A stretch of 52,322 nt of DNA from Bacteroidota bacterium (GTDB taxonomy: Bacteria > Bacteroidota > Bacteroidia > Bacteroidales > Prolixibacteraceae): contig JAJZSZ010000002.1 in assembly GCA_021849365.1 (NCBI GenBank), positions 1-52,322 on the forward strand, in the 5' to 3' direction. The first letter of the stretch is position 1, and each line of letters opens with the position of its first letter. The notes beneath the pieces are model-generated. The model worked only from the letters and a program-made list of their open reading frames with translations, ran no database searches and was not told the origin of the DNA. A program made the translations under genes and the position numbers. Shown here piece after piece: positions 1 to 52,322 of the stretch.

Positions 1-929
1 GATGCGGCAGGTAATTCTTCAACTGGCATCAGCGATGCGCAGGTAACCAACGATATAAGGAAAATCGATCCGGCGATTGCATTTTTAGCTTCTTTCCAGT
101 CGGTGTCACGGATGAATGCTCCTATTCCAATGGCAATCCATACTCCAAGTGCAGGGAAATCGAAAAACACATTGGTCAGAATAGTTAATAATAGAATCAT
201 TGCAACAATGCCGATACGCCCCCAGTCAATGGTGGTATCAGCCGCCGCATCTTTCATTATGGGTTGATATTTGTCCTGTTGCAGCGATGCAAAGATTGAA
301 AAGAAAACCAGGGCTGTTCCGGCGGCAATATATCCATGAAGTACATTAAATGGAGAAACACCTTCAATCCACATCAGGGTAGTGGTGGTATCGCCAATGA
401 CACTGCCCGATCCTCCGGCATTTGATGCGGCAACAATTGCAGCAATGTATCCAAGGTGTACTTTGTTTTTGAAAACAACCATCGCAATTGTACCTCCGAT
501 TAATGCGGCGGCAATATTGTCGAGGAACGATGAAATGATGAAAACGGCAACGAGTAGAACAAGTGGGCCTTTCCAGTCGTCAGGCAAAAGTTTTGGTAAA
601 TACTCCGGAAGCCTCGACTGTTCGAAATGGCGGGCCAGGATGGCAAATCCAATTAAAAGCCCCAGCAGGTTCAGCAATGTGCTCCATTCACCAACGCGCA
701 TTTCCTTGTGCAAAATCTGGTCGGAAAATGCATTGTACCCGAACATATGCTCAGCTAGATTAAAATCAGGTAAAAAGATAAACTTGAAGAGAAGAATGGA
801 GGCTAAACCCACCAATCCAACTGCAAGCGTATAGCGGTGAAGCAAAGCAACACCCAGAAGTGTTAATGCGAAAAGCAAAAATTCGGGACGTATCCCAAAA
901 ACTAGTGGCGCAATTTGTGCAAAAATCAT
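1..929 (-). CDS. Membrane transporter of the NhaD/ArsB/citrate-permease (ion transporter) superfamily, truncated by the left window edge
   Basis: Manual reverse-strand translation from ATG (CAT at 927-929) is open to the window edge: MIFAQIAPLVFGIRPEFLLFALTLLGVALLHRYTLAVGL...SSFLDNIAAALIGGTIAMVVF...SNAGGSGSVIGDTTTTLMWI... Multi-TM with DNIAAA and GDTTTTLMW motifs. Not in the ORF track because there is no stop inside the window. Confidence 0.75.
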   Translation of the reverse strand, partial: MIFAQIAPLVFGIRPEFLLFALTLLGVALLHRYTLAVGLVGLASILLFKFIFLPDFNLAEHMFGYNAFSDQILHKEMRVGEWSTLLNLLGLLIGFAILARHFEQSRLPEYLPKLLPDDWKGPLVLLVAVFIISSFLDNIAAALIGGTIAMVVFKNKVHLGYIAAIVAASNAGGSGSVIGDTTTTLMWIEGVSPFNVLHGYIAAGTALVFFSIFASLQQDKYQPIMKDAAADTTIDWGRIGIVAMILLLTILTNVFFDFPALGVWIAIGIGAFIRDTDWKEAKNAIAGSIFLISLVTCASLMPVEELPAA

Positions 930-1249
930 AATTCGGTTGTTTGGTATATTAATTCTTTTGGTTCGAAAAACTTCAGCTTTGGGCGGGCAAAGATAATTTT
1001 AGTATGTCAAACTGCGATGTTTTATATGAATTCAATGCGCACCTACCAGACAAATTCACTATAACTTTATATACCGTCGAAATCTGTACTTTTCTGGATA
1101 TATTGATGTTTTGATTGTAATTTTGCACTCATACAGAACAAAAAATTGTTGAATGGATAAACTCAAACCGGGATATACCAATTAATCCTGTTTCTTCGTT
1201 TACTATCAATCTAAAATTCAACTTTTTGAGACCTTTAAATTAGTAAAAT

Positions 1250-2869
1250 ATGCTATTATCCAAAAGTTTAAAGTTTTTGCTGGTTATTCTGCTGGCAGGT
1301 AATTGTGTGAAGGCACAGAATGTGACACCCAACAAAGGAACTTACGATGGTGCAATAGGAAACAATCAACTTATTTTGATAGCCGATAAAGCTGATTCGA
1401 CCATATTAAAAGGCACCTTTGTGCAGAACAGGGGAAAAGCTGTTGAAGAAAGCCATAATTTTATTTTGAATACATCGGGAAAGAAACCAATCTTTCAGTC
1501 TGACCTTTACCTGGGGAAAATGAAAACCTCGAAATTTTATTCCACTGGCTTTGAAGGAAGGCTTACCTTGTTCAACGGGAAGCGTCGCTTTTTATTCTGG
1601 CGCGAAAAAGTTGATGTGAAATTTACCCAAAGGCCCGAAGTTGAAGTGCCTTATTCGCAGCGTTACCAGGAAGAGATATTTCCAAATATTGAAGTGAAAA
1701 GCGATTTGTTATACGGTAAAGCCAAGGGTTATTGGACCCACTCGCCGTATTCAGATGAACCTTACATTACCACACTTAGCAAAGGCCTGATAAAATCGTT
1801 TAACGATCCGACATTGCTCGATCTGAAACTGGATGTTTACTATCCGAAAACCGACTTGTTTAAAAACCGGCCGGTAGTTATGCTTATTCATGGCGGGGCT
1901 TTTTATATCGGGAGTAAAGAGTCGGCCTGCGAAAAGGCATTGGCAACATCACTTGCCAAACGTGGGTACCTGGTGGCTTCAATCGATTATCGTCTGGGAT
2001 TTAAGTTAACTCCTGCCGAAGTTGAATTGAGTGCCTATCGTGCCATTCAGGATGCCAATGCTGCGTTACGTTTTTTAGCGCATAATGCCAAAGGACTTGG
2101 AATCGATCCAACCCAGGTGTACATCGGCGGAACAAGTGCCGGTGCGGTGGCTTCACTCAATACCGCATTTATGAAGAACGATGAACGCCCTGAACGTATT
2201 CTGGAAGCCAGCAGGGAAGGACGGCTCGGAAAAATTGAAGAATCGGGAAATAAATACACCGAAACATTCAACATAAAGGCAGTGGTTAACATGTGGGGAG
2301 CGGTTTCGGATGTTACTCTAATTGACCCGGACGAGAAAGTTTCTGTATTGTCGATTCACGGAACAGCCGACGATATTGTACCTTTCGAAAACGATTATCC
2401 GTTTCGTAATTCACTGATGATAAACCGGCTGGTGATGGATAAAATGTATGGTTCGAAACCTATTCACGACAGGCTCCAGATTCTGGGATTCCGCAACCGG
2501 CTGGTTACTCTTGATGGACTTGGGCACGAGCCTGAACTGGCAACTTATAATACGCTTAATAACTGGATGGATACCATTTCGAGCAATGTTTCGCGATTTT
2601 TGTATGAAGAAACTGCCCCGGATGTTTTTCTGCCGCCAAATCAGTTAAGCATTCCCGAACAGTCGGATATCCGTTCATTTTATTTCGAAGTGAATAATGG
2701 TTCGCTGGTGCAGATTTCGGCAACTGGCGGGGTAAAAACCAAGGCTGATCCTTCTGATTCTTCAGTTATCTGGTTTAAGGAAGCTGACAAGAAAGAATTG
2801 ATATTTGTGACTCGCAATAAGTTTGAAGCCTGGAACCGAAAGGTCTTTCAGGTAAAAACGGTGAAATAA
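1250..2869 (+). CDS. Secreted alpha/beta hydrolase (esterase/lipase-like)
   Basis: N-terminal signal-like segment; VVMLIHGGAFYIGSK oxyanion motif, GGTSAGAVAS nucleophile elbow, LSIHGTADDIVPF and DGLGHEPE catalytic-acid/His regions. Confidence 0.8.
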   Translation: MLLSKSLKFLLVILLAGNCVKAQNVTPNKGTYDGAIGNNQLILIADKADSTILKGTFVQNRGKAVEESHNFILNTSGKKPIFQSDLYLGKMKTSKFYSTGFEGRLTLFNGKRRFLFWREKVDVKFTQRPEVEVPYSQRYQEEIFPNIEVKSDLLYGKAKGYWTHSPYSDEPYITTLSKGLIKSFNDPTLLDLKLDVYYPKTDLFKNRPVVMLIHGGAFYIGSKESACEKALATSLAKRGYLVASIDYRLGFKLTPAEVELSAYRAIQDANAALRFLAHNAKGLGIDPTQVYIGGTSAGAVASLNTAFMKNDERPERILEASREGRLGKIEESGNKYTETFNIKAVVNMWGAVSDVTLIDPDEKVSVLSIHGTADDIVPFENDYPFRNSLMINRLVMDKMYGSKPIHDRLQILGFRNRLVTLDGLGHEPELATYNTLNNWMDTISSNVSRFLYEETAPDVFLPPNQLSIPEQSDIRSFYFEVNNGSLVQISATGGVKTKADPSDSSVIWFKEADKKELIFVTRNKFEAWNRKVFQVKTVK

Positions 2870-2924
2870 AATCGGGTAGGGATGTTTGGTTTATTCGTTA
2901 AGGTTACAATAGGTAGAAAAATAA

Positions 2925-2950
2925 AAAGGTAGAACCTCTGTTCTACCTTT
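2925..2950. terminator. Hairpin, 11-bp perfect stem with CTCT loop
   Basis: AAAGGTAGAAC-CTCT-GTTCTACCTTT downstream of the hydrolase. Confidence 0.6.
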
Positions 2951-3122
2951 CCTCTCTTAAACTAACTAACCTAACTAAACCTAAACTTATGAAAAAAAAT
3001 GTTTTACAAAGATAAGCCTGGGAATTCTTAAAATCGGAAAATAATTATTAAATGAAGTTAAAGTTATTGTGTCCAAGTGTTAATTAATTCTAAACCGACG
3101 ATTTATAGACTTTTGACAAATA

Positions 3123-3161
3123 AAAAGCGGTGAATCTCATTTAACGAAATTCACCGCTTTT
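3123..3161. terminator. Probable bidirectional terminator between the hydrolase (+) and oadB (-)
   Basis: AAAAGCGGTGAAT (3123-3135) pairs with ATTCACCGCTTTT (3149-3161), flanked by A and T tracts. Confidence 0.75.
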
Positions 3162-3184
3162 ATTTTTAATAGAAGGCAGTCAGG

Positions 3185-4396
3185 CTACTTAATCATTGGA
3201 ATTAAGGTTACAAACAATCCGGTAATGATTGCAGTAGTAATTACTCCCATGATATTTGCGCCCAGCGCTTCGGGTAATACAATTGCATTTGGATTAACTT
3301 TGCTTACTTCTTTCTGAACTACCTTAGCTGTACTTGGTACGCAGCTTACTCCGGCAATACCAATGGCTGGGTTGAAGTTGCCCTTCTTGATGAAGAACAT
3401 TACATATCCGCCAATAATACCGCCAATTCCTGAGAAGAGTAATGCAATGATACCCAGAACAAGTAATATCAGGATTTTAGGATTCAGAAGCAAGTGAGCT
3501 TCGCACAAAATACCTAACAGGGTTCCAAGCAAGAAAGTCGATCCGTACAGCAGTGGTCCTTCGATAAAATTCAGGATATGTGTAAGGCCTGATTCGCGGA
3601 TTGCAATACCAATGAATAATGAGAAAAACAGTGGTGATGCAACTGGGAACAGGAAACACAAAACAACACAAAGGATAACTGCCAGTCCCAGTTTCATGCT
3701 TTGCGATACTGGTTTTGCCGGTTTCTTGTTTTCAACTTTGATGGCCCGCAATCTCTTAGGCACCAGTAACCGGATCAAATACGGATATCCTCCGTAAGTC
3801 AGTCCCAGGTAAAGGTAAGCAACTACGGTAATAGGCACGAACAAATGTTTCGAAAGACACAGCGAAGTGTACAATACCATTGGTCCATCGGCACCCCCGA
3901 CCATTGCAATCGACGCCGATTCTTTCAAATCGAGTCCCATAGCCATTGCAATTGGTATAGTTGCAAACGTTCCAAGTTCGGCAAAAAGGGCCAGAAGCAT
4001 GCTCGAGAACGGGCGTTGCAAAATGTAACCAATATCAATCATAGCACCGATTCCCATGAAAATAAAACATGCGATTAACCCGTTGCTGAACATGTATGTG
4101 TAAATGGGCTGCAGGAAGTTAATCTGAAGCACATCGAGCAATTGGTTAATGTCGGTTACCAGCGGATCGACAAAAAGGTTTCCCTGATTACCTCCCGGTA
4201 AAAAAATGATACTTGCATTTATCGTGGCCATTCCCAGCCCCATAGGGATCATTAATAGTGGTTCCAAAACTCCTTTTCTCCCCAGATACACTAATAATAA
4301 TCCAAGTAAGATTAGCCCGACACGGGTAAGTGAAATAACCGGATCGGATAAAGCCAAGGTTGAGAATCCCTGAAAAAGTTTATAAAATACTTCCAT
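3185..4396 (-). CDS. oadB: Sodium ion-translocating decarboxylase beta subunit (OadB/MmdB/GcdB family)
   Basis: Highly hydrophobic; GGADGPMVLYTS, GIAGVSCVPSTAKVVQ and LGANIMGVITTAI family motifs. Confidence 0.93.
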   Translation of the reverse strand: MEVFYKLFQGFSTLALSDPVISLTRVGLILLGLLLVYLGRKGVLEPLLMIPMGLGMATINASIIFLPGGNQGNLFVDPLVTDINQLLDVLQINFLQPIYTYMFSNGLIACFIFMGIGAMIDIGYILQRPFSSMLLALFAELGTFATIPIAMAMGLDLKESASIAMVGGADGPMVLYTSLCLSKHLFVPITVVAYLYLGLTYGGYPYLIRLLVPKRLRAIKVENKKPAKPVSQSMKLGLAVILCVVLCFLFPVASPLFFSLFIGIAIRESGLTHILNFIEGPLLYGSTFLLGTLLGILCEAHLLLNPKILILLVLGIIALLFSGIGGIIGGYVMFFIKKGNFNPAIGIAGVSCVPSTAKVVQKEVSKVNPNAIVLPEALGANIMGVITTAIITGLFVTLIPMIK

Positions 4397-4420
4397 TTTA
4401 GAGGTTTTTCTTAGTAATAA

Positions 4421-4609
4421 TTAATTGGTCGATTTAGTGTTTTTGAACTTCAACCTTTTCATTTCGCTGTATGATTCGCGAAGAGTGGTAAACTTGTTGG
4501 AGTCTTTGGCTGTCATGGTTTTAAAAAGCAGCCAGATAACTCCTGAAACAAAAAAACCGATCAGGAAAGTCAACCCGTAAATCAAGGTGATGTTATAAAT
4601 TATACTCAT
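4421..4609 (-). CDS. Small single-TM hypothetical protein inside the Na+ pump operon
   Basis: 62-aa ORF, codirectional, between BCCP and oadB with short spacers; TM-like segment LTFLIGFFVSGVIWLLF and a basic tail. Confidence 0.6.
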   Translation of the reverse strand: MSIIYNITLIYGLTFLIGFFVSGVIWLLFKTMTAKDSNKFTTLRESYSEMKRLKFKNTKSTN

Positions 4610-4627
4610 GAGTTAAAGTTTCTTTTA

Positions 4628-5068
4628 TTAGCTAACTTCAATTAACATATCACCTTCCATTACAGCATCACCTTTTTTGAAATTCACCGAAACAACCTGC
4701 CCGCTCTTATCCGAATTGATAATGTTTTCCATTTTCATGGCTTCAAGAGTGAGGAGTTTATCGCCTGTTTTTACCGTATCGCCAACTTTAACATGAATGT
4801 CGATAATGGTTCCCGGAAGTGGCGATTTGATGAATCCGGTACCTTTTGGTCCGGCAGGTGAACTCGTTTTTTGCTCTGACCGGGTGATGTCGGTTGATGG
4901 AACTGCTTCTGAACGAACCAGTTTTGGTGTTTTTGTTGTTTCTAAAACGCGGTCAAATTCAACGGAATACGAAACTCCGTTAACTTCAACTTCAGCAACA
5001 TTATCTTCTACGCTTTTAATTTCACAGTCGTAGCCATTGCCATTTATCGTGAATGAAAATTTTTTCAT
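4628..5068 (-). CDS. Biotin carboxyl carrier protein (decarboxylase gamma/biotin subunit)
   Basis: C-terminal biotinyl domain with LEAMKMEN. Confidence 0.92.
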   Translation of the reverse strand: MKKFSFTINGNGYDCEIKSVEDNVAEVEVNGVSYSVEFDRVLETTKTPKLVRSEAVPSTDITRSEQKTSSPAGPKGTGFIKSPLPGTIIDIHVKVGDTVKTGDKLLTLEAMKMENIINSDKSGQVVSVNFKKGDAVMEGDMLIEVS

Positions 5069-5075
5069 AGTTTAA

Positions 5076-5441
5076 TTATCTAGGATTTTGACGTAATGTA
5101 TAAATCTTTGAACTCCAAGGAGAATAAATCTTGGATACTTTTTTCAAGGTTATGGTAAAACTCTCCTGATCGTGCAATTCGTTTTTATACATGTGAATTG
5201 CCAGTGCAATGGCAGCAGCAGTTTCTTCCTCGACATCAGCATTCTGGATTAGCTTGTGCTCATGAATTTCATCCGATTTTGACTGGTTTTTAGCAGCAAC
5301 CATTTTATTGGTACGAATGAAGAAATAAACAAACAGCACAATCAACAGCAGAATAAGCCCCCAGAATGTGAAGAGCTGTGTACTCGAAAGTGATTCGCTT
5401 GTACTTGCTCCAAATTGTAAAAAGATATAAAGCATCTTCAT
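5076..5441 (-). CDS. OadG-like decarboxylase gamma/delta subunit
   Basis: N-terminal TM, charged linker, and EEETAAAIALAIHMY...SPWSSKIYTLRQNP C-terminus; located in the operon next to mmdA. Confidence 0.8.
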   Translation of the reverse strand: MKMLYIFLQFGASTSESLSSTQLFTFWGLILLLIVLFVYFFIRTNKMVAAKNQSKSDEIHEHKLIQNADVEEETAAAIALAIHMYKNELHDQESFTITLKKVSKIYSPWSSKIYTLRQNPR

Positions 5442-5443
5442 GG

Positions 5444-7003
5444 TTATAATGGAAGATTAGAGTGTTTCTTTGGCGGGTTAAGCACCTTTTTCGTAGCTAA
5501 ACTTTGTAACGCTCTAATGATGCGGAAACGGGTGTTGCGAGGTTCAATTACGTCGTCAATATATCCGTAACGGGCAGCATTGTATGGGTTTGCAAATTTT
5601 TCCTTGTATTCTTCTTCAGCCTGAACGAGGTACGCTGCGCGTTCAGCTTCGTCTTCAATAGCTGCGATTTTTTTACTGCGGAGTACTTCAATTGCTCCTT
5701 TCGGACCCATAACTGCAATTTCGCCGGTTGGCCATGAGTAGTTGATATCGCCGCGAAGGTGTTTTGATGCCATCACGCAATACGCACCACCATATGCTTT
5801 ACGTAGAATAACAGTAACTTTTGGTACGGTAGCTTCGCCATAAGCATAAAGCAATTTAGCACCGTGCGAAATAATACCGCCATATTCCTGAGTTGTTCCT
5901 GGAAGGAATCCGGGAACATCAACCAATGTGATGATCGGGATGTTAAATGCATCGCAGAAGCGCACGAAGCGGGCTGCTTTACGTGATGCATTGATGTCGA
6001 GTACTCCGGCCAGATAATTTGGCTGATTGGCAACAATACCTACCGACATTCCATCGAAACGGGCATAACCCACCACAATGTTTTGTGCATAGTGACGATG
6101 AACTTCGAAGAACTCGCCATTATCAACGATTGAAGAGATGACACTCTTAACATCGTATGGTTTGTTTGGATTGTCAGGAATGATTGAATTCAACGAATCT
6201 TCCAGACGGTTGATTGGGTCAGTACAATGAACAGGAGCCGGATCTTCCAGGTTGTTTTGTGGTAAATAACTTAAAAGTTTGCGGATAAGAAGGATACCTT
6301 CTTTTTCGTCTTCAGCTACAAAGTGAGAAACTCCTGATTTTGATCCGTGAACCGAAGCTCCACCAAGTTGTTCGTCGGTTACCACTTCACCAGTAACAGT
6401 TTTTACCACTTTTGGTCCGGTTACGAACATGTAACTGGTGTTTTTGCTCATGATGATAAAGTCAGTCAATGCAGGAGAATAAACTGCTCCACCAGCACAA
6501 GGACCGAAAATGGCTGAAATCTGTGGTACAACACCCGATGCAAGGATATTGCGTTGGAAAATTTCAGAATAACCTGCCAAAGCAGTTACACCTTCCTGAA
6601 TACGGGCACCACCTGAGTCGTTGATTCCGATAATTGGAGCACCAACTTTCATGGCCATATCCATTACTTTGCAAATTTTGAGTGCATAAGTTTCGGACAG
6701 TGATCCCCCGAAAACTGTAAAATCCTGGGCATACAAATAAACAATACGTCCATCAATGGTTCCTTGTCCGGTAACAACACCGTCGCCCATAAATTTGGTC
6801 TTTTCCATACCAAAGTTGTCGCAACGGTGAGTAACAAACATATCATACTCTTCGAAGCTACCTTCGTCGAGCAGCATTTCTATTCGTTCACGGGCAGTCA
6901 GTTTACTTTTGGCGTGTTGAGCTTCAATACGCTTTTCACCACCTCCGAGCTTTGCTTCAACGCGAAGATCGATCAGCTGTTTTATTTTGTCTTGATTATT
7001 CAT
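5444..7003 (-). CDS. mmdA: Methylmalonyl-CoA decarboxylase / propionyl-CoA carboxylase carboxyltransferase alpha subunit
   Basis: [90 protein letters not shown]. Confidence 0.95.
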
Positions 7004-7030
7004 GGGTTGTATAGATAGTTGTAAGTGTTC

Positions 7031-7435
7031 TTATTTGTCAGAGCATAGTTCGGTCAGTACTCCGAGAGTCGATTTGGGGTGAAGGAAACCAATGTTTAAT
7101 CCTTCGGCACCTTTACGACTTGTTTTATCGATGAGCTGAACGCCCTTTGCAGCAACGTCGGTCAATGCTTCGTTAACGTTTTCAACTGCAAAAGCAAGGT
7201 GGTGTACACCAGGACCTTTTTTCTCGATAAACTTGCCAATAGGTCCTTCCGGATCAGTTGACTCTAATAACTCGATTTTGGTTTGACCAACTTTGAAAAA
7301 AGCTGTTTTAACCTTTTGGTCAACAACTTCTTCAATTGCATAGCATTTCAGGCCTAAAACGTTTTCCCAATAAGGAATTGCTTCTTCGAGATTGGCTACA
7401 GCGATGCCAATGTGTTCAATATGAGATATTTCCAT
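7031..7435 (-). CDS. mce: Methylmalonyl-CoA epimerase
   Basis: MEISHIEHIGIAVANLEEAIPYWENVLGLK...KKGPGVHHLAFAVENV. The track ORF extends to 7537, but the MEISHIEHIG start fits the family better. Confidence 0.92.
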   Translation of the reverse strand: MEISHIEHIGIAVANLEEAIPYWENVLGLKCYAIEEVVDQKVKTAFFKVGQTKIELLESTDPEGPIGKFIEKKGPGVHHLAFAVENVNEALTDVAAKGVQLIDKTSRKGAEGLNIGFLHPKSTLGVLTELCSDK

Positions 7436-7660
7436 TTTGTGTAAGTGTTTAATAAAAAGGATTTTTTTGAATTTTCTTGTAGTTTTTCGCGCTGCAAAAG
7501 TACATTTACATTCTATCTTTTTAAACAAATTGCTCAATTATTCGAAAAAATGGACATGTGTTTTTTAACAGTACGGATATTGAATGAAACGTTAAATGTT
7601 ATTTGGTTTTGAAGGATTTCCTGCTTGTGCGAGGAAGAATTTCCCGGATTAACAAAAAAA

Positions 7661-7689
7661 GAAAAGGCAGATTTTGAGCCTGCCTTTTC
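7661..7689. terminator. Terminator for the CoA-transferase gene
   Basis: GAAAAGGCAG (7661-7670) pairs with CTGCCTTTTC (7680-7689). Confidence 0.65.
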
Positions 7690-7701
7690 CTGATATTGTT
7701 T

Positions 7702-9018
7702 TTAGTAGCGACTACTATCTTTTACGTAGTGAAAATGTGATCCATAACGCTCAAAAGCAGCTTTGTCCAGAGCTTCCCTATGATCAGGGTGAGCTATTGA
7801 AATCAATAATTTGGCGCGTTCCTGAAGTGTTTTTCCATAAAGATTAACTGCTCCGTATTCGGTAACCACCCAGTGCATGTTCGAGCGGGTACTTACAACT
7901 CCTGAACCTTCGATAAGTGTTGGGCAAATTTTAGAAACACCTTTTGTAGTAACCGAAGGAATAGCGATGATTGGCTTACCACCTTTTGAGTGGCCTGCAC
8001 CACGGATGAAGTCGATTTGACCGCCAACACCTGAATAATGTTTTGTTCCGATAGAGTCGGCACAAACCTGACCGGTAATATCGATAGCCAAAGCCGAGTT
8101 GATTGCTGTTACTTTATCGAGCTTGCGGATAACAGCTACATTGTTGGTGTGCCCAACGTCCATCATGGCAACCAATGGGTTATCATCAACAAAGTCGTAA
8201 ACAGCTTTTGTTCCCATCAGGAATGAAGCGACCATCTTACCTTTATCGATGCTTTTGTATTTTCCGGTAACAATTCCTTTTTCAACCAATGGTAAAATAC
8301 CGTCAGAGAACATTTCGGTATGTACACCTAAATCTTTGTGGTTACCTAATTGAGCCAAAACAGCGTTTGGAATACCACCGATACCCATTTGCAAACAAGC
8401 ACCATCTTCAACAAGAGCGGCAACATTTTTACCTAATTGAATTTCAATATCGGTAAGCGGAGCTACTCCGTGAGCATATAATGGGATGTCGTCTTCAACA
8501 AAAATATCGATCATGTCAATGCTGATCATTGCGTCACCCCAGCAACGTGGTACGTTAGGGTTAACAGCAGCAATAACAACATCAGCAGTTTCAACAGCAG
8601 CCAGAGTTGCGTCAACCGAAGTTCCCAAAGAAACAAAACCGTGTTTGTCTGGAGGCGAAACCATGATCATAGCCACGTTTACTTTCAGGTAACCTTCACG
8701 GATTAGTTTTTGAGTTTCGCTAAGGAAAACCGGAATATAATCGGCAAAACCAGCCTGTGTTTGTTTACGCATGTTACCGGCAACGAAGAATTGTTCGCTT
8801 ACGAAAATTCCTTCGAATTCAGGATTGGCGTATTCAACTGGTCCTTCGATATGGATGTGCTGAATTTTAACATCATACAATTCGCCGTTTCTTCCGCGTT
8901 CAACCATTGGTTTGATCAAAGTGTGCGGTGTAACAGCAACAGAACTCAGGTGCACCCTGTCGCCCGATTTAATAACTTTAACTGCTTCTTCTGGAGAGAC
9001 GTATTTGATTTGTTTCAT
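7702..9018 (-). CDS. Acetyl-CoA hydrolase/transferase family CoA-transferase (4-hydroxybutyrate or propionyl/succinate CoA-transferase type)
   Basis: Starts MKQIKYVSPEEAVKVIKSGDRVHLSS; GIGGIPNAVLAQLGNHKDLGVHTEMFSDG; next to the methylmalonyl-CoA genes. Confidence 0.88.
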   Translation of the reverse strand: MKQIKYVSPEEAVKVIKSGDRVHLSSVAVTPHTLIKPMVERGRNGELYDVKIQHIHIEGPVEYANPEFEGIFVSEQFFVAGNMRKQTQAGFADYIPVFLSETQKLIREGYLKVNVAMIMVSPPDKHGFVSLGTSVDATLAAVETADVVIAAVNPNVPRCWGDAMISIDMIDIFVEDDIPLYAHGVAPLTDIEIQLGKNVAALVEDGACLQMGIGGIPNAVLAQLGNHKDLGVHTEMFSDGILPLVEKGIVTGKYKSIDKGKMVASFLMGTKAVYDFVDDNPLVAMMDVGHTNNVAVIRKLDKVTAINSALAIDITGQVCADSIGTKHYSGVGGQIDFIRGAGHSKGGKPIIAIPSVTTKGVSKICPTLIEGSGVVSTRSNMHWVVTEYGAVNLYGKTLQERAKLLISIAHPDHREALDKAAFERYGSHFHYVKDSSRY

Positions 9019-9320
9019 TATAATATGATTTTGAATGAATTGCCATTTTAAACCGCGGCAAATATAGATATTAAATTTTCACCCGACCTTGACCAAAATC
9101 CTTATTTAAATTGTATCTAATTAATTTGTGAGGTATGTAAAGTTTTTGTTAAGAATCGTTCACTGGATTGAAAAACAGATAGATATACAGATAATTAGAT
9201 GTGAGATTTTTGTCATGTTTATCAGCTTTCTTATTCGTTCTCTTTGATCAAAATTGCTTTATCCAAATGTTAACACTGTACTGTTATTTTCTTTTTTCCT
9301 GCTTATCAGATTGAAATATT

Positions 9321-9328
9321 TATCTTTG
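9321..9328 (+). promoter_or_regulatory. Candidate Bacteroidota -7 box upstream of purL
   Basis: TATCTTTG matches TAnnTTTG about 53 nt before the purL ATG; no clear -33 TTG. Confidence 0.4.
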
Positions 9329-9381
9329 TGGCGTCCGCAAAACAGGCAGGTTTTGTTAAACTTATCCCAAAATATTGAGAA

Positions 9382-12300
9382 ATGATTCTATTCTTCAAAA
9401 CTCCGCAGAACACTTTAATTGCTTTAAATTCAGTTGATAGGTTAAGTCAGGAAAACATTGAAAAGCTGATTTGGCTGTTTGGTGAAGCTGAAAAGCTCGA
9501 CGCCGAAGTTTTAAATGGGTGGTTTGTAGGTCCTCGAAAAGAGATGCTTACGCCCTGGAGTACCAACGCTGTAGAAATTACCCAGAACATGGGTGTTTCT
9601 GGAATACTTCGGATTGAAGAATATGTGGAAGTTGCCGGCCCGGATGCAGGTTTCGACCCGATGCTGAAAGCGCTGTACCATAACCTCGATCAGCACATTT
9701 TTACCATCGACAAAAAACCAGATCCGATTCTCGAAATAGCAGACATTGCTGCATACAACGAGCAGGAAGGTTTGGCTTTGAGTGAAGAAGAAATCAATTA
9801 CCTGAATTCGGTTTCAGAAAAACTGGGAAGAAAATTAACCGATGGTGAAGTTTTCGGATTCTCTCAAGTGAACTCTGAGCATTGCCGTCACAAAATTTTC
9901 AATGGAACATTTGTAATCGATGGGGTAGAGCAGGAGTTTTCGCTTTTCCAGCTCATCAAAAAGACCTCGCAACAAAACCCGAATTTTATTATTTCAGCAT
10001 ATAAAGACAATTGCTCGTTTGTTCAAGGACCGGTTGTTGAGCAGTTCGCTCCTAAAACTCAGGACAAACCCGACTTCTTCGAGGTTTCTGATTTGGAAAC
10101 TGTTCTTTCGCTGAAAGCTGAAACACATAATTTCCCCACAACCGTTGAGCCTTTCAATGGCGCAGCAACCGGAACAGGTGGCGAAATTCGCGACCGTATT
10201 GCTGGTGGAAAAGGCAGCTTACCCATTGCCGGAACTGCGGTTTATATGACTTCGTATCCGCGCATTGAAGATGCCCGTAGTTGGGAACAGGCCACCGAAG
10301 AACGCGACTGGTTATACCAAACTCCGGAAGAAATACTTATAAAAGCATCGAACGGCGCCAGCGATTTCGGTAATAAATTCGGTCAGCCGCTGATCACCGG
10401 ATCGGTATTAACATTCGAGCATTTCGAAAACGACAAAAAGTGGGGATTCGATAAAGTCATCATGTTGGCCGGAGGTATCGGTTTTGGCGCTAAAAAAGAC
10501 AGTCTGAAAGACGAACCAACCAAAGGCGACAAAGTGGTGCTTTTGGGTGGCGATAATTACCGCATCGGAATGGGCGGTGGAGCTGTTTCGTCGGTGGCAA
10601 CCGGTGAATTCGAAAACCACATCGAGTTGAATGCCGTTCAGCGCGCCAATCCTGAAATGCAGAAACGTGTTTACAATGCCATCCGAGCATTGAGCGAATC
10701 GACCGACAACCCAATCATTACGGTTCACGACCACGGTGCTGGCGGTCACTTAAACTGCTTGTCGGAGCTGGTTGAAGCTACCGGCGGTAAAATTGATACA
10801 TCGAAATTGCCCGTAGGCGACCCAACTCTTTCGCAAAAGGAAATCATTGGCAACGAGTCGCAGGAGCGCATGGGGCTGGTGATGCACGAAAAAGATGTGC
10901 CGCTTTTGCAGCGCATTGCCGAACGCGAGCGTGCCCCAATGTATGTAATTGGCGAGGCAACCGGCGATATGCAGTTCACCTTCGAAAACTCGAAAACCGG
11001 CGAAAAACCAATTGATTGGCAATTGTCGTACATGTTTGGTAAACCACCAAAAACGGTTTTGACCGACACCACCGTTGCTGAAAAATTCGCTGAACTGGAA
11101 TACGATCAAACTAAAATAGAAACATACCTGGAAGATTTGCTTCAACTGGAAAGTGTGGCTTGTAAAGACTGGCTCACCAACAAAGTTGACCGCTCTGTAA
11201 CCGGACGCATTGCCAAACAGCAATGTGCCGGCGAATTGCAGCTTCCTTTAAATAACGTGGGCGTTATCACGCTCGACTATCAGGGACAATATGGTTTTGC
11301 AACAACCATTGGTCACGCTCCTGTGGCTGCACTGGTTGATGCCGAAGCCGGATCGGTGCTTTCGATTGCCGAATCGCTGACCAACATCGTTTTTGCTCCG
11401 CTCACCGATCGCATGAAAGGTGTTTCATTGAGCGCCAACTGGATGTGGCCGGCTAAAAATGCCGGAGAAAATGCCCGCATCTACAAAGCTGTAAAAGCTG
11501 CCAGCGATTTTGCCATCGCGCTGGGAATCAATATCCCGACTGGAAAGGACTCGATGTCGATGACTCAGAAATACAAAGACAGCGTGGTTTATGCGCCGGG
11601 AACGGTGATCATTTCTGCATCAGGCGAAGTTTCGGATGTGAAAAAAGTAGTGGAACCCGTTCTGGTTAATGCTGAAAACTCGGCCATTTACCTGATCGAT
11701 TTCTCCGGAATCGAACGTCGTTTGGGCGGAAGCGCTTTCTCACAAATCATCAATAAACTAGGAAATTCGGCTCCTTCGGTGGCTGATCCTGCATACTTTG
11801 TAAATGCGTTCAATACCCTTCAGAATTGCATTGATGCCAACCTGATTTTGGCCGGACACGACATTGCTTCCGGAGGTTTGATCACAACTTTGCTTGAAAT
11901 GTGTTTTGGTGACAATCATTCAGGATTGAACCTTGATTTGACTGGCTTGGGCGAAACCGACAGCGTGAAAGCATTGTTCAGCGAAAATCCGGGCGTAGTG
12001 GTTCAGGTAGCTGATTCTGCTGCTTTTGAAGCAAAAATGAACGCTGCCGGAGTTTGCATCATCAAAATTGGTACACCTGCTGCAAGACGCGAATTCATTG
12101 TGAAAAACGGCGCGGATTCGTTCGATTTCGATTTGAATTCGCTGCGTGATTTGTGGTTCAAAACTTCGTATTTGCTTGACCGCAAACAGTCGGGTGAAAA
12201 GAAAGCGCTCGAACGCTACAGCAACTATAAAAAGAACGAACTGAAATACGATTTCAAAGGCTTCACCGGCAAAGCAGCCGATTTGGGCATCGACCTGAAA

Positions 12301-13071
12301 CGTCGCACACCAAGCAGAGTGAAAGCGGCCATCATTCGCGAAAAGGGTGTGAATGGAGACCGCGAAATGGCTTACGCGATGTATCTGGCCGGAATGGACG
12401 TGAAAGACGTGCACATGACCGACCTGATTTCGGGCCGCGAAACGCTCGAAGATGTGAATATGATCGTGTTCGTGGGCGGTTTCTCCAACTCCGATGTTTT
12501 GGGTTCGGCCAAAGGATGGGCCGGCGCTTTCAAATACAACGAAAAAGCAAAACAGGCACTTGATAATTTTTACAAACGCGAAGACACTTTGAGTTTGGGC
12601 GTTTGCAACGGTTGCCAGCTGATGGTTGAACTGGGCCTGGTTTATCCGGAAAAACCTGCACAGCCAAAAATGTTGCACAACGAATCGCATAAGTTTGAGT
12701 CGATCTTCGTGAATGTGGACGTTCTTCCAAACAATTCTGTGATGCTGAAATCGCTTTCAGGAATGAAACTGGGTGTTTGGGTGGCTCACGGAGAAGGAAA
12801 ATTCAGTTTGCCCCAGGAAGAATCGGCTTATTGTATTCCGATGAAATACAGCAACACCGGCTATCCGGGAAATCCAAACGGATCGGATTATCACACCGCC
12901 GGACTTTGCTCGGAAGATGGCCGCCATTTGGTGATGATGCCGCACCTCGAACGTGCTTTCAAACCATATCACTGGCCATATTATCCGCAGGAACGCAAAT
13001 TCGACGAAGTAGCGCCGTGGATCGAGGCTTTCGTGAATGCGAAAAACTGGATTGAAGAGAAAACCAAATAG
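9382..13071 (+). CDS. purL: Phosphoribosylformylglycinamidine synthase, full-length with C-terminal glutaminase
   Basis: 1229 aa; FSQVNSEHCRHKIFNG; KAETHNFPTTVEPFNGAATGTGGEIRD; PTGKDSMSM; LGVCNGCQLMVELGL; MPHLERAFKPYHW. Confidence 0.97.
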   Translation: MILFFKTPQNTLIALNSVDRLSQENIEKLIWLFGEAEKLDAEVLNGWFVGPRKEMLTPWSTNAVEITQNMGVSGILRIEEYVEVAGPDAGFDPMLKALYHNLDQHIFTIDKKPDPILEIADIAAYNEQEGLALSEEEINYLNSVSEKLGRKLTDGEVFGFSQVNSEHCRHKIFNGTFVIDGVEQEFSLFQLIKKTSQQNPNFIISAYKDNCSFVQGPVVEQFAPKTQDKPDFFEVSDLETVLSLKAETHNFPTTVEPFNGAATGTGGEIRDRIAGGKGSLPIAGTAVYMTSYPRIEDARSWEQATEERDWLYQTPEEILIKASNGASDFGNKFGQPLITGSVLTFEHFENDKKWGFDKVIMLAGGIGFGAKKDSLKDEPTKGDKVVLLGGDNYRIGMGGGAVSSVATGEFENHIELNAVQRANPEMQKRVYNAIRALSESTDNPIITVHDHGAGGHLNCLSELVEATGGKIDTSKLPVGDPTLSQKEIIGNESQERMGLVMHEKDVPLLQRIAERERAPMYVIGEATGDMQFTFENSKTGEKPIDWQLSYMFGKPPKTVLTDTTVAEKFAELEYDQTKIETYLEDLLQLESVACKDWLTNKVDRSVTGRIAKQQCAGELQLPLNNVGVITLDYQGQYGFATTIGHAPVAALVDAEAGSVLSIAESLTNIVFAPLTDRMKGVSLSANWMWPAKNAGENARIYKAVKAASDFAIALGINIPTGKDSMSMTQKYKDSVVYAPGTVIISASGEVSDVKKVVEPVLVNAENSAIYLIDFSGIERRLGGSAFSQIINKLGNSAPSVADPAYFVNAFNTLQNCIDANLILAGHDIASGGLITTLLEMCFGDNHSGLNLDLTGLGETDSVKALFSENPGVVVQVADSAAFEAKMNAAGVCIIKIGTPAARREFIVKNGADSFDFDLNSLRDLWFKTSYLLDRKQSGEKKALERYSNYKKNELKYDFKGFTGKAADLGIDLKRRTPSRVKAAIIREKGVNGDREMAYAMYLAGMDVKDVHMTDLISGRETLEDVNMIVFVGGFSNSDVLGSAKGWAGAFKYNEKAKQALDNFYKREDTLSLGVCNGCQLMVELGLVYPEKPAQPKMLHNESHKFESIFVNVDVLPNNSVMLKSLSGMKLGVWVAHGEGKFSLPQEESAYCIPMKYSNTGYPGNPNGSDYHTAGLCSEDGRHLVMMPHLERAFKPYHWPYYPQERKFDEVAPWIEAFVNAKNWIEEKTK

Positions 13072-13087
13072 GAAATTGAATTTGACT

Positions 13088-13127
13088 AAAAGGGCTTTCT
13101 TGAGAAATTAAGGGAGCCTTTTCTTTT
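13088..13127 (+). terminator. Terminator downstream of purL
   Basis: Bulged hairpin AAAAGGGCT...AGCCTTTTC followed by TTTTTG. Confidence 0.45.
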
Positions 13128-13151
13128 TGACCTTATCATATATCAAATCTT

Positions 13152-13772
13152 ATGATCGAATATTTTCAATCGCTGGCCGACTGGTACATGAGCCACATGA
13201 ATTATCTAACGATAACACTTTTGATGGCTATCGAAAGCTCCTTTGTACCACTTCCTTCAGAAGTAGTTATTCCTCCGGCTATCTGGCAGGCGCTTAAAAC
13301 AGGCGAACTAAATATGTATCTGGTTGTAGTTTTTGCCACGATTGGTGCAGTTATTGGAGCTCTGTTCAATTATTTAATGGCTCGTTGGTTGGGAAGGGTA
13401 ATTGTGTACAGTTTTGCTGAATCGAAAGTAGGTAAGCTGTTTTTATTGAACCAGGCCAAAGTTGAACATGCGGAGGCCTATTTTAACCGACACGGAAGGA
13501 GTTCGACATTTATTGGCAGGTTGATTCCGGGAATTCGTCATTTGATTTCCATTCCTGCTGGATTAGCCAGAATGAATATCAAACAATTCGTGCTTTATAC
13601 TGCTTTGGGATCGGGTATCTGGCATATTATTCTGGCAGGGTTGAGCTATTATTTATACTCACAGCAAGATTTGCTGATGAAATATATGCACGAGATATCG
13701 TATGTTTTGTTGGCTGTTGGAGCGGTGTTCGTGGGTTACCTGGTGTGGAAATACAAGAAGAAAAAAGAATAA
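13152..13772 (+). CDS. DedA family (SNARE-associated/VTT) membrane protein
   Basis: ESSFVPLPSEVVIPPA; FNRHGRSSTFIGRLIPGIRHLISIPAGLARMN. Confidence 0.9.
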   Translation: MIEYFQSLADWYMSHMNYLTITLLMAIESSFVPLPSEVVIPPAIWQALKTGELNMYLVVVFATIGAVIGALFNYLMARWLGRVIVYSFAESKVGKLFLLNQAKVEHAEAYFNRHGRSSTFIGRLIPGIRHLISIPAGLARMNIKQFVLYTALGSGIWHIILAGLSYYLYSQQDLLMKYMHEISYVLLAVGAVFVGYLVWKYKKKKE

Positions 13773-13792
13773 TCTAATATTATTATGAATTA

Positions 13793-13822
13793 AGAAAGGC
13801 ATCCGATTTCGGATGCCTTTCT
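13793..13822. terminator. Bidirectional terminator between dedA (+) and pycB-like (-)
   Basis: AGAAAGGCATCCGA-TT-TCGGATGCCTTTCT, 14-bp palindromic stem, T-rich flank. Confidence 0.8.
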
Positions 13823-13847
13823 GTTTTATAAGAGAATTTTATTCGTC

Positions 13848-15548
13848 TTAGCAGTTCCAGTTATATAATCCTTCAACCAATCGGGCTTCTTTTTCTTCTT
13901 TCGAAAGGCTCAGGTATTTCTGACGTTCGGCTTCGTATGCACGTTGTTTAGCCAATTCTTTTTCCTTCAGTTTAGCTCCATAAATACGTTCTACTTTGTC
14001 GTGAAGGAATTTATCAGCGACATTCGGGAACAGCTCGAGAAGCAGCTCTTCTTTTTCGTTCATGGCTAATTTCACACCTTCTCCGTATTGAGGGAATGAT
14101 GGATTTGGCTGTTTTTTATAGTTAGCTGTATTGTATGGGATTTCCTGACGTGTGCCTGCGATCTTTTCACGGAAATCAGGATCAATCGGAGTTGGGGTTT
14201 TCCCATAAGCACCTCTAACCAGATTCACAAACTGAATAGAATTATTGCTGTAAAAAGGCTTGCCATTCTTTTCGTCGATGACACAGTTTACGGCCTGGGC
14301 ACCTACAATCTGACTGGTTGGTGTTACCAGTGGAGGACATCCGGCCGCCAAACGAACAGTGGGAATTACTTCAAGTACCCGAGGTAATAATTCTGCCTGC
14401 TTTAACTGTTTTAACTGGGCCAGCATGTTGGTGTACATTCCACCCGGAACTTCAGCAAATTTCACTTTTTCGTCAGGATCCGGGAAATTGAAGTATTTTT
14501 CAATTTTTCCGCAAACATCCATTAGGTTAGCTTCGTCGTTGGCTTTGGCATAAGCAATGGCGTCGTCGAAATATTTGTCGATGTGTGCAGGTAATGTATC
14601 TTTAGTGATGTCGAAATCGATTGGATAAATCTTGTAGCTGTCGATGTCAGCCATTTCAAGACGGATTTCCTTTAGTATTTTATTGATACGAACAACCGCA
14701 TCAAGGTTAATTCCGGTTTCGATTCCTAATTTGTTACAAACAATCTGGATCAGTTCGAAAGATGGAGCTGCAGGACCTCCGGCGAAATTCATAATTGCTG
14801 TATCCAGAATATCTACACCGTTCAGAATGGCTGTAATTCCGGAAGCCAGTCCGTAACCAGGGGTACAGTGTGTATGGAAATCAATCGGAATTTTTACGTT
14901 TTCTTTGTATGCTTTAATGATTTGGCCTGCTTTCATCGGAGGAATCAATCCTGCCATATCTTTCAGGGTAATCATGTCGGCGCCCATAGCTTCAAGCTCT
15001 TTGGCCATATTCACAAAATAATCGATGGTAAAGATGGCTTTGGGTAAAGGTTTTCCTTTCAAACGAGCTTTTAACCGTTCTTTTTTAGTGAATTTCGGGT
15101 CAACAGTATAGCAGGTAACACAATCAGCAAGTCCGCCATTTTCTTTAACGTACTTAATAGTTGATCTGATGTTGTTTGTATCGTTCAGTGCATCGAAAAT
15201 ACGCATGATTGAAATACCCGACTGAACAGCATTCCGGTTAAACCCTTCTATAACTTCTTCCGGATATGGATTGTACCCAAAAAGGTTACGTCCACGCGAT
15301 AAAGCTGTCAAATGCGAAATATTTCCGATTTCAGCTTTAATCTTTTCCAGACGCTCCCAAGGATCTTCATTCAGGTAGCGCATAATAGAGTCCGGAACTG
15401 CACCTCCCCATACTTCAAGCGCATAAAATCCGGCTTCTTTATAAATTGGTAAAATCCGCTCAATTTGAGCTTGTTTCATTCGTGTAGCGAAAAGAGATTG
15501 TTGCCCATCCCTCATGGTCACATCTCGTATTAATAATTTTCTGGTCAT
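13848..15548 (-). CDS. Pyruvate carboxylase subunit B / oxaloacetate decarboxylase alpha-type carboxyltransferase, without a biotinyl domain
   Basis: RDVTMRDGQQSLFATRM; GGAVPDSIMRYL; MITLKDMAGLIPP; DFHTHCTPGYGLAS. The C-terminus ends GLYNWNC with no AMKM motif. Confidence 0.9.
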   Translation of the reverse strand: MTRKLLIRDVTMRDGQQSLFATRMKQAQIERILPIYKEAGFYALEVWGGAVPDSIMRYLNEDPWERLEKIKAEIGNISHLTALSRGRNLFGYNPYPEEVIEGFNRNAVQSGISIMRIFDALNDTNNIRSTIKYVKENGGLADCVTCYTVDPKFTKKERLKARLKGKPLPKAIFTIDYFVNMAKELEAMGADMITLKDMAGLIPPMKAGQIIKAYKENVKIPIDFHTHCTPGYGLASGITAILNGVDILDTAIMNFAGGPAAPSFELIQIVCNKLGIETGINLDAVVRINKILKEIRLEMADIDSYKIYPIDFDITKDTLPAHIDKYFDDAIAYAKANDEANLMDVCGKIEKYFNFPDPDEKVKFAEVPGGMYTNMLAQLKQLKQAELLPRVLEVIPTVRLAAGCPPLVTPTSQIVGAQAVNCVIDEKNGKPFYSNNSIQFVNLVRGAYGKTPTPIDPDFREKIAGTRQEIPYNTANYKKQPNPSFPQYGEGVKLAMNEKEELLLELFPNVADKFLHDKVERIYGAKLKEKELAKQRAYEAERQKYLSLSKEEKEARLVEGLYNWNC

Positions 15549-16287
15549 TACTTTATAGTTTAATTAACGGCATAAAGTTGTCTAATAAAATTGGCTTCAA
15601 CTATGATTTTTTGAAGTTTTGCAACATTTGTTCAAAGTTTTTATAAATAGATAACATTGGGGTGATTTTGCCCCTATTTTGTTGGTCCAAAGTCTCTAGT
15701 TTTTAGTTGTTAAGGCTTATGGTGATTGTTGATATATTCTACAGCAGAGATTTTTATCCTTTTAAAATCAGAATTTATTGGTCATATTTGGCTCGTTATA
15801 AATTTTAACCGGATATTGGCAGCACTTTTGTTTGGCTTCATTTTTGCTGTAGCCAAGGGAAACATGCCTTGAATGAAGGGTTTAAGCAACGGTACCGGAC
15901 GAATGTATATTATGACCGAATTGTTACTATTTATATTCTTACTTTGTTTAGCTCTGCTGAATTATCTTACGCGAATGGCTCGTAATTTTTCATGTCGTGC
16001 CCGCGTTTGTAGTAAATCAGGATTAACCTCTATCCCAAAGTTGATTTTTGACAATAATTTTAGTTTTGAGGAAAGCTTTCATAAAGCTTATATCTCATCT
16101 GAATGTGATATAAATCAAGGAGTAAATCGGATATTTTATAAAAAGCATTTTGCAATTTTAAGTCGTAAGGTCGGTTATCCTGAAACAGTCTTTAAAACTT
16201 AAAAAGTCGTAATTAATTTATACTGTTCATGTTTTTAATTCGTTATATAACCGAAAATAATTTAATAATCACTAAAAAATACGTTCA

Positions 16288-16923
16288 ATGATATTTTTAT
16301 TAGAGACTGTGGCCGAAGTGTCATATATCGACCTTATCATGAAAGGGGGATGGTTGATGATCCCGTTGTTCCTGTTATCAATCATCGCTGTTTTTATTTT
16401 TTTCGACCGATATTCTTACCTGCGGAGCCAGAAAAAGCTTGATTCGGGCTTCTTTGATAAGTTGAATGAATTGATCCGGGCAGGGAAAGTTGACAGTGCT
16501 ATAAATTTATGTGAATCGGCAAACAGCTCCGAATCGCGTATTCTACTGAAAGGTTTGCAGAATTTGGGACGACCGATTCGTGATATTCATGAGCAAATGG
16601 AATTGGAAGGTAAACTCGAGGTTTATAAATACGAAGGAAACATGTATTTCCTTGGTGTTATTGCTGGTATTGCACCTATGCTTGGATTCATCGGTACTAT
16701 TTCCGGAGTTATAAAGATTTTCTACAACATCTCTCTGGCCGATAATATCAGTATTTCATTAATTTCGGGCGGTCTATACGAGAAGCTGATTACTTCGGGA
16801 GTGGGGTTGACCATTGGTATTATTGCTTATTTGGCTTATCACTTTTTAAACAACAAGATTAATAAAATTACACAGAACTGGGAACTCCGGTGTGTGCGGT
16901 TTATTGATCTGATTAATAAATAA
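16288..16923 (+). CDS. exbB: MotA/TolQ/ExbB proton channel family protein
   Basis: GGWLMIPLFLLSIIAVFIFFDR; GVIAGIAPMLGFIGTISGVIKIF; LISGGLYEKLITSGVGLTIGIIAYLAYHF. Confidence 0.92.
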   Translation: MIFLLETVAEVSYIDLIMKGGWLMIPLFLLSIIAVFIFFDRYSYLRSQKKLDSGFFDKLNELIRAGKVDSAINLCESANSSESRILLKGLQNLGRPIRDIHEQMELEGKLEVYKYEGNMYFLGVIAGIAPMLGFIGTISGVIKIFYNISLADNISISLISGGLYEKLITSGVGLTIGIIAYLAYHFLNNKINKITQNWELRCVRFIDLINK

Positions 16924-16929
16924 GCTGTT

Positions 16930-17337
16930 ATGAACTTCAGAAGTTCCAAAAAAGCGGAATTTGAAGTATTTACAAATTCCTTCAGCGACATCATGTTTTT
17001 CCTGATGTTGTTCTTCCTGATTGTATCGACCATGATCACTCCGGGAGCTATTAAGCTTATGCTTCCGCAAGCCGATAAATCGCCTTCGATGAACAAGCAA
17101 ACGGAAAGAACATCTATTTCGATTACTAAAGATTTAAAATATTACATCAATGATAAACAGGTTCAGTTTTCTGAAATTGAACCGGCCTTGCGGCAACTGA
17201 AAAAAGGGAATGAAGAAACATTCGCGATTGTACGTTGTGATAACAGTATTAATGTGCAGTCGATGGTTGATGTGCTACAGTTAGGCAATAAAGTTGGTGT
17301 AAAGATGGTATTGGCGACCTCGAGAAAAGAGAATTAG
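16930..17337 (+). CDS. exbD: ExbD/TolR biopolymer transport protein
   Basis: SFSDIMFFLMLFFLIVSTMITPGAIKLMLPQA after an N-terminal basic segment; adjacent to exbB. Confidence 0.92.
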   Translation: MNFRSSKKAEFEVFTNSFSDIMFFLMLFFLIVSTMITPGAIKLMLPQADKSPSMNKQTERTSISITKDLKYYINDKQVQFSEIEPALRQLKKGNEETFAIVRCDNSINVQSMVDVLQLGNKVGVKMVLATSRKEN

Positions 17338-17640
17338 GTGAATTTATTGATTGGTCGGGGTTTTTGTGTAAGCCTATTGTTAGATGTTGATAACTATTAA
17401 ATTAGGGGAATTAGGCAATTTTGAATTAACAGAGAAGAGGTTAAGTAACATTGAATTCAAAATATTTAATAACATCTTTCAGTAGTTTTTGGTTCATTCG
17501 GATTGTAGGTTAAATTTATTGTACATACTTTCGTGTTCGTACACGGAGATGGTCTGAGTCAGGTAGAGAAAAGGTTTGTGTTGTGTTAAATTGCTGATTC
17601 AGATGTTGTTGTGTAATATTCTAACTAACTATAGACTTGA

Positions 17641-18192
17641 ATGGATAAAAATGAATTGTCTAAAAAAGTCAGACAGCAGACCGATGTAAACGTTATTGAA
17701 TGTTATCAGTGTGGTAAATGTACGGCAGGTTGTCCGGTCGCTGACAAAATGGACATTCGTCCCAGTGTCGTTATGCGCATGTTGCAATCAGGCGATGCTG
17801 CTTCAGAGGACGAATTGCTGCGATCATTAAGTATTTGGCTTTGTTTGACTTGTGAAACGTGTTACTCACGTTGCCCTATGGAATTAGACATTCCAAAAGT
17901 AATGGACTATTTGCGTCAGCGCTCCCTGGCCGAAGGAAAAGTCCATAAAGATGCACGCGATATTGTTGCCTTCCATAAATCATTCCTGAATTCAATTGAA
18001 AGTAACGGACGACTCCATGAAATGGGGCTAGTTATCGACTATAAATTGCATTCGGGGAATTTGCTTCAGGATGTAACTACCGCTCCCGGTATGTTTAGCA
18101 GAGGAAAACTTCACATTCTGCCTGAACAAATCAAAGATAAGAAGGGCCTGAAACGGCTGTTTAAGAATCAGGATAAAAACAAGAAATCATGA
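17641..18192 (+). CDS. hdrC: Heterodisulfide reductase subunit C-like (2x 4Fe-4S)
   Basis: CYQCGKCTAGCPV and CLTCETCYSRCP ferredoxin-type motifs; followed by hdrB. Confidence 0.92.
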   Translation: MDKNELSKKVRQQTDVNVIECYQCGKCTAGCPVADKMDIRPSVVMRMLQSGDAASEDELLRSLSIWLCLTCETCYSRCPMELDIPKVMDYLRQRSLAEGKVHKDARDIVAFHKSFLNSIESNGRLHEMGLVIDYKLHSGNLLQDVTTAPGMFSRGKLHILPEQIKDKKGLKRLFKNQDKNKKS

Positions 18193-19049
18193 TGAAGTTA
18201 GGTTTTTACCCGGGATGTTCGTTGACGGGCTCATCGCGCGAGTACAACGAATCTATACTTGCCATTTCCAAAGCAGCCGGCATTGAGCTTGTTGAAATAC
18301 CAGACTGGAATTGCTGTGGGGCCACTGCCGCCCACAACCTGAATCACGAACTTTCGGTTTCACTTCCGGCCCGAAATTTGGCTTTGGCTGAACTTGCAGA
18401 AATGGAAGAACTGGTTGTTCCATGCGCCGCCTGTTATAACCGACTGGTGATGACGCAGCATGAATTGAAAGAAAATGAATCAATACTGGCAACTGTTTCA
18501 GAAAAGCTTCAATATAAACTGAAGAATGATATCAGGATTCTGAATGTCGTTCAGTTCCTCGAAAAATACATTCTGCCACGCCTCGATGAATTGGTGAAAA
18601 AGCCTTTGTCGGAAGAAGTGGCCTGCTACTACGGCTGTTTGCTTGTTCGTCCGAATAAAGTGATGAAAGATGCACGTTTTGAAGATCCGATGAGCATGGA
18701 TTTGATCATGCAAAAATTAGGTGCCAAAGCCATCGACTGGCCGTTCAAAACGGAATGTTGCGGTGCAGGGTTTAGTGTATCTAAAACCGAGATTGTTGGC
18801 GAACTTTCAGGAAAGATTGTGCGCAGCGCGGTTGACCGTGGTGCCAAAGCCATTGTGGTGGCCTGCCCGATGTGCCACTCAAACCTCGACATGCGCCGTC
18901 CTGCTATTGAATCATACCTGAAGCGAAAAGTTGACATTCCTGTCATATATATTACACAGGCAATCGCGCTGGCTATGGGATTGACGCACAAACAGGCCGG
19001 TCTGCAACGACATTTTGTGCCGGTAAATCTTTCAGTAACTCAAAACTAA
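18189..19049 (+). CDS. hdrB: Heterodisulfide reductase subunit B-like (two CCG domains)
   Basis: FYPGCSLTGSSREYNES...DWNCCGATAAHN...VPCAACYNRL and CYYGCLLVRP...TECCGAGFS...VACPMCHSNLD; both CCG motifs intact; overlaps the hdrC stop. Confidence 0.95.
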   Translation: MMKLGFYPGCSLTGSSREYNESILAISKAAGIELVEIPDWNCCGATAAHNLNHELSVSLPARNLALAELAEMEELVVPCAACYNRLVMTQHELKENESILATVSEKLQYKLKNDIRILNVVQFLEKYILPRLDELVKKPLSEEVACYYGCLLVRPNKVMKDARFEDPMSMDLIMQKLGAKAIDWPFKTECCGAGFSVSKTEIVGELSGKIVRSAVDRGAKAIVVACPMCHSNLDMRRPAIESYLKRKVDIPVIYITQAIALAMGLTHKQAGLQRHFVPVNLSVTQN

Positions 19050-19055
19050 CGAACG

Positions 19056-21056
19056 ATGTCGAAAATAGGAGTTTTTATTTGTCATTGCGGCGAAAACATC
19101 AGTGCGACAGTTGATTGCGGTAAGGTTGCTGAAGTCGCCGGAAAGCTGGAAGGAGTTGCTTACAGTACCGATTATAAATACATGTGTTCCGATCCTGGGC
19201 AGACCATCATCAAACAGATGGTAAAGGAAAAAGGTCTGGATGGGGTAGTGGTGGCCGCTTGTTCGCCACGTATGCACGAACCTACGTTCCGGAAAGCTTG
19301 TTCCGAAGCTGGACTGAATCCGTACCTCTGCGAAATGGCTAACCTGCGTGAACATTGTTCGTGGGTACACGACAAAAGTGACGCAACTACGCAAAAAGCC
19401 ATTGATATTGTTCGCACGCTGGTAGAAAAAGTAAAGCATAACAAACCACTTTCGACGATCAAAGTGCCTATTACCAAAAAGGCGCTGGTGATTGGTGGCG
19501 GAATTGCGGGTATCCAGGCGAGTCTGGACATTGCCAACGCTGGTCACCAGGTGGTTTTGGTTGAAAAAGAACCGTCGATTGGCGGACACATGTCGCAGTT
19601 ATCGGAGACTTTCCCAACGCTAGACTGCTCGCAATGTATCCTTACGCCGCGAATGGTGGAAGTAGCCCAGCACCCGAACATTACACTGATGACCTATGCC
19701 GAACTGGAAAAACTGGACGGCTTTATCGGGAACTTTAAGGCAACAATCCGCAAAAAAGCGAAAAGTCTGGACGAGAAATTGTGTACCGGCTGCGGCCTTT
19801 GCACCACCAAATGTCCGACCAAGAAAATACCAAGCGAATTCAACGAAGGACTGGGATTCCGCACGGCTATTTATGTGCCGTTTCCGCAGGCCGTTCCCAA
19901 TAAGCCGGTAATCGACAAATTGAATTGCCAATACTACCTGAAAGGCAAATGCAAGGTTTGCGAAAAAGTTTGCCCAACCGGAGCTATCCGTTTCGATCAG
20001 GAAGACGAACTGGTTGAACTGGAAGTAGGCGCAGTGGTTGTTGCCACCGGCTTTAATGTGATGACTACTTCTGAGTTTTCGGAATATGGCTACGGAAAAT
20101 ATCCTGATGTGATTACCGGATTGCAATTTGAGCGATTGGCATCCGCTTCAGGCCCAACGTTGGGCGAAATTCGTCGTCCGTCGGATGGCAAAATTCCGGA
20201 GAAGATTGTGTTTATTGCCTGTGCCGGGTCGCGCGATCCTGCGAAAGGAAAACCATACTGCTCGAAAATTTGCTGCATGTACACGGCCAAACACGCCATG
20301 TTGTACCAGCACAAGGTTCATCACGGCGAATCGTATGTGTTCTACATGGACATCCGTGCCGCCGGAAAGAATTACGATGAATTTACACGTCGCGCCATCG
20401 TTGAAGACAAGGTGAACTACCTGCGTGGCCGCGTATCGAAAGTATATGAAGAAAACGGCAAGCTTATCGTGAAGGGAGTTGATACCCTTCTGAATGCCCG
20501 TCCGGTGGAAATTGAAGCCGACATGGTGGTTTTGGCTTCGGCCGGAGTTGCCAATCCTGGTTCGGAAGAACTGGCGCAGAAAATGCACATTTCGTACGAT
20601 GCTTATAATTTCTTCTCCGAAGCACACCCAAAACTGAAACCGGTTGAAACCAATACGGCCGGAATTTACTTGGCTGGTGCTTGTCAGGCACCGAAAGACA
20701 TTCCTGAAACCGTTTCGCAGGCATCGGGAGCTGCGGCAAAAGTGGCTATCCTCTTCTCACAAAATGAACTGAGCCGCGAGCCGGTTGTGGCCGTGGTAAA
20801 CCGTTCAGCACCGCCGTTGTATTCAACTTGTGTGGGATGCTTTATGTGTGCAACAGCTTGTCCGTACAACGCCATTGGCGAAGAAGAAATCAAGGACCGC
20901 AAAGGCAATGTGATCAAAAAAGTGGCTAAGGTGAACCCGGGTTTGTGCCAGGGCTGCGGAACCTGCGTGGCTTTCTGCCGCTCAAAATCCATCGATTTGG
21001 ATGGCTATACCAACGAGCAAATGTACTCGGAGGTAATGGCTTTGCTGAATGAGTAG
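19056..21056 (+). CDS. hdrA: Heterodisulfide reductase subunit A-like flavoprotein
   Basis: GVFICHCGENIS; ALVIGGGIAGIQASLDIANAGH; GGHMSQLSETFPTLDCSQCILTPRMVEV; CTGCGLCTTKCP; C-terminal CVGCFMCATACP and CQGCGTCVAFC. Confidence 0.96.
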   Translation: MSKIGVFICHCGENISATVDCGKVAEVAGKLEGVAYSTDYKYMCSDPGQTIIKQMVKEKGLDGVVVAACSPRMHEPTFRKACSEAGLNPYLCEMANLREHCSWVHDKSDATTQKAIDIVRTLVEKVKHNKPLSTIKVPITKKALVIGGGIAGIQASLDIANAGHQVVLVEKEPSIGGHMSQLSETFPTLDCSQCILTPRMVEVAQHPNITLMTYAELEKLDGFIGNFKATIRKKAKSLDEKLCTGCGLCTTKCPTKKIPSEFNEGLGFRTAIYVPFPQAVPNKPVIDKLNCQYYLKGKCKVCEKVCPTGAIRFDQEDELVELEVGAVVVATGFNVMTTSEFSEYGYGKYPDVITGLQFERLASASGPTLGEIRRPSDGKIPEKIVFIACAGSRDPAKGKPYCSKICCMYTAKHAMLYQHKVHHGESYVFYMDIRAAGKNYDEFTRRAIVEDKVNYLRGRVSKVYEENGKLIVKGVDTLLNARPVEIEADMVVLASAGVANPGSEELAQKMHISYDAYNFFSEAHPKLKPVETNTAGIYLAGACQAPKDIPETVSQASGAAAKVAILFSQNELSREPVVAVVNRSAPPLYSTCVGCFMCATACPYNAIGEEEIKDRKGNVIKKVAKVNPGLCQGCGTCVAFCRSKSIDLDGYTNEQMYSEVMALLNE

Positions 21057-21143
21057 ATGTGGAAATTTGAGAATTTGAAGATTTGAAAATTCAACCTGAC
21101 GACGATTTTGGTAAATCGTAAATCAGTAAATCGTAAATAAAAA

Positions 21144-21590
21144 ATGACCGAATTTGAACCTAAAATAGTAGCATTTGTCTGCAACTGGTGTACCTATGCA
21201 GGCGCCGACCTGACCGGAACCAGCCGAATCAAATACGCGCAGAACGTGAAAATCATTCGCTTTCCCTGCACGGGCCGCATCGATTTCATGCTGCTCCTGA
21301 AAGCGTTTGGCGAAGGTGCCGACGGAATCATAGTTTCAGGTTGCCACCCGAACGATTGCCATTATACTTCAGGAAATTTCCATGCGCGTCGCCGCTGGAT
21401 CATGTTCCGCGGTTTGCTCGATTTGCTGGGCATTGACGTGCGACGGATTCAATATTCGTGGGTGTCGGCTGCCGAGGGCGCCAAATGGGCCGATGTGGTA
21501 AACACCACTGTTACTGCCATTCGCGAACTCGGGCCATACACCGATTACGCCAAAGTGGCCAATTATCTGGAAAAGGAGGCTAACGTATGA
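21144..21590 (+). CDS. MvhD/FlxD-like iron-sulfur subunit
   Basis: FVCNWCTYAGADL; IRFPCTGRID; VSGCHPNDCHYTSGN: MvhD cysteine pattern. Confidence 0.93.
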   Translation: MTEFEPKIVAFVCNWCTYAGADLTGTSRIKYAQNVKIIRFPCTGRIDFMLLLKAFGEGADGIIVSGCHPNDCHYTSGNFHARRRWIMFRGLLDLLGIDVRRIQYSWVSAAEGAKWADVVNTTVTAIRELGPYTDYAKVANYLEKEANV

Positions 21591-22387
21591 ATGAATTAAT
21601 ACAGAAAGCAAAAAGCCTGCTCGAATCAAATGTCGTGCAGGTGGTGATTGGCTATGGAAAAGGAACGGCCGATAAAACCCGTGCAATTTTTGCGACTAAA
21701 CCTGACGATTGCAACCAACTGCTTTTTGATAGCCGTTGTGTGCAGAATCTGGCGGTTTACCTTACCAAGCACGAGATTAAACATCTGGGAAAACCTGCCA
21801 TTGTTGCGCCAATTCCGGTGTTGCGCAGTATTTTGCAACTGGCTGCAGAGAACCAATTGAAAGAAACCGATCTGGTTATTTTAGGCGTTTCTCCTGAAAG
21901 CAAACTGATCGAATTTGAATCGTTTGGAGCGATTGAAGTTTTTCTGGAAACACATAAAATTGAGATCGACGAAAAATACAAGGCAACCATCGACAAGATA
22001 AAAGCCATGCCGGTTTCGGAGCGCTTTGCCTTCTGGATGGAAGAACTGGAGCCTTGCTTTAAATGCTATGCCTGTCGCGCAGCTTGTCCGTTGTGCTATT
22101 GCCCGAAATGTACGGTCGAAAACAATCAGCCGCAGTGGATTCCGGCTGCATCTCATTTGCTTGGGAACCTCGAATGGCACGTGATGCGCGCGATGCATCT
22201 GGCTGGTCGTTGCACCGACTGCGAAGCCTGCTACACCGCCTGTCCGATGGGCATTCCAATCCATTTGTTGACCAAAAGTATGCTTCAGGATGTGGAAGAG
22301 CATTTTGGCCCGTATGGCCCATCGGTTGGCAAGCAAAACACGCTCTCGAGTTTTAATCCCGACGATAAAGAATCATTTATCCGTTAA
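21587..22387 (+). CDS. 4Fe-4S dicluster protein (FlxC-like)
   Basis: CFKCYACRAACPLCYCPKC and CTDCEACYTACP; overlaps the mvhD stop; position matches the flx cluster order. Confidence 0.8.
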   Translation: MNELIQKAKSLLESNVVQVVIGYGKGTADKTRAIFATKPDDCNQLLFDSRCVQNLAVYLTKHEIKHLGKPAIVAPIPVLRSILQLAAENQLKETDLVILGVSPESKLIEFESFGAIEVFLETHKIEIDEKYKATIDKIKAMPVSERFAFWMEELEPCFKCYACRAACPLCYCPKCTVENNQPQWIPAASHLLGNLEWHVMRAMHLAGRCTDCEACYTACPMGIPIHLLTKSMLQDVEEHFGPYGPSVGKQNTLSSFNPDDKESFIR

Positions 22388-22390
22388 GCC

Positions 22391-23398
22391 ATGCAGATTG
22401 AAAATTACCTGATACGAAAAAGCTCGCTCGAAAAATTGTTCAACAATTTGGTCGGGAATGGTAAAACAGTTTATGCCCCGAAAGCTGGCGAAAAACGCAT
22501 TTTATTTGAAGAAGTAAAGGCTTTTAGCGAAATAACCGACAATTATTTGGTGACTACCAATGCCGCCAAATCGGTGGTTTTTCCGCGCACCGAAAAACTG
22601 TTTTCATACAAAAAGACGAAGGAAACAACCGAAATAATTGATGCGTCAACGGAAACTGTTTCTGAAGTGGTACTTTGGGGAACCCGCCCATGTGATGCGG
22701 CTGCTTTTATACCATTGACGGATACTTTCAATGGCGATTACCCCGATGTATTGTACAACAACCGCCGCGGAAAAGTGTATTTGCTGAGTTTCAGTTGTAC
22801 AACCTGCGACGAATATTGTTTCTGCACTTCGGTAAACGGAGGCCCTGGAAATACTGCCGGAAGCGACATTCTTTTCACTAAACTTTCAACAGGCGACTAC
22901 CTGGCAGAAGCCATTACCGAAAAAGGAAAACAATTGGTTGCCGATAATCAATCGCTGTTTGAAGCTGCACCTGCGGAAGCCAAGGAATCAAATTTAGCTA
23001 AGGTGAAAACCTATTTTAATCAGGATGAAATTCAGGCAAAACTCCAGAATTTGTTTGAAAATCCGGTTTGGGACGAGAAATCGCGGGCTTGTTTGGGCTG
23101 CGGATCGTGTGCATTTGTTTGCCCGGTTTGCAGTTGTTTCGACATTCAGGATGAAAAGCACGGAAGCAAAGGTTCGCGCCTGCGTTGTTGGGATTCGTGC
23201 GGATTTGGCTTGTTTACCCTGCACACTTCGGGACATAATCCCCGTGGAACACAGGGAGCACGCTGGCGTCAGCGTATTTTGCACAAATTTTTGTACATGC
23301 CCAACAAATCGAAAGTTGCCGGCTGTGTAGGCTGTGGCCGCTGTTCACGTGTTTGTCCGGCCGACATCAATATTTTGGAAACTGTGACGGCATTGTGA
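22391..23398 (+). CDS. 4Fe-4S dicluster protein, hydrogenase beta-subunit-like (FlxB-like)
   Basis: ACLGCGSCAFVCPVCSCFDIQDE; CVGCGRCSRVCPADINI. Confidence 0.82.
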   Translation: MQIENYLIRKSSLEKLFNNLVGNGKTVYAPKAGEKRILFEEVKAFSEITDNYLVTTNAAKSVVFPRTEKLFSYKKTKETTEIIDASTETVSEVVLWGTRPCDAAAFIPLTDTFNGDYPDVLYNNRRGKVYLLSFSCTTCDEYCFCTSVNGGPGNTAGSDILFTKLSTGDYLAEAITEKGKQLVADNQSLFEAAPAEAKESNLAKVKTYFNQDEIQAKLQNLFENPVWDEKSRACLGCGSCAFVCPVCSCFDIQDEKHGSKGSRLRCWDSCGFGLFTLHTSGHNPRGTQGARWRQRILHKFLYMPNKSKVAGCVGCGRCSRVCPADINILETVTAL

Positions 23399-23504
23399 AA
23401 AGTGTGAAGTGCCTAAAGTTATTAAGGCTTTGTAGGCGTGAAATTTACTAATGGCTTTTAAGTCAATCGTAAATGGTAAATAGAAAAATGGTAAAAAAAA
23501 AGAT

Positions 23505-24344
23505 ATGAGCAATCCAAATATATATATTCCGTATTTGATGCGGATCGAAAAGATTACCCAGGAAGCTCCGGGAGTAAAAACTTTCCGCCTGAAATTTGAG
23601 AACGAACAGGAAGCTGAAGAATTTGAATTTAAAGCCGGACAGTTTGGCGAATATTCCATTGTTGGCGTTGGGGAATCGACTTTCTGTATAGCGTCTTCGC
23701 CAACCCGCAAAGGATACATCGAATGCACTTTCCGTCAGGTTGGCCGGGTAACTTCGGCTTTGGCTTCTGCTGAAGAAGGCGATGTGATTGGCTTCCGCGG
23801 GCCGTATGGGAATACGTTCCCGATGGACGAATGGAAAGGCAAAAACCTGGTATTTATTGCCGGGGGTATTGCGCTTCCTCCCATGCGTTGCGTGATTTGG
23901 AATGCCCTCGATTTGCGCGAGAATTTCAAGGATATAACCATCGTTTACGGCGCGCGAAGCGTTGCCGATTTGGTTTACAAACACGAACTGGAAGAATGGG
24001 GCAACCGTCCGGATGTAAAATTGGTTACCACCGTTGACCCGGGAGGCGAAACACCCGACTGGAAAGGTGAAATCGGTTTTGTTCCTTCGGTTTTGGAAAA
24101 GGTTGCTCCTTCTGCCGAAAATACCATTGCCATTGTTTGCGGCCCGCCCATCATGATCAAATTTACTTTTCCGGTATTGGAAAAACTGGGATTTGCCGAT
24201 CACAACATTTACACCACGCTCGAAAACCGCATGAAATGTGGCTTCGGCAAATGCGGCCGTTGCAATGTTGGCGAAAAGTACGTTTGTATTGATGGACCGG
24301 TATTTTCAGGAGAAGAGTTGAAATTGCTTCCGGCTGAATATTAA
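23505..24344 (+). CDS. FAD/NAD(P)-binding oxidoreductase with 2Fe-2S site (FlxA-like)
   Basis: FKAGQFGEYSIVGVGESTFCIASSP; FIAGGIALPPMRC; MKCGFGKCGRCNVGEKYVCIDGPVF. Confidence 0.88.
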   Translation: MSNPNIYIPYLMRIEKITQEAPGVKTFRLKFENEQEAEEFEFKAGQFGEYSIVGVGESTFCIASSPTRKGYIECTFRQVGRVTSALASAEEGDVIGFRGPYGNTFPMDEWKGKNLVFIAGGIALPPMRCVIWNALDLRENFKDITIVYGARSVADLVYKHELEEWGNRPDVKLVTTVDPGGETPDWKGEIGFVPSVLEKVAPSAENTIAIVCGPPIMIKFTFPVLEKLGFADHNIYTTLENRMKCGFGKCGRCNVGEKYVCIDGPVFSGEELKLLPAEY

Positions 24345-24360
24345 TATTTATGACGATAAG

Positions 24361-24397
24361 ATGAACAAAGGCTCCGAAATCCGGAGCCTTTGTTCAT
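24361..24397. terminator. Bidirectional terminator between the flx cluster (+) and DUF389 (-)
   Basis: ATGAACAAAGGCTCCG (24361-24376) pairs with CGGAGCCTTTGTTCAT (24382-24397). Confidence 0.8.
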
Positions 24398-24403
24398 TCT
24401 TAA

Positions 24404-25711
24404 TCAGTCGAAATAAACTTCTGTTCGTTTGCCAGGAATTCGGTTGGTAATCCATTCCCGAATTTTGTCTTTTTCTGCATTTTTCAATTTGGGCTGAGCT
24501 GTTTTCAGAATAAGAATTCCGATTTTGGCAGAATCTGCCTTTTCTTTGCTATATATAACCGATTCTGAATAAGCACATGAGTTAATTGTCGGAAACAAAG
24601 CTTTCAATTCATTGAGAAGTTGATTTCCGGAATGTTTGAGAGTTTCTTCCTGGTCGAGCATTTTGTCCTTTTGACGGAGTTCCTCATTCAGCCGATTAAT
24701 TTCAAGTTTCAGATTTTCAGTTTCTGAGCCTTTTTTATCCCCAAGTGATAAGCCTTGTTTTATTACAATTTTAGAACTATCGATTTTAAAAATTTTAGCT
24801 TTTTCATAAATAAGGTCGATTTGGTTTTCTGACAAACTGTTTCCAACGAAAAATAATGTGATTGTTTTATTTCCGGAGGATATTTTATGGTCAAGAAGAT
24901 AGTTCCCGTCCAAAACATTGATACTGTTAATTAGTGCCGAAGCATTCTGGCTGAATTTCTCGTTTTGAACCAACCCGTATCCAAAATAGATGCTGGGAAT
25001 TATCGTGATTAAGATAATCGCAGAAATCCATCGGTTTACGGTTCTCTTTTGTTCGGGATTAACCAAAGTGGTGATAGGAAACTTTAAAATTTGAGCAATT
25101 GCGACCGACGATAAAGCAATAAATACCGTGTTGATGGTAAAAAGATAAAATGCACCAAAAAAGTAATTAAACTGAAGGGTTGCCAGTCCGTATCCGGCGG
25201 TACAGAGAGGAGGCATCAATGCTGTAGCAATGGCTACTCCTGGAAGAACATTCCCTTTTTGTTTGCTACTTATGGCAATGATTCCAGCTGATCCTCCAAA
25301 AAATGCGATTAATACATCATAGATTGTAGGACTGGTTCGTGCAAGTAATTCGGAATGAGCGTTTGAAACCGGACTTATGGCAAAATAGGCAGTCGATGCA
25401 ATTAAGCTTGCAATTACAGCAAAGCTAAAATTCTTGACTGCCGTTCTGAAAAGTGGAAAATTAAATGTTGCTATGCTGTAACCCATGCCATTGATTGGCC
25501 CCATCAATGGAGAAATAAGCATAGCTCCAATAATTACGGCTGTCGAGTTCATGTTTAAGCCGACTGAAGCAACAATAATGGCAAATACCAGAATCCAGAG
25601 ATTTGTCCCTTTGAAAACGATATCTTTCTCGATGGTTGAATGAATTATATTGAAATCATCCAGATCGGCATCCAGATTCAGGTAATGAAAGATATTAAAA
25701 GACGATTTCAT
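24404..25711 (-). CDS. DUF389 family multi-TM protein with C-terminal extension
   Basis: ASVGLNMNSTAVIIGAMLISPLMGPINGMGYS; GVAIATALMPPLCTAGYGLA; DUF389 core motifs. Confidence 0.88.
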   Translation of the reverse strand: MKSSFNIFHYLNLDADLDDFNIIHSTIEKDIVFKGTNLWILVFAIIVASVGLNMNSTAVIIGAMLISPLMGPINGMGYSIATFNFPLFRTAVKNFSFAVIASLIASTAYFAISPVSNAHSELLARTSPTIYDVLIAFFGGSAGIIAISSKQKGNVLPGVAIATALMPPLCTAGYGLATLQFNYFFGAFYLFTINTVFIALSSVAIAQILKFPITTLVNPEQKRTVNRWISAIILITIIPSIYFGYGLVQNEKFSQNASALINSINVLDGNYLLDHKISSGNKTITLFFVGNSLSENQIDLIYEKAKIFKIDSSKIVIKQGLSLGDKKGSETENLKLEINRLNEELRQKDKMLDQEETLKHSGNQLLNELKALFPTINSCAYSESVIYSKEKADSAKIGILILKTAQPKLKNAEKDKIREWITNRIPGKRTEVYFD

Positions 25712-25733
25712 ATTCTTTACATTAAAGTTTTAA

Positions 25734-27110
25734 TTAGGATAAATGTGGAAAGCTTACAATAACAGTTGTTCCTTTGTTTAGTATCGAGTTTATAGCGATT
25801 GATCCTAAATGTATTTCAATGATTTTTTTTGAAAGCGAGAGCCCCAAACCATTCCCGGGGATATTTCTTACATTTTGTGCTCTGAAAAATGGATGAAAAA
25901 TGTTATTCAGGTCAGCAGGATCGATACCCGGACCGTTATCTGAAATTTCGGTAACAATATTTTTTCCTTCGGTATATAAAGAAATTCGGGCCGAATTATC
26001 CGGAGAAAATTTGCAGGCGTTATCCATCAGGTTTACGATGGCTGTCTTAATCAGGTGTTCGTTCCCCATAATGGTTAATTGCATTTCTTCGTCAATTGGC
26101 TCTTTAAATTCAATAAAAATTTTGTAATCTTTTTTGTTATTGGTCAGTTCCGAGCGCGTTTCCCAAATAATTTCATCAATTCTCAGCGGATGCAACGAAA
26201 TGGCCGAAATATCAGAGCTTGCTTTTGCCAGATCGAGCAATCCGTTTGAAAGCGCATTCAGGTTTTTAATGTCTTCGAGTACCGATTCTAAAATTTCTTC
26301 ATATTCTTTTTGCGATCGTGGTTTCATAAGCGAAACCTCTAATTGTCCGGTAATTGATGTTAATGGGGTTCGTAATTCGTGCGAGGCATTCGATACAAAG
26401 CTTCGTTGCATTTCGAAGGCCGACTCCAACCGCTCGAGCATTTTGTTGAAAGTGATTGCCAGCTGCGCTATTTCGTCAGTTTTGTTGCCTTCGTTAACAC
26501 GCATATTCAAACTGGCAATGGTTATTTTATCCACCTGGGTCACTACATCCGACATGGGTTTTAGTGCTTTTGTCGCATATATTCTGCCAAGAATTATCGT
26601 TGAACCCACACTAATAATAAAGCCAACCAATATGATCCAGATCAAGTTGTAAAGTTTTATTCGTCCGTAATTGTCATATGCAGAAGCAATTGCTACGTAT
26701 TGATCGTTGTGTAGTCTGAAAATGAGACCGATAGCTTCGTTTTTCCCTTCGTGATAGCGAACATTTTTAGCAAGTCTGATTTTATCCAGAAATTGTTTTG
26801 TGATATGGATAGTATCATTGTCAAGACTATTATAAATCAGATGGTTTTTATTGTCGTAAATTATAACTCTTTCGTTATGAAGGGCATTGAGTGAGTTTCG
26901 GTCAATAATCTTCATCAGGTTATAATCTACTTCTTTAACTTCAATCAGAAGTTTTGCTGTAGTTAAAGCCTTCTTTTCTAATCTCGAATAAAATTCTGCT
27001 TCGCGGTAATCGGCTGAAAAATAATATATTATAAAAGAAAATAAAATCAGGATAAGCGAAACTATATAGGTGAACTGGAAAGAAAGCCGGGTGCGGATGT
27101 TTAGGTTCAT
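25734..27110 (-). CDS. Sensor histidine kinase (TM-HAMP-HisKA-HATPase)
   Basis: FVSNASHELRTPLTSITGQLE; NLMDNACKFS; ISDNGPGIDP; GNGLGLSLSKKI. Confidence 0.95.
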   Translation of the reverse strand: MNLNIRTRLSFQFTYIVSLILILFSFIIYYFSADYREAEFYSRLEKKALTTAKLLIEVKEVDYNLMKIIDRNSLNALHNERVIIYDNKNHLIYNSLDNDTIHITKQFLDKIRLAKNVRYHEGKNEAIGLIFRLHNDQYVAIASAYDNYGRIKLYNLIWIILVGFIISVGSTIILGRIYATKALKPMSDVVTQVDKITIASLNMRVNEGNKTDEIAQLAITFNKMLERLESAFEMQRSFVSNASHELRTPLTSITGQLEVSLMKPRSQKEYEEILESVLEDIKNLNALSNGLLDLAKASSDISAISLHPLRIDEIIWETRSELTNNKKDYKIFIEFKEPIDEEMQLTIMGNEHLIKTAIVNLMDNACKFSPDNSARISLYTEGKNIVTEISDNGPGIDPADLNNIFHPFFRAQNVRNIPGNGLGLSLSKKIIEIHLGSIAINSILNKGTTVIVSFPHLS

Positions 27111-27805
27111 TCGGTTTCCTCCTTCATAATATATCCAAATCCTGTTTGGGTGTGAATTAATTTCTCCGGAAAATCCTTATCAATCTTCTTGCGGAGAAAG
27201 TTCACATACACATCGATAATGTTCGTCCCAGTATCAAAGTTTATATCCCATACATTTTCGGCAATTTCACTGCGCGACACTACTTTGCCTTTATTGCGAA
27301 GCAGGTAGAGCAGCAATGCAAATTCTTTCTGTGTAAGGCTTATTTTCTTGTCGCTGCGGAAGACTTCATAAGTGTCAAGGTTCACCGAAAGATCAAGGAA
27401 ATGCAATACATTCCCTTCAATTTTCGTGATAGAAACCCGTTTCAAAAGAGCACGTATCCTGGCCAGTAATTCCTTAAATTCGAAAGGTTTAACCAAATAA
27501 TCATCAGCCCCGGAATCAAATCCCTTCAGCTTATCTTCGGTAGTTCCGAGGGCTGTAAGCATGATAATGGGGATTTTCTGATCAATTTTCCTGATCTCCT
27601 GGCACAATTCTATCCCATTCATGTATGGTAGGTTCAGATCAAGAATAATTAGTGTGAAGTTGTCAACCTCAAACATTTTTTTACCCATCACACCATCGTA
27701 GGCATTCCTGCAGTCAAATCCGTTTTCATCAAGTCCGCGTTTAATAAATGCGGCAACTTTCGGTTCATCTTCAATTATCAGTATTTTATTCTCGGGCTGA
27801 TTCAT
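27107..27805 (-). CDS. OmpR-family response regulator
   Basis: KILIIEDEPKVAAFIKRGL; LIILDLNLPYMNG; GADDYLVKPFEFKELLARIRALLKR; winged-helix C-terminus. Confidence 0.95.
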   Translation of the reverse strand: MNQPENKILIIEDEPKVAAFIKRGLDENGFDCRNAYDGVMGKKMFEVDNFTLIILDLNLPYMNGIELCQEIRKIDQKIPIIMLTALGTTEDKLKGFDSGADDYLVKPFEFKELLARIRALLKRVSITKIEGNVLHFLDLSVNLDTYEVFRSDKKISLTQKEFALLLYLLRNKGKVVSRSEIAENVWDINFDTGTNIIDVYVNFLRKKIDKDFPEKLIHTQTGFGYIMKEETE

Positions 27806-28001
27806 TTTGAATTAGAGTGTTCCGGAGGTTAATCCTTATAAAGTTAATAAAATAGGTTGTGCATTTAGTGCAATATTTCTGAATCCAAGATACAAAATGG
27901 CATTCGCTTAAAACCGATTGGACAGCAATTTTAATCCATCTTTAATGTGTCGCTTTGAAAGGCGAGGTACTTTTAAATCACAAAAAATAAAACGTGTTAT
28001 T

Positions 28002-28112
28002 ATGGAAGAAAATAAGTTTATGGACAAATACGGATTTTTGGTAGTGATTTTAGTGCTAATCGCAATTTTTGTAGTCTTAAAATTGGTCGGTTTTCCTGAA
28101 ATATTGTATTAA
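28002..28112 (+). CDS. 36-aa single-TM small protein (candidate)
   Basis: MEENKFMDKYGFLVVILVLIAIFVVLKLVGFPEILY. The track ORF starts at 27918, but ATG 28002 gives a compact charged head plus one TM helix. Confidence 0.5.
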   Translation: MEENKFMDKYGFLVVILVLIAIFVVLKLVGFPEILY

Positions 28113-28431
28113 AAATATGAGGAATACTGCTTTGCAAATTTTAATTGGTCATATTTACTAAAACTGTCTATTTGGATACGTCCACCTACCAGATAAATAT
28201 CTTTTGCGCCAGTGATTTAACGTTTCAGGGAAGTGAGTTCTTAAAATAAATGAAAGAAGATATAAAAGAGATTCCCTGACCATTATGAACTTTCCCTAAT
28301 GGAATATTTTGTAGTTTTTACTTAATTGATTTTACTTTAATTTATTGCTGGATTTTCTGATATTTATATATTGTCAGAAAAGTTTCCTTTTGTCTGGGTT
28401 TTTGAAAGGAAAACGATAGAAAGAATAGTGC

Positions 28432-29565
28432 ATGAAATTGACAAGACTCTTTAAGGAATTTTTTGAAAGTGAAAAGGCCGGAGGCTTTATCCTGGTTTTT
28501 GCAACTGCTATATCGCTTTTACTTGCCAATTCAGCATTTCAAGCTGAATATTCAGATTTTTGGAATATTACTCTGGGAGGTCACAGTCTCACTCATTGGA
28601 TAAACGATGGCCTAATGACCATTTTCTTCCTGTTAATTGGTCTTGAGCTGGAACGTGAAATTTATCAGGGCGAACTTTCGGACATTAAGAATGCTACTTT
28701 ACCCATTGTAGGTGCTTTAGGTGGAATGTTGGTTCCGGCAGCAATTTTTCTCATATTCAATTTTGGAACTGAAAGTCAGGCGGGCGCCGGAATTCCAATG
28801 GCTACCGATATTGCCTTTGCAATTGGGATTTTATCGTTACTTGGCAAAAAGGTTCCTGCTTCATTAAAGGTCTTCCTTACAGCTCTGGCTGTAATCGACG
28901 ATTTAGGTGCGATCATCATAATCGCAATTTTTTATACTCAAACACTCAGTCTTGTAAACCTATTTATTGCATTGGGAATTTTTGCTGTTCTTGTAGCGCT
29001 TAATCGCATGAAGATTAATAACCTTCTCCCATACTTGATTGGAGGAGTGGCTATGTGGTATTTTATGCTGCATTCGGGAGTACATGCAACAATAACTGGA
29101 GTGTTGTTAGCTTTTGCCATTCCGTTTGGTAATGGTAAAAATAAAACGCCATCAAATAAAGTGCTTCACTTTTTACATAAACCGGTAGCTTTTGTAATAC
29201 TTCCTTTGTTTGCATCAGCAAATACCTGTATTATTCTGGGAGACAATTTGATCGGTGGTCTGGCTAATAATAACAGTATTGGTATAATGGCTGGCTTGGT
29301 TGTAGGAAAACCATTAGGGATTACATTGTTTGCATTAATTGGCATTTGGCTAGGAATTTGCGCTTTGCCGTCCGATTTGAAATGGAAGAATATTTTAGGA
29401 GCAGGGATGCTTGGAGGTATTGGTTTTACTATGTCGATTTTTATAACCTTATTGGCTTTTAGTGATGCCGTGATTATTGATCATTCTAAAATAGCCATTC
29501 TTTTAGGCTCCTTAATTTCTGGAATTCTTGGGTATTTGTGGCTTAAGTTGACATTAAAAACATAG
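28432..29565 (+). CDS. nhaA: Na+/H+ antiporter NhaA
   Basis: SEKAGGFILVFATAISLLLANS; HWINDGLMTIFFLLIGLELERE; ATDIAFAIGILSLLG; IDDLGAIIIIAIFY; GKPLGITLFA. Confidence 0.96.
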   Translation: MKLTRLFKEFFESEKAGGFILVFATAISLLLANSAFQAEYSDFWNITLGGHSLTHWINDGLMTIFFLLIGLELEREIYQGELSDIKNATLPIVGALGGMLVPAAIFLIFNFGTESQAGAGIPMATDIAFAIGILSLLGKKVPASLKVFLTALAVIDDLGAIIIIAIFYTQTLSLVNLFIALGIFAVLVALNRMKINNLLPYLIGGVAMWYFMLHSGVHATITGVLLAFAIPFGNGKNKTPSNKVLHFLHKPVAFVILPLFASANTCIILGDNLIGGLANNNSIGIMAGLVVGKPLGITLFALIGIWLGICALPSDLKWKNILGAGMLGGIGFTMSIFITLLAFSDAVIIDHSKIAILLGSLISGILGYLWLKLTLKT

Positions 29566-29577
29566 AAATACAGCTGA

Positions 29578-30945
29578 TTAGATTTCTTTATCAGCTATAT
29601 ACGCCGGAAAGATTAACTGGAAGCGAGTTCCTTTATTTAGTTCGCTGGTCACTTTTATCTCTACAGAATGTAGCTTCATTACCTTGGCCACAATTGACAG
29701 GCCAATGCCAAATCCACCAATGTATTTCACGTTATCCGATCGGTTGAATGCGTTGAAAATACTATCAATCTGGTCTTCCGGAATACCAACGCCCTGATCA
29801 ATTATCGACACCTGGAGAGATTCGTTGACCATTGAAATTTCTACTTCTACATCGTTCGATGAGAACTTGCAGGCATTCTCGAACAGATTTTTAAAGACAA
29901 TATCGAGCAATCCCTGGTTGCCGTAAACATTCAGATCGTTTTCATTGTCAGGGTATTCAATCTTTGGAAGAATCTTTCTGCCCGGATATTTGGATTTGAT
30001 CGACTGTATGGTGTTAAAAATCAGTTCATCAATTCGAACTGCAGTCATCTGGATGTTTTTATTCCCGTTTAAATGGGCCAGTTCGAGCAAACTGTTAATG
30101 AGCGAATTCATTTTCCTGAGGTCCTCAATAAGCCCGGAGAGATGATTTTTGTAATCTTCAGGCCCACGGGTTTTGCTGAGTATGTAATCCGATTCTGCAA
30201 TCATAATTGCCAATGGTGTCCTCAGTTCGTGTGAAGCATGCGAAACAAATTCATCCTGACTCTTGAACGCCTTTTCGAGGTCGGAAAGCATGTTGTTGAA
30301 TGTAATCGAAAGTTGCTCTATTTCATCCTGTCGTTTCCCTTCGTCCAATCGGTTACTCAGCTTCGATGAGTTGATTTCCTTAACCTTGGTAATGATGTTT
30401 GAAATGGGCTTTATTGCTGATTTCGAGAAAAAATAAGCAGCCGTAACCGAGAGTATAACGCTAATGAGGATGCTCCAAAGTAAAATGCTTTTTAGTTCGT
30501 TGAGGTTTTCTTCGCGATACCGGTCGTGAGCTAACACAAAAACGTGGTAGTTTTGATCGCTCGCCACGTGCACATAACTTACACCATCCTTGTTGTCGAT
30601 TGAGAAAAAGGCAACGCGCGAGTTATAGGTGTGGCTTATTATCTCAACCGGCGTTAACAGGTTGGTTTTGTTACTGTATAATAGTTTGTTCGATTGGTTG
30701 GTAATCGCAATTTCTTCGGCCTCGAACGAACGTGTGGTCTGATGTATCTTTTTTAAGAGTGTGGAGTCAATCTCCTGAATATTGATAGAAAGAATTGCTG
30801 TGTTCTGAGCCTTTTCCAAAAGGCTGTCGCGAAATTTGGACCGTTGACTGCTGAATGAAAAATAATAAACCAGCACCGAGAAAAACACGAGAATACCAAA
30901 AACAATACTGGTAAATTGAAGTGATAATCGTGTTTTAATATTCAT
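29578..30945 (-). CDS. Sensor histidine kinase, paralogous to 25734-27110
   Basis: FVSHASHELRTPLAIMIAESDY; NLFENACKFS; IIDQGVGIPE; GGFGIGLSIVAKV. Confidence 0.95.
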   Translation of the reverse strand: MNIKTRLSLQFTSIVFGILVFFSVLVYYFSFSSQRSKFRDSLLEKAQNTAILSINIQEIDSTLLKKIHQTTRSFEAEEIAITNQSNKLLYSNKTNLLTPVEIISHTYNSRVAFFSIDNKDGVSYVHVASDQNYHVFVLAHDRYREENLNELKSILLWSILISVILSVTAAYFFSKSAIKPISNIITKVKEINSSKLSNRLDEGKRQDEIEQLSITFNNMLSDLEKAFKSQDEFVSHASHELRTPLAIMIAESDYILSKTRGPEDYKNHLSGLIEDLRKMNSLINSLLELAHLNGNKNIQMTAVRIDELIFNTIQSIKSKYPGRKILPKIEYPDNENDLNVYGNQGLLDIVFKNLFENACKFSSNDVEVEISMVNESLQVSIIDQGVGIPEDQIDSIFNAFNRSDNVKYIGGFGIGLSIVAKVMKLHSVEIKVTSELNKGTRFQLIFPAYIADKEI

Positions 30946-31041
30946 AAATAAACATTTGAGTGTTCAGTCGTACTTGTCAGGCTCCGTTGTTTTGAACACA
31001 AATTTGGGGTGGCACTATTACAGCGACTTTGGCCCGTTTTT

Positions 31042-31758
31042 TTACAGTTCTTTTTCGCTGCAATAAAAGCCAAAGCCAAATTTAGTGTGGATTATCTTCG
31101 GTTCAAAGTTTTTATCTATTTTCTTTCGTAAGTAATTCACATACACATCGATGATGTTGGTTCCGGTTTCGAAGTCGAGATCCCAGACTTTTTCGATGAT
31201 AAATTCGCGGGAAAGGATTTTGTCTTTATTTCGGAGAAAAGTTTCCATTAAAGCAAATTCTTTCGAGGTCAGGTCAATTTTCTGACCGGCCCGGGTTGCA
31301 GTTTTTCGGTCAAGATCCATTTCAAAATCAGCAATGCTCAATATTCTTGATTCCTGAACAACGACATCCTTTCTTTTCAGGAAAACATTTATCCTGGCCA
31401 GCAATTCTCTGTAGTCGAAAGGTTTAAGTACATAGTCGTCGGCTCCGGCTTCAAAACCGATTAATTTATTTTCCGGAGTTCCGAGGGCTGTAAGCATTAT
31501 GATCGGGATCTTGTTGTTCGTTTTGCGGATTTCCTTGCAAAGTTCATAGCCGTTCATCAACGGAAGATTAATGTCGAGAACAACAAGGTCGTACTCGTTA
31601 TTTTCCATCATTCTTTTTCCAACATATCCGTCGCTAGCTATATCTGCTTTAAATCCTGATTCTTGCAACTGTTTTTGAATGATTTCAGCGAGTCGCAATT
31701 CATCTTCAACAATTAATATTTGCGTTTCGAGCATTTTGGTGTAATATTTCATCGGCAA
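31042..31758 (-). CDS. OmpR-family response regulator, paralogous to 27107-27805
   Basis: QILIVEDELRLAEIIQKQL; LVVLDINLPLMNG; GADDYVLKPFDYRELLARI; winged-helix domain. Confidence 0.94.
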   Translation of the reverse strand: MPMKYYTKMLETQILIVEDELRLAEIIQKQLQESGFKADIASDGYVGKRMMENNEYDLVVLDINLPLMNGYELCKEIRKTNNKIPIIMLTALGTPENKLIGFEAGADDYVLKPFDYRELLARINVFLKRKDVVVQESRILSIADFEMDLDRKTATRAGQKIDLTSKEFALMETFLRNKDKILSREFIIEKVWDLDFETGTNIIDVYVNYLRKKIDKNFEPKIIHTKFGFGFYCSEKEL

Positions 31759-32042
31759 AACTAAGACACAATAACCAATAAATCTTGTTTTTAATGAATT
31801 TCTAATAACTTTCTAACTGTCCTTTAACGGCGATCACAAGAATACAATGCTAGATTTGTTGCATTAAAGTTCGAATCAGATACTGACCCGATTAATAACG
31901 TGGAACTTATTATTCAAAGGTGTAATCTGATAAGTATTTTAGGTATTTGTTTTCTCTAAATAAACTCAATTTTTTCGATTTATTGGATTTTCTCTAAAGG
32001 ATTCTGTAAAGGAAGTTACAGAGGATGGTTTTAAAATTTTAA

Positions 32043-32070
32043 GGATACCGTGCACCAGGGGCGCGGTATC
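32043..32070. terminator. Terminator-like hairpin
   Basis: GATACCGTGC...GCGCGGTATC followed by TTTATTTT on the + strand. Confidence 0.5.
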
Positions 32071-32098
32071 TTTATTTTATGGAATTAGGTAAAGCGAG

Positions 32099-32515
32099 TT
32101 ATTTGGGTAACTGCAATATGTTCAGAACCATGAAAAACAAGGCAAGTGCCAATAGTACAATTAGGAATAAACTTGCTTTATGAAATCGGCTTTTAAACAG
32201 GTTTAGGAGTAATGATATCAGGCTTATAACTGAAAAACCGGCAACCATTCTGAAATAACTCATAATCCGGATTTCTTTTGGAATTGAAGTCGAATTCTCG
32301 GGCAAAGTAATACCCGAATTGGTCAACAGCATCCAAAATGACAATCCTCCCAGTAAAATAAAAACTACCTGCCCGTAAATAATTAGCTTTTCTTTTTTTT
32401 CAATCCACCCGAAAAGAATCAGGGCAATACCTAGAAAAAGAGAATATTGTGAGGCAGTAACCGGTCCGAGTAACATTGCAGAGTCCATATTGTAAATGAA
32501 TTTGATAGTCGGCAA
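32099..32515 (-). CDS. Small multi-TM hypothetical membrane protein
   Basis: 138 aa, about four hydrophobic segments; no recognised motif. Confidence 0.6.
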   Translation of the reverse strand: MPTIKFIYNMDSAMLLGPVTASQYSLFLGIALILFGWIEKKEKLIIYGQVVFILLGGLSFWMLLTNSGITLPENSTSIPKEIRIMSYFRMVAGFSVISLISLLLNLFKSRFHKASLFLIVLLALALFFMVLNILQLPK

Positions 32516-32600
32516 ATGTGTTAATTTTTAGTCAAACAAAAAACAATAGCCGTATTCAATAGCAACAAATGGCTATTTTTGGCAGAAATCAGAAAAATAC

Positions 32601-33218
32601 ATGATGATAAAGACAAATCTGGACATCAATCCGAAAGCTAAAGGATTGATTTTTGACCTTGATGGTACTTTAGCCGACACAATGCCTATTCATTATATTG
32701 CCTGGAAAAATGCAGCGGCAAAATATGGTATCGATTTTACCACAGAGCTTTTTGCTCAGCTTGCCGGGATTCCTCTTTACCCAACTGTCGAAAAGATTAA
32801 TCAGATTTTTGGCTTGACTATTGATCCAAAGGAAATGGGAGATCTGAAGGAAGAAGAATTCGAAAATAATATGCATCTTACTCCTGAGATTAAAGTGGTA
32901 ACCGACCTGGTTCGCAAGTATCACGGAAAAATTCCGATGGCTGTTGGTACCGGAGGTTCGCGGCGGTTATCACTGAAAACATTGGGTATTATTGGTCTTG
33001 AAGGCTATTTTGATATTTTGGTGACCAGCGAAGATGTCAGTCATTTTAAACCTCATCCTGAAACTTTCGTCAAATGTGCCGAATTGATGGGTATTGCCCC
33101 TGCCGATTGCGAAGTTTTTGAAGATGGAATTCTTGGCATGCAGGCAGCACGAACTGCCGGAATGATGGTGGTTGATGTAACCGAATATTATGAAGTAACT
33201 ATAGGTAAAAAACTATGA
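32601..33218 (+). CDS. HAD-superfamily hydrolase (beta-phosphoglucomutase-like)
   Basis: GLIFDLDGTLADTMPIHYIAWK; VTSEDVSHFKPHPETFVKCAELMG; VFEDGILGMQAARTAGM. Confidence 0.93.
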   Translation: MMIKTNLDINPKAKGLIFDLDGTLADTMPIHYIAWKNAAAKYGIDFTTELFAQLAGIPLYPTVEKINQIFGLTIDPKEMGDLKEEEFENNMHLTPEIKVVTDLVRKYHGKIPMAVGTGGSRRLSLKTLGIIGLEGYFDILVTSEDVSHFKPHPETFVKCAELMGIAPADCEVFEDGILGMQAARTAGMMVVDVTEYYEVTIGKKL

Positions 33219-34228
33219 AACTAAAAGCTGGCTTGTTGGTCTTGTCGGGAACGATTTTGTTCTCCTGTTCTTTAGTAAAGAAGACTTTAAATCATGAATA
33301 CACTGTGATGTCGTACAATGTTGAGAATTTGTTTGATACGGTAGATGACCCGAAAGTTCCGGATGAAGAATTTTTACCTGCAAGCGAAAAAAAGTGGGAT
33401 AATGAGAAGTACCAGAAAAAACTAGCTGATATTGCCCGGGTGATTTCGGAGGTTAATCCATTAGAGCTACCGGAAGTGGTTGGTCTTGTTGAGGTGGAAA
33501 ATCAGCAGGTGCTGGAAGATTTGGTGAATACCGGAAAGCTAAAAGGACAATATGCCATTATTCACGAAGAAAGCCCTGATTATCGCGGAATTGATGTCGC
33601 CCTGATTTACCGTAAAGACGCATTCAGTGAAACAACTCACGAAGTTTTACCGGTTACATTTCCAGATGATCCTGAATTTAAAACCCGCGATATATTACAT
33701 GTAACCGGAAAAATTAAAAATAAAACGGTTCATGTTTTCGTAAATCACTGGCCTTCGCGTATCGGGGGCGATGAAAAAACTGAGCCTAAGCGGGTTTTGG
33801 CGGCTTCGGTTCTGAAAAAGAAAGTTGATGAGCTCTGTGCAGCCGACCCGAAGGCGCGCATTATTATTATGGGCGATATGAATGACGAGCCAGCCAATAA
33901 AAGTCTGATGGAAGCTCTTAGTGCCGAATCTCCCGACTCCAAAGCACTTCTGGTCAATTTGATGATGCCTGATGATGCCAATGGAAATGGAACTTATTTC
34001 TACAGCGGAAACTGGAATATGCTCGACAATCTGGTCGTTTCAAAAAGTGTTTTAAAAGGCAAAGGAATATTTGTTGAAGGGCAAAAAGGAAATATTTTTA
34101 GTAACGACTGGATGATTTTTACTAACAAAAACGGAGATAAAACACCGAACCGTTCCTATGTAGGAAACAAATATGTTGGAGGAGTGAGTGATCATTTCCC
34201 GGTTTACTTCAAGATGATAGTGAAGTAA
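33215..34228 (+). CDS. Endonuclease/exonuclease/phosphatase family lipoprotein
   Basis: SGTILFSCS lipobox; YTVMSYNVENLFDT; GLVEVENQQVL; VNHWPSR; IIMGDMNDEP; SDHFPVYFK. Confidence 0.88.
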   Translation: MKLKAGLLVLSGTILFSCSLVKKTLNHEYTVMSYNVENLFDTVDDPKVPDEEFLPASEKKWDNEKYQKKLADIARVISEVNPLELPEVVGLVEVENQQVLEDLVNTGKLKGQYAIIHEESPDYRGIDVALIYRKDAFSETTHEVLPVTFPDDPEFKTRDILHVTGKIKNKTVHVFVNHWPSRIGGDEKTEPKRVLAASVLKKKVDELCAADPKARIIIMGDMNDEPANKSLMEALSAESPDSKALLVNLMMPDDANGNGTYFYSGNWNMLDNLVVSKSVLKGKGIFVEGQKGNIFSNDWMIFTNKNGDKTPNRSYVGNKYVGGVSDHFPVYFKMIVK

Positions 34229-34241
34229 TTGCACAAAATAA

Positions 34242-34272
34242 GAAAAGCGGCCTTCCTTGGAAAGTCGCTTTT
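34242..34272. terminator. Terminator between the EEP protein (+) and gpx (-)
   Basis: GAAAAGCG...CGCTTTTC with an inner imperfect stem and T-rich flank. Confidence 0.6.
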
Positions 34273-34297
34273 CATTCTTTTAACCAATTCACAAAAA

Positions 34298-34834
34298 CTA
34301 TTTTTTAATCCAACCAACTATTTTTTCATCATCTGGTTTTATTTTCGGATCAACAACATCAACCAGCTTGCCATTTTCATCTATCAGGTATTTCTGAAAG
34401 TTCCATTTAACTTCCGAATCCATCACACCATTTTTGCTTTTGCTGGTCAGCCATTGGTAAAGCGGGTCCATATCGTCACCTTTAACCGAAATTTTCGACA
34501 TCATTTTAAATTTCACTCCATAATTCTTTTCGCAGAATTCTGCAATTTCTTTATTCGAGCCTGGTTCCTGCGATGCAAAGTTGTTGGCAGGAAAACCAAT
34601 GATGGTGAATTTGTCGCCTCCATATGTTTCAAATAGCGATTCAAGTTGCTTGTATTGTGGCGTTAATCCACATTTTGAGGCGGTGTTTACTACCAAAACT
34701 TTCTTTCCTTTTAAGCTCGAAAGATCGAAATCTTTACCGTCGATGTCTTTCACCTTGAAATCGTAAAACGATTGCTGGCCAAAAACTATTGTTGAAATTA
34801 AAATCAGGCTAAAAATCATTGCTAGTCTTTTCAT
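34298..34834 (-). CDS. Exported glutathione peroxidase family protein (Cys-type)
   Basis: Signal peptide MKRLAMIFSLILISTIVFGQ; VVNTASKCGLTPQYKQLESLF; IIGFPANNFASQEPGSN; KWNFQKYLID. The track ORF extends upstream to 34954. Confidence 0.9.
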   Translation of the reverse strand: MKRLAMIFSLILISTIVFGQQSFYDFKVKDIDGKDFDLSSLKGKKVLVVNTASKCGLTPQYKQLESLFETYGGDKFTIIGFPANNFASQEPGSNKEIAEFCEKNYGVKFKMMSKISVKGDDMDPLYQWLTSKSKNGVMDSEVKWNFQKYLIDENGKLVDVVDPKIKPDDEKIVGWIKK

Positions 34835-34916
34835 CTTATTGTTTTTATGTGTTTTGTTATAATAAACAAACCTGAATGCATAAAGGTTTGTCGGGGCCAT
34901 GTTAATAAGTTTAAAT

Positions 34917-34945
34917 TTGACGTTAGGCCAGAATTTGTATATTTG
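34917..34945 (+). promoter_or_regulatory. Candidate promoter for dnaX
   Basis: TTG (34917-34919), 18-nt spacer, TATATTTG (34938-34945) matching TAnnTTTG; 22 nt before ATG 34968. Confidence 0.5.
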
Positions 34946-34967
34946 GTCGTTCAATTCAGCACCGTTT

Positions 34968-36071
34968 ATGGAGAATTTTATCGTTTCAGCCCGGAAATAC
35001 CGGCCAGATACTTTTCAAACAGTTGTGGGGCAGGCCTCAATTACTTCAACATTGAAGAATGCTATTAAAAACAGCCAGCTTGCACATGCCTATTTGTTTT
35101 GCGGACCTCGAGGTGTGGGTAAAACCACCTGTGCCCGAATCTTTGCAAAAACAATTAACTGCCAGAACCTGACTGCTGAAATTGAACCGTGTAATGAATG
35201 TGAATCGTGCAGAGCATTTAACGGGAGTCGTTCGTACAATATTCATGAGCTCGATGCTGCTTCGAACAACTCGGTTGACGATATTCGCAACCTGACCGAT
35301 CAGGTTCGCATTCCACCACAGATCGGCCATTATAGTGTGTATATTATCGACGAGGTTCACATGTTGTCGCAGGCTGCGTTCAATGCATTCCTGAAAACAT
35401 TGGAAGAGCCACCGCGTCACGCTATTTTTATATTGGCTACTACCGAGAAGCACAAAATTCTGCCAACTATTTTATCGCGTTGCCAGATTTTTGATTTTAA
35501 CCGTATTAAAATCAGCGATATTTCCGGACATTTGGGTAATGTCGCTGGAAAAGAATCGGTGGCAATCGAATCTGAAGCTTTAAATGTTATCGCTCAAAAG
35601 GCTGATGGTGCCATGCGCGATGCCTTGTCTATTTTCGATCAGATTGTAAGTTTTTCAGGCCGGAACATTACCTATAAGGATGTTATTACAAACCTGAATG
35701 TTCTCGATTACGACTACTATTTCCGTATTGTCGATTTATTCCTGATCAATGATATCTCCGGAAGTTTGATGCTTTTCAACGAAATTCTGGATCATGGATT
35801 TGATGGTCACCATTTTATTACCGGACTGAGTTCTCATTTCCGCGATGTGATGGTCTCTAAAGATCCTGTAACTATTCAGTTACTTGAGGTAGGAGGGGAG
35901 ATCCGCGAGAAATACAAAGTTCAGGCTGCACGTTGCGACGGAGATTTCCTCGTGGGGGCATTGCAGATAGCCAACGAATGCGATCTGCAATATAAAGCCA
36001 GCCAGAATAAAAGGCTCTTGGTAGAACTAGCTTTAATTAAAATAGCCCAGCTCACCTTAAAAAAAAAATAG
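34968..36071 (+). CDS. dnaX: DNA polymerase III gamma/tau subunit, zero-frame (gamma-like) product ending at the A10-TAG
   Basis: MENFIVSARKYRPDTFQTVVGQ; FCGPRGVGKTTCARIFAK; CxxxxxxxxCxxC zinc-finger region; EVHMLSQAAFNAFLKTLEEPP; ends LTLKKK-TAG. Confidence 0.95.
   Translation: MENFIVSARKYRPDTFQTVVGQASITSTLKNAIKNSQLAHAYLFCGPRGVGKTTCARIFAKTINCQNLTAEIEPCNECESCRAFNGSRSYNIHELDAASNNSVDDIRNLTDQVRIPPQIGHYSVYIIDEVHMLSQAAFNAFLKTLEEPPRHAIFILATTEKHKILPTILSRCQIFDFNRIKISDISGHLGNVAGKESVAIESEALNVIAQKADGAMRDALSIFDQIVSFSGRNITYKDVITNLNVLDYDYYFRIVDLFLINDISGSLMLFNEILDHGFDGHHFITGLSSHFRDVMVSKDPVTIQLLEVGGEIREKYKVQAARCDGDFLVGALQIANECDLQYKASQNKRLLVELALIKIAQLTLKKK
36059..36068 (+). promoter_or_regulatory. A10 homopolymer: candidate transcriptional/translational slippage site in dnaX
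   Basis: TTA AAA AAA AAA TAG in frame zero; a -1 shift gives ATA GCT GAC... open to 36712. Confidence 0.6.
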
Positions 36072-36712
36072 CTGACGTTTCCGACGATCATGCTCTTTTA
36101 CCAATCTCGGCTTCTGCTGAACAGCTGGCTGCTTCTATTCCGCAGGCAACTGTTTCTGCTGAGCGGAACATTGTTCCACCGGCATCAGTTAATCCGGAGC
36201 CTACAGAGAAAACCTCTTCGGTAAGAATTCTCCGAAAGGCAGGAAGTTCCCTTACTCCATCAATAAAAGATGCACTTGCCGGTAAAGTGGTTGAGAAAAC
36301 CATTATTGAAGAAATTACTGAGATAGAGTATAGCGAGTACGAGAATTTCTCTGACACATTTACATCTGAACAGCTTGAACTAAAATGGAAGGAATTTCTG
36401 GACACGATTTCGGATCGTCCCAATCTGCTGGCTACACTTTCTCGTGTTCCTGAATTAATGGATGGAAATAAACTTTTGTTGAAAATTGGCAACTCTGTTC
36501 AGGAGGAAGAAGTTCGGTTAATCAAACCTGATCTGGTTGGATTTCTGAAGCGTGAACTTCGCAACTCGGCTATTGAATTGACAACATCGATAGAACGAAT
36601 TGAAACGGAGCGGACTCATTTTAACGATTCGGAGAAACTGCAAATGCTCATTCAGAAGAATCCGGAGTTAATGGAATTAAAGCAAAAGTTTAATCTTGAT
36701 TTTAATGCTTGA
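36068..36712 (+). CDS. dnaX: -1-frame continuation of dnaX (tau-like C-terminal domains)
   Basis: Manual translation from 36068 has no stop until TGA 36710-36712: IADVSDDHALLPISASAEQLAASIPQATVSAERN...(Ala/Pro/Ser linker)...LELKWKEFLDTISDRPNLLATLSRVPELMDGNKLLLKIGNSVQEEE... The track shows only a GTG-started part, 36287-36712. Confidence 0.7.
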   Translation: MADVSDDHALLPISASAEQLAASIPQATVSAERNIVPPASVNPEPTEKTSSVRILRKAGSSLTPSIKDALAGKVVEKTIIEEITEIEYSEYENFSDTFTSEQLELKWKEFLDTISDRPNLLATLSRVPELMDGNKLLLKIGNSVQEEEVRLIKPDLVGFLKRELRNSAIELTTSIERIETERTHFNDSEKLQMLIQKNPELMELKQKFNLDFNA

Positions 36713-36823
36713 TAGTTAATTCATTCAGAATATTTAACAATTTTATTTTCGACAACCCGGGGAATGATGCTTAAATGAGCATAAAATTTTGTACTTTTAG
36801 TCAAAATTGAAAAACCAAAGGCA

Positions 36824-37336
36824 ATGATAAAAAAAGAAGTTTTAGACGCATTAAATGAACAGATAAATGCGGAATCGTATTCGGCTTATATGTATCTGTC
36901 GATGGCAGCTTACTTTGAAAATATGGGGCTTTCGGGGTTTGCCCATTGGATGAAAGTACAATATCAGGAAGAATCGGCACATGCATTGAAATTCTTTAAC
37001 TATGTAACCGAACGTGGCGGTAAAGTTGTTTTGAAAGCCATCGATCAGGTTCCGGTTGAGTTTGATGGAATTGTTGATGTTTTTGAAAAGACCCTTGTTC
37101 ATGAGGTTCATGTAAGCGGTTTAATTAATAATTTGATGAATGTTGCTATTTCGGCCAGCGATCATGCGTCGCAGAGTTTCCTGAAATGGTTTGTAGATGA
37201 GCAGGTGGAAGAAGAAGCCAACGTTGAAAAAATTCTGGCAACACTTAAACTCATCAACGGACAAGGTAATGGCATTTTTATGATGGATCGTGAATTAAGT
37301 CAGCGAGTATTTGTTGATCCCAACGCAGCAGCATAA
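36824..37336 (+). CDS. Ferritin
   Basis: LNEQINAESYSAYMYLSMAAYFE; YQEESAHALKFFNYV; EQVEEEANVEKIL. Confidence 0.95.
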   Translation: MIKKEVLDALNEQINAESYSAYMYLSMAAYFENMGLSGFAHWMKVQYQEESAHALKFFNYVTERGGKVVLKAIDQVPVEFDGIVDVFEKTLVHEVHVSGLINNLMNVAISASDHASQSFLKWFVDEQVEEEANVEKILATLKLINGQGNGIFMMDRELSQRVFVDPNAAA

Positions 37337-37359
37337 ATTTTTTCAATATATATTTTGTA

Positions 37360-37385
37360 AAAAGGCTGCCATTTGGCAGCCTTTT
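37360..37385 (+). terminator. Terminator downstream of ferritin
   Basis: AAAAGGCTGCC-ATTT-GGCAGCCTTTT plus T tract. Confidence 0.85.
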
Positions 37386-37444
37386 TTATTTGATAAAAAA
37401 GATGACAACAAGAAGATTAGTTTAACGTATGTAAAGAAAACGCT

Positions 37445-37855
37445 ATGAGAAAGATTATTTTAAATAAGTTGGATTACTTAAGAATTAAGACGCACCTCAG
37501 AGATGCGCGAATGAAGAAAACAATTGAAGCAACCGAAGCACAAAAGCTGATCAATGAACTTGAGTCGGCAACATTGGTAGAGCCTCAGGAAATACCTTCG
37601 GATGTGGTAACCATGAACTCTGTTGTGAAAATCTCGTTTGTTGGAGAAGAGCGCCAGCAGGAATTCAGGATTGTATATCCGAACGAAGCCGATTTTAAAT
37701 CGCGGAAAGTATCAATCTTTTCACCTGTAGCTACAGCGCTTATCGGTTTCCGAATTGGTGACCTGATTGAATGGATGGTTCCGGGTGGAATGAAACAAAT
37801 TAAAATTGACGGAATAATCTATCAGCCTGAAGCAGCCGGTGATTATAATCTGTAA
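37445..37855 (+). CDS. GreA/GreB-Rnk-like transcription elongation factor / nucleoside diphosphate kinase regulator
   Basis: VVTMNSVVKISFVGEERQQEFRIVYPNEAD...ISIFSPVATALIGFRIGDLIEWMVPGG-type C-terminal Gre fold. Confidence 0.85.
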   Translation: MRKIILNKLDYLRIKTHLRDARMKKTIEATEAQKLINELESATLVEPQEIPSDVVTMNSVVKISFVGEERQQEFRIVYPNEADFKSRKVSIFSPVATALIGFRIGDLIEWMVPGGMKQIKIDGIIYQPEAAGDYNL

Positions 37856-37861
37856 TTTTCC

Positions 37862-37897
37862 AACGCCGATTGTAATGCAATTTGCGTCATCGGCGTT
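37862..37897 (+). terminator. Terminator downstream of the Gre/Rnk-like gene
   Basis: AACGCCGAT (37862-37870) pairs with ATCGGCGTT (37889-37897), followed by GTCTTTTTTC. Confidence 0.7.
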
Positions 37898-37927
37898 TAA
37901 GTCTTTTTTCAATAAAATTCAACTAAA

Positions 37928-40093
37928 ATGACTGATAAAGAAGTTATATTTTCTGATTTATTTGAATTGTGCAAGAATAACTTTCAGGAGAAAGATTTGC
38001 TAAAAATCCGAGAAGCATATGATTTGCTGGTCGAGGTTTTTGGCGATCGGAAAAAGAAATCAGGAGAATTTGTACTCAATCATTCAATTTCAGTAGCCCG
38101 CATTGTTGTCGAGGAAATTGGACTTGGAGTTGATACAGTTATTGCAGCCATTCTGCACAATATATTTTATCAGGACCATTCGGCCCTGGAGATTGAAAGT
38201 AAGTTTGGTAAATCGGTTACGTCAATCCTTGAGGGAATGGCTAAAATTAACAGCATGGGTACCGACACCGTCGAGCTCCATTCTGAGAACTACCGTAAAC
38301 TGATGCTGGCACTGGCCGGCGACGTCAGGGTGATTCTTTTGAAAATTGCTGACCGGCTGGAGGTTATGCGGAAGTTGGATTTTAATGATATTTCTTTCCG
38401 GACCAAAGTGTCAATCGAAACTTCCTTCCTGTATGCCCCTTTGGCTCATAGGTTGGGACTGTATTACATCAATTCCGAGTTGCTCGATTTATGTTTGAAG
38501 TATCAACATCCGGAAGCTTACGAAGCCGTTTCTGTGCGGCTAAGGGAAACTGATCGTGAGCGGGCCAATTTCGTTGCCGAGTTTGTTAAACCAATTCAGG
38601 AAAAATTGAATGCTCGCGGTTTTACGTTCGATATGAAGGCCCGTACCAAGTCGATTAATTCGATCTGGCGTAAAATGCAGACTCAAAAGGTTGAATTCGA
38701 TGAGGTCATGGATTTGTTTGCAATCCGTGTAATCCTGAATTCGGAACTGGCCAGCGAAAAATCGGATTGCTGGCAGGTGTATTCAATTGTTACGGAGGAG
38801 TACCAGTCGAATCCCAAGCGTATGCGCGACTGGATTACGATACCCAAATCGAACGGTTACGAGTCGCTTCATGCCACCGTTTTGGGACCTCAGGGTAAGT
38901 GGGTTGAAATACAGATCAGAACTAAGCGAATGGATGAGATTGCTGAAAAAGGTTTGGCGGCGCACTGGAAATATAAAGGCGGAACTGGTACTTCTGAAAT
39001 GGAGAAATGGTTGGCTAATGTGCGCGAAATCCTGGAGAATCCTGAATTGAATGTGGTTGATTTTATCGACGATTTCAAGATGAACGTTTACGCCGATGAA
39101 ATCTTTGTATTCACACCAAAGGGAGATTTGAAGAAGCTGGCGGCTGGAGCTACACTGCTCGATTTTGCTTATGAAGTTCATTCAGGAGTTGGCGATCGCT
39201 GCGTTGGCGGAAAGGTGAACGGAAAGAATGTGACCCTAAGGCATAAACTCCAGAATGGAGATCAGATAGTGGTGGATACAGCCAATCATCAGCGACCCAA
39301 AATGGACTGGCTCGATTTTGTGGTTACCACAAAGGCAAAAAACAGGATCAGAGCGAGCCTGAATGAAGAGGTTAAGCGTCAGGCTGAAATTGGGAAGGAA
39401 GTGTTGCTCCGGAAAGTTAAGAACTGGAAAATCGATTTTAACGACGATAGTATTCGTAAGCTTCTTAAAGAATATAAGTTCAAGCTTGCTCAGGACCTGT
39501 ACTACAACATAGCTATTGGGAAAATTGATACTCTGGAAATCAAAGAATTATTGGTTGGGAAGAAGGAGGAAACGGCCAGACAACTGATTACAGATATGCT
39601 TCCTAAAGATAAGGTTCAGGAACTGGATTTTTCGGGAGGCGATGATTATCTTGTTATCGATAACAATATCAAAAACGTTATTTATAAGTTGGCTCCGTGT
39701 TGTAATCCGATTTTCGGCGATGATATTTTTGGTTTTGTAACCATTAACGAAGGAATAAAAATTCACCGGACTGCTTGTCCAAATGCGCCGCAAATGATTG
39801 AGCGGTTTCCTTATCGGGTGATAAAAGCCAAATGGCAGGAAACAAAGAAGCGATCGTCGTTCCAGGCAACTATCCGTATTTCGGGAACTGATGAAGTTGG
39901 TATTGTTGAACAAATATCGCATGTTCTTTCGAAGGATATTGGCGTTCAAATGCGATCGATTAATATTGAAACGAACAATGGCGATTTTGATGGAACGTTG
40001 CGTGTATTTGTAAATGGATTAGAGCACCTGGATTTTCTGATGAATAAGCTTCGGGGAATTAATGGAGTTTTTTCGGTTTCTAGGGCAGATTAA
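37928..40093 (+). CDS. RelA/SpoT homolog (long RSH; HD-synthetase-TGS-ACT) with degenerate hydrolase motif
   Basis: Synthetase: TKSINSIWRKM, FDEVMDLFAIRVIL, DWITIPKSNGYESLHATVLGPQGKWVEIQIRT, GLAAHWKYK. TGS: IFVFTPKGDLKKLAAGATLLDFAYEVHS. HD region altered: LHNIFYQD, ADRLEVMRKL. Confidence 0.93.
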   Translation: MTDKEVIFSDLFELCKNNFQEKDLLKIREAYDLLVEVFGDRKKKSGEFVLNHSISVARIVVEEIGLGVDTVIAAILHNIFYQDHSALEIESKFGKSVTSILEGMAKINSMGTDTVELHSENYRKLMLALAGDVRVILLKIADRLEVMRKLDFNDISFRTKVSIETSFLYAPLAHRLGLYYINSELLDLCLKYQHPEAYEAVSVRLRETDRERANFVAEFVKPIQEKLNARGFTFDMKARTKSINSIWRKMQTQKVEFDEVMDLFAIRVILNSELASEKSDCWQVYSIVTEEYQSNPKRMRDWITIPKSNGYESLHATVLGPQGKWVEIQIRTKRMDEIAEKGLAAHWKYKGGTGTSEMEKWLANVREILENPELNVVDFIDDFKMNVYADEIFVFTPKGDLKKLAAGATLLDFAYEVHSGVGDRCVGGKVNGKNVTLRHKLQNGDQIVVDTANHQRPKMDWLDFVVTTKAKNRIRASLNEEVKRQAEIGKEVLLRKVKNWKIDFNDDSIRKLLKEYKFKLAQDLYYNIAIGKIDTLEIKELLVGKKEETARQLITDMLPKDKVQELDFSGGDDYLVIDNNIKNVIYKLAPCCNPIFGDDIFGFVTINEGIKIHRTACPNAPQMIERFPYRVIKAKWQETKKRSSFQATIRISGTDEVGIVEQISHVLSKDIGVQMRSINIETNNGDFDGTLRVFVNGLEHLDFLMNKLRGINGVFSVSRAD

Positions 40094-40107
40094 TAATTGG
40101 GAAAGGC

Positions 40108-40392
40108 ATGGAAAATAGAATAGATATTGACGAAGTAAAACAATTGATTGAGCAAAATGAGTTGAACAAATCGCTCGAAATTCTCAATAGCCAGATTCAG
40201 TCAGGTTTGAGGGACGTAGATGTGCTGTTATTAAGGGCCCGTATTCATTATAAAATGCAGAAATGGGGCGATGCGATGAATGATTTCTCTGCTGTACTCG
40301 ATATTGATGCAGAGAACACGGAGGCCAAAACCGGGTTGGAGATGGCGAAGAGCATTTTGGGGTATTTCACTCCCGATATGTTTAATCCTTAA
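40108..40392 (+). CDS. Small TPR-like protein
   Basis: LLLRARIHYKMQKWGDAMNDFSAVLDIDAENTEAKTGLEMA resembles a TPR unit. Confidence 0.65.
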   Translation: MENRIDIDEVKQLIEQNELNKSLEILNSQIQSGLRDVDVLLLRARIHYKMQKWGDAMNDFSAVLDIDAENTEAKTGLEMAKSILGYFTPDMFNP

Positions 40393-40554
40393 ATAATGTG
40401 CGAGTTACAAAACGATACAGCAAACATTTAGACGTGTTTCAAATTGTTATTTAAAAATTAGGATTCTTGACGGTTATTACTATTTTTGATTTCGAAATAA
40501 AATGATCAGGCGAGAATTTAACTAAATGTACTATAACCATTAAAAAATCTGAAT

Positions 40555-41208
40555 ATGAAACGTGTTTTTTTCGTTTTTGTAATGTTGATTGCTGTTTTGG
40601 CTGCGAATGCACAGGTAGCTGAAAAAACATTTGCTGAGTTGAAGAATGAAGGTAATGCTGCTGTAAAAGCAAATGATTTTGTAAAGGCTTTGGATCTGTA
40701 CGAACAGGCAATTGCCAAATTAGGAGATAGCCCAATTACTGATACCATGATGGTATATAACATGGGATTGTTTGCTGTTAAAGCAAAAAACTATGAAAAA
40801 GCGTTGAAATATTTCGATCAATCGTTTTCGATGAACCGCATGAAGGTTAGTTCACTTTTGTCGAAATCAGATGTTTTAAAAGGAATGAAAAAAGATGCTG
40901 AAAGTTTGAAAGCCATGGAAGATGCTTTTGCTGTTGCTCCTAAAGATCCAAAAGTAAAAAGTAAGCTTGCTGGTTACTATGTGAAAGAGGCATCTACTGT
41001 TTATGCCAAAGGTGGTGCAATTATTAATAAAGCAAATGCTGATCTTGCTGCCAAAAAACTGGACGATGCCGGATATAAAGCTGCAGTAGCCGCAGCAGGA
41101 GCTGAATTCAAAAAAGCTTTGCCATTAATTGATAAAGCCTTGAGTTACGATGAAGCTAACGCAACAGCTAAACAACTGAAAGCTGCCTGCGAAGCTGCTC
41201 TGAAATAA
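40555..41208 (+). CDS. Exported TPR protein
   Basis: Signal peptide MKRVFFVFVMLIAVLAANAQ; repeats such as GNAAVKANDFVKALDLYEQAIAKLGD and KAKNYEKALKYFDQSFSMN. Confidence 0.8.
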   Translation: MKRVFFVFVMLIAVLAANAQVAEKTFAELKNEGNAAVKANDFVKALDLYEQAIAKLGDSPITDTMMVYNMGLFAVKAKNYEKALKYFDQSFSMNRMKVSSLLSKSDVLKGMKKDAESLKAMEDAFAVAPKDPKVKSKLAGYYVKEASTVYAKGGAIINKANADLAAKKLDDAGYKAAVAAAGAEFKKALPLIDKALSYDEANATAKQLKAACEAALK

Positions 41209-41230
41209 TACTGTTGAATTTATTCTGAAG

Positions 41231-41257
41231 CGAGGCTATCTGAAAAAGGTAGCCTCG
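41231..41257 (+). terminator. Terminator downstream of the TPR protein
   Basis: CGAGGCTA...TAGCCTCG followed by TTTTGTTTTTG. Confidence 0.8.
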
Positions 41258-41343
41258 TTTTGTTTTTGATTCGTACCTGATATGCTGGCTAATTTATCTC
41301 GGTGTTTTTAAGTAAATTGCTTTGAATTTTAAATTCATTCACA

Positions 41344-41928
41344 ATGAATTGGATTGACTACTTACTGGCAGCTTTAATTACTCTTCCCATCCTGGCTACC
41401 TTGGTATTGGGCATATTTCTGGCTCGGAACGGAAAGCGTGCCATGGGAAGGCCAACCATTCAACCCTTCTTTTTCTATACCGGTAAGTTTTTCCTTTTTG
41501 GAGTATGGGCTTTGTTCGGATTTATTTCAGTTTTCCCGGATTACCGTAATGTCATACCATTCTTAATTCAGACTGAAATTCCTGATGTTCAGAAATTATT
41601 GGCGGTAGTCTTGCTCATTCCGGCCAATCTCATTATTGTTCCGGCGTATTTGAAAATGGGTTTGATTACGCATATTGGCCTTCCTGAAGGAAAGCATGAA
41701 TTACGCACAGGTGGCATATATAAGTTTAGTCGTAACCCAATGTATGCCAGCTTTATTTTTCTGAATCTGGCGTGTTTTCTTTTTCTTCCGAGCCTTCTGC
41801 TTTTAGGAGTAATGGTTTATGGAATGGTGGTGCATCATTTCATAATTTTAGGAGAAGAAGCTTATCTCGAAGGTGAATTTGGCGATGAATATCTGGCATA
41901 CAAACGCCGAACTCCCAGGTATTTCTGA
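41344..41928 (+). CDS. Isoprenylcysteine carboxylmethyltransferase-like membrane protein
   Basis: Hydrophobic; GGIYKFSRNPMYASFIFLNLACFL...EEAYLEGEFGDEYLAYKRRTPRYF typical of the ICMT/PEMT-like family. Confidence 0.85.
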   Translation: MNWIDYLLAALITLPILATLVLGIFLARNGKRAMGRPTIQPFFFYTGKFFLFGVWALFGFISVFPDYRNVIPFLIQTEIPDVQKLLAVVLLIPANLIIVPAYLKMGLITHIGLPEGKHELRTGGIYKFSRNPMYASFIFLNLACFLFLPSLLLLGVMVYGMVVHHFIILGEEAYLEGEFGDEYLAYKRRTPRYF

Positions 41929-41935
41929 TACTTTC

Positions 41936-42667
41936 TTATTGATTTTTATTGTCCGTATCGAGGGTCATCAGTCGTTTGAAGTGATTTTCAAGATGTTTTC
42001 TCATAGCTGTGCGGAATTTATCAGCATCTCTTTCTCTTAAGACTTCAACCAGTTCTTTATGCGAAACATATCTTTTGTTGGCGAACGTTTTATTTATTAA
42101 TCCACTTGTATAAACGTAGCTGAAAACCGGTAAAAGCATTCGTTGAAATCCTTTCAATGTTTGATTTCCCGTTATTTCGTATAGTTTGCTATGAAAAAGT
42201 ACTTCATAATCAACATCAAAAAGAGTATCTCCGGAGTAATCTGCTTCGTTCTTCACAATTGAAAACAATTCTTCAATGTCTTCGTCGGTAGCCCGGCTTA
42301 CAACCAGATCAGCCATTCCAACCTCAATAACCAGGCGCATTTCAAAGATATCTTTCAACGTTCCTTCATCCAAAATAGTGGGAATCATCGATTTCTGAAG
42401 GATAGAGGGCAGGTCCGGACTTTTGATTACAGCACCCTTATGTTTTTTTGATTCGATAAGCCCCATAGTTTTTAGGCGGGTCAACGATTCACGGATTACC
42501 GTACGACTTACCCCCATTATTTCGGCCAGTTCAAGTTCTTTGGGTATGGCATCTCCGGGTTGAAGTTCTTTTTGAGAAAAAAATTCAATCAGGTTCATTT
42601 CAACTTTATCAACCAGGCTGCGGGTATCAATGGCCTGAAGTCCGCTAATGTTATTATCTGCTTTCAT
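41936..42667 (-). CDS. FadR-subfamily GntR regulator (wHTH + FCD)
   Basis: LQPGDAIPKELELAEIMGVSRTVIRESLTRLKTMGLIESKKHKGAVI; C-terminal FCD region with FEMRLVIEVGMADLV. Confidence 0.92.
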   Translation of the reverse strand: MKADNNISGLQAIDTRSLVDKVEMNLIEFFSQKELQPGDAIPKELELAEIMGVSRTVIRESLTRLKTMGLIESKKHKGAVIKSPDLPSILQKSMIPTILDEGTLKDIFEMRLVIEVGMADLVVSRATDEDIEELFSIVKNEADYSGDTLFDVDYEVLFHSKLYEITGNQTLKGFQRMLLPVFSYVYTSGLINKTFANKRYVSHKELVEVLRERDADKFRTAMRKHLENHFKRLMTLDTDNKNQ

Positions 42668-42709
42668 GCCCGAACATTTTATAAAAAATATAGGAAATAT
42701 CTATCTGAA

Positions 42710-42722
42710 TATGTAATACATA
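42710..42722. promoter_or_regulatory. Candidate GntR operator 1 (autoregulatory)
   Basis: TATGTAATACATA palindrome, 43 nt upstream of the regulator start. Confidence 0.6.
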
Positions 42723-42725
42723 AGA

Positions 42726-42733
42726 CAAAAATA
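42726..42733 (-). promoter_or_regulatory. Candidate -7 box for the GntR gene
   Basis: Minus strand TATTTTTG (TAnnTTTG) just upstream of operator 1. Confidence 0.5.
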
Positions 42734-42968
42734 GATATTTCTTAAAAACAAAAGCTAATATAAGAGTAAAACTTTCAAATTAATTATTCGAAGATATTAC
42801 CAGGTTGGTTTTTCTCACAAATTACTACTATTTTTTTTATTTGTCCCGGGATGCTAGATTTCAGTATTCAAAAGGAATATAAGCGGGAATGAATTATGTT
42901 TTATTTTAGTTTTCCCTGAAAATCAATAATTCATGTTATAAATCATTCAAAAAAAAGTCTCAAAAAAT

Positions 42969-42998
42969 TTGGCTATCAAAATTCAATATCTATTTTTG
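42969..42998 (+). promoter_or_regulatory. Candidate susC promoter
   Basis: TTG 42969-42971, 19-nt spacer, TATTTTTG 42991-42998: Bacteroidota -33/-7 consensus. Confidence 0.6.
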
Positions 42999-43004
42999 TT
43001 GTGT

Positions 43005-43017
43005 TATGTAGGACATA
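43005..43017. promoter_or_regulatory. Candidate GntR operator 2, overlapping the predicted susC transcription start
   Basis: TATGTAGGACATA, sharing TATGTnnnACATAAGACAAA with operator 1. Confidence 0.6.
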
Positions 43018-43055
43018 AGACAAATATGAAATTTTCAATATTTAATTAAACCGTT

Positions 43056-46000
43056 ATGAATAGATTTCTTGCATTACTGCCGCTTTGGGTGGCGTTTTTG
43101 TCCCTGATGTCTTTTAGCCCGGTTATGGCTCAAAAGATGGTGAAAGGTACTGTTACTGATGCAGCAGATGGTTCAACAATTCCCGGGGTTAATGTTGTGG
43201 TGAAGGGAACTACTGTTGGAACACTGACTGATATTGATGGTAATTATACATTAAGTGTTCCCGCCGGAAAAGATGAAATTTCATTTTCGATGGTAGGTTA
43301 TGCAACTGTTACATTTACTGTTGGCAATCAGTCGGTAATTAATGTTTCTTTGAAAACATCGGTTCAGGCTCTCGATGAAGTTGTGGTAACCGGATACGGT
43401 GGTACTCAAACACGATCCAGAAGTACAAACTCAATTGCAAAGGTTGACAGCAAAAAGTTGAGTTCCGGTGTATTCTCAAATCCGGCACAGGCTCTTTCGG
43501 GTGCTGTTACCGGTCTTCGGGTTGTTCAAACCTCGGGTAATCCGGGCGCAACACCTAATATTATATTGCGTGGTGGTACAAACCTCGATGGTTCAGGCTC
43601 TCCACTGGTAATTGTTGATGGTCAGATTCGCGGAAGCTTATCAGACATCAATCCTGAGGATGTGGAAGATATGCAGGTAATGAAAGATGCTGGAGCAACT
43701 GCTATTTATGGTGCTCGTGCAAACAATGGAGTTATCCTTATCAAGACCAAAACTGGTAAAGCTGGACAATCGGAAATTAACGTAAAAGTGAAGGTTGGAG
43801 CTAATTACCTGAATAATCCTTATGATTTTGCCGATGCCGAAACTTATTTGACCTGGCAGCGTCCGGCTTACGTTAAAGCGAATAATATCTGGAAAAAAGC
43901 CGATGGTACAGGCGTTGGTTATGCCACAAACATTTCAACCCTTACCGGAGCTCAGCCTTATGGTACAGGTAACGCTTATTTTGCTGCTGATGGCACAACG
44001 CCACTTGTTAATACTACAAATTCAATCTGGAGTACAATGTACTTAACCGATCAGAATAAATTCCTGTTGAATCAGGGATGGCAACAAATGAAAGATCCGG
44101 TTTATGCTTTTCTGAAAGCATTGTATCCAAATGATGCTACTATTTCTGAAAATCTTCTTTTTAAGAATACGACTCCGGCCGACTACAATTTTAAAAATCC
44201 TTCATACACACAAGACTATAACATTAACATGTCGGGTGGTAACGATAAGGGCCATTATTACGCTGGTATTGGATACAACAATTCAGAAGGTTTGCCAATT
44301 TCATCGTACTACAAACGCTATTCATTTATCCTGAATGGTGATTATCAGATAAAATCATGGTTAAACTCGGCTTCCAGCTTCAATTTTAACCGTGCCAACT
44401 GGCAGGCGATGCCGGGTTCAAATACCAGTGAAGCCAACTATTTCAGCCGCGTGATTTCGTTGCCGCCAACAGTGCGTTTTGCCAGCGAAGACGGAACTCC
44501 ACGTTTGGGTAACAACAGTGGCGATGGTAACCAGAGTTTTCAGAATGACTTGTTTTTTGTCTTCAATCAGACTGATAAATTCACGATGAACCAGTCGTTT
44601 AAAATTGACTTTACAAAGAATCTCTTTCTGAAGCTTTCTGCAAATATTTATTACAGTGAGGCTTATAACGAAACATTCAACCGGGATTTCAGAACTTCGG
44701 CTACTGCATTCAATACCACCCGCAGTTCATCGGCAAATTTCGACAGAGTTTTTGATCAGACCTATAATGCATTACTGAACTATCAGAAACAAATTAAAGA
44801 TCATTTTGTAACTGCTTTGGTCGGTACCGAGTACTACGATACATACAACTATGGCGTTTACGCTGCTGGTTCGGGTGCTGCTACCGACGATTTTCGCGAT
44901 TTGGCGTTGACTTCGGCTGACAAGGATAAAAGAAGCATCGACTCATGGCATGCACAACAACGAATCCTTTCATTCTTTGGTCGTGTGAACTACGACTATA
45001 TGAGCAAATACCTGCTTTCGCTTGTTGTTCGCCGCGACGGATATTCCCGCCTGATTGACAATCGTTGGGGAACATTCCCGGGAGCTTCTGCCGGATGGGT
45101 TTTCACTAAGGAGTCGTTCATGGATAAATATTCCAAAGTTCTTTCATTTGGTAAACTGAAAGCCAGCTATGGTTTGAACGGTAACGTTTCGGGCATTGGT
45201 GCTTACGAACTTCAGGGAAGCTATGTTGGATCGACCAAATACAATGGGACATCAACATTTATTTTGGGATCAGTTCCAAATCCTAGTCTCCGCTGGGAAA
45301 AAACACGTACCCTTGAAGCTGGTGTTGATTTAGGCTACCTGAACAACCGTTTCTCTTCGAACTTTACATTCTACGACCGTTTAACCTCTGACAAGTTCGC
45401 AACTTTAACATTGCCAGCGTCTTCAGGTATCTCTGGAATCCGCACAAACAATGGTCAATTCCGCAACCGCGGTCTTGAAATTGAATTGGGTGCCAAACCA
45501 ATTGTTACTAAAAACGTGCAGTGGAATATTAACGCCAACATTTCATATAACAAGAATACGATTGTGAAGCTACCAAACAATGGACTTCCATTGAATCGTC
45601 AGAATGCTTTCCAGGTTTATTCAGGTAAGAGTGCTACTGATTTGATTTGGGTTGGTGGATATCAGGAAGGACAGGAGCCAGGAGTATTGTATGTATGGCA
45701 GGCCGATGGTATTTACAAAGATGCCAACGAAATTCCGGCTAACCGCATCGTAAAACCAATTACTTTCCAGGGTGCAACTACACGAACCCTTTATGGATCG
45801 GCTGATTGGGCTGCCTTAACCGAAGCACAGAAAATCTCGACTAAAGGCTTGCCAATTATGCCTGGTGATGTAAAATGGCGTGACGTGAATGGCGACAATG
45901 TAATTGACGACTATGACCTTGTGAAAATTGGAAACACAACTCCGCACTGGATTGGTGGTTTCAACTCAACCGTAAATTATAAGAATTTCAGCTTATATGC

Positions 46001-46427
46001 TGCATTCGACTATGCTTTGGGCTTCTCGGTTATGGATTACCGTTTGCCATGGATCCTCGGCGATATGCAGGGAACCTACAATCCAACCAATGATGTGAAA
46101 GATACATGGACAGCAGAAAATCCGAATGCAAAATATCCAACATATCAGTGGGCCGACCAGCTAGGAAAAGGTAACTATCGTAACTCGACCTTGTTTACCT
46201 ACAAAGGCGATTACCTTGCTTTCCGCCAGATTTCGCTTACTTATTCGTTCCCAAAAGTTATGTTGCAGAAACTTAAAGTTGAAAAACTGGAATTGTCGGT
46301 TACAGGACAGAACCTGGGTTATTTAACTGCTGCAAAAACGATGACCAGCCCTGAAAGTGGTGGTATTCAGGATGCCGGATACAGCTTGCCCAAAACTGTA
46401 ACTTTCGGATTAAATATCACATTCTAA
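43056..46427 (+). CDS. SusC/RagA-family TonB-linked outer membrane protein
   Basis: Signal peptide; carboxypeptidase-like repeat GTVTDAADGSTIPGVNVVVKGTTVGTLTDIDGNYTLSV; ALDEVVVTGYG; DAGATAIYGARANNGVILIKTK plug motif. Confidence 0.97.
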   Translation: MNRFLALLPLWVAFLSLMSFSPVMAQKMVKGTVTDAADGSTIPGVNVVVKGTTVGTLTDIDGNYTLSVPAGKDEISFSMVGYATVTFTVGNQSVINVSLKTSVQALDEVVVTGYGGTQTRSRSTNSIAKVDSKKLSSGVFSNPAQALSGAVTGLRVVQTSGNPGATPNIILRGGTNLDGSGSPLVIVDGQIRGSLSDINPEDVEDMQVMKDAGATAIYGARANNGVILIKTKTGKAGQSEINVKVKVGANYLNNPYDFADAETYLTWQRPAYVKANNIWKKADGTGVGYATNISTLTGAQPYGTGNAYFAADGTTPLVNTTNSIWSTMYLTDQNKFLLNQGWQQMKDPVYAFLKALYPNDATISENLLFKNTTPADYNFKNPSYTQDYNINMSGGNDKGHYYAGIGYNNSEGLPISSYYKRYSFILNGDYQIKSWLNSASSFNFNRANWQAMPGSNTSEANYFSRVISLPPTVRFASEDGTPRLGNNSGDGNQSFQNDLFFVFNQTDKFTMNQSFKIDFTKNLFLKLSANIYYSEAYNETFNRDFRTSATAFNTTRSSSANFDRVFDQTYNALLNYQKQIKDHFVTALVGTEYYDTYNYGVYAAGSGAATDDFRDLALTSADKDKRSIDSWHAQQRILSFFGRVNYDYMSKYLLSLVVRRDGYSRLIDNRWGTFPGASAGWVFTKESFMDKYSKVLSFGKLKASYGLNGNVSGIGAYELQGSYVGSTKYNGTSTFILGSVPNPSLRWEKTRTLEAGVDLGYLNNRFSSNFTFYDRLTSDKFATLTLPASSGISGIRTNNGQFRNRGLEIELGAKPIVTKNVQWNINANISYNKNTIVKLPNNGLPLNRQNAFQVYSGKSATDLIWVGGYQEGQEPGVLYVWQADGIYKDANEIPANRIVKPITFQGATTRTLYGSADWAALTEAQKISTKGLPIMPGDVKWRDVNGDNVIDDYDLVKIGNTTPHWIGGFNSTVNYKNFSLYAAFDYALGFSVMDYRLPWILGDMQGTYNPTNDVKDTWTAENPNAKYPTYQWADQLGKGNYRNSTLFTYKGDYLAFRQISLTYSFPKVMLQKLKVEKLELSVTGQNLGYLTAAKTMTSPESGGIQDAGYSLPKTVTFGLNITF

Positions 46428-46457
46428 AAGAGTTTAACCCAGAAAAATTTAAAACAG

Positions 46458-48023
46458 ATGAAAACAAGATATTTCAAATTCGTAATAGCTTTGGCTGTAA
46501 GCGCTTCGATGTTGTTTACAAGCTGCGACAGTCTCGATTTGGGTCCGATTGACAACTACGGAAACGCTAATTACTGGCAGAATCTGGCTCAGGTTCAAAC
46601 CTATGTCAATGGTATTCATTTAGATTTACGCTCAAATAATTTTGCGCGCAAATTCACAATGGGCGAAGCTCGTGGTGGGCTTCAGGTTATTGGTACTGGC
46701 TCGCAGGGCGCGTCAACTTACGACGATCCGATTAAAGGAAATACCATCAATGTTGATAATCCGGGCGTAACCGCATGGGGATCATATTATGGCAATATTT
46801 TCGACTGTAACCTGTTGATTCAGAAAGTTGAAGGTAGCAGTATTCAAACTGCCAACCAGAAAGATGTGGATTACCTGCTGGCTCAAACCTATGGAATTCG
46901 CGCATTGTACTATTTCACGCTTTACCGTGCTTACGGCGGGGTGCCAATTATCACCAGTGTAAAAGTGCTTGATGGCCAGGTTTCTCAGTCAGATCTTTAT
47001 ACTGCACGTTCAACAGCTAAGGAAGTAATGGATTTCATCAAGGCTGATTTGGATAAATCGCTGAATTATTTCGCTTCTTCAGGAAAAAGCTGGACAAACA
47101 ACGTAACCTGGTCGAAAGCTGCCACGCAGATGCTGGCTGCCGATGTTTACCTTTGGTCAGCAAAAGTTTCTCTTGATAATCAAGCTCCGGCTTCGGGCGA
47201 TTTAGCCAAGGCCGAAAGCTATTTGAATGAAGTGAAAAACAATACTCAGTTTGGTTTGGTAAGCGACTTTGCGTCTATTTTTGCGAGCAATAACGAATCG
47301 AACAAGGAAATCATTTTCAGCATTAATTATGCTGACGGCGAAGCAACCAGCAGTGTTTCTAACTTCCTTTATGCTGATGCTAATATCGTTTCGTTCTATG
47401 ACAAAGCCGGAGCAAAACTTGGCGATCCGCTGAACCTAAAAGGAACTGCTATTCAGCGTTATGAATATACCCTGAATTTCTGGAATGCATTTAAAGCAAA
47501 AGACAAGAGACGTGGTGCAACATTTATGGAGTACTACGATAAAAACGGCGTAGTAAAAGGAACTGTGATGAAAAAATTCATTGGATCAATTAACTCGCAG
47601 GGTGCGCGTGTTTACGACTCAAATGAGCCTGTATATCGCTATGCTGATGTGCTTTTGATGCTTGCTGAAGTTGAAAATATGAAAAACGGCGACCCGGCAC
47701 AATACATCAACCAGATCCGCCAGCGTGCTTATGGTACTGACTATGTTGCAGCAACCGATGCTTATGTGAATTCAGATTTCAAAACCAACGAGTATGCCAT
47801 TCTTGCAGAACGCGATTTTGAATTTGTTTTCGAAGGAAAACGTTGGTACGACGTCTGCCGGATGAAAGACGCTGCAAATGGTAAAGCACTGGCTTTTGAT
47901 GCCAATTCGGCTTACAGTGGAACGCCTGTGTTAAAATCGACGGAAGCTTTCAAACTGTTGTGGCCGGTTGATAAATCGACATTAAATGCTGATCCGAAGC
48001 TGGTTCAAACCTCCGGATATTAA
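46458..48023 (+). CDS. SusD/RagB-family nutrient-binding outer membrane lipoprotein
   Basis: Lipobox SMLFTSCDSLDLGP; RALYYFTLYRAYGGVPII; YRYADVLLMLAEVEN; ERDFEFVFEGKRWYDVCRM. Confidence 0.97.
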   Translation: MKTRYFKFVIALAVSASMLFTSCDSLDLGPIDNYGNANYWQNLAQVQTYVNGIHLDLRSNNFARKFTMGEARGGLQVIGTGSQGASTYDDPIKGNTINVDNPGVTAWGSYYGNIFDCNLLIQKVEGSSIQTANQKDVDYLLAQTYGIRALYYFTLYRAYGGVPIITSVKVLDGQVSQSDLYTARSTAKEVMDFIKADLDKSLNYFASSGKSWTNNVTWSKAATQMLAADVYLWSAKVSLDNQAPASGDLAKAESYLNEVKNNTQFGLVSDFASIFASNNESNKEIIFSINYADGEATSSVSNFLYADANIVSFYDKAGAKLGDPLNLKGTAIQRYEYTLNFWNAFKAKDKRRGATFMEYYDKNGVVKGTVMKKFIGSINSQGARVYDSNEPVYRYADVLLMLAEVENMKNGDPAQYINQIRQRAYGTDYVAATDAYVNSDFKTNEYAILAERDFEFVFEGKRWYDVCRMKDAANGKALAFDANSAYSGTPVLKSTEAFKLLWPVDKSTLNADPKLVQTSGY

Positions 48024-48081
48024 TACGATCAGAACAATCCTCTTCGCATATAGAATAATTGAGTTTACAGATCAAAATTGG

Positions 48082-48107
48082 GTAAGAGCCTGATTTCAGG
48101 CTCTTAC
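48082..48107 (+). terminator. Hairpin between susD and the sialidase gene (possible attenuator)
   Basis: GTAAGAGCCTGA-TT-TCAGGCTCTTAC, 12-bp perfect arms; weak T tract. Confidence 0.55.
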
Positions 48108-48173
48108 TTCAATAATTTTCAAAATCAGTTATATTTAACAATTAGAATCTTCTTCTGAATTCAGACTTAATGT

Positions 48174-49850
48174 TTGATTATGAATTTAAAGCATTCGACC
48201 ATGGCCATTTTCAATATCGTATTTTTTTCTTTGTTGCTTTTTATTTCAACTGAATGTGTGAAAAGTGAATTGATTGTCAAAGAATCTGTTAGCGTGACAT
48301 CAGTTGAATTAAAGCAGAATCATTTACCACTTAACTATGGGGCAGAAAATGCAGGAGTATTTGAATTGCGTTTGGCAGTTACTACTGAAGAAGAAGCCTT
48401 ACTGCTGAATAATGTGGAGGTATTGTTCGATACTGAAAGTAAGTTTGCAGGTATTGAATCTATTTCTGCCAAATATTCCGGAGCTGTGAACGGATCGGAC
48501 ACGAATGTTTTGTTTGGCACTTCAAAAAATCTGAGTCAGAAAACAAATATTTCCGGAACCAGAGAATTAGGTACAGGGATTCATTTTCTGAAATTTGGGA
48601 TTGCAACAACTGCCAATCCTGATTTAATCAGCCGGTTCAGAGTTGAGAAAATTACCCTGTCGTTTAAAAATCACAAACCGGTCTCGGTTTCTCCAACCGA
48701 TAAATATATTTTCCGGCCTAAAATGGTGCTCCGGGCAGCCGGGCAGGATAACACCAATACTTACCGCATTCCCGGACTAATTACAACCAGCAAAGGCACG
48801 CTGATCGCCGTTTACGACAACCGGTACAACAACAGCAAAGACCTTCAGGAAGACATTGACATTGGTATGAGTCGCAGTACCGATGGCGGCCAAACCTGGC
48901 ACCCCATGCGCGTAATTATGGACATGGGCGAATATGGTGGTCGTTCGCAGCGATTGAACGGAACTGGAGATCCTTGCGTTCTGTTCGACGATAAAACGAA
49001 TACAATTTGGGTGGCCGCTCTCTGGATGAGTGGCGCTACCGAAAAAGATATGCTTTGGTGGGCATCGAAACCCGGAATGAAGCCAGAGGAAACAGGTCAG
49101 TTTATGGTGGTAAAAAGTACTGACGACGGTTTGACCTGGTCACAACCCATCAACATTACTTCGCAAATAAAAGATCCGGCATGGCAGCTGCTTTTGCAGG
49201 GTCCCGGACGCGGAATTACCATGACCGACGGAACTTTGGTTTTTCCGGCTCAGTTTAAAGTCGATTTGGGAGCAAAAGCCATTGATGGCGGTCAATATAC
49301 CTGTCATTCAACCATCGTTTACAGCAAAGATCAAGGAAAAACATGGCAAATTGGAACAGGAGCAAAATCAAATACAACAGAAGCACAGGTAGTTCAACTT
49401 ACTGATGGCAGCCTGATGCTAAATATGCGTGACGACCGAAACCGCGCCGATAAAGGCGTAACAAATGGGCGGGCAGTGGCTACCACAACTGATTTGGGAA
49501 AAACATGGACCGTGCATTCCACTTCAAATTCGGCATTACAGGAATCCAACTGCCAAGCCAGTATTATTAGTACTGATTTGATTATCAGCGGAAAGAAACA
49601 GCAGGTTCTGTTTTTCTCCAATCCGAACAGTAAAACTGATCGCAGCCACATGACTATAAAAGCCAGTTTAGATGGTGGTTTAACCTGGCCTGAGGCATAT
49701 CAGGTTGAACTCAATGCCGAAAATGGTTTTGGCTACTCGTGTATGAGCATGGTCGATAATCAGACCATAGGTATTGTTTACGAGGGTGTAAAAGAACTTT
49801 ATTTTCAAAAAATTCCGGTATCAGACATTTTTGGACCATTGGTTAAGTAA
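48174..49850 (+). CDS. Exo-alpha-sialidase (GH33-type, BNR/Asp-box)
   Basis: TYRIPGLITT (FRIP-type); Asp boxes SRSTDGGQTW, STDDGLTW, YSKDQGKTW, TTDLGKTW, SLDGGLTW. Confidence 0.95.
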   Translation: MIMNLKHSTMAIFNIVFFSLLLFISTECVKSELIVKESVSVTSVELKQNHLPLNYGAENAGVFELRLAVTTEEEALLLNNVEVLFDTESKFAGIESISAKYSGAVNGSDTNVLFGTSKNLSQKTNISGTRELGTGIHFLKFGIATTANPDLISRFRVEKITLSFKNHKPVSVSPTDKYIFRPKMVLRAAGQDNTNTYRIPGLITTSKGTLIAVYDNRYNNSKDLQEDIDIGMSRSTDGGQTWHPMRVIMDMGEYGGRSQRLNGTGDPCVLFDDKTNTIWVAALWMSGATEKDMLWWASKPGMKPEETGQFMVVKSTDDGLTWSQPINITSQIKDPAWQLLLQGPGRGITMTDGTLVFPAQFKVDLGAKAIDGGQYTCHSTIVYSKDQGKTWQIGTGAKSNTTEAQVVQLTDGSLMLNMRDDRNRADKGVTNGRAVATTTDLGKTWTVHSTSNSALQESNCQASIISTDLIISGKKQQVLFFSNPNSKTDRSHMTIKASLDGGLTWPEAYQVELNAENGFGYSCMSMVDNQTIGIVYEGVKELYFQKIPVSDIFGPLVK

Positions 49851-49856
49851 ATAAGG

Positions 49857-51836
49857 ATGAGAAGTCTGGGCGTCAAATATAAATCAGTGAAAATGGCTTG
49901 TTTGGTGGCACTTTTCATGTTGTTACAGAATTTTCATGGACATTGCAATTCGTTTGATGCTCCGGCTTTGATTCCGATGCCTCAGAAAATTGTCTGGGAT
50001 AAATTCCACTTTAAAATTGAAGGCAACGAATCGCGAATGGTTCGCCGGATTGTAGCTAATCTTCCTGAAGTTCCAATCAATCAGGAAGAAGCCTACACCC
50101 TTAAAGTTGATGCTGATTCATTGGTATTAAAGGCTAAAACAGCAAAAGGATTATTTCGTGGAGAGCAAACCATCCGGCAACTGACTTTTACCGAAAATGG
50201 ACAGCAGTTCGTTGCAGGTTGTGAAATTACCGACTGGCCTGCTTTTCAGGTTCGCGGGTTTATGCAGGATGTTGGCCGCAATTTTATGTCGCTGCTCCTA
50301 CTGAAAGAGCAGATTGATGTGATAGCCGCATACAAATTCAATGTGTTTCACTTGCATTTGACCGATAATCCGGGATGGCGGTTGGAAAGTAAAAAATATC
50401 CGCAGCTGAATGCCGCATTTGCAATGACCCGCCGACCAGGGAAATATTACTCTCAGGAAGAATTTATCGAATTGGTAAATTATTGCAATGATCGGTTTAT
50501 CACACTCATTCCTGAACTGGATATTCCCGGACACTGCGAGGCATTCCGAAAGGCTTTTGCAATTGATTCGATGAGCGATTCGCGTGTAAAACCAATCTTG
50601 CTTGATCTGATTGATGAGCTTTGCAGTCTGGTTCCAAAAGAGAAAATGTCCTACATCCATTTAGGAACCGATGAGGTTTGGACAAAAAATGAACGACCTG
50701 CCCCCGGGCTTCTGGATGCTTTGGTTAAACGTGTGAAGCAAAACGGCAGAGAAGTGATTGTTTGGCGTCCAGGGCAGCAGATTGATACAGATAAAACTTC
50801 AATCACGCAATTATGGTCGTCGAATGGAAAACCAAAAGCTGGTCACCGTTATCTGGATTCACGGTTGAATTACCTGAATCATCTTGACCCCCTGGCTGGA
50901 GTGGCACAACTCTATTTCGACCGGATCTGCGGAGCATCTCAAAGCGATTCACTTCGTTTGGGAGGAATACTCTGTTGCTGGAATGACAACAATGTGGATG
51001 ACGAATACAATATTTTACGGCAGAATCCGGTTTATCCCGGAATGCTCACTTACAGCGAGACTTCATGGAAAGGCCAGCTGCTTGACATTGGCGAAAAATA
51101 TCTGGCCAAATTGCCTGCGCATGATGATCCGCTTTTTAAGGAATTTCAGGAGTTTGAAAGCCGGTTGGTTCGGCATCGCGACCTGTATTTCCAGGGAAAA
51201 CCATTCCCATATGTCAGGCAGGCAGATATTTCCTGGAAAATCTTCGGCCCGTTTGACCACAAAGGAGAAGTTGACCACAACTTTAAAGGCGAGGAAGCTT
51301 TTGAAAAAAATATACCGTTTGAATACCGGAATTATGCTTTTTTAGGTCCGGTTTATGGCGGAACCATTCATGTCAGGCATTTTTTCGGATTTCCGTCATG
51401 GATTTCGGAAAAGCAGGGAACCATATTTGCAACAACCAAAATTTGGTCGCCAATCGATCAGCAGGTTGGGTGCTGGATAGGATTTCACGATTGGTCGCGC
51501 TCCGGCGGAAGGCGTGGCGGACCATTCCCCGAACAGGGACAATGGCACAACACCAACCCTAAAGTTTGGCTAAACCGAGAACTGATTGAACCGCCGATAT
51601 GGAAGAATCCCGGACTCGCTGAAAAAACGGAGGAAGTGCCGTTCACTGATGAGAATTATTTTTTTCGCGAACCTACCGGCATTTTCCTGAAAAAAGGCTG
51701 GAACGAGGTTTTGTTGAAAGTTCCACAGGGAGGGACGTCGTGGAAGTGGATGTTCACGTTTGTTCCGGTTCAACAGGATGGAGTGAATGTGCGCGAAGTT
51801 TCAGGATTAAAATACAGTGTTGATAACGAAAAATAA
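49857..51836 (+). CDS. GH20-type beta-N-acetylhexosaminidase
   Basis: GFMQDVGRNFMS; FNVFHLHLTDNPGWRLE; LIPELDIPGHCEAFRKAF; YIHLGTDEVW (catalytic D-E). Confidence 0.88.
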   Translation: MRSLGVKYKSVKMACLVALFMLLQNFHGHCNSFDAPALIPMPQKIVWDKFHFKIEGNESRMVRRIVANLPEVPINQEEAYTLKVDADSLVLKAKTAKGLFRGEQTIRQLTFTENGQQFVAGCEITDWPAFQVRGFMQDVGRNFMSLLLLKEQIDVIAAYKFNVFHLHLTDNPGWRLESKKYPQLNAAFAMTRRPGKYYSQEEFIELVNYCNDRFITLIPELDIPGHCEAFRKAFAIDSMSDSRVKPILLDLIDELCSLVPKEKMSYIHLGTDEVWTKNERPAPGLLDALVKRVKQNGREVIVWRPGQQIDTDKTSITQLWSSNGKPKAGHRYLDSRLNYLNHLDPLAGVAQLYFDRICGASQSDSLRLGGILCCWNDNNVDDEYNILRQNPVYPGMLTYSETSWKGQLLDIGEKYLAKLPAHDDPLFKEFQEFESRLVRHRDLYFQGKPFPYVRQADISWKIFGPFDHKGEVDHNFKGEEAFEKNIPFEYRNYAFLGPVYGGTIHVRHFFGFPSWISEKQGTIFATTKIWSPIDQQVGCWIGFHDWSRSGGRRGGPFPEQGQWHNTNPKVWLNRELIEPPIWKNPGLAEKTEEVPFTDENYFFREPTGIFLKKGWNEVLLKVPQGGTSWKWMFTFVPVQQDGVNVREVSGLKYSVDNEK

Positions 51837-51856
51837 ACGAATTAAATAGTTGAACA

Positions 51857-52322
51857 ATGGAAAGGTTTGAAGGATTAATTGCAGCACCTTTTACTCCAAT
51901 GGATGTGAACGGTGAAGTAGTATACAATCAGGTTAGTGTTTATTACGATTTTCTGGAAAAGAACAAGGTGGTAGGTGCGTTTATCAATGGCTCGACCGGC
52001 GAGGGCGTTTCGCTTTCGCAAAAGGAAAAAATGAAACTGGTTGAGGCCTGGACTGCCAAATCGAAGGTACAGAAATCGGTAAAAGTGATTACACTTGTTG
52101 GCGGAACATCATACAAAGAATGCATCGAAAATGCGCAACATGCTGCCGAATGTGGCGTTGATGCCATCGCTTTGCTTGCTCCCTATTATTTCAAGCCTGC
52201 CGGAGCCAAACAGCTAGCTGAGTTTGTTGCGCTGGTGGCCGCTTCGGTTCCGCAAACGCCAGTGTATTTTTATCACATCCCGGTTTTAAGCGGATGCTAT
52301 GTGAGCATGTACGATTTCTTGC
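51857..52322 (+). CDS. nanA: N-acetylneuraminate lyase / DHDPS-family aldolase, truncated by the right edge
   Basis: MERFEGLIAAPFTPMDVNGEV...GAFINGSTGEGVSLSQKEK...VYFYHIPVLSG; locus context supports NanA over DapA. Confidence 0.85.
   Translation, partial: MERFEGLIAAPFTPMDVNGEVVYNQVSVYYDFLEKNKVVGAFINGSTGEGVSLSQKEKMKLVEAWTAKSKVQKSVKVITLVGGTSYKECIENAQHAAECGVDAIALLAPYYFKPAGAKQLAEFVALVAASVPQTPVYFYHIPVLSGCYVSMYDFL

Follow-up and report, generated by a model that had tools for sequence, protein, structure and literature searches.

A predicted NanR-like GntR repressor and its palindromic operator at a sialic-acid PUL of Bacteroidota

The DNA analysed here, referred to as the window, comprises positions 1 to 52,322 of contig JAJZSZ010000002.1 (assembly GCA_021849365.1) from a Prolixibacteraceae member, a Bacteroidota bacterium with a genome of 4.78 Mb. 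Two palindromes in the window most probably serve as operators for the FadR-type GntR protein encoded next to them, a NanR-like repressor that would be dedicated to a single sialic-acid operon and would leave the DNA on binding sialic acid or a breakdown product; we assign this reading a probability of roughly 0.87. Comparison of sequences across relatives supports the operator itself, its promoter-overlapping position, its tie to the regulator clade and the operon, and the absence of further clear sites elsewhere in the genome.

Results

The operon beside gntR is a sialic-acid PUL

The plus-strand operon next to the gntR gene is a sialic-acid PUL of the NanOU type, with a SusC/SusD pair, sialidase, lyase, mutarotase and transporter all present. 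The genes within the window are as follows.

41936..42667, minus strand: gntR, FadR-subfamily regulator (wHTH plus FCD), NanR-like, proposed repressor (Pfam, NCBIfam, orthologues)
43056..46427, plus strand: susC-type TonB-dependent transporter, gene 1 of the nan PUL, in the nanO position (TIGR04056 SusC/RagA, 759 bits)
46458..48023, plus strand: susD-type lipoprotein (Pfam SusD; NF033072 NanU, 269 bits)
48174..49850, plus strand: sialidase, nanH (BNR repeats; synteny conserved)
49857..51836, plus strand: GH20 hexosaminidase (Pfam Glyco_hydro_20, 4.1e-39)
51857..52321, plus strand: nanA-like lyase, interrupted by the contig end (Pfam DHDPS)

The SusD protein scores below the NF033072 NanU cut-off of 425, with NanU still its best NCBIfam model. 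The nanA gene continues at the start of contig C220 from the same genome, ahead of genes for a nanM-like mutarotase, an MFS transporter and a GDSL-esterase; this continuation, together with gene content by Pfam and NCBIfam, bears out the sialic-acid assignment made in an earlier note on this DNA. Loci of relatives additionally encode a sialate acetylesterase-like protein and an N-acylglucosamine 2-epimerase. On C220, one gene (L180, 3979-5070, minus strand) faces the end of the nan operon in convergent orientation and matches a BT2802-family ribose utilisation model below its cut-off.

Between the window and five near relatives, the adjoining gntR is 77-89% and the sialidase 65-76% identical, SusC is 49-51% and SusD 39-40% identical, and the SusC/SusD proteins of those five are 88-94% identical among themselves. 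The window's susCD pair (43056-48023) has apparently been swapped in place, with promoter and operator retained.

Two palindromes overlap the divergent promoters

The earlier note had reported 20-mers at 42710 and 43005, and both are present on the plus strand, TATGTAATACATAAGACAAA at 42710-42729 and TATGTAGGACATAAGACAAA at 43005-43024. The genome scan that it proposed gave exactly two perfect matches to the 20-mer TATGTnnnACATAAGACAAA in 4.78 Mb, both at this locus and 295 bp apart. Their core, TATGTnnnACATA, occupies 42710-42722 and 43005-43017, the sole two exact copies in the window. Loose matches to TATGTnnnACATA (up to two mismatches, window alone) are at chance level, 27 vs 25 expected, and the evidence therefore comes from the exact sites and from the relatives. 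The operator and promoter elements are listed below.

42704..42728, no strand: gntR-side operator, core TATGTAATACATA at 42710-42722, weaker outer arms, 6/11 symmetric
42726..42733, minus strand: -7 box TATTTTTG of the gntR promoter, reading from 42733 to 42726 (plus-strand complement CAAAAATA)
42968..42971, plus strand: -33 TTTG of the susC/nan promoter, 19 nt before the -7 box (from sequence)
42991..42998, plus strand: -7 box TATTTTTG (TAnnTTTG) of the susC/nan promoter (from sequence)
42999..43023, no strand: susC-side operator, palindrome TTGTGTTATGTAGGACATAAGACAA, 25 bp, 10/11 arm positions complementary

We looked for housekeeping promoters as a -33 TTTG and a -7 TAnnTTTG about 19-21 nt apart, the Bacteroidota -7 consensus being taken from PMC4747536. 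Such a promoter, TTTG-N19-TATTTTTG, lies at 42968-42998 and is conserved in relatives; both the TTG seen 19 nt upstream of the susC box and the pair of -7 boxes on opposite strands had been recognised earlier and are confirmed here. The gntR promoter has a good -7 box, but a clear -33 was not found at about 19-21 nt spacing. In the window and in relatives, the operon-side operator sits directly 3' of a TTTG-N19/20-TAnnTTTG promoter in the susC direction; most relatives have a TTTG or TTTTG -33 at similar spacing, and a strict TAnnTTTG lies 9-16 nt upstream of the operator in 49 of 74 relatives, the other 25 of the 74 having none at the expected distance. On the gntR side, a TAnnTTTG/TTTG or near match occupies the same place in L006, L007 and L008.

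The susC-side operator spans the expected transcription start. The gntR-side operator has perfect inner arms, with just 6 of 11 arm positions complementary across its 25-bp span, and its outer half overlaps the -7 box of the gntR promoter. The AAGACAA extension that the two sites have in common corresponds to one half-site of the conserved palindrome; at gntR this is the part that overlaps the -7 box. Sequence and aligned relatives thus uphold the proposal that one shared operator overlaps the predicted start regions of both promoters. The mirrored box context described in the same proposal holds for the window, where the 14-bp box AATATCTATTTTTG occurs in mirror orientation at both promoters, but it is specific to the window: in relatives the box differs between the two promoters, and conservation is limited to the -7 element and the operator.

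A site over the transcription start is the classic position of a repressor. Some GntR proteins activate, and position alone is no proof of repression; the regulator could thus bind these sites as an activator or dual regulator when sialic acid is present. We consider this improbable, as the operator follows the -7 box and covers the expected start, where bound protein blocks initiation; an activator would be placed upstream of the -33 element. We infer that the GntR protein binds the operator and represses rather than activates.

The operator is conserved with the regulator and the operon

Among 140 family genomes, regulator orthologues (at least 59% identity) are separated by a clear gap from paralogues (at most 41%) and occur in 42. 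The presence of gntR and nanH over these genomes is strongly associated (37/5/2/96, Fisher p = 6e-26). Two family genomes, G108 and G110, carry a sialidase of ~60% identity, and no regulator orthologue was found in them. Of the 30 fetched family orthologue loci, 29 have the site, allowing up to one mismatch, no further than 400 bp from gntR; at the 30th (L027/L106) it immediately precedes a displaced susC, with gntR 1.4 kb off (L106).

A scan of named GTDB genomes gave 80 loci, ranging from Prolixibacteraceae to Pontibacter, Pedobacter, Lacibacter and Flectobacillus and including Marinilabiliaceae. Across the 80 usable gntR-upstream regions (those of the window and of 79 relatives belonging to several orders), which overlap the family set and are mutually related, making the counts phylogenetically non-independent, TATGTnnnACATA occurs in 68 vs 0.08 expected from dinucleotide shuffling and TTATGTnnnACATAA in 59 vs 0.02 expected. 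When all arm and gap combinations tested were ranked over these regions, TATGT-N3-ACATA was the commonest palindrome, and the runners-up were mainly shifted versions of it. Position counts stretch the operator to a ~25-bp palindrome, about TTGTCTTATGTnnnACATAAGACAA, whose outer arms vary more among distant relatives. When the window is aligned with five relatives, conservation is concentrated in islands: the operon-side promoter and operator and, for the three closest (L006-L008), the gntR-side site. The stretch between them has diverged. Judged from these comparative sequence data, TATGTnnnACATA marks a real, strongly conserved operator.

In 20 extended loci, gntR is divergent from susC-susD-nanH-GH20-nanA as far as the contigs reach, with single genes missing in some; at L076 it is divergent directly from nanH. 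Where susCD is absent (L089, L097, L101, L105, L112, L119, L132, L147), the site precedes nanH, and in G093, in which nanH is on a separate contig, it lies within 50 bp before nanH. The operator stays with the first gene of the operon, even when susCD is missing or gntR is distant.

Two sites are present in 22 of 78 relative loci and one, beside the nan operon, in 52; no operator site was seen in 4 of the 78. The earlier note had envisaged repression of both the regulator's own gene and susCD. The repressor-like placement at the operon is conserved far beyond the family, which supports the second part; because a second site occurs in just 22/78 relatives, autoregulation through it is not general and would be lineage-dependent, expected for the window and for roughly one relative in four.

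The divergent promoters flanked by two operators in those 22/78 relatives could also suggest that a higher-order assembly binds both sites and loops the 295-bp spacer, with looping as the main repression mechanism. This is very unlikely, given the single site in most relatives, and we rejected it on the spacings in 24 two-site loci, which lack helical phasing.

The predicted regulon is confined to the nan operon

Scanning the 140 genomes with TGTCTTATGTnnnACATAAGACA at up to three mismatches gave a match at the regulator locus in 24 genomes. About 10 matches lie elsewhere, fewer than with the reversed-pattern control, and one of these is the site preceding nanH in G093. As off-locus matches are at or below control, the regulon seems limited, and from these scans it appears to be the nan operon alone. 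The short 12-mer gave counts at or below the reversed control over 295 order-level genomes and is hence uninformative by itself.

The operator was not found beside any of 13 diverged FadR-type paralogues (33-41% identity) from the same family. These paralogues form a second FadR-type GntR set (L165-L177), often located beside nanA- or nanH-like genes, and two of their loci (L173, L177) have TTTGTnnnACAAA-like palindromes upstream in place of the nan operator; a parallel regulator/operator pair may exist in this set.

Least probable of all is that another factor, such as the Crp-like regulator of Bacteroides, binds the palindromes, for although the half-sites resemble the wwwTATGTTnTAnAACATAwww motif predicted for BT4338 (PMC3878776), the arms are spaced by N3 here vs N6 there, TATGT-N6-ACATA occurs in 0/80 regions (on which two grounds we rejected it), a global factor should have many sites whereas off-locus matches in the 140 genomes are under the reversed-pattern control, and the site is tied to this GntR clade and missing beside its paralogues.

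The regulator has a FadR-type domain layout and a conserved metal site

The regulator matches Pfam GntR (5.6e-15) and FCD (1.4e-19), both above cut-offs, which gives the layout of the FadR subfamily of the GntR superfamily and agrees with the GntR/FadR-type assignment originally made. An AlphaFold model has the expected helices, and its top PDB fold matches are all GntR/FadR; the monomer pTM is 0.58, domain placement is uncertain, and the fold matches therefore give the family only. The best NCBIfam model is NanR (NF003011), at 115 bits vs a cut-off of 260, so that the curated model is not passed. GT-N3-AC is the established core of FadR-subfamily operators. This palindromic core is contained in TATGTnnnACATA, found in 68/80 regions, and the regulator is predicted to bind it.

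The FCD domain carries the metal-binding set (Asp/Glu, His, His, His) as E155, H159, H203 and H225, invariant among 20 and among 30 orthologues. In E. coli NanR, the metal (Zn) ligands are D172, H176, H222 and H244, and R128 is the salt-bridging arginine that contacts the effector (PMC8012715); these residues align with E155, H159, H203, H225 and R111, all invariant. The other NanR sugar contacts (N165, H214, N215, S218) have no identical aligned residues in the regulator, and Neu5Ac itself is therefore a candidate effector. The invariant metal ligands and arginine would be compatible with a carboxylated ligand such as Neu5Ac; such metal ligands plus an arginine are common in FCD proteins. We infer that the effector is sialic acid or a breakdown product.

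Discussion

By analogy with known systems, the regulator would be best explained as working like E. coli NanR and AusR. It shares with E. coli NanR, its second-best solved relative by sequence (8.8e-14), the GntR/FadR-FCD fold family and domain layout, the metal ligands with one Asp to Glu change, and a sialic-acid operon adjoining the regulator gene, whose control is here predicted; as for NanR, the neighbouring genes are those of sialic-acid catabolism. In E. coli, several NanR dimers occupy direct repeats of the form (GGTATA)3 with the help of an N-terminal extension (PMC8012715), whereas the conserved element here is not a (GGTATA)n operator but a single ~25-bp TTATGTnnnACATAA palindrome, and the operon controlled would be a SusCD PUL. 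Because neither the model cut-off is reached nor the operator type shared, we call the regulator NanR-like and not NanR proper.

Control of a PUL by a GntR protein, presented in the earlier note as a departure from the usual, has precedents. AusR of Zobellia galactanivorans is a GntR repressor of an alginate PUL, released by substrate-derived effectors (PMC8286568); it resembles the present case as a GntR-family repressor of a Bacteroidota PUL and differs in substrate. ManR (BT2103) and FucR (BT1272) of B. thetaiotaomicron are GntR sugar-use regulators, and the predicted ManR regulon, inferred by comparison only, includes a SusCD operon (PMC3878776); their sugars differ from sialic acid. The equivalent operon in Bacteroides would be under non-homologous control by NanR (BT0433), a ROK-family protein unrelated to the GntR protein of the window that is the predicted regulator of sialic-acid and GlcNAc use (PMC3878776); deletion of nanR in B. 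fragilis leads to constitutive aldolase activity (PMC3969230). Our search of the open-licence literature found no account of sialic-acid PULs regulated by this kind of GntR protein through this operator.

In the mechanism that we propose, a GntR dimer would bind TTGTCTTATGTnnnACATAAGACAA immediately downstream of the -7 box and block initiation of the nan PUL (susCD-nanH-GH20-nanA-nanM-transporter). In the window lineage, the dimer would also block the promoter of its own gene, acting at the weaker site that lies 295 bp from the first. Release from DNA would follow when the metal-binding FCD domain binds sialic acid or one of its close breakdown products.

The pair of regulator and site recurs with the nan operon across many Bacteroidota and is otherwise like known sugar-operon repressors. 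It probably represents an undescribed GntR/FadR-type sialic-acid repressor with its own palindromic operator, which in several Bacteroidota orders would control environmental nan PULs, while gut Bacteroides use the unrelated ROK-family NanR. The operator TTGTCTTATGTnnnACATAAGACAA and the regulator clade would offer ready markers of sialic-acid PULs across Bacteroidota, and the promoter and operator a compact candidate inducible pair for the phylum. The paralogue clades beside nanA/nanH genes, with different flanking palindromes, make regulator-operator specificity testable. The arrangement suggests that PULs outside gut Bacteroides can be under simple one-component repression and, if our reading is true, one operon type would be served by two non-homologous repressors within one phylum.
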